21,494 bases of DNA from a virus: positions 1 to 21,494 of IMG/VR virus record IMGVR_UViG_3300042448_000111. One strand, 5' to 3'. The position numbers and the translations under genes are program-made. Position 1 is the stretch's first letter. Every line of letters starts with the position of its first letter. Of this stretch, positions 1 through 21,494 are shown piece after piece. The notes below the pieces were generated by a model. That model worked only from the letters and a program-made list of their open reading frames with translations. It searched no databases and was not told where the DNA came from.

Positions 1-362
1 CTAGGGCTAGATTCAAATGACCACACAATGTGACTACCTTTAGCAAGGGTAGCCCTAGTCCAACCTAAATCATTTTGTAATAGATACTCAACGTCAGTTT
101 GATTCTTACCACTAATCATTGAGGCTAATCGCATAGCCATAGTATGTGCATTGGTATCTGCTGAGATGTAAAGGGATGGAACTTTCATCTTAAGTGCTAA
201 ACCTAGGGCTAGTGTTGACTTACCTACACCTGGCGTTCCCGCCATCATTGATACTTCTGCCCTACGAAATATAATCTTATTAGTTTCAAATGCTTTAAAC
301 ACAGAGGGCAAGGGCTCTCCGCCTATATCACTTCTACCAACTGACCTTGCTAATGTTTTCAT
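1..362 (-). CDS. RecA/DnaB-like P-loop ATPase, probable replicative helicase (partial, 3' end off window)
   Basis: This frame starts with ATG at 362 and is still open at base 1, so only the first 120 residues are seen. Residues 42-49 (GTPGVGKS) are a clear Walker A nucleotide-binding motif. The following stretch, with a strand ending in YISAD near residues 65-69 and then a helix containing MAMRLAS, matches the layout of DnaB/RadA-type RecA-fold ATPases, where this strand carries a catalytic acidic residue. A ribosome binding site GACAGGAG lies just upstream (368-375). A 10-bp hairpin at 382-420 separates it from the zinc-ribbon gene. Its place behind a Cas4-like nuclease and a zinc-ribbon protein fits a replication/recombination operon. 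Helicase is the best guess; a RecA- or Sak4-like recombinase is the main alternative, and the missing C-terminus would decide. Confidence 0.8.
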   Translation of the reverse strand, partial: MKTLARSVGRSDIGGEPLPSVFKAFETNKIIFRRAEVSMMAGTPGVGKSTLALGLALKMKVPSLYISADTNAHTMAMRLASMISGKNQTDVEYLLQNDLGWTRATLAKGSHIVWSFESSP

Positions 363-381
363 CTTGCTCCTGTCTTAAGTT

Positions 382-420
382 GAAACCACTTACCACCTTC
401 CCCGAACAGCAAGTGGTCTC
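382..420 (-). other. Intergenic hairpin upstream of the P-loop ATPase gene
   Basis: In the minus-strand transcript bases 420-411 (GAGACCACTT) pair with 391-382 (AAGTGGTTTC): ten pairs, one of them G-U, around a 19-nt purine-rich loop. It sits between the zinc-ribbon stop codon and the ribosome binding site of the ATPase gene. No U-tract follows, so it does not look like a standard terminator. An RNA processing, stabilising or translational control element is possible. Confidence 0.5.
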
Positions 421-435
421 AATTCTTATGGGTTA

Positions 436-819
436 TTAACTAACTGGCCTGCATTGTGTAGCGCCCATTGGTTGTGAGCAAGACCAAAATGCATATGGTT
501 TTCCTGACGCTTTGCTTATACCGCTCTTCCACACTCTAGGTCCGTGAATACAAGTAGGGCCTGCTTGCTGCGCCTGGTCTGGTACGGAGGAGACTGGTGG
601 CTGCGTGGCGGGAATTGAAGGCGGCGTCACTAAAGGGAGTGTTGTGTACGCTGCCTGAACCATCTTAGCAGTTGCTGCTATTTGTGTTGAGTAATTAGAT
701 ACGCCCTCTAGTAATACACTGAGTTCGTCAGCAGTATTAGCGCGAACGTTAATCATATCTGCATCTTTAGATGCTGATGATTTGATGGAGACTTGAATCT
801 TCCAATCGTCGTTGTTCAT
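436..819 (-). CDS. Zinc-ribbon protein of the early/replication operon
   Basis: This 127-aa protein has three visible parts. The N-terminal ~60 residues look folded, with beta strands and a helix. A Pro/Gln/Ser/Thr-rich linker covers about residues 61-87. The C-terminus is a zinc-ribbon-like module with C90, H92, C114 and C123 as likely metal ligands and the pattern SGKPYAFWSC, similar to topoisomerase-type zinc ribbons. The start ATG overlaps the stop of the nuclease gene (ATGA), showing translational coupling. Next to a Cas4-like nuclease and a RecA-fold ATPase, a single-stranded DNA-binding or accessory replication role is plausible, but no family was recognised with certainty. Confidence 0.7.
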   Translation of the reverse strand: MNNDDWKIQVSIKSSASKDADMINVRANTADELSVLLEGVSNYSTQIAATAKMVQAAYTTLPLVTPPSIPATQPPVSSVPDQAQQAGPTCIHGPRVWKSGISKASGKPYAFWSCSQPMGATQCRPVS

Positions 820-1418
820 TTATTCTCTTTCGTAAATGTGCAGTGTTCTGTGAGTCCACAGAAACTACAACTGGATAGGTTAGGAAGAAATATACCAGCC
901 TTGCGAGCCTTATCAAAGCCCGACACTAAATATTCGAGCATATCTACGGTATATCTACTTAGGTCAATCATCTCTCCTGTCCCAGAGTCTCTGGACATCC
1001 AGTAGTTTCCTTGATTGACTTTTACACCAAGCATCATCTCTAGCCCGACTTTGTAGAAGCCGAGTTGTAAGTCAGATATTGGTCTACGCGCTGATGTCTT
1101 AAGGTCAACGATAATAAGTTCACCATCAACCTCAAAGACACGGTCAATCACCATCTTCACAGGCACGTCTGCGATGACAGGATTGAGTTCTATTTCGATT
1201 GCTCTAGCCCCTTGAGGGGTTTTCCAAATCTTCCAATTCGTATTGCTCTTACGCCAAGAGATGTAGTTATCGACCCACTGTGGGCCCTTCTCATTCCACC
1301 AGTTAGCATCTTCCTTGTTCGGGTTAGCAATGGTTGCTCTTCCAGCAACTCTAGCCTTAGTAAAATCAAGTTCCTTGGTCTCATCACTCCAGGCTTTAGC
1401 CCATAACGCATTAGTCAT
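816..1418 (-). CDS. Cas4/RecB-like PD-(D/E)XK nuclease, catalytic and C-terminal Fe-S part (separate frame)
   Basis: The 200-aa product carries the core of a PD-(D/E)XK exonuclease: an acidic residue at D92 in MVIDRVF, the D105-x-K107 pair in IIVDLKTS, and the QLGFY motif (Q118, Y122) usual in RecB/Cas4 nucleases. Three C-terminal cysteines (C184-x2-C187-x5-C193) match the 4Fe-4S cluster of Cas4 and AddB. The fourth cysteine and the N-terminal histidine motif of this fold are missing here but present in the upstream 62-aa frame, which overlaps it by 8 bases. No strong ribosome binding site precedes the ATG at 1418, so translation is probably coupled to the upstream frame or reached by a +1 frameshift. 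Expected role: DNA end processing in replication or recombination. Confidence 0.8.
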   Translation of the reverse strand: MTNALWAKAWSDETKELDFTKARVAGRATIANPNKEDANWWNEKGPQWVDNYISWRKSNTNWKIWKTPQGARAIEIELNPVIADVPVKMVIDRVFEVDGELIIVDLKTSARRPISDLQLGFYKVGLEMMLGVKVNQGNYWMSRDSGTGEMIDLSRYTVDMLEYLVSGFDKARKAGIFLPNLSSCSFCGLTEHCTFTKENK

Positions 1419-1599
1419 TTGCTAGGTCCCATTCCTCGGTTGCTGCGTGGAATGCTCTACCACCAGCAGACCAGATGCTTGGCTCTTCGGGTAGTTTTAA
1501 CAGTCGACCTAGATAATACTGATACCCACAAGTCAGGTATGTGGTGAATGCCGAATAAGATATATGGGCTGGCAGTTCATAGCCCTGTAATTGAATCAT
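1411..1599 (-). CDS. N-terminal fragment of the Cas4/RecB-like nuclease
   Basis: This 62-aa frame is the missing front end of the nuclease encoded just downstream. It has the opening helix typical of Cas4/RecB-type nucleases (SYSAFTTYLTC, with C24 as the likely first Fe-S ligand) and the GRAFHAATEEWD motif, in which H51 and E56 are the usual conserved residues. The two frames together give about 260 aa, a normal length for the family. It ends at a TAA, 8 bases inside the next gene, which lies in the +1 frame. A strong ribosome binding site (GACAGGAG) precedes the ATG. This is the first gene after the promoter at 1740-1769 and the structured leader. It may be a true split gene, a programmed frameshift, or a mutation or assembly error. 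Confidence 0.75.
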   Translation of the reverse strand: MIQLQGYELPAHISYSAFTTYLTCGYQYYLGRLLKLPEEPSIWSAGGRAFHAATEEWDLAND

Positions 1600-1604
1600 T
1601 TACT

Positions 1605-1670
1605 TCTCCTGTCGTTAGATATCCTAGCCCTAAGCGGAGGACAGGAGAGTACTCAACACTTGGGCTAGGA
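1605..1670 (-). promoter_or_regulatory. Structured mRNA leader: possible pseudoknot hiding the ribosome binding site
   Basis: Two perfect 9-bp inverted repeats interleave just upstream of the nuclease start. In the minus transcript TCCTAGCCC (1670-1662) pairs with GGGCTAGGA (1630-1622), and TCTCCTGTC (1648-1640), in the loop of that hairpin, pairs with GACAGGAGA (1613-1605), which is the ribosome binding site of the gene starting at 1599. The order allows an H-type pseudoknot with connecting segments of 13, 9 and 8 nt, or two alternative folds. Forming the second stem would block translation. The pairings are seen in the sequence; the regulation is inferred. Confidence 0.6.
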
Positions 1671-1711
1671 ATATTTAGTTGTATATATTATAATATATTA
1701 TATATATAATA

Positions 1712-1726
1712 AGGGGCTTCGCCCCT
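1712..1726 (-). other. GC hairpin in an AT-rich tract at the 5' end of the early transcript
   Basis: AGGGGC (1712-1717) and GCCCCT (1721-1726) form a 6-bp stem with a 3-nt loop, flanked on both sides by alternating A/T sequence (1681-1740) that can lengthen the stem with small bulges. It lies about 8 bases after the predicted transcription start (~1733). It could be a 5' stabilising hairpin, an early attenuator, or a bidirectional terminator. Confidence 0.5.
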
Positions 1727-1733
1727 ATATATA

Positions 1734-1750
1734 TTATCTATTATAGATAA
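1734..1750. promoter_or_regulatory. Candidate operator: 17-bp palindrome over the -10 box
   Basis: TTATCTA (1734-1740) and TAGATAA (1744-1750) are perfect 7-bp arms around a 3-bp centre. The palindrome contains the predicted -10 box (1740-1745), so a dimeric repressor bound there would block RNA polymerase. No repressor gene is visible in the window. Confidence 0.5.
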
Positions 1751-1769
1751 ATTATACACACGATGTCAA
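1740..1769 (-). promoter_or_regulatory. Consensus sigma70-type promoter for the nuclease/replication operon
   Basis: Read on the minus strand, a perfect -35 box TTGACA (1769-1764) is followed by an 18-bp spacer and a perfect -10 box TATAAT (1745-1740). Predicted start of transcription is near 1733, giving a ~134-nt leader before the ATG at 1599. It stands between the late-operon terminator and the first early gene. A second TATAAT at 1756-1751 lacks a matching -35 box. Confidence 0.75.
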
Positions 1770-1795
1770 AGTTTTTACCAAACCGACACGCCGAC

Positions 1796-1843
1796 AAAAA
1801 GAAAAAGAACCCCCTTCCCAAGGTAATCACCTTAGGTTGGGGG
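1796..1843 (-). terminator. Rho-independent terminator ending the late (virion and lysis) operon
   Basis: In the minus transcript a stem forms between 1843-1829 and 1824-1810: five G-C pairs at the base, a 2x2 internal mismatch, then eight more pairs including one G-U, closed by a 4-nt loop. A run rich in U (1809-1796: TTCTTTTTCTTTTT) follows directly. It lies 40 bases after the stop codon of the last lysis gene and just before the next promoter. The other strand has no good U-tract. Confidence 0.85.
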
Positions 1844-1882
1844 TCTTATGGTCTTAAATCGCCTTATAGGACGTTTAAAGGA

Positions 1883-2116
1883 CTACTCAGCAGCCTCTTC
1901 AAACTTTCGTCCGAAGTCAGCCTCGGCTCTATCAGCCCACTTAACTGCTGGGGCAGTGAGGCCGCCAATTAAAACAGCATACTCAGGGGCTAAGTCAGTA
2001 GCCAAAGCAATCCCCATAGTCACAGCCGATGCCAGTACAGCACGAAGGTAGGACTTAAGGGCAGCCTTAAATTCTGGTTTAGCAAACTTCTTTTTTAGTT
2101 TTTTAACTGCTTTCAT
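1883..2116 (-). CDS. Holin-like small membrane protein
   Basis: The 77-aa protein begins with a strongly basic segment (Lys-rich, residues 2-13). Two hydrophobic stretches follow, at about residues 24-42 (YLRAVLASAVTMGIALATD) and 44-60, and a charged C-terminal tail. This layout and the pattern KSYLRAVLASA resemble small holins next to lysins in actinobacteriophages, where they open the inner membrane at the end of infection. Its start ATG overlaps the stop of the peptidase gene (TAATG), so the two are coupled. It is the last gene before the late-operon terminator. Holin is inferred from size, membrane segments and place; an anti-holin or spanin-like role is not excluded. Confidence 0.65.
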   Translation of the reverse strand: MKAVKKLKKKFAKPEFKAALKSYLRAVLASAVTMGIALATDLAPEYAVLIGGLTAPAVKWADRAEADFGRKFEEAAE

Positions 2117-2670
2117 TATTTGCCTTTCTTATGGATAGGACAGGTCTTGCAAGTGCAAACCATATGTACACGTAATTTCTTTTTGAATAGATTGCCGACA
2201 ATGGATTTATCAACATTATATTTCTTTTTAGGAATAGGTTTTAATCTAGCCTTTATTTGATTCACAACTTTAGATTGATTTAGCCACCAGAACCAGGGGC
2301 TAGTGTCACTGCGGTGAGTATCATTAATAGAAATATGTAGATGCTTAACGTGAGGATTACTACCTGTATACTTCCTATTGCCTTCTTTGCGTCTGGCTCT
2401 TGACCAAATTTTTTTATTGTATATGAGGTAATCCACTCGTTCATCTTTTTTAAGTTTCTCAAAAATGATAGCACAATCAATACCGCCCTCAGGGTCGTGG
2501 GTCAAGTCGACTGCTAGCCCAGTATTGTGGTCCGAATTCGGGTTGGCTTTCTGATGCGCTAACGAAGGCAACAACCCGTCTGACAGTTTCTTGCGCTTCG
2601 GAAACAACGCTGTCGCTTGACGGAGCACAGCAGTAGCAGCAGGTGACGCTACTTTGGCTACAGGTTTCAT
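2116..2670 (-). CDS. Endolysin-like peptidase (M15 / ARB-07466 type)
   Basis: This 184-aa protein has the zinc peptidase signature of the D-Ala-D-Ala carboxypeptidase/ARB-07466 C-terminal fold: SDHNTGLAVD (H48 and D55 as metal ligands) and HVKHLHIS with H110 and H112. Between them YLIYNKKIWS is also typical. The expected role is to cut peptidoglycan stem or cross-link peptides during lysis. There is no signal peptide, so export would depend on a holin; holin-like genes flank it on both sides. The C-terminal ~45 residues are Lys-rich and end with CTCKTCPIH (C172, C174, C177, H180), a possible metal site or wall-binding tail that I cannot assign. It starts directly after the stop codon of the preceding gene. 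A virion-carried wall hydrolase is a less likely alternative. Confidence 0.8.
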   Translation of the reverse strand: MKPVAKVASPAATAVLRQATALFPKRKKLSDGLLPSLAHQKANPNSDHNTGLAVDLTHDPEGGIDCAIIFEKLKKDERVDYLIYNKKIWSRARRKEGNRKYTGSNPHVKHLHISINDTHRSDTSPWFWWLNQSKVVNQIKARLKPIPKKKYNVDKSIVGNLFKKKLRVHMVCTCKTCPIHKKGK

Positions 2671-2874
2671 TCATCTCCTCAAAGATTCCTTGATTAATTC
2701 AGTTAATAGTTCTACTTTATTTTCTAAAGAATCAACTTTATCCTTCAGACTTGAGCCACCATTAGGGCGAAGTTCATAGAGATAATGCTTGACTAGCCAT
2801 CGCACAAGTGCAGCAAATCCAGTTATCATTGTTAGTGTGGCTACGGCTAGGCCAGCCCATTCGGTAGGTGTCAT
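2671..2874 (-). CDS. Single-span membrane protein with coiled coil, holin-like
   Basis: The 67-aa protein has one transmembrane segment (about residues 8-30, from GLAVATLTMITGF onward), then HYLYELRPNGGSSL, and a C-terminal amphipathic helix (about residues 43-65) with heptad-like spacing suited to coiled-coil assembly. Small proteins of this form, with the PNGGSS motif before the coil, are common next to lysins in actinobacteriophages and are usually called putative holins. The ATG overlaps the GTG-started tail gene's stop region by one base, and the peptidase starts at once behind it, forming a lysis cassette. With two holin-like genes here, which one makes the lethal pore cannot be told from sequence. 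Confidence 0.65.
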   Translation of the reverse strand: MTPTEWAGLAVATLTMITGFAALVRWLVKHYLYELRPNGGSSLKDKVDSLENKVELLTELIKESLRR

Positions 2875-5102
2875 TACACAGTCCTTACAGTCATAGTAAG
2901 CATTCCTCCATAGCCAGTAAACCCTCTATCTGGTGGAGTCATACGAGTGAATTGTATTTGTTCTATAGAAACCTGACGAGATTCGCCAGTTGTTAAGTCT
3001 TGCCAGGTAACAATGTCGCCATCTTCTTCAATGGTTTCTAGAGCATTGATTCGGTCTAAGGCTCGGCCTTCATAGCCGACCATAACATTGTACTTGTCTG
3101 TCTCCACGTCAAAACAATAGACGGGAAATCTAATTACTCGTTGTCGAGGTGTAGCGATTGTAGCCTTAGCCTGATAGCCTTTGAAGATAGGACCCTTGGT
3201 ATTATCTGTAGCGTCTCTGGTTAGAACAAATTTATATGCTAAAAATTCTTGTGCTCCTGCTGGCTGGCTGGTAGTTACTTCTACTGCTGGAACTGATGCG
3301 TCATAACTGACTACATCATATGCTAAACCATCTTTATCTACTGTTTGTAGGGACATAGAGCCGAATTCAAATTCACCTCGACCTATCAAACGTTTAAAGT
3401 TTTTAGGCTCTAATGTGTTGTATCTTATAAAGCCTGTTTGTAGATATCCACTTGTGGCTTTTTCACTAGCGCTTTCAATGTAAGTATAACCAGGTACATT
3501 TGTTAAAGCAGTTGCCGAGGTTACTGCAGTTGAGGCTACGTTTGTGGCTGCTTTGGTATAACTAAATGTAGTTGTAGTAGCAGCGGTTATTGTAAATAAA
3601 TTCGTAGAGTTAAATGTTGAGTCAACACCTTGAACCCATACCTCATCTCCAACGCTTAATCCGTGGGCTGTAGCAGTTGTCAAGGTAGCAACATTGCTTG
3701 TAAGTGCTTTATTAGTAATAGTCCCGCCAACAGTGTTGGATTCTGATGAGAAGACAAGTCTATCAGTATCACCAGCAAAAGCACAGGCTGTGGTTTCGTG
3801 ACCAAGTGAAGTGCCATAATAAATGTCATTTGCGTAAGCAAAAACTAAAGGCTCTAGTTGCTGACTTAAGTCAATACGAATTAACCCTGGGTATCCATCG
3901 ACCCCAGCCGTTGCCCATACATAATGGTCACGTGAACAGAAGTCATACACTGGCTGGTCAGTTTCAACAATCAAAGGACCATAGTTTATAGACCCATCTA
4001 CATCAGATACTACAGATACTCGAATACCTTTATTGGTTCCGATAATCATATAGCCTAAGTAGTAATGAATCTTATGGATAATCTCGCCCACTGGCATCTC
4101 TGCTGCTACTACCGCTTGGGTCAGGGTAGGCATAACACCTGCGGTACTGAGGGTAAATTTTAATATAGTGGATTGAATGCCATTATAACCAGCAACATAT
4201 ATTGCAGGACCTGATGCTGCTATGCTAGTAAATACGTGGCTACTAGATGGATGTGTATAAACTGCAGTAGGTAGGGCTGAGGCTGCTGAGGAGAACTCAT
4301 ATACCTTGTCATTAGCACACATAACAATACGCTCTTTGACAAACTCCATTACCGCATTAGTTACAGTAATACCATTGGCTGTAAACATAACTGTTGCAGA
4401 AGTAGAAGCATCACCAGTAAGGGCTTTCTTATTTACCTCTAGTTTGCCTGATGGGCCAGTATCATTGGTGACCCAATAGGCAGTAGTTCCATCATCACAG
4501 ATAGCAAATACTTTGTCATCGGTGCCAGAAACATAATCAACAAAGTGAGTGACAGTTCCATCTTGAGCAATCTTATCTACATCATATTCATCTCTTAGAA
4601 GAACACCTTGAGTGCTGCCATATTTAATAGAGCGTAAAGATTGATTTGCTCTTAGGTTACTAGATACTGCTCCTGTAACATAATGCTCTTCAGCAACAGC
4701 ATTAAGTAGGGTTACTTCGCCTTTAGTCCAAACGTCTACATTACGACTGTCGGCAAAGCGGTATGTGCTTTCATTGATTACTAAAGCAGGGTCAAAGAAA
4801 GTAATTCCTGTTCCGCTATGAAAGGATGACTGGCTTCTAATCCACCAACCAGTGAGGGTCTGCTCACCAGGCTCGGTTTGATTATCGAATTGTTCTTTCC
4901 TATAAGGAGCAGTCTGGCGAATATATGGGTTAGCATCATTGATGGCATAGATGAATGGCATACCACCGATAGCAACATCATAGGCTATATCAGTATTCTG
5001 CCAGATAGCATCAGTAGCAACTACACCAACATCAACAGCGATAGCATAACCAACGTCCGCGACATTAGAACCGCGACCTTCTGTAATATCACGACCAGCC
5101 AC
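2874..5102 (-). CDS. Large beta-propeller-like tail protein
   Basis: This 742-aa protein is rich in beta strands and short repeated blocks such as IYVAGYNG, MIIGTNKGI and YVWATAGVDG, suggesting a propeller between about residues 130 and 450. Residues 50-95, with IRQTAPYRKEQFDNQ, resemble tail proteins of actinobacteriophages. An extra small beta domain (about residues 463-528, with ATAHGLSVGDEVWVQG) appears inserted after the propeller; similar modules occur in many phage virion proteins. It begins with GTG at 5102, chosen because AAGGAG lies right before it and overlaps the glycosyltransferase stop. It precedes the lysis genes and is the last virion gene. A tail tube/nozzle or host-binding role is likely, but the exact part is unknown. 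Confidence 0.7.
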   Translation of the reverse strand: MAGRDITEGRGSNVADVGYAIAVDVGVVATDAIWQNTDIAYDVAIGGMPFIYAINDANPYIRQTAPYRKEQFDNQTEPGEQTLTGWWIRSQSSFHSGTGITFFDPALVINESTYRFADSRNVDVWTKGEVTLLNAVAEEHYVTGAVSSNLRANQSLRSIKYGSTQGVLLRDEYDVDKIAQDGTVTHFVDYVSGTDDKVFAICDDGTTAYWVTNDTGPSGKLEVNKKALTGDASTSATVMFTANGITVTNAVMEFVKERIVMCANDKVYEFSSAASALPTAVYTHPSSSHVFTSIAASGPAIYVAGYNGIQSTILKFTLSTAGVMPTLTQAVVAAEMPVGEIIHKIHYYLGYMIIGTNKGIRVSVVSDVDGSINYGPLIVETDQPVYDFCSRDHYVWATAGVDGYPGLIRIDLSQQLEPLVFAYANDIYYGTSLGHETTACAFAGDTDRLVFSSESNTVGGTITNKALTSNVATLTTATAHGLSVGDEVWVQGVDSTFNSTNLFTITAATTTTFSYTKAATNVASTAVTSATALTNVPGYTYIESASEKATSGYLQTGFIRYNTLEPKNFKRLIGRGEFEFGSMSLQTVDKDGLAYDVVSYDASVPAVEVTTSQPAGAQEFLAYKFVLTRDATDNTKGPIFKGYQAKATIATPRQRVIRFPVYCFDVETDKYNVMVGYEGRALDRINALETIEEDGDIVTWQDLTTGESRQVSIEQIQFTRMTPPDRGFTGYGGMLTMTVRTV

Positions 5103-5834
5103 TTATTCTCCTTGTTGCTCTTGTTCCTTAAGTTTTGTCTTTAAATGTTCGTTAGCCCAATACAATGCATAGTAGTCATAGTCAACGCTAAAGCGTTTCA
5201 TATGCTTTACCAGTGCTCCAGTATGGGCGTGTAGTGGTATCCCTGCTGCCTTCATACGGCGGAAAAAGATAATATCTTCGCCAACAAAATGCTCATCTTT
5301 GCCATCACCAGTCTCCATAAACATACCTTTACCAGGGAATGCTTCTCGCATCTTAGGAACTATAGACTTGTGCATAAGCACAAATCCAAAGCCTGCTGAG
5401 TCACACTTAATTACCTGATTCTCTGGCAATGGGTGGTGATAGCGAACTTCAAACTCACTTACATCATCAAACAAGACAGGGAACGGGCGCATAAGACTGC
5501 CCTCGTTCTCCTTGGATATGAAGTAAACACCGCTAACTACTGGACGGTTTACCTTATCGGCTGTCTGCCATAGTTTCTGGATAGCCTCAAGGCTTAGAAC
5601 TATGTCTGAATCTACCCATAGTATCCAGTCTGTCTTGAGTTTATCTGCCCAGTAATCAAAGAGTATCTGGCGTTGTCTGCCTATCTGATTACCCTGCACA
5701 CGTATGCTAGTAGTAAAGCGCATACCATTGTTAGGACCAGCAATTACTGCTGTCATTAATCCTTCAGTAAACTTACCATCGGTGGTGCCATTGTCGCACC
5801 AACCGATAGCCACTGTCTCTTGTTTTTGTATCAT
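5103..5834 (-). CDS. GT-A fold glycosyltransferase
   Basis: The 243-aa protein has the marks of a metal-dependent GT-A glycosyltransferase. These are an N-terminal nucleotide-binding region with a conserved R-Q-R-Q helix (residues 53-56), the DxD-type metal/nucleotide-sugar motif WVDSDIV (D75, D77), an acceptor-site block SAGFGFVLMHKS (about 146-157), and a later acidic pair VGEDIIFF (E186, D187) followed by VKHMKRF. It transfers a sugar from a nucleotide donor; the acceptor is unknown. A start ATG at 5834 is preceded by AGGGGA. Lying between tail genes in the late operon, it could glycosylate virion proteins, such as the Ser/Thr-rich fibre, or alter host surface sugars. It is not a DNA-modifying enzyme by any visible sign. 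Confidence 0.8.
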   Translation of the reverse strand: MIQKQETVAIGWCDNGTTDGKFTEGLMTAVIAGPNNGMRFTTSIRVQGNQIGRQRQILFDYWADKLKTDWILWVDSDIVLSLEAIQKLWQTADKVNRPVVSGVYFISKENEGSLMRPFPVLFDDVSEFEVRYHHPLPENQVIKCDSAGFGFVLMHKSIVPKMREAFPGKGMFMETGDGKDEHFVGEDIIFFRRMKAAGIPLHAHTGALVKHMKRFSVDYDYYALYWANEHLKTKLKEQEQQGE

Positions 5835-5881
5835 ATTGTCCCCTACTTTCTTACTCTGTTTGTAGTTTTACTTTAACCCAA

Positions 5882-6583
5882 CTAAGAATAACGTTTTGAC
5901 GACCAAAAGTTGGTTTTATACGCGTTAAAATTATGTTCATAAAGTTTATCTAACATTTTTTTATTATCTTCTTCGTTTACGGATTCATAACGCGCTTCCC
6001 ACTCAATACGATTAAAAGGGATTATTTGTGCTACGGGAGTGCCTTTAGGTATGACGCCTGTAAAATTACGGTTGTTGAGGGTAAAAGGTAAATGAACGGG
6101 GTGATGGTAAGTGTCTGTATCAACAATACCCGTTAAGATAGAAATAGGATTTTCTCTGTGCGGAGGAGCAATAAATAAACAAGAATAACCTTCAGGCGTT
6201 TTTATGCCCCAATTATTTAAAAACTTGGCAATAATGTCATCTTGTATATTTACTGCGGGGTGATTAGGTGCTTGTTGTATATTATGTTCGGTTAAAATGG
6301 GTTCAGTAACACGATAACTAATAACATTATTTATATTTTCTATAATTATATCTGACCAAGTATTTAATAAATATCCCGAAGTTAAAGTATCAAAAACAGG
6401 CATACATTTTTTTATAGTTGCGGTTGTAACACGGGAACCATTTACAATTTTTGTAGATTTTATATTGTTCATATAAGGAGGCATTTCTTGATACCAACTA
6501 GGAAGATTATTTTTTGCAAGGGTAGGCGGTTCGCGGTGTTCGCCGCTATAATCTATAAAAGTTATTTCCATAATGCCTTTCAT
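5882..6583 (-). CDS. DUF6065-like protein of unknown function
   Basis: The 233-aa sequence has the recurring blocks of a conserved family I recall as DUF6065, also found in marine phages: LPSWYQEMPPY, KKCMPVFDTLTSGYL (about 58-72), NNWGIKTPEGYSCLF (123-137), PPHRENP, GIVDTDTY (152-159) and IPKGTPVAQIIPFNR (178-192). The last block looks superficially like a dUTPase motif, but the dUTPase aspartate/serine motifs are not seen. Function is unknown; phage members tend to lie near tail or fibre genes. The gene is visibly more AT-rich than its neighbours (many A/T-ending codons, T runs), suggesting separate origin. An alternative start at the fifth codon (ATG at 6571) has AAAGG ahead of it and may be the true one. 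Confidence 0.65.
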   Translation of the reverse strand: MKGIMEITFIDYSGEHREPPTLAKNNLPSWYQEMPPYMNNIKSTKIVNGSRVTTATIKKCMPVFDTLTSGYLLNTWSDIIIENINNVISYRVTEPILTEHNIQQAPNHPAVNIQDDIIAKFLNNWGIKTPEGYSCLFIAPPHRENPISILTGIVDTDTYHHPVHLPFTLNNRNFTGVIPKGTPVAQIIPFNRIEWEARYESVNEEDNKKMLDKLYEHNFNAYKTNFWSSKRYS

Positions 6584-6587
6584 TTAT

Positions 6588-6836
6588 TTACAGGTTTTCT
6601 AAAGGTGTTGGTCTTTCCTTGTAACCTGCGTTATACATTTCATCACGATTTAACGATGGTCGATTATTCATATTGGCTCTTTCGTCTATAGTACAAACTA
6701 CAGAACCATTTATAGGGTGAACCATAGGAATAGTGTATTCAATAGTTCCTAATCCGTCAGGTATTCCTAACTCTCCCATAATAGTTTCGTGCCATTCATT
6801 AAACTCATTTATATCTGAAAAAATATAATATGTCAT
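6588..6836 (-). CDS. Small hypothetical protein, tail-fibre accessory type
   Basis: The 82-aa protein begins MTYYIFSDINEFNEWHETI, a pattern I recall from small phage proteins encoded beside tail-fibre genes (beginning with a strand, then a helix with an F-x-x-WH core). No catalytic motif is visible. The ATG at 6836 overlaps the stop codon of the lectin-like gene by one base (TAATG) and is preferred to a GTG four codons upstream. Its base use is AT-rich like the DUF6065-like gene that follows 4 bases later, so the pair may have moved together. A chaperone or adaptor for the fibre is a guess from position only. Confidence 0.55.
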   Translation of the reverse strand: MTYYIFSDINEFNEWHETIMGELGIPDGLGTIEYTIPMVHPINGSVVCTIDERANMNNRPSLNRDEMYNAGYKERPTPLENL

Positions 6837-7639
6837 TAGATACCCCACTTTTCTTGTAGCCAGTCACGCATATCAGTACATTCTTGGTCAGTCAGCACTC
6901 TGTTGTAGATAAGAACATCTCCAATGTACCCATCAAAACCAAATGTTTCATACCAAGGATTAGTTAGCCAACCAAGAAAAAACTCAGAGTTACTACTAAC
7001 ATTTACTGTAGGAGTTGTTTTTGTCTTTTTTGATTCATCTTGAAAAAACCCTTTTAAGGATGTGCCTGAACCTGTAGTTACTATAGTAAACCAAGTGTTG
7101 TTGTAGGCGCTGTCACTAAAAACATAGTTATCGTCTCTGCCTCCAGCATAACCACCTGATATTTTTTCATCATCCTCAAAAATGTTACTCCACCCTGCTC
7201 CTACAGCGTTTGAAGTACCCCAAGAAACCATTGTTTGGTCTGTATTTGTATCCGTAGATTTCCCCGCAATACATACTGTAAATGCTCCAGTACCAGTAGT
7301 CGGTTGCGTAGTGCTTTTTAGGTTATCAAGGTTAGCGTCTTTGAACCTAACCGCCGACCTTCCGTTTTGAACAGATGACTCCAAATCAGGTTGTCTTGCT
7401 CCTGTAGCCTGACTAACATTTGCTCCACCACTAGCAGGTGATTTGATATTCCATTCAGAGATATTTCCACTAGATACAGTCATAGTTGAAGAATCAGACC
7501 CGTCAAACCAATGCGTAAGACCTGAAGTTACGGCTGGGGTGTTGACAAAAGGTGCAAAAGCATTATTCCCAGCCAGCATACTCCCGTAATTAGTTCTGCC
7601 TTTTATACTACTGGCTTTTAATCTATATACAGGTGCCAT
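6836..7639 (-). CDS. LamG/concanavalin A-like lectin-fold virion protein
   Basis: The 267-aa protein ends with the block FDGYIGDVLIYNRVLT followed by a helix and DWLQEKWGI, the hallmark closing section of LamG/laminin-G-like (concanavalin A-fold) domains in phage and bacterial proteins. Near residues 40-50 GLTHWFDGSDSST begins the beta-sandwich. Such domains bind sugars, so a part in recognising the host surface as a tail spike or fibre tip is likely. The first ~38 residues, rich in basic and small residues, may attach it to the particle. The ATG at 7639 overlaps the stop of the previous gene (TGATG) and is preferred to the TTG one codon upstream. Confidence 0.75.
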   Translation of the reverse strand: MAPVYRLKASSIKGRTNYGSMLAGNNAFAPFVNTPAVTSGLTHWFDGSDSSTMTVSSGNISEWNIKSPASGGANVSQATGARQPDLESSVQNGRSAVRFKDANLDNLKSTTQPTTGTGAFTVCIAGKSTDTNTDQTMVSWGTSNAVGAGWSNIFEDDEKISGGYAGGRDDNYVFSDSAYNNTWFTIVTTGSGTSLKGFFQDESKKTKTTPTVNVSSNSEFFLGWLTNPWYETFGFDGYIGDVLIYNRVLTDQECTDMRDWLQEKWGI

Positions 7640-7953
7640 CAAGAAATCTCCACTCCAGAGATATGGAAACTTACACCAGTAGTAGATGCAAGTCCAGCAA
7701 TTGTAGTAGCAGGGCTAGTTGGTGGAATAACCTGCTTCATATCAATTACTGTGGTGTCATAGGCACCAACAGATACTGATGATGCAGCAGTTACTCCAGC
7801 AATGGTTAATGTAAAGTTAGCAGTACTGCCAGTAGTATTAGTCACCAACATATTGGTGATTACTGTAGTAGTTGTAGTATTAGGTTGTGTGTATAGGGTT
7901 GCGCTTGCTGTTGCTGCTGCTGTTCTAGCCAGCGTTTTAGATGTTACAGCCAT
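7639..7953 (-). CDS. Small beta-rich virion protein
   Basis: This 104-aa protein is nearly free of charged residues and rich in Thr, Val, Ala and Ser, with alternating strands: LYTQPNTTTTTVITNMLV, then TANFTLTIAGV, then TTVIDMKQVI and VSFHISGVEI. The pattern matches a common small phage virion protein with a single beta-sandwich domain encoded beside fibre or tail genes. Its role is probably structural (fibre, decoration or baseplate part); no enzymatic motif is present. It is read in coupling with the lectin-like gene, which starts on its stop codon. AAAGGA lies about 13 bases before the ATG. Confidence 0.6.
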   Translation of the reverse strand: MAVTSKTLARTAAATASATLYTQPNTTTTTVITNMLVTNTTGSTANFTLTIAGVTAASSVSVGAYDTTVIDMKQVIPPTSPATTIAGLASTTGVSFHISGVEIS

Positions 7954-7971
7954 TAGTTACTGTATCCTTTC

Positions 7972-9747
7972 TTAAAGTGCGCCCATTATGACATATACTG
8001 GGTCGGTTCCTGCATCAATAGTAGCACTGCCTCCGAGGGAGACAGGAGTACCATTGAGTGTAATGCTTGAATTAGTTAAAGATGCATTACCAATATTAGA
8101 TAAAGTGTTATTTGCTCCGCTAATTGTTTTGTTTGTAAAAGTTTGAGTTCCACTAGTAGTTGCTACAGTTGAGTCAATAGATACTGCAGGAATTGGACCA
8201 GTGCTACTTGCTATTGTAATTCCTGTACCAGCAGATACTGCTGTAATATCTCCTTGGTCATTAGCAATCCAGGCAAGACCTGTTGTGGTTGCAGAGTCAA
8301 CAGCCAAGATATATCCATTGGTTGAGGCAACAGTTAAGACAGATGGAGTAGATGCTCCGCTTGCTGAGATAAGAGAACCTTTAGCGGTAAGAATTGCTTT
8401 GTCAATAAAGGCTGATGTGTCAGGGGCTACTAAGTCCCAAGAAGCGCCGTTGTAAACCTTCATAGCATCAATGACATCATTAAAGTAAAGTGCACCAGTT
8501 AGTAGTGCGCCACCATCATTATCTAATGTCGGGTCAGATGACTTGTTGCCAAGGTATCTATCATCAAACTGGTCATAACTAGCAGCAGCAGAAGTTGCTG
8601 ATGTGGCTGCTGCGGTAGCAGATGCTGCTGCAGATGTAGCGCTAGTTGCTGCAGCCGTTGCTGATGCCGCTGCTGCTGTTGCCGAAGTAGCAGCAGCACT
8701 GGCTGATGTAGCCGATGATGTAGCACTTGTCTCAGCAGATGTGGCTGAAGTAGTAGCAGCAGTTGCCGATGCTGCAGCGCTAGTAGCAGAAGTAGCCGCT
8801 GCCGTAGCAGAAACGGCTGCGCTTGTAGCAGATGTAGCAGCAGCGGTAGCCGAAGCAGCAGCGCTTGTGGCACTTGTGGCTGCTGCTGAGGCACTCGTTG
8901 CCGAGGCTGTGGCGCTATTAGAGGCACTTGTAGCACTGGTAGCAGCACTGGTAGCACTCGTAGCAGCCGAGGCTGCGGAGGTTGCTGCAGCAGTTGCTGA
9001 GCCTAGAATGCTATCTACATAATCCTTCGGGGTAGCAGAGGAAGCAGACATACCTGCGCTAGATAGACCAGTGATTACAGGGCTACCAGAGATGATAGGG
9101 CTGGTCAGGGTCTTATTGGTCAAGGTCTGAGAAGCCGTAGCAATGACTACTGTACCTGTCGTATTAGGTAGGGTGATTTCATTATCCTGTGTAGGCTCGA
9201 CTACAGTCAGGGTAGTCTCGTGGGCATCAGCCGTAGCACCTTCAAATACTATGCTGGTTTCAAGACCAGATGTTCCAGTAATTGTAGGGCTAGAAATTAT
9301 TGGGGTAGTAAGAGTCTTGTTAGTAAGGGTCTGTGCCTTGGCTGTACCTACTACATCACCTTCGCCAGATGCAATGCCGTGCATTGACTGGGCATTACCT
9401 GCGCCATCATTATAAGAGGCAGCAGCCTGGGTATGTAGGTTGGCATCACGGTAATCTCTACCGATAGCCATATGTCTTACTACTGCGCCTGCTGAGTGTG
9501 ACTGTGCAGATGAACCATCAATGGCTCGGGTAATTGTAAATGTATTGGTAGATACCGCCGTAGCATCTACGATTTCTTCAAGAGCAGTATCTACATCTAT
9601 AACTAAAGTAAAGGTTCTACCTGCAGGAATGCTCTGACCACCCATTAAGGCTGAGCCGTTAACTACTGTCATAGTAGCAGCGCCTGCGGTTATAGCACTG
9701 GTCAGTGTTGACTGTTGGCTACGGGACGAGTATTGACGTGTTGGCAT
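7972..9747 (-). CDS. Tail fibre protein with a long Ala/Ser/Thr repeat stalk
   Basis: The 591-aa protein has an N-terminal region (1-130) that may attach to the tail. Modules with QTLTNKTLT near residues 139 and 207, and TQTFTNKTIS further on, are repeats typical of phage tail fibres. A 140-residue stalk (250-389) is made almost only of Ala, Ser and Thr in about seven-residue periods (ATSATSA/ASATAAA), and a C-terminal head starts at YDQFDDRYLG. Repeats of this kind form long trimeric rods in fibres. It probably makes first contact with the host cell. The start ATG has a weak GGAA ahead and lies 8 bases after the connector gene's stop. The Ser/Thr stalk is a possible substrate for the glycosyltransferase encoded downstream, which is inference. 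Confidence 0.8.
   Translation of the reverse strand: MPTRQYSSRSQQSTLTSAITAGAATMTVVNGSALMGGQSIPAGRTFTLVIDVDTALEEIVDATAVSTNTFTITRAIDGSSAQSHSAGAVVRHMAIGRDYRDANLHTQAAASYNDGAGNAQSMHGIASGEGDVVGTAKAQTLTNKTLTTPIISSPTITGTSGLETSIVFEGATADAHETTLTVVEPTQDNEITLPNTTGTVVIATASQTLTNKTLTSPIISGSPVITGLSSAGMSASSATPKDYVDSILGSATAAATSAASAATSATSAATSATSASNSATASATSASAAATSATSAAASATAAATSATSAAVSATAAATSATSAAASATAATTSATSAETSATSSATSASAAATSATAAAASATAAATSATSAAASATAAATSATSAAASYDQFDDRYLGNKSSDPTLDNDGGALLTGALYFNDVIDAMKVYNGASWDLVAPDTSAFIDKAILTAKGSLISASGASTPSVLTVASTNGYILAVDSATTTGLAWIANDQGDITAVSAGTGITIASSTGPIPAVSIDSTVATTSGTQTFTNKTISGANNTLSNIGNASLTNSSITLNGTPVSLGGSATIDAGTDPVYVIMGAL
8581..9000 (-). repeat. Low-complexity GCT/GCA/ACT repeat coding the fibre stalk
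   Basis: About 420 bases of imperfect tandem repeats with a period near 21 bases encode the Ala/Ser/Thr stalk. Copies differ mostly at third codon positions, so the protein repeat is kept while the DNA repeat is blurred. The other frames and the opposite strand stay open here because of the repeat, giving false reading frames rich in Leu, Gln, Ala or Val. Confidence 0.85.
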
Positions 9748-9755
9748 TTATGTTC

Positions 9756-10673
9756 CTATCGGTTAAAACGAATGCGGGGAGGGTACTGACCTTGGAAAGA
9801 AGAAATTTCTTCTCTTAGTCTCTGCTGATAGAGAGCAAAGAGTTGACGAGTAGCATTATTAGATGAACCGAACGGACGCTTGGCGTCAATCTCATCAGCC
9901 TGTGGGCTAATCTGAGACGCACGTGCTGGGTCAAGATAAGCAAGTAGTCTATACGCTGCACCTAAAATTATTACGTCTCTTGCTGATTCGGGATATCCTG
10001 TCTGAGTTGTAAAAGTCTGGCTATTAGATGTAAATGCTGTAGGTTGGGTAACGTACATAATTTTTACTGTACGACCAGAGGTAATATAATCATAAATGCT
10101 AATTGTTTGACTGCCCTCACCCCAGTAAGTTGCCTCTGCTAAGGGGTCAAAGTCATAACGATTGACTCTAATCCATTCCAAAGATGGCCCAATGTCTTGC
10201 CACATAACAGTAAGGATAGATTCAATATTAAGGTTACTTAAGTCATAAGTATTTTGGGCTGCGTTAAAGGTAAAAGTAGTTTGCTTTACAACCATCAATT
10301 GAGTTCCGACTGCTCGGATAGTATCGTTGATAGCCTTCTTAATTACATATCTAGGAAATATAGGAGAGATTGTTACCTTGGTATCTACGGCAGCAGTTGA
10401 GGCAGTAGTACCTAGATAGCCACGCCCATAGGGCGCAACAGTTGCTGTATTAGCAATACGGTCAAATGAGTCAACCCACATCAACTCTTCGCCTACCTCT
10501 AGGACACCTTTACCTACTGAATCAGTGGAGCCGAGGCTCAAGATTGTTGGCGAAGAACTAGGGGAAGTTAATGTTGTGACTGCAGCAGTAAGGTATGTGC
10601 TTCTGTCTTGTTGATAGGTATAGCCTGAAAGATTGATAAGAACTTCATCAATCATTTCTGCAAGTGTTGTCAT
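9756..10673 (-). CDS. Head-tail connector / tail completion protein
   Basis: The 305-aa protein resembles the tail-tube/connector proteins that follow the capsid gene in actinobacteriophages with short tails. Supporting blocks are FIDEVLxNLxGY-like MIDEVLINLSGY at residues 7-18, GVLEVGEELMWVDS (56-69), a GRGYLGTTAS strand-turn (84-93), VIKKAINDTI (110-119) and a C-terminal helix YPESARDVIILGAAYRLLA (227-245) followed by LDPARA. Such proteins sit between the portal and the tail and help close the channel. The ATG overlaps the preceding stop by 4 bases (ATGA). I know the family by pattern only; a T7 gp11-like gatekeeper or adaptor is the closest functional idea. Confidence 0.7.
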   Translation of the reverse strand: MTTLAEMIDEVLINLSGYTYQQDRSTYLTAAVTTLTSPSSSPTILSLGSTDSVGKGVLEVGEELMWVDSFDRIANTATVAPYGRGYLGTTASTAAVDTKVTISPIFPRYVIKKAINDTIRAVGTQLMVVKQTTFTFNAAQNTYDLSNLNIESILTVMWQDIGPSLEWIRVNRYDFDPLAEATYWGEGSQTISIYDYITSGRTVKIMYVTQPTAFTSNSQTFTTQTGYPESARDVIILGAAYRLLAYLDPARASQISPQADEIDAKRPFGSSNNATRQLFALYQQRLREEISSFQGQYPPRIRFNR

Positions 10674-10945
10674 ACGTCAATACTCCTTAAGGCTTCCATA
10701 GGTGAAAGATTAGTAGTTCCAGCAAGTTCATTACATATACCGCCCAAAGCCTTAAAGTCATTAGGTTGGCGATTAGCATCAGCCTCTAGATTAAGTGCTC
10801 CAATGAGTGTCTTACCTGTTGTCCCTGCGTACCCATTAGCAGCAGCAGTAGCAGTCAGATATGAACTCAATGCTGGATATGTCCCACTATTTGCTAAGCG
10901 ATTAAGTTCGCTTGTGAATGAACTACCTGCTGTGCCTGTTGCCAT
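10670..10945 (-). CDS. Small Ala/Gly/Thr-rich head-tail protein, hypothetical
   Basis: The 91-aa protein has blocks GTAGSSFTSELNRLANSG, GKTLIGALNLEA and ICNELAGTTNLSPMEALRSI, a loosely repeated motif (N-x-L-A-G-T) that I recall from small actinobacteriophage proteins next to the connector gene. No catalytic or metal motif is seen and the protein is not basic, unlike those before it. Its ATG overlaps the preceding stop by one base and its stop overlaps the connector start, so it is translated together with the connector and probably joins the particle. Function is unknown. Confidence 0.6.
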   Translation of the reverse strand: MATGTAGSSFTSELNRLANSGTYPALSSYLTATAAANGYAGTTGKTLIGALNLEADANRQPNDFKALGGICNELAGTTNLSPMEALRSIDV

Positions 10946-11181
10946 TATCTATACCCAGCCGTTTTCTTTGCTATCGATTTTGGTTGTTTAACAAATTGTT
11001 TGCCCTTTTTATTACCTTGGGCTTTTGCTCTATTAGTAGCAGCCTTCTCAGCAGGAGTTAGATTAGCCCACGCTGCTTCAGGTAGATATCTCTTCTTACC
11101 CTTAGAAGGTTTGCCATCAGAAGTTTTCCACTTCTGTTTAGTCCAACTCTTTAAAGACTTTTGTGATTTAGCCAGTGCCAC
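10945..11181 (-). CDS. Small basic protein, DUF5872-like
   Basis: The 78-aa protein carries the blocks SLKSWTKQKWKTSDGKPS, KKRYLPEAAW, LTPAEKAATNRAK and KKGKQFVKQP ending in AKKTAGYR. I recall this order from the DUF5872 family found in phages and large DNA viruses. It is highly basic (Lys and Arg through the whole length), consistent with nucleic-acid binding, though its job is unknown. The start is GTG at 11181, chosen because GGCGGAGGA lies 8 bases upstream. It is read together with two neighbours of like character, overlapping the next gene by one base. Confidence 0.7.
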   Translation of the reverse strand: MALAKSQKSLKSWTKQKWKTSDGKPSKGKKRYLPEAAWANLTPAEKAATNRAKAQGNKKGKQFVKQPKSIAKKTAGYR

Positions 11182-11378
11182 TATTTGTATCCTCCGCCTG
11201 CCTTCTTGTATTGCACAGCAAGTAACTGTGCCTTACGAGCAGACCATTCTCCTGGGTCTCCACCCTTGGAGCCTGCTTTAATTTTATTGAATAGTGCTTT
11301 ACGCATACCAGGCTTAGTGTAGTTACCAGCCTCATTGACTTTAGATTTAGCCTTAGGCTTTGCTTTCTTCTTCACCAC
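11181..11378 (-). CDS. Small basic protein with TKPxxRxxLFxxIKAGSKGG motif
   Basis: The 65-aa protein starts with a Lys-rich tail (first 14 residues), then YTKPGMRKALFNKIKAGSKGG and EWSARKAQLLAVQYKKAGGGY. This block pattern is shared by short proteins of phages and giant viruses, often adjacent to the DUF5872-like gene, as here. It would form a helical DNA- or RNA-binding unit, judging from charge; the function is not known. GTG at 11378 is the probable start, with AAGGTG just upstream; the next codon is also GTG. The gene overlaps the preceding one by 7 bases and shares a base with the following one. Confidence 0.65.
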   Translation of the reverse strand: MVKKKAKPKAKSKVNEAGNYTKPGMRKALFNKIKAGSKGGDPGEWSARKAQLLAVQYKKAGGGYK

Positions 11379-11671
11379 TTCACCTTATCTGCCCAATAGG
11401 CAGCACTTAGTTTACCTTTGGCAATGTTCTTGCTATGGCGTGCTTTGAAAGATGCACGCTTGTTCTTCATTCTTTCAGACTCTCCAGCCTTAGGTTTGCC
11501 TGCAGTCTCAGCACCTTGTTCGCCGAAACGAATAGTCTTGACTTGGCTGCCTTGTTTAGCCACTACAATGTGTGACTTCTTAGGATGTCCAGGGGTGCGC
11601 TTAGGTTTATTAAACCCTGCTACGCCTGCCCTCTTAAGCCTTGGGTCTGCTTTGCTTGCCATATTCCCCAT
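11372..11671 (-). CDS. Small basic protein, DUF6321-like
   Basis: The 99-aa protein has the blocks RTPGHPKKSHIVVAKQGSQV, KTIRFGEQG, GESERMKNKRASFKARH and NIAKGKLSAAYWADKVKW. I recall this ordered set from DUF6321-like proteins in marine phages, including cyanophages, and in other viruses. It is strongly basic with a conserved aromatic end (AYWADKVKW). Function is unknown; a nucleic-acid-binding or virion role is likely from charge and place. ATG at 11671 has AGGA 6 bases upstream; a second ATG three codons in (11662) preceded by GGGGA is also possible. Its first 38 bases overlap the 49-aa gene upstream in another frame. Confidence 0.7.
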   Translation of the reverse strand: MGNMASKADPRLKRAGVAGFNKPKRTPGHPKKSHIVVAKQGSQVKTIRFGEQGAETAGKPKAGESERMKNKRASFKARHSKNIAKGKLSAAYWADKVKW

Positions 11672-11783
11672 ACTTTCCTAGTACTGCTCTTACTGTTCCA
11701 TTCTTGTTTAACCGCACCACATATCCATCTCTGATTTGCACAGAGTTAAAACCGTAGTGCGGTTTCAATTGTCCTGATGACAT
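11634..11783 (-). CDS. 49-aa hypothetical protein
   Basis: A short frame from ATG (11783) to TAA (11634) gives 49 residues, including the block RDGYVVRLNKNGTVRAVLG, which reads as a two-strand beta hairpin and resembles small proteins between capsid and connector genes of related phages. It fills the gap left between the preceding gene (stop at 11787) and the DUF6321-like gene (start at 11671), and overlaps the latter by 38 bases. The net charge is positive. The ribosome binding site is weak (GGATG upstream at a longer distance). Real coding is likely but not certain, because of its size. Confidence 0.55.
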   Translation of the reverse strand: MSSGQLKPHYGFNSVQIRDGYVVRLNKNGTVRAVLGKYGEYGKQSRPKA

Positions 11784-11786
11784 TAT

Positions 11787-12086
11787 TTAGTTCATCCGAT
11801 TTTTCTTTTTCTTGGCTTCGGCTGCTGCCTTAAGTTCTGCTTTATATGCAGCAACTGCACCTAAAGCCAAACCTGCTACTCCACCACTGGCTACACCTTT
11901 AGCAAGAGAACCAATTACAGTTTTACCTGGTACTCTTTGAACTCTTGTGCTATCAAAAGTTTCTTTTTGTCTCATAGGCTTACCATCCCACTCAGGGCTA
12001 TAAGGAACTCGCGCAGATAGTTTTGCCTCATATGCTTTCTTAGCCATCTCAGGACCAAGATTAGCCTTACCTGTTTTCTTTGCCAT
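11787..12086 (-). CDS. Small basic protein with glycine-zipper segment
   Basis: The 99-aa protein has a basic N-terminal half (MAKKTGKANLGPEMAKKAYE) and a central Ala/Gly-rich segment, GSLAKGVASGGVAGLALG at about residues 59-76. That segment resembles a glycine zipper that could enter or cross a membrane. The C-terminus is very rich in Lys and Ala (KAAAEAKKKKNRMN). The ATG shares a base with the preceding stop and has GGAGGAGG upstream. Such a layout may suit a virion protein that acts on the host membrane at DNA entry, but this is inference; I do not recognise the family. Confidence 0.6.
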   Translation of the reverse strand: MAKKTGKANLGPEMAKKAYEAKLSARVPYSPEWDGKPMRQKETFDSTRVQRVPGKTVIGSLAKGVASGGVAGLALGAVAAYKAELKAAAEAKKKKNRMN

Positions 12087-12367
12087 TACTCTGTTCCTCC
12101 TCCAAATTTAAAACCTGGAATCTTTGTAGGGTCCATCTCGCGTCCACCAAGTTTGGTGTTCGGTTTATATTTGATTGACCTTGTGTTTCTATAGAGTTCA
12201 GCAACGTGAGCCTTAGCATTAGAGTTATCTATTCCGCCTGCTTTTCTACTAGCCTTATAAAGTTTCTTAAGGTCAGCCAATTCTTTTGGAAGATTCTTTC
12301 TATCTTTAGGCGTTTCTGCCGTGTCTATAAGCCACGATTTTCTATTCTCATATTCTTGCTCGTTCAT
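12086..12367 (-). CDS. Small charged hypothetical protein
   Basis: The 93-aa protein is mostly helical and rich in Lys, Asn and Arg, with blocks KNLPKELADLKKLYKASRKA, NAKAHVAELYRN and a Gly-rich end (PGFKFGGGTE). No motif points to an enzyme. The ribosome binding site is weak (AGAAAG), and the gene starts 26 bases after the Lys/Met-rich gene. It belongs to the island of small basic genes between capsid and connector, which suggests a structural or DNA-condensing role, but I recognise no family. Confidence 0.6.
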   Translation of the reverse strand: MNEQEYENRKSWLIDTAETPKDRKNLPKELADLKKLYKASRKAGGIDNSNAKAHVAELYRNTRSIKYKPNTKLGGREMDPTKIPGFKFGGGTE

Positions 12368-12393
12368 TGTTTTACTTTCTATAGTTAGATTGA

Positions 12394-12540
12394 CTACTTC
12401 TTCTTACCCATTTTTTTCATAGCCATCTTCTTGGCTCCAGCCTTCATAACCATTTTCTTACCTGACTTCTTGGCTTCTTTCTTTGCCATAGCCATACCTT
12501 TTTTACCGTATGAAAATTCTTTTCCATTTACCATTGGCAT
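12394..12540 (-). CDS. 48-aa Lys/Met-rich protein
   Basis: A short frame from ATG (12540) to TAG (12394) encodes 48 residues: 17 Lys and 9 Met, only one acidic residue. It begins MPMVNGKEFSYGKKG, the same opening as a widespread type of very short basic phage protein that I recall as MPMVNGKKFPYT. AGGAG lies 9 bases before the ATG, and the stop of the preceding gene is just one base upstream, so it is well placed as a real gene. It might bind DNA or the capsid interior by charge. The function is unknown. Confidence 0.75.
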   Translation of the reverse strand: MPMVNGKEFSYGKKGMAMAKKEAKKSGKKMVMKAGAKKMAMKKMGKKK

Positions 12541-12541
12541 A

Positions 12542-12853
12542 TTATGCTCCTAGTTGATTAAGTACTGCTGCTGATTGTTTGTTTATATGTTTTGTTGGTG
12601 CCATTTTGCTAGAGTCATAAGGTTTACCCAGTATCTCACTAGCCTTAACTGCCTCTTGAATCTTCTTCATAGAAGTTCCAGCGGGCTGAATGCCTTGGGC
12701 TCTCGCCTCTTTGTAGGCATCCAATTCTTTGTTGAACTTTTTATTTGGAATAGTTCTGCGACTATCCGCATCGCCAGCGTTCATCTGTATACTCAAACCC
12801 TTGCAACCAAAGCATCCTTCTACTGGCTCAGGGTGATGTTCCCAATGTTTCAT
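12542..12853 (-). CDS. Small protein with CxxC motif, actinophage head-region family
   Basis: The 103-aa protein opens with HHPEPVEGCFGCKGLSIQM, holding a C-x-x-C pair (C14, C17) and nearby His that may bind zinc. The middle block (KFNKELDAYKEARAQGIQPAG) matches a small protein family I recall next to the capsid gene in many actinobacteriophages (pattern: CFGCK, then W/F-x-K-DL-x-AYK-x-R-x-x-G-x-QP). Function is unknown. The ATG overlaps the preceding stop (ATGA), so it is coupled to the gene after the capsid. This protein is one of the better hints for an actinobacterial host. Confidence 0.65.
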   Translation of the reverse strand: MKHWEHHPEPVEGCFGCKGLSIQMNAGDADSRRTIPNKKFNKELDAYKEARAQGIQPAGTSMKKIQEAVKASEILGKPYDSSKMAPTKHINKQSAAVLNQLGA

Positions 12854-13122
12854 ATCGCTGTAAAGTTATCCTCTGTGACACCTACACCGCCAGCAATTAG
12901 TGCTGCCTTAGTAGCATCATCTACTGTGTGGTTATAGCCACCTGCGTATACTTCAGGGAATGCTTTCAAGTCACCATCGACTGGGTAACGAATCTGTGCG
13001 TATCCACCTGTAGGCTTTAGTACTATTGTAATGCCTCTGTCAAGTTTATAAAAATAGAATAGGCGGGCTTGACCTGCTGGGCCTTCTTCAACCACAGGGG
13101 TTGTAAAAATATATTCAGTCAT
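12850..13122 (-). CDS. Small head-associated protein after the capsid gene
   Basis: The 90-aa product begins MTEYIFTTPVVEEGPAG and continues RLFYFYKLDRG, then IRYPVDGDL and GGYNHTVDDATKAALIAGG; this set resembles a family found right behind the capsid gene in actinobacteriophages. An ATG at 13122 is chosen over the GTG at 13143 because a perfect AGGAGG lies 4 bases before it. No catalytic motif is seen. A head-completion or capsid-stabilising role is likely from place and size, but not shown by sequence. It is followed by an ATGA overlap with the CxxC protein. Confidence 0.65.
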   Translation of the reverse strand: MTEYIFTTPVVEEGPAGQARLFYFYKLDRGITIVLKPTGGYAQIRYPVDGDLKAFPEVYAGGYNHTVDDATKAALIAGGVGVTEDNFTAI

Positions 13123-13126
13123 AAGT

Positions 13127-13132
13127 CCTCCT
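13127..13132 (-). promoter_or_regulatory. Ribosome binding site that fixes the start of the post-capsid gene
   Basis: AGGAGG on the minus strand, 4 bases before ATG 13122. It is a full match to the anti-Shine-Dalgarno core and lies downstream of the competing GTG at 13143, ruling that start out. Confidence 0.7.
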
Positions 13133-13141
13133 AATGAACTC

Positions 13142-13174
13142 ACCCCGAAGGGGTAGATTTCTAGGCCTACCCCT
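13142..13174 (-). other. Two mutually exclusive hairpins after the capsid gene
   Basis: In the minus transcript AGGGGTAG (13174-13167) pairs with CTACCCCT (13156-13149) around a 10-nt loop. The right arm also begins a second hairpin, ACCCC-TTC-GGGGT (13154-13142), which cannot form at the same time. It starts 13 bases after the capsid stop codon. There is no U-tract, so transcript stabilisation or partial termination after the highly expressed capsid gene is the more likely role. Confidence 0.55.
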
Positions 13175-13187
13175 CAGAGTCAATCAA

Positions 13188-14390
13188 CTAGAGAGCAGCG
13201 ATTGAGGAGCCTGATTCAATACGATACAGTGCTTCTTCACGATAACGTGCAAAGCCGAGTACGCCGTACCAACCCATTGGGCGGAAGCGCATCAACTTAT
13301 CGGTTACGTTTCCGATAACAATGTGTGGCTCTTCTGCAACAGCCTCAGCAAGTGCTTGCTGTCCGCAGAGGATAGTATCAAATACGCGTGTTACTGGAGT
13401 TACAGTTACAGTTGTTGTAGCGGTAACTGCAGCAGTGTTAGCAACATCTACAGTGAATGTAGTTGTTGAACCTGAAGTGCTGATAGCAGTAATCTTTGCA
13501 GTAGATGCAATGCCAGTTCCAGAAATCTTGTCGCCAACCTCAGCGCGGGTTGCAATTACAGCAGAAGAAGCAACACCAAAGGTGAAGCCTGCTGATGTAC
13601 CTGCAACGGTTACTGCGGTTGTGGCAAGAGTAGCCTGGTCTGCGCCATCTTTAGCATTTGGCAAACGAGAAGACTCAACAAAGAATGCTCCTTCGTAATC
13701 GCCAATTTCTCCAGCCCATACGTTATTAACGGCTGGGTCAGAGTTGATGTGAGCGAAGTTCCAGCCTAGGTTTCCAGACTCTGCACGCAGGTCGTGGGAA
13801 ACTTCTGGGTGGATACCGCACCAGTAGTAAGAACCACGGCGAGCCTTGGCCTTATTAGCACGGAGTTTAGCGACAGCCTTGCGGATGTCTGCTGAATCAA
13901 TTGTTGCGGCTGCAGTAATTGTTGCGGTGCTTGTAGCAGTGCTACCACCATAAATTACGTTAGTTCCGCCGATAAGAGTTGTTGAAACAACCTTGTCAAT
14001 AGAATCAGCAAGGTTGTATGCAATGATATTTGCAATTGCTGGGTCTACGTCTGCTAGTGAGAATAACTCAAGAGCGCGGGTTACTAGGACAGCATTACCG
14101 TACTCGTTAAGAGTAATGGTTACTGATGTTGGGGTTGTTAGAGCAACTGCATCTGGGTCAGTTGTCTCTGTTAGTGTTGAAGTTTTTGCATCCAAGTCAA
14201 CATAGCGCTGTAGCACTACAGTTGAACCTGGGATTGCTTGACGGGCAGGACGCTTATCTGCGACAGAACGAAGTAGTGGTTCTGAACGGAGAGCGAACTC
14301 GAGAAGACGGTCATACGCCTTCTGTACGAGACCTGCGCCACCAACTGTACCACCGAGAGATGTGCTCGCGGTTGATGTAAATTGTGACAT
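13188..14390 (-). CDS. Major capsid protein, N4-gp56 type, with an extra domain
   Basis: The 400-aa protein has the order of an N4-gp56-family (HK97-fold) capsid protein: an N-terminal arm with TSLGGTVGGAGLVQKAYDRL, LRSVADKRPARQAIPGSTV (about 40-58), NEYGNAVLVTRALEL (95-109), RRGSYYWCGIHPEVSHDLR (184-202), then WAGEIGDYEGAFFVESSRLP (225-244), and TILCGQQALAEAV (339-351) near the end. Between about residues 248 and 333 lies a Thr/Ala/Val-rich beta segment that breaks the usual run from the VESSRLP block to the TILCGQQAL block. It is probably an inserted domain on the outer surface. AAGGAG precedes the ATG. It lies directly behind a scaffold-like gene, as in most phages. Confidence 0.85.
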   Translation of the reverse strand: MSQFTSTASTSLGGTVGGAGLVQKAYDRLLEFALRSEPLLRSVADKRPARQAIPGSTVVLQRYVDLDAKTSTLTETTDPDAVALTTPTSVTITLNEYGNAVLVTRALELFSLADVDPAIANIIAYNLADSIDKVVSTTLIGGTNVIYGGSTATSTATITAAATIDSADIRKAVAKLRANKAKARRGSYYWCGIHPEVSHDLRAESGNLGWNFAHINSDPAVNNVWAGEIGDYEGAFFVESSRLPNAKDGADQATLATTAVTVAGTSAGFTFGVASSAVIATRAEVGDKISGTGIASTAKITAISTSGSTTTFTVDVANTAAVTATTTVTVTPVTRVFDTILCGQQALAEAVAEEPHIVIGNVTDKLMRFRPMGWYGVLGFARYREEALYRIESGSSIAAL

Positions 14391-14419
14391 TAGTTTTAGT
14401 CTCCTTGACTATGAACGGA

Positions 14420-14890
14420 TTATTGTTGTGAACGCAAGAGACTTAGAATCTCCTCGGTAGAGGATGCGTTATCTAGACGCGATTCAACATCTTGCGTTTT
14501 GTCGGGAGTAACCGCTCCCTGAGTAAGAACATCTTGATTGCGTAATGCAGCAAGGTTGTTCCTGTCTATTTCGGGGGCATCTGACATTTTAATTCCGAAT
14601 AGGTCGGCATTATCTCCGAGCCAGTTAGTAACTGTCTCTTCGTTAATTTCTTCCAAGTCTTTCATAATTAAACGTGCAGCCTTTAGGTTTACGCCCTTCT
14701 TTTCTAGGACTTGACGGACGGTTGATTCTTTCTTATCTTTGAGGAATCCCTCAAGTTGTTCAGAAAGTTCCTTGATACGTTTCTCATCTGACCTTTTGGC
14801 TTTTCTTAGTTTTTTGACTAAGTCATTTCCATCTAGGCCATCGTTGGTATCTAGTTCGTCTTCTTCGTCTTCCCAGTAGTTGTTGCTCAT
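14420..14890 (-). CDS. Scaffolding-like acidic coiled-coil protein
   Basis: The 156-aa protein starts with a very acidic segment (YWEDEEDELDTNDGLDG), then a long charged helix with heptad-like spacing (VKKLRKAKRSDEKRIKELSE onward, about residues 23-65), and a Ser/Glu-rich C-terminus. Its size, charge and place just before the capsid gene are those of a scaffolding protein, which guides capsid assembly and then leaves. The ATG at 14890 is preferred to an upstream TTG (14923) since the product then starts like related proteins and has AAGGGTGG before it. It is preceded by a 121-base non-coding leader. Sequence alone does not prove the role. Confidence 0.75.
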   Translation of the reverse strand: MSNNYWEDEEDELDTNDGLDGNDLVKKLRKAKRSDEKRIKELSEQLEGFLKDKKESTVRQVLEKKGVNLKAARLIMKDLEEINEETVTNWLGDNADLFGIKMSDAPEIDRNNLAALRNQDVLTQGAVTPDKTQDVESRLDNASSTEEILSLLRSQQ

Positions 14891-15011
14891 AGCAACCACC
14901 CTTCTATTCGTTGTTAGTCGCAAGCCTCAATGACCACGCGGGGACTGTGGGTTGGCTCTTGCTATCGGTCTGTTACTCTGGCGGGGCCGATAGGTCCGCT
15001 CAGGATTCTAT
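14891..15011 (-). promoter_or_regulatory. Non-coding, GC-rich leader before the scaffold and capsid genes
   Basis: This is the longest gap inside the virion operon. It is richer in G and C than the flanking genes and no frame is both open and startable through it. CTATCGG (14968-14962 complement pairs with 14993-14987) forms a 7-bp stem with an 18-nt loop. I see no clear promoter boxes. It could hold a promoter with unusual boxes, an RNA processing site, or a structured leader for high-level scaffold and capsid translation. Confidence 0.4.
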
Positions 15012-16901
15012 TTAAAAAGCGCGATTTGCTCTGCGCTGTGATGCAAGTCCGAGTTCTGCTCGTCCTGCTTTGCTTCTAAATCTGGCTTCTTCTTGTTCGG
15101 TCAACTCTTGTAATTTTTCAAGTTCTTTTGCAGATTGACTAATAATAGCCTTTTCTAAACCTACTTGACCAACATCTTCAACTTTAGAAATTTGAGATAG
15201 TTTTGTTGTCGTAGGTAGTGCTGTTGCTATTTGTCCAAACTTAGGTAGTAATGATGAGAAAGTTCCACCAGTACGAGCATATTCTTTTGCTCGCTCTTCA
15301 GTTACTCCGCCTGCTCGGTTAATTGCTCCAAGTCCTTGTTGCTCTGCAGCGGCGAGAACTTCATATTGCTCAAGTTCATCAACAAGTTGATTGACACCCT
15401 TTTCGCCGAGAAGTAAAGTCTTAGCAAGAGTAGTTCTGTCAACAGTTGGAAAGTAACGGCTCAAAGTATCTTTAATAGCCTTAGGAGCCATATCAATACG
15501 AAGATATGCTTTGGCTATCTTGTCAGCAATAGTAGTAACTGAGTTGCCTTTGCTAATAAGTTCAGTTGTAAACTCTTCTGTTGCAATACTCCCAAGATTT
15601 GCTTCTTTTAAAACATCTGCCATTTTTGCCTGAGATACAACATACTCAGCAATGGTTGGAACAAGCACTGGTTTACCGCTAACCTTTAAATCTTGAAGGG
15701 CATAGATGCCTTTAAATCTGTCAGTAAATGGTTTTAAGGCTGGGTTGTTTCTAGCATCAAGTAAGGCTAAGTTAAAAGATTCATCTACTGATGAACCAGT
15801 TCTGTAAAACTTTGTTACTGCACCGTAAAGAGCGTCTGCCCAAGGCTTACTGGCTTCGGTGGCTCCAAAAAATAATGCTAAAGTATTTTTAAATGTATCT
15901 CTGGCTAGGCTTGGGCCTGTAGGAAAACCACTCCCACTTCCACCAGTACCACCAGTACCAGTGCCAGTTCCAATACCAGTACCAATACCAGTACCAGTAG
16001 AACCATCAGAATAAAAAGTGTCGGTATCAGTAGGCGTATTAGCCAAAGCCTCTTCCGCCGTAGAGAAACCCTTACCCGTAAATGCTGTCCCATCTAATTG
16101 ATATCCAATAAACCGTTTACTTTTTCCATCAGGAGCATCTACAAAAAATGGTAATGGTTGTTTAACTAAAGCATTTACGCCTTGGATAGAATCAAAAGTT
16201 GCTTGAGTTTCTCCTCCAAATACACGAGAGCCATATTTTTCTAAATTGTCTTGAGTTGCGGTAGCGCGATATGTTTGCCATTTACCGCTTGTTCTGCCAC
16301 CTACCCAAGACCAATAAATAATCATATCTTTATCTATTTTTCCTGCTGGGCGTATTTTAGGATTAAAGAGTGGGCTTATTTTTGCTCTATTAGAGGCTTC
16401 AAACGCCTCTGCTGCATTTCTATCTGCTTCAAGAATATCAGCACGGGACGCATTTTTAACAACGCCATCTTTATATTCTATATTATTACGTGTTCCAGTA
16501 AATAGAACACCATTTAATTTCAATGGGTCGTTAGACAGTCCTCTACCAGTATAATTTTCTGTCGGATTAACTCCTGCTGCGGCAACATTAGCCTTAGTTG
16601 TTGCGTTAGCAAAAGCATCAAAATTAGCAGCAGTTAAATTTTTTGGGTCAACACCAGCAGTATATGCTTGCTCTAAAGCAATAGTTGCTATCTCTAAGTT
16701 TTTTTTATTGACTTGTTCTTTAGACTCAGCAATGCCAGCCTGCAAATCAGCCAAGGCATTAGGATTAGGTGGAACTTTGGCTTCTGCCTTGGCTGCTGCC
16801 TTAGCCTTTGCCTTGGCTTCTGCCTCAGCCTTTGCATCGGCTGCTGCTTTAATTCTTTCTCGTTGTGCTCTTGCTCTGCGGATATCTTCATCTTGTGCCA
16901 T
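15012..16901 (-). CDS. Large virion-associated protein with Ala/Lys coil and Gly/Thr linker
   Basis: The 629-aa protein has a very regular Ala/Lys/Glu-rich helix at its start (about residues 13-42, repeated AKAEAEAK-type units). A mixed domain follows (about 60-290), containing YWSWVGGRTSGKWQTY. A flexible Gly/Thr linker covers 303-327. The C-terminal helical domain carries LDARNNPALKPFTDRFKGI (381-399) and the end block EEARFRSKAGRAELGLASQRRANRAF. The C-terminal blocks recur, as I recall, in large structural proteins of actinobacteriophages near the capsid gene. An internal virion or ejected protein is the best guess. GGAG precedes the ATG, which directly follows the stop of the preceding gene. 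Confidence 0.6.
   Translation of the reverse strand: MAQDEDIRRARAQRERIKAAADAKAEAEAKAKAKAAAKAEAKVPPNPNALADLQAGIAESKEQVNKKNLEIATIALEQAYTAGVDPKNLTAANFDAFANATTKANVAAAGVNPTENYTGRGLSNDPLKLNGVLFTGTRNNIEYKDGVVKNASRADILEADRNAAEAFEASNRAKISPLFNPKIRPAGKIDKDMIIYWSWVGGRTSGKWQTYRATATQDNLEKYGSRVFGGETQATFDSIQGVNALVKQPLPFFVDAPDGKSKRFIGYQLDGTAFTGKGFSTAEEALANTPTDTDTFYSDGSTGTGIGTGIGTGTGTGGTGGSGSGFPTGPSLARDTFKNTLALFFGATEASKPWADALYGAVTKFYRTGSSVDESFNLALLDARNNPALKPFTDRFKGIYALQDLKVSGKPVLVPTIAEYVVSQAKMADVLKEANLGSIATEEFTTELISKGNSVTTIADKIAKAYLRIDMAPKAIKDTLSRYFPTVDRTTLAKTLLLGEKGVNQLVDELEQYEVLAAAEQQGLGAINRAGGVTEERAKEYARTGGTFSSLLPKFGQIATALPTTTKLSQISKVEDVGQVGLEKAIISQSAKELEKLQELTEQEEARFRSKAGRAELGLASQRRANRAF
15921..15995 (-). 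repeat. Short tandem repeat coding a Gly/Thr linker
   Basis: About 75 bases of ACTGGT/ATTGGT-type 6-bp units (minus strand) encode the Gly-Thr/Gly-Ile linker of the 629-aa protein. It separates two well-formed domains and is a likely site for length change by slippage. Confidence 0.7.
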
Positions 16902-18041
16902 TTATACTCCAAATCCAGAAATACGACCAAAACCTGTAGCCAGGTCACGTGCAGAATCATTAGCCCAAGATGTCTTTTCAGCATTTGGATGGTTCTTAAG
17001 ATAGTTAGTAAAATCAGAAAGATTTCCCATTGGAACTTTGCCCGCTGTGCCGTCTGGACGAATAAACTTATCTAGGTCTGGGTCATCTAATTCAACTGTA
17101 GATGGGTCTATCTCCCACCATTTAGCCATTAGGTTTACGTATGGTTGAACTAAGTCTTTAACAGTAAGATTTGGATTTGCCCTAAGGCGTTCAGCAAATA
17201 GTGGATAAAGTTCAGCAGCCTTAGCATTAAAGTCTTTCTGTAGGCTAGTTAAATCAACTTCGCCTTTACTTAATTGAACCGCATAGTTAGCAATTTCTTT
17301 ATCACTCAAATATCCTAAGCCATTAGACTTAAGTATACTTCTTAAGGCATCAATCTGATTTATGACCGAAGAAGGCAGCGTCTTAACGTCGCCAATGTTT
17401 ACCTTAGACCATAGATAGTTTCTAGCAAAAGAGTTCGCATCAAAGGTTGTGCCGCTAATAACTGTCTCTTGAGTTCCATCTGGAAGAATTTTAACTTGGG
17501 TTTGTTTGCCACCAGCCTTGGCTGCTTCTGTTAGTTTCTCATAAAAGTCAGCAAGGTCTTGTTCCCCAAATTGAGCAAATGAACCTTGTGAAAAACCTAG
17601 TTGCTTGGCAGCATTACTCAATATTGCATCAGAGGAAATCTTGTCGTATGAGGTATAGGTTATAGCCGTATCACTGGTCTTAGGGGCATTCTTTAATTGA
17701 ATCTCCAAGATGTCCCAAGGAGTATTCTTTTTGCCCTCTTTGTAAGAAGCAACTGCAGCATCTATAAGACTATTAAATACGGTCCTGCGAGCAGCATCGG
17801 TAGGTTGACGATTCTGGACAGCAATTACATACTCGGCAAGAATTCGTTGAGCAGATTTAGATAGAGTAGAAAAAGACTTTTTAACAAAAGCAGAATCTTT
17901 TTTAACTAAAGTGCCATCTTTATCTGGCATCCAGATGTAATTAATAGTTTTTTTACTGCCTTTAGCGGCTAAATCTTCTTTAAGGCCTTGGAGTTCGGCT
18001 TTAGGGTCTGGTATGCCAGCCGCGTCTCTATATCTACTCAT
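16902..18041 (-). CDS. Virion-associated protein, probable internal protein
   Basis: The 379-aa protein is mainly helical. Its C-terminal third carries the blocks AELYPLFAERLRANPNLTVKD, PYVNLMAKWWEIDPSTVELDDP and DFTNYLKNHPNAEKTSWAND, with the spacing of a family I recall in actinobacteriophages among large structural or internal proteins (PYI-x2-MA-x3-LEI-x-P pattern). The first ~60 residues include a lysine-rich stretch (AAKGSKKTINYIWMPDKDG). No catalytic motif is clear. It overlaps the end of the giant preceding gene by 8 bases and is followed directly by the 629-aa gene. The three probably act together in the virion, perhaps as proteins ejected with DNA. Confidence 0.6.
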   Translation of the reverse strand: MSRYRDAAGIPDPKAELQGLKEDLAAKGSKKTINYIWMPDKDGTLVKKDSAFVKKSFSTLSKSAQRILAEYVIAVQNRQPTDAARRTVFNSLIDAAVASYKEGKKNTPWDILEIQLKNAPKTSDTAITYTSYDKISSDAILSNAAKQLGFSQGSFAQFGEQDLADFYEKLTEAAKAGGKQTQVKILPDGTQETVISGTTFDANSFARNYLWSKVNIGDVKTLPSSVINQIDALRSILKSNGLGYLSDKEIANYAVQLSKGEVDLTSLQKDFNAKAAELYPLFAERLRANPNLTVKDLVQPYVNLMAKWWEIDPSTVELDDPDLDKFIRPDGTAGKVPMGNLSDFTNYLKNHPNAEKTSWANDSARDLATGFGRISGFGV

Positions 18042-21000
18042 TACCTACCTCTGTTAGACTATCGTTTTCAAGATATCTGTCAATGATGTTTGCAAGTTTT
18101 GGGTCTACTAATGGAATCACTTGGTTAAGATATTCATTCCAAGCATTCTGTACTTTTGATTTACTCCCCGAAGGAGCATCTTGGTATAACTTAACATAAT
18201 TATCTCTATATCGCATCAATGCTTCTGTGTCTACCCAGAACTGAGTGTTACCGTGTTTCTTCATAAAAGCATCGTTGTTGACAATCTTAGTTAAACCCCA
18301 AGCATACACGAAAGGAGTATTTTTAGTTTCTCTTTTATCGAATTCAAATTTCCAATCTGGACTAAACTCACCTAATTGATTTGCATAGTTTTTAAGCGCG
18401 GTGCGTAAGACTTCTACGGAAGCATAACTTGCATATCCTTTATCTCTAGCAAGTTTGTTAAGGTCAGCCTTATAGGCTACATACGCGTTCCAAACTCTAC
18501 CTACTTCAATATCTTTTTCAACATCTGCTATTGACTTAAGTGGTAAGTTTAACGTTGTTCCATCAGGTAGAGTAACTCCTGGTTTGTTTAAAATCCTGGC
18601 TATATTAGGGTCTGATTTTTCACCAGCAAGGTCGGCAGTAATAAGACCGATAAGGTTCTTATCTTTAAGAGCCAATTCTTTTGTAAGACCTGAAAACTCT
18701 TCCCATACTCTGCTATATCCTTCAGCCGTTGGAGTAACATAAGCAGCCTTAGGACGGCGCTTTGCGCCATAATACAAACGCTCCATTGGGAATGGATTCT
18801 TTGCACCAAATGCTAGAACCTGAGTATTGAGTTCAACCTCAGCAGCAGCCTTGGCATCTCTATCACTCATACCTTGAGCCTTATACTTATCAACAGCATT
18901 TCTAAAGTATGTTGAGAAGATACTGTCAGGACGAGAATCTACTATTGCTGGAGTTCCAAGAATAGAAGCAAACTGCCAAAGAAACTTTTCACCAAATTTT
19001 GCTCTTGCTGCTTTAGTTACTGATTTATCTGTAGGTTTTTTACCAATTCCCATATCATATAAAGCCATTTGGTAATTCCACTCAGAGGTATAAGAGTCAA
19101 CCCATTCTTTCTTTGAGTCATCTCCGTTTGCCCATAGTGCAAGGTTTCGGGCCCAAGCAGGGGTAAATACTTGACTTCCAGCCTTGCCTAAATCTGTTTC
19201 AAGACCATATGGGAACAACTCTTCGTAAGAATACCCAGGTAATTTACCAAATGTATCTTCAATTGCTTGCTTAATAATCTTATCGTTTCCAGGCTTTAAG
19301 GCCAATACTTGACCTAAAGCAGCAGGAACAATATATGAAGGACCAGCAAAGTTAGCAAGGAAGTTTATAGCCCTAGTTCCAACCATTATCCCTCGGCCAT
19401 CTTTTAGGCCAAGTTCTTTAGTTCCAGGAACCAATAAATATTCTGCATCTAAAACATCTTCAACTGGATTTCCATATTTATCTACACCGAAGGAGTTATA
19501 AACTCCATAGTAAGAGTTAAGAAACCCAGACATACGCTGAGGCGATTTAGCAGCAAAGCGAGTATAACGATATATACCGCTAGCAGATGCGTTAGGGAAA
19601 GCAAGAACAGTACGAGCAGCAAACAATGCTCTATTCTGACGACGTACCGAATAGAATGTTTTTTCTGCTTCTCTAACCATCTCAATTGCTGCTGCTTGAC
19701 GAACTGAGTTAACAGTTCCCGTTGTAATATCATAGCCTTGAGATGCTAGTAATTCTAATTTTTGGGCAGTACGTGTCTTAAGTTCTACGCTACCCCAAGC
19801 CCAACGAATGATATTTTCAGGAGCAGCAAGACCTGCCCAGGCTTTTCCTGTAAGTCTGTCGAACCCATCTAAGAAACTCTTAGATTGCATAAGAGGTGTT
19901 GCGTACTTGTTCTCAAGCGGATTAATAGGAGTCAGTCTATCTAACTTGTCGCCCAATAGTTGGGCTAACTGATTTCCACGAACCTCACCTTGAAGAGCAG
20001 CGGCTCTTGCCTCTAAAGTCGGTAGATAACGATTGACATATGAAATCTGGTCATCAATTATATCTATGATTTCTGAAGGGTCACGACCAAATTCATCTGC
20101 ATAAGAACGTCCTGGACGCTTTAGGCCCCAAGTCTGAATAATTTCATCACGAGAACGACCAGCAAGAATCTGGTCAACTAATGGGTCTCCACGCATATAG
20201 TTATTGACGGTATAAGCAAGTTCGTCAAAATATAATGGGTTAGTAACATCAGTAATATTACCTGCTGTACGACGACCTAACATTTTACTACGAGCAGCAA
20301 ATTGTTTATCGCCAAGAATTTCTATCTCGCGTGTATTGCGGTTAGATATTTCAGCCTTATAAGCAGAACCTAAATGATTCTGACTTTCAAGACGAGGAAG
20401 CATAACAGTTTGTCCATTACTTAAGACATAACCTTCTTCTTCTTGACGTCCGCGTTTACGAATCCGAGCATTATCTACAACAGAAAACTCATCAGCAAGT
20501 TCTTTACGGGTTGGTCCCATAGAAACCAGTAGTGCATCGATATCGTCATAAGCGCTTTTAATAGTAGTATTAAGAACATTAAGGTCAGGAGCAAGAGTAT
20601 TGATATCTCCTGCGGCCTTTGTAATAGCCAACTCCGCAGCGCGGATTTCTCCTGCAATCTTTGGGTCTTTTAATGTCTTAAGATATTGAACTCGTCGAAT
20701 TAAACCATAAAGAGTTGGAACTTCTTCTCTTTGTAATCCAAACTCCCTAGCCCTATCACGCATTCTTGTTTCTAGATTGTTAATCAATCGCTCGGCTGCC
20801 CTAAGGTCATCTGTTACTTGAGCAGCATTATCAACCTTGGTCATAGGAGAACGGGCATTTGGTGCAACAAAGAACTCGACCCATTCGGCTACAGCATTAT
20901 CAACTATATCTACGGCCTTGTCATACTGGTCTGTTAATAAACCGTATTCTTCTTTGATAGCCTCTCGGCGTTGTTTACTTTTAATATTGGCTTTATTAAC

Positions 21001-21494
21001 CAACTGATTAAATCTTTGTCTATTATTAAAGAGAGTATTTCTAGTAAAAGTCTGTGCACTGTCAGCAACAAATTTAGAACCTTGAGACATAATTGCTGCG
21101 TTCATTGGCTCAAAGATAGAGTTTTTAGGAATATATGCTGGGCGAACCAATTGAGCCAACGAGAATAACCTATTGCCACCTTCAAAAAGGAAACGACCAG
21201 CAGAAGTAAAGGTCATCTTAGTTGGATTCAAAGCACCATTTACACTGCCTGCCTCACGAACAATTTTACCAACTGGTATGAGTGGAGTAGAACTGGCTAG
21301 TTGGCGTTGAGTCTGTGGGTCAATCACTGCTCTAACACCGCTTGGGTCCATAGCAAAAGAATCGCGTTTTAAGTCAGAATGATACTTAGTAAGGTTTTCT
21401 GAAAACTCATTAATGAATGCTTGAGCCTGATTACGGCTAAGACCCATAGTTGCCAAAACATCAACTGCTACTTCTTTGTTTATTTCTTGGAAAA
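18034..21494 (-). CDS. Giant virion-associated protein (partial, 5' end off window)
   Basis: The frame is open to the window edge, so at least 1152 residues are seen and the start is missing. An apparent TTG start at 21456 is internal, because 12 in-frame codons precede it (reading FQEINKEVAVDV). The N-terminal half has long charged helices (around AAERLINNLETRMRDRAREF and the segments after it). The middle has SVRRQNRALFAARTVLAFPN and SGIYRYTRFAAKSPQRMSGF, hydrophobic and amphipathic stretches seen in large internal or injected proteins of short-tailed phages. The C-terminal third is rich in Lys and aromatics. No protease, lysozyme or polymerase motif was recognised. Its place before the scaffold gene is where portal or minor head genes often end, so a portal-fused or minor capsid role cannot be excluded. 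Confidence 0.6.
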   Translation of the reverse strand, partial: FQEINKEVAVDVLATMGLSRNQAQAFINEFSENLTKYHSDLKRDSFAMDPSGVRAVIDPQTQRQLASSTPLIPVGKIVREAGSVNGALNPTKMTFTSAGRFLFEGGNRLFSLAQLVRPAYIPKNSIFEPMNAAIMSQGSKFVADSAQTFTRNTLFNNRQRFNQLVNKANIKSKQRREAIKEEYGLLTDQYDKAVDIVDNAVAEWVEFFVAPNARSPMTKVDNAAQVTDDLRAAERLINNLETRMRDRAREFGLQREEVPTLYGLIRRVQYLKTLKDPKIAGEIRAAELAITKAAGDINTLAPDLNVLNTTIKSAYDDIDALLVSMGPTRKELADEFSVVDNARIRKRGRQEEEGYVLSNGQTVMLPRLESQNHLGSAYKAEISNRNTREIEILGDKQFAARSKMLGRRTAGNITDVTNPLYFDELAYTVNNYMRGDPLVDQILAGRSRDEIIQTWGLKRPGRSYADEFGRDPSEIIDIIDDQISYVNRYLPTLEARAAALQGEVRGNQLAQLLGDKLDRLTPINPLENKYATPLMQSKSFLDGFDRLTGKAWAGLAAPENIIRWAWGSVELKTRTAQKLELLASQGYDITTGTVNSVRQAAAIEMVREAEKTFYSVRRQNRALFAARTVLAFPNASASGIYRYTRFAAKSPQRMSGFLNSYYGVYNSFGVDKYGNPVEDVLDAEYLLVPGTKELGLKDGRGIMVGTRAINFLANFAGPSYIVPAALGQVLALKPGNDKIIKQAIEDTFGKLPGYSYEELFPYGLETDLGKAGSQVFTPAWARNLALWANGDDSKKEWVDSYTSEWNYQMALYDMGIGKKPTDKSVTKAARAKFGEKFLWQFASILGTPAIVDSRPDSIFSTYFRNAVDKYKAQGMSDRDAKAAAEVELNTQVLAFGAKNPFPMERLYYGAKRRPKAAYVTPTAEGYSRVWEEFSGLTKELALKDKNLIGLITADLAGEKSDPNIARILNKPGVTLPDGTTLNLPLKSIADVEKDIEVGRVWNAYVAYKADLNKLARDKGYASYASVEVLRTALKNYANQLGEFSPDWKFEFDKRETKNTPFVYAWGLTKIVNNDAFMKKHGNTQFWVDTEALMRYRDNYVKLYQDAPSGSKSKVQNAWNEYLNQVIPLVDPKLANIIDRYLENDSLTEVGNE

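Follow-up and report, generated by a model that had tools for sequence, protein, structure and literature searches.

Gene content of the locus

The window (the whole stretch of DNA that was analysed, 21,494 nucleotides) is a 21.5-kb linear virus record with tailed-phage genes of the head, tail, and early classes, and every assigned gene in it lies on the minus strand. The region of interest is a variable interval, referred to here as the slot, which is bounded by a tail fibre gene and a glycosyltransferase-like gene and contains two adjacent AT-rich genes, one related to the DUF6065 family and the other encoding a protein of 82 aa. The relevant features are listed below in order of coordinates.

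2874..5102, minus strand: 742-aa gene, the downstream synteny anchor (phrog_11667)
5103..5834, minus strand: glycosyltransferase-like gene, downstream edge of the slot (phrog_34859, E 1.6e-102; Pfam GT2 under its cut-off)
5882..6571, minus strand: DUF6065-like gene (phrog_7084); translation from the ATG at 6571 gives 229 aa, with a predicted fold of the dUTPase superfamily plus a helical extension at the C-terminus
6588..6836, minus strand: orphan gene, 82 aa; its position is held by a short gene in many relatives
6836..7639, minus strand: adhesin-like protein with a C-terminal LamG/ConA-like domain (PF13385, 30.4 bits, above cut-off)
7639..7953, minus strand: 104-aa gene, recurrent in the slots of many relatives
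7972..9747, minus strand: tail fibre gene, upstream edge of the slot (phrog_38058, E 7e-159)
9756..10673, minus strand: SU10-type adaptor gene, the upstream synteny anchor (PF24175, 37.5 bits; phrog_7578)

Both central ORFs were found where the earlier note had placed them, and the tight packing that it described is evident from the letters themselves: the ATG of the 82-aa gene overlaps the stop codon of the LamG gene (TAATG), and the DUF6065-like gene begins 16 bases further downstream. The start at 6571 was picked on the AAAGG that stands shortly 5′ of it, and an alternative ATG at 6583 would give a protein of 233 aa. A sister contig from another sample (L001) represents the same phage (99.9% over 10.4 kb) and contains an exact copy of both genes. 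The N-terminal start region of the LamG adhesin is common to other adhesin-like genes of the slot (L239, L271, and L315). Elsewhere in the window, two overlapping minus-strand ORFs (816-1418 and 1411-1599) match the back and front parts of one PD-(D/E)XK nuclease profile and appear to represent a split gene or a frameshift; the 62-aa ORF of this pair is also present in the sister contig.

For the 82-aa gene, the searched collections yielded no credible relative beyond this phage (one of these searches covering close relatives only), and the model of its protein is of low confidence (pLDDT 57). A weak match in an Achromobacter phage (E 0.04) was attributed to chance, as no gene is annotated there and stop codons lie inside the aligned stretch. 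In relatives, the short gene occupying the orphan's position is often tail-fibre-assembly-like by eye (phrog_7759), and DUF6065 genes of other phages have different upstream genes. The idea of a two-gene cassette was therefore ruled out: one member is an orphan, and the other has different partners elsewhere.

Base composition and codon use

The GC content of the DUF6065-like and 82-aa genes is 0.336 and 0.337, respectively, compared to 0.422 for the window; the two-gene stretch as a whole has a GC content of 0.335, and among all 955-bp stretches of the window the GC minimum begins at position 5883. The AT-richness noticed previously is thus real, but the different codon use that had been claimed along with it is not, because synonymous choice is ordinary relative to the other genes of the window (z -0.28 for the DUF6065-like gene and +1.16 for the 82-aa gene). 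Stronger deviations are found in other genes, such as the glycosyltransferase (z -2.12) and ORF 816-1418 (z -4.21), and a GC3 of 0.24 falls inside the range of 0.21-0.45 observed for the 28 window genes tested. The low GC of the two genes comes mainly from codon positions 1 and 2, that is, from their amino-acid make-up.

The same bias extends to the family. Among the matches listed, DUF6065 genes were lower in GC than the neighbouring ORFs in 73 of 75 distinct virus-contig copies, with a median difference of -8.6 points (restricted to loci in which at least four further ORFs of 90 aa were available, with no more than two copies taken from each, and with the sister contig L001 included). In these 75 copies the deficit is largest at codon position 2 (-12.2), followed by position 1 (-7.9) and position 3 (-4.1), and FYMINK residues make up 37% of the DUF6065 proteins compared to 25% of their neighbours. 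GC3 lies approximately 4 points under that of the neighbours and is lower in 59 of the 75 copies, which amino acids alone do not explain. In addition, AT-richness is seen in 38 of 42 loci for the small gene directly upstream of DUF6065, regardless of the family to which that gene belongs. AT-richness is a property of the DUF6065 protein and its place, i.e., a family trait. Since low GC is common to the family, composition is uninformative about recent gain, and its use as a sign of a foreign, recently arrived segment does not hold.

Exchange of the slot between related phages

Relatives of the window phage were fetched via the two anchor genes that flank the slot. Searches for homologues yielded the best 80 of 117, of 121, of 573, and of 158 confirmed places, the last two sets being those of the anchors (573 places for the 742-aa gene and 158 for the adaptor, best 80 of each). 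Among the matches listed, a DUF6065 gene lies between both anchors in 12 of 63 loci, corresponding to 9 of 48 distinct slots, including that of the window phage (L227). These counts demand both anchors on the contig, and loci with a single anchor were viewed only if that anchor was at least 90% identical; DUF6065 genes are also present in L244, L286, L312, and L384, all of which are outside the 63 two-anchor loci.

The nearest relatives (adaptor at least 98% identical) whose slot is visible up to the glycosyltransferase comprise six distinct cases: L229, L234, L239, L310, L311, and L312. The first five have no DUF6065 gene in the slot, and the 82-aa gene occurs in none of the six. The sixth carries a DUF6065 gene (L312:7416-8100) that shares only 40% identity with the window's, with flanks that are 97-99% identical (adaptor 99%, glycosyltransferase 97%), which has the appearance of an allele-like swap. 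That such a close relative has a DUF6065 gene at all suggests that the slot favours DUF6065 more than pure chance cargo would. No DUF6065 gene was detected in 14 whole records of relatives, which may be fragments, while the positive set was recovered completely (10 of 10). In the eight other DUF6065-bearing slots, identity to the window's proteins is 46-85% for the glycosyltransferase and 66-76% for the 742-aa protein, compared to only 39-44% for DUF6065. In the slots inspected, the genes comprise adhesin-like ones that differ from the window's, short assembly-like ones, and unrelated ORFs. Because near-identical phages have different slot contents, these contents must have been exchanged by recombination.

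Phylogenetic analysis was consistent with such exchange. The window's DUF6065 pairs with that of L002 (54% identity, support 100/99), a contig in which a PF04860 portal gene lies beside DUF6065 together with a group 1 glycosyltransferase and flanks unlike those of the window. The phage-lineage label changes 14 times on the DUF6065 tree (at least 9 of these changes on starred branches), compared to 20.2 in shuffles, so that the phage lineages appear clustered yet far from a single clade. This tree includes 13 of the 81 bacterial-genome rows, its bootstrap is not fully settled, and its lineage labels were assigned by anchor fetching or because the 742-aa gene is present.

Comparison of synteny thus agrees with the proposal that the gene is an accessory one within the tail module, as it occupies a minority of the distinct slots, is missing together with the 82-aa gene from five of the six nearest relatives, and is scrambled across lineages in its own tree. 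The suggestion that the gain was recent fared less evenly: near-identical phages that lack DUF6065 or carry another version argue for it, whereas composition says nothing on the matter. From these sequences, DUF6065 is a repeatedly exchanged accessory gene, and the region is best described as an exchangeable cargo slot of the receptor-binding module.

Family membership

The window protein scores 17.6 bits against PF19541 (DUF6065), under the cut-off of 26.6, and matches phrog_7084 with an E-value of 9.7e-45 (residues 6-229 on positions 6-239 of the 240-position profile). It is thus homologous to DUF6065/phrog_7084 along its full length, although it falls under the PF19541 cut-off itself. All 56 aligned phage members match phrog_7084, and PF19541 matches 25 of the 56 at E-values up to 1 (best 3.3e-6). 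A profile built from the 56 phage proteins recovers all 81 bacterial-genome rows (E 1e-43 to 1e-65), and an S. medicae relative annotated as DUF6065 reaches 35.6 bits, above the PF19541 cut-off. The name DUF6065 may therefore be said to fit the window protein loosely. In the literature search, no publication was found that names DUF6065, PF19541, or phrog_7084, and neither a function nor a fold was found in print; PMC12487901 and PMC10579305, in the parts available, contain nothing on the family, and searches for dUTPase-like phage proteins and for enzyme cargo beside fibres gave nothing on it either. A search of NCBIfam with DUF6065 yielded two matches at chance level, and a profile search of the sequences of solved structures yielded none.

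Predicted fold and conserved motifs

A model predicted from the alignment of the 56 phage proteins, with that of the window placed first, is of high quality (mean pLDDT 94, pTM 0.87), and the structure search that the earlier note had proposed for this family matched it to dUTPases. Foldseek returned 56 matches in the PDB at E ≤ 0.001 (best 6.8e-5); among the best 50 of these 56, 49 carry the name dUTPase, dCTP deaminase, or both, whereas the remaining row (6h4c_G) has a title on a phage-island repressor in which the chain is not named. TM-scores normalised to the query are 0.28-0.40 (best 50 of 56), with large rmsd over the full alignments, and the low values reflect the fact that the DUF6065 protein is much longer than a dUTPase. 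In VIA-align, where Z reaches 10.3, the top 50 entries are all dUTPases or complexes of dUTPases, with low-rmsd alignments of 2.6 Å over 112-114 residues (Z 9.4-9.8; for 3hza, Z 9.8 over 114 residues). In BFVD, the ten best rows are phage proteins without a function, and the named rows further down are mostly dUTPases, plus lentiviral Pol, adenovirus E4/ORFD, and one herpesvirus pp65.

Similarity at the sequence level appears weak but non-random. The dUTPase profile PF00692 touches 3 of the 56 family members (best E 0.014) and, in the L056 record, matches within the DUF6065 gene at 4e-4, under its cut-off of 22 bits; the window record has no match to it at E 0.001. Alignment of the family profile to 33 bacterial dUTPases gave a score of 26.4, whereas 100 column shuffles reached at most 20.1 and a reversed control 13.9. 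The hhalign probabilities are low (0.8-8.8%, the highest belonging to the alignment that beat 100 of 100 shuffles), and the program pairs GIVDTDTY with GxIDxDY and GTPVAQ with GxRIAQ.

With the trimeric dUTPase (PF00692)/dCTP deaminase superfamily, DUF6065 shares its predicted fold, a motif III of the form GxxDxD(x)Y, and, within motif IV (GxxxAQ), the Gly and the Gln. Motif III is kept as GIVDTDxY, including the position of the catalytic Asp, with one additional residue ahead of the Tyr. This Asp (D151) is present in all 105 phage rows and in 99% of the 81 bacterial-genome rows. A distant cyanophage copy (L166:6995-7789, translated by eye) has GIVHSD instead, implying that the motif III Asp is not universal in DUF6065. 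In the motif IV region, GTPxAQ corresponds to GxRIAQ of dUTPases, with Gly and Gln retained and the Arg absent. The motif I Asp (AGxDL) is missing, the phage consensus reading TAGYII in place of AGMDL (lined up by eye), and PxHR or PLNR stands where motif II has RSG or RSS. The glycine-rich motif V (RGxGGFGSTG) is also missing; compared to a dUTPase, the DUF6065 protein is approximately 80-90 residues longer, has inserts, and ends, where the motif V arm would be, in a C-terminal extension of two helices, in which Y218, K219, and K226 are conserved in the phage rows.

Conservation is concentrated accordingly. The 56 phage proteins share 24 invariant columns, and the motif III and IV stretches hold many of the residues conserved across phage and bacterial members: D151, T152, D153, G177, T178, P179, Q182, and R188 are each present in at least 90% of the 105 phage and 81 bacterial-genome rows (duplicates kept; hits of at least 100 bits that span at least 170 positions, without L001, L081, and L162). 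This conservation speaks for a putative ligand pocket. Identity as a canonical dUTPase was rejected on the motifs and on the PF00692 cut-off. The model suggests that DUF6065 has the predicted fold of a dUTPase subunit, and the family is best read as a putative repurposed branch of the dUTPase superfamily, not as a dUTPase. That the gene is accessory and that its product has a dUTPase-like fold can, taken together, be held with considerable confidence.

Gene neighbourhoods in other viruses and in bacteria

The earlier statement that DUF6065 travels with tail genes is borne out by wider comparison. Among the matches listed, clusters of the tail-fibre module lie at most five genes upstream of DUF6065 in 45 of 48 testable virus loci; these are distinct loci with enough upstream sequence (L001 included), and the clusters are single-linkage ones, so that "tail-fibre module" is to be understood broadly. 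Tandem, diverged DUF6065 copies occur in 15 of 60 distinct virus loci (L012, L016, L030, L073, L074, L077, L080, and others), which hints at hetero-oligomers or divided roles. Several candidate modifying enzymes are encoded near DUF6065 or in the slot. Those above Pfam cut-offs are 2OG-FeII_Oxy_3 (L019), Sulfotransfer_3 twice (L046 and L260), and a GlcNAc glycosyltransferase; glycosyltransferases lie beside DUF6065 in L073 and L002 (group 1 in the latter), and a below-cut-off methyltransferase in L049. A scan of 10 neighbour proteins, hand-picked from a list of 37, left four without a match and identified one as a pyrimidine-dimer glycosylase. The sulfotransferase of L260 (L260:6535-7275, PF13469) lies in the slot between adhesin-side genes and the glycosyltransferase, and DUF6065 is absent there.

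The matching phage records are mostly from haloarchaeal viruses (49 of 51). In the Hafunaviridae (HF1/HF2 group), DUF6065 is again close to an exchangeable adhesin region, as HF-group haloviruses are described, in the parts of the sources available, as having a hypervariable tail-fibre adhesin region (PMC8651126; PMC7230728). The arrangement differs from that of the window phage in that DUF6065 lies on the strand opposite to the tail genes in both HF2 and HSTV-2; in HF2 it has the tail-fibre region on one side and, beyond one small ORF, ribonucleotide reductase on the other, and in HSTV-2 it directly follows thymidylate synthase (ThyX). The word dUTPase was not found in the passages of PMC8651126 and PMC7230728. 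In the cyanophage, DUF6065 lies among auxiliary metabolic genes.

The bacterial relatives are approximately 30% identical and, by record title, mostly from Rhizobiales. Rhizobial homologues are chromosomal or on megaplasmids and have the same conserved polar residues as phage members, and tail genes are absent from the two annotated rhizobial stretches inspected. A canonical dUTPase is also encoded in 13 of 14 bacterial genomes with DUF6065. Among the matches listed for 64 loci examined over 14 kb (L083-L161, e.g., L163:6923-11089), which show several gene orders, an ECF sigma factor is present within approximately 7 kb in 52, an anti-sigma factor in 51, and an S8 peptidase (subtilase) in 53. 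This linkage suggests that bacterial DUF6065 forms one regulatory system with the ECF sigma factor, the anti-sigma factor, and the S8 peptidase. A publication on RpoE1 and RpoE4 of S. meliloti, in the part available, deals with sigma factors other than the DUF6065-linked one.

Possible functions of DUF6065

The reading that we favour, and regard as reasonably probable as a whole, combines an exchangeable slot with a repurposed enzyme or binding protein of dUTPase fold. The set of genes behind the tail fibre gene differs between related phages and includes adhesin-like genes, short ones that resemble assembly genes, and in some cases a gene for an enzyme; in the window phage the slot contains the LamG adhesin, the 82-aa orphan, and DUF6065. 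The DUF6065 protein would be made late in infection as a probably trimeric enzyme or binding protein with a nucleotide or phosphate ligand, and would probably act with neighbouring modifying enzymes on the adhesin, the host surface, or nucleotide-derived substrates, leaving the dUTP pool uncleaned. A rebuilt pocket with a role other than dUTP hygiene may be assumed because phages with and without DUF6065 alike have no dUTPase and 13 of the 14 bacteria have a normal one. An enzymatic or ligand-binding function is slightly preferred over a part of the virion, since rhizobia conserve the same polar residues outside tail modules. The particular role proposed here is tentative and of low probability. 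The slot position would suit a structural or assembly protein as well, and with the ribonucleotide reductase and thymidylate synthase neighbours of haloviruses, nucleotide metabolism fits better than work on adhesins.

Alternatively, DUF6065 may belong to the adhesin complex as a structural or assembly protein, for example a trimeric cap, tip, or chaperone rich in beta structure, in which the dUTPase fold would provide the three-fold shape. dUTPases are trimers, and the frequent company of tail-fibre and adhesin genes, as well as the proximity to the hypervariable host-range region in haloviruses (in the parts available of PMC8651126 and PMC7230728), are in line with such a role. It is nevertheless rather unlikely considering the rhizobial homologues, which lie beside ECF sigma, anti-sigma, and subtilase genes, and the cyanophage copy in its metabolic surroundings.

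Less probable still is a working dUTPase or dCTP-deaminase-like enzyme that would keep uracil out of phage DNA or supply dUMP. The predicted fold, the retention of motifs III and IV, and the position beside thymidylate synthase or near ribonucleotide reductase would agree with this activity, as would the finding that none of 16 DUF6065 phage records has a separate PF00692 gene, the single weak match lying inside the DUF6065 gene itself. However, the losses in motifs I, II, and V, the canonical dUTPases of the bacterial genomes, and the late position in the tail module all argue against it. No dUTPase was found in 20 related phage records either (14 without and 6 with DUF6065), so that related phages lacking DUF6065 likewise lack a dUTPase and nothing is visibly compensated; DUF6065 as a stand-in for a separate dUTPase was rejected on these 16 and 20 records, many of which are perhaps fragments. 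Finally, the notion that the pair is a mobile two-gene cassette recently captured from an AT-rich donor, to which the GC minimum of the window and the absence of both genes from most of the nearest relatives might point (in the sixth, the 82-aa gene is missing and DUF6065 is a different one), is very improbable, as it appears largely refuted by the family-wide AT-richness, which extends to unrelated small genes upstream, and as synonymous codon use is normal and DUF6065 is elsewhere unaccompanied by the 82-aa gene.

Comparison with known systems and implications

The repurposed dUTPase fold that we favour has parallels among viruses of eukaryotes. The dUTPase-related proteins (DURPs) of herpesviruses lack dUTPase activity, and bovine immunodeficiency virus reportedly has a dUTPase-related gene whose product is likewise without such activity. 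In these cases too, a viral dUTPase fold has lost the canonical motifs and presumably taken on a new job, but they are proteins of eukaryotic viruses in other gene contexts, whereas DUF6065 is common to bacteria and archaeal viruses. What is new here is the predicted link of DUF6065 to the dUTPase fold. A further-reaching version, according to which DUF6065 would form a so far unrecognised dUTPase-superfamily branch whose active site has been rebuilt for a new substrate, serving in phages of bacteria and archaea as adhesin-slot cargo that modifies fibres or the host surface, next to sulfotransferases, 2OG oxygenases, and glycosyltransferases, and put to use in ECF clusters in rhizobia, is speculative and on present grounds doubtful.

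With this prediction, a family of bacterial phages, haloarchaeal viruses, and rhizobia to which no function had been assigned gains a fold and a set of testable active-site residues. The analysis also illustrates that compositional oddity can mislead, as the family is AT-rich nearly everywhere owing to its amino acids. If the adhesin-cargo reading is true, it would mean that enzymes are swapped by phages along with their receptor-binding proteins.
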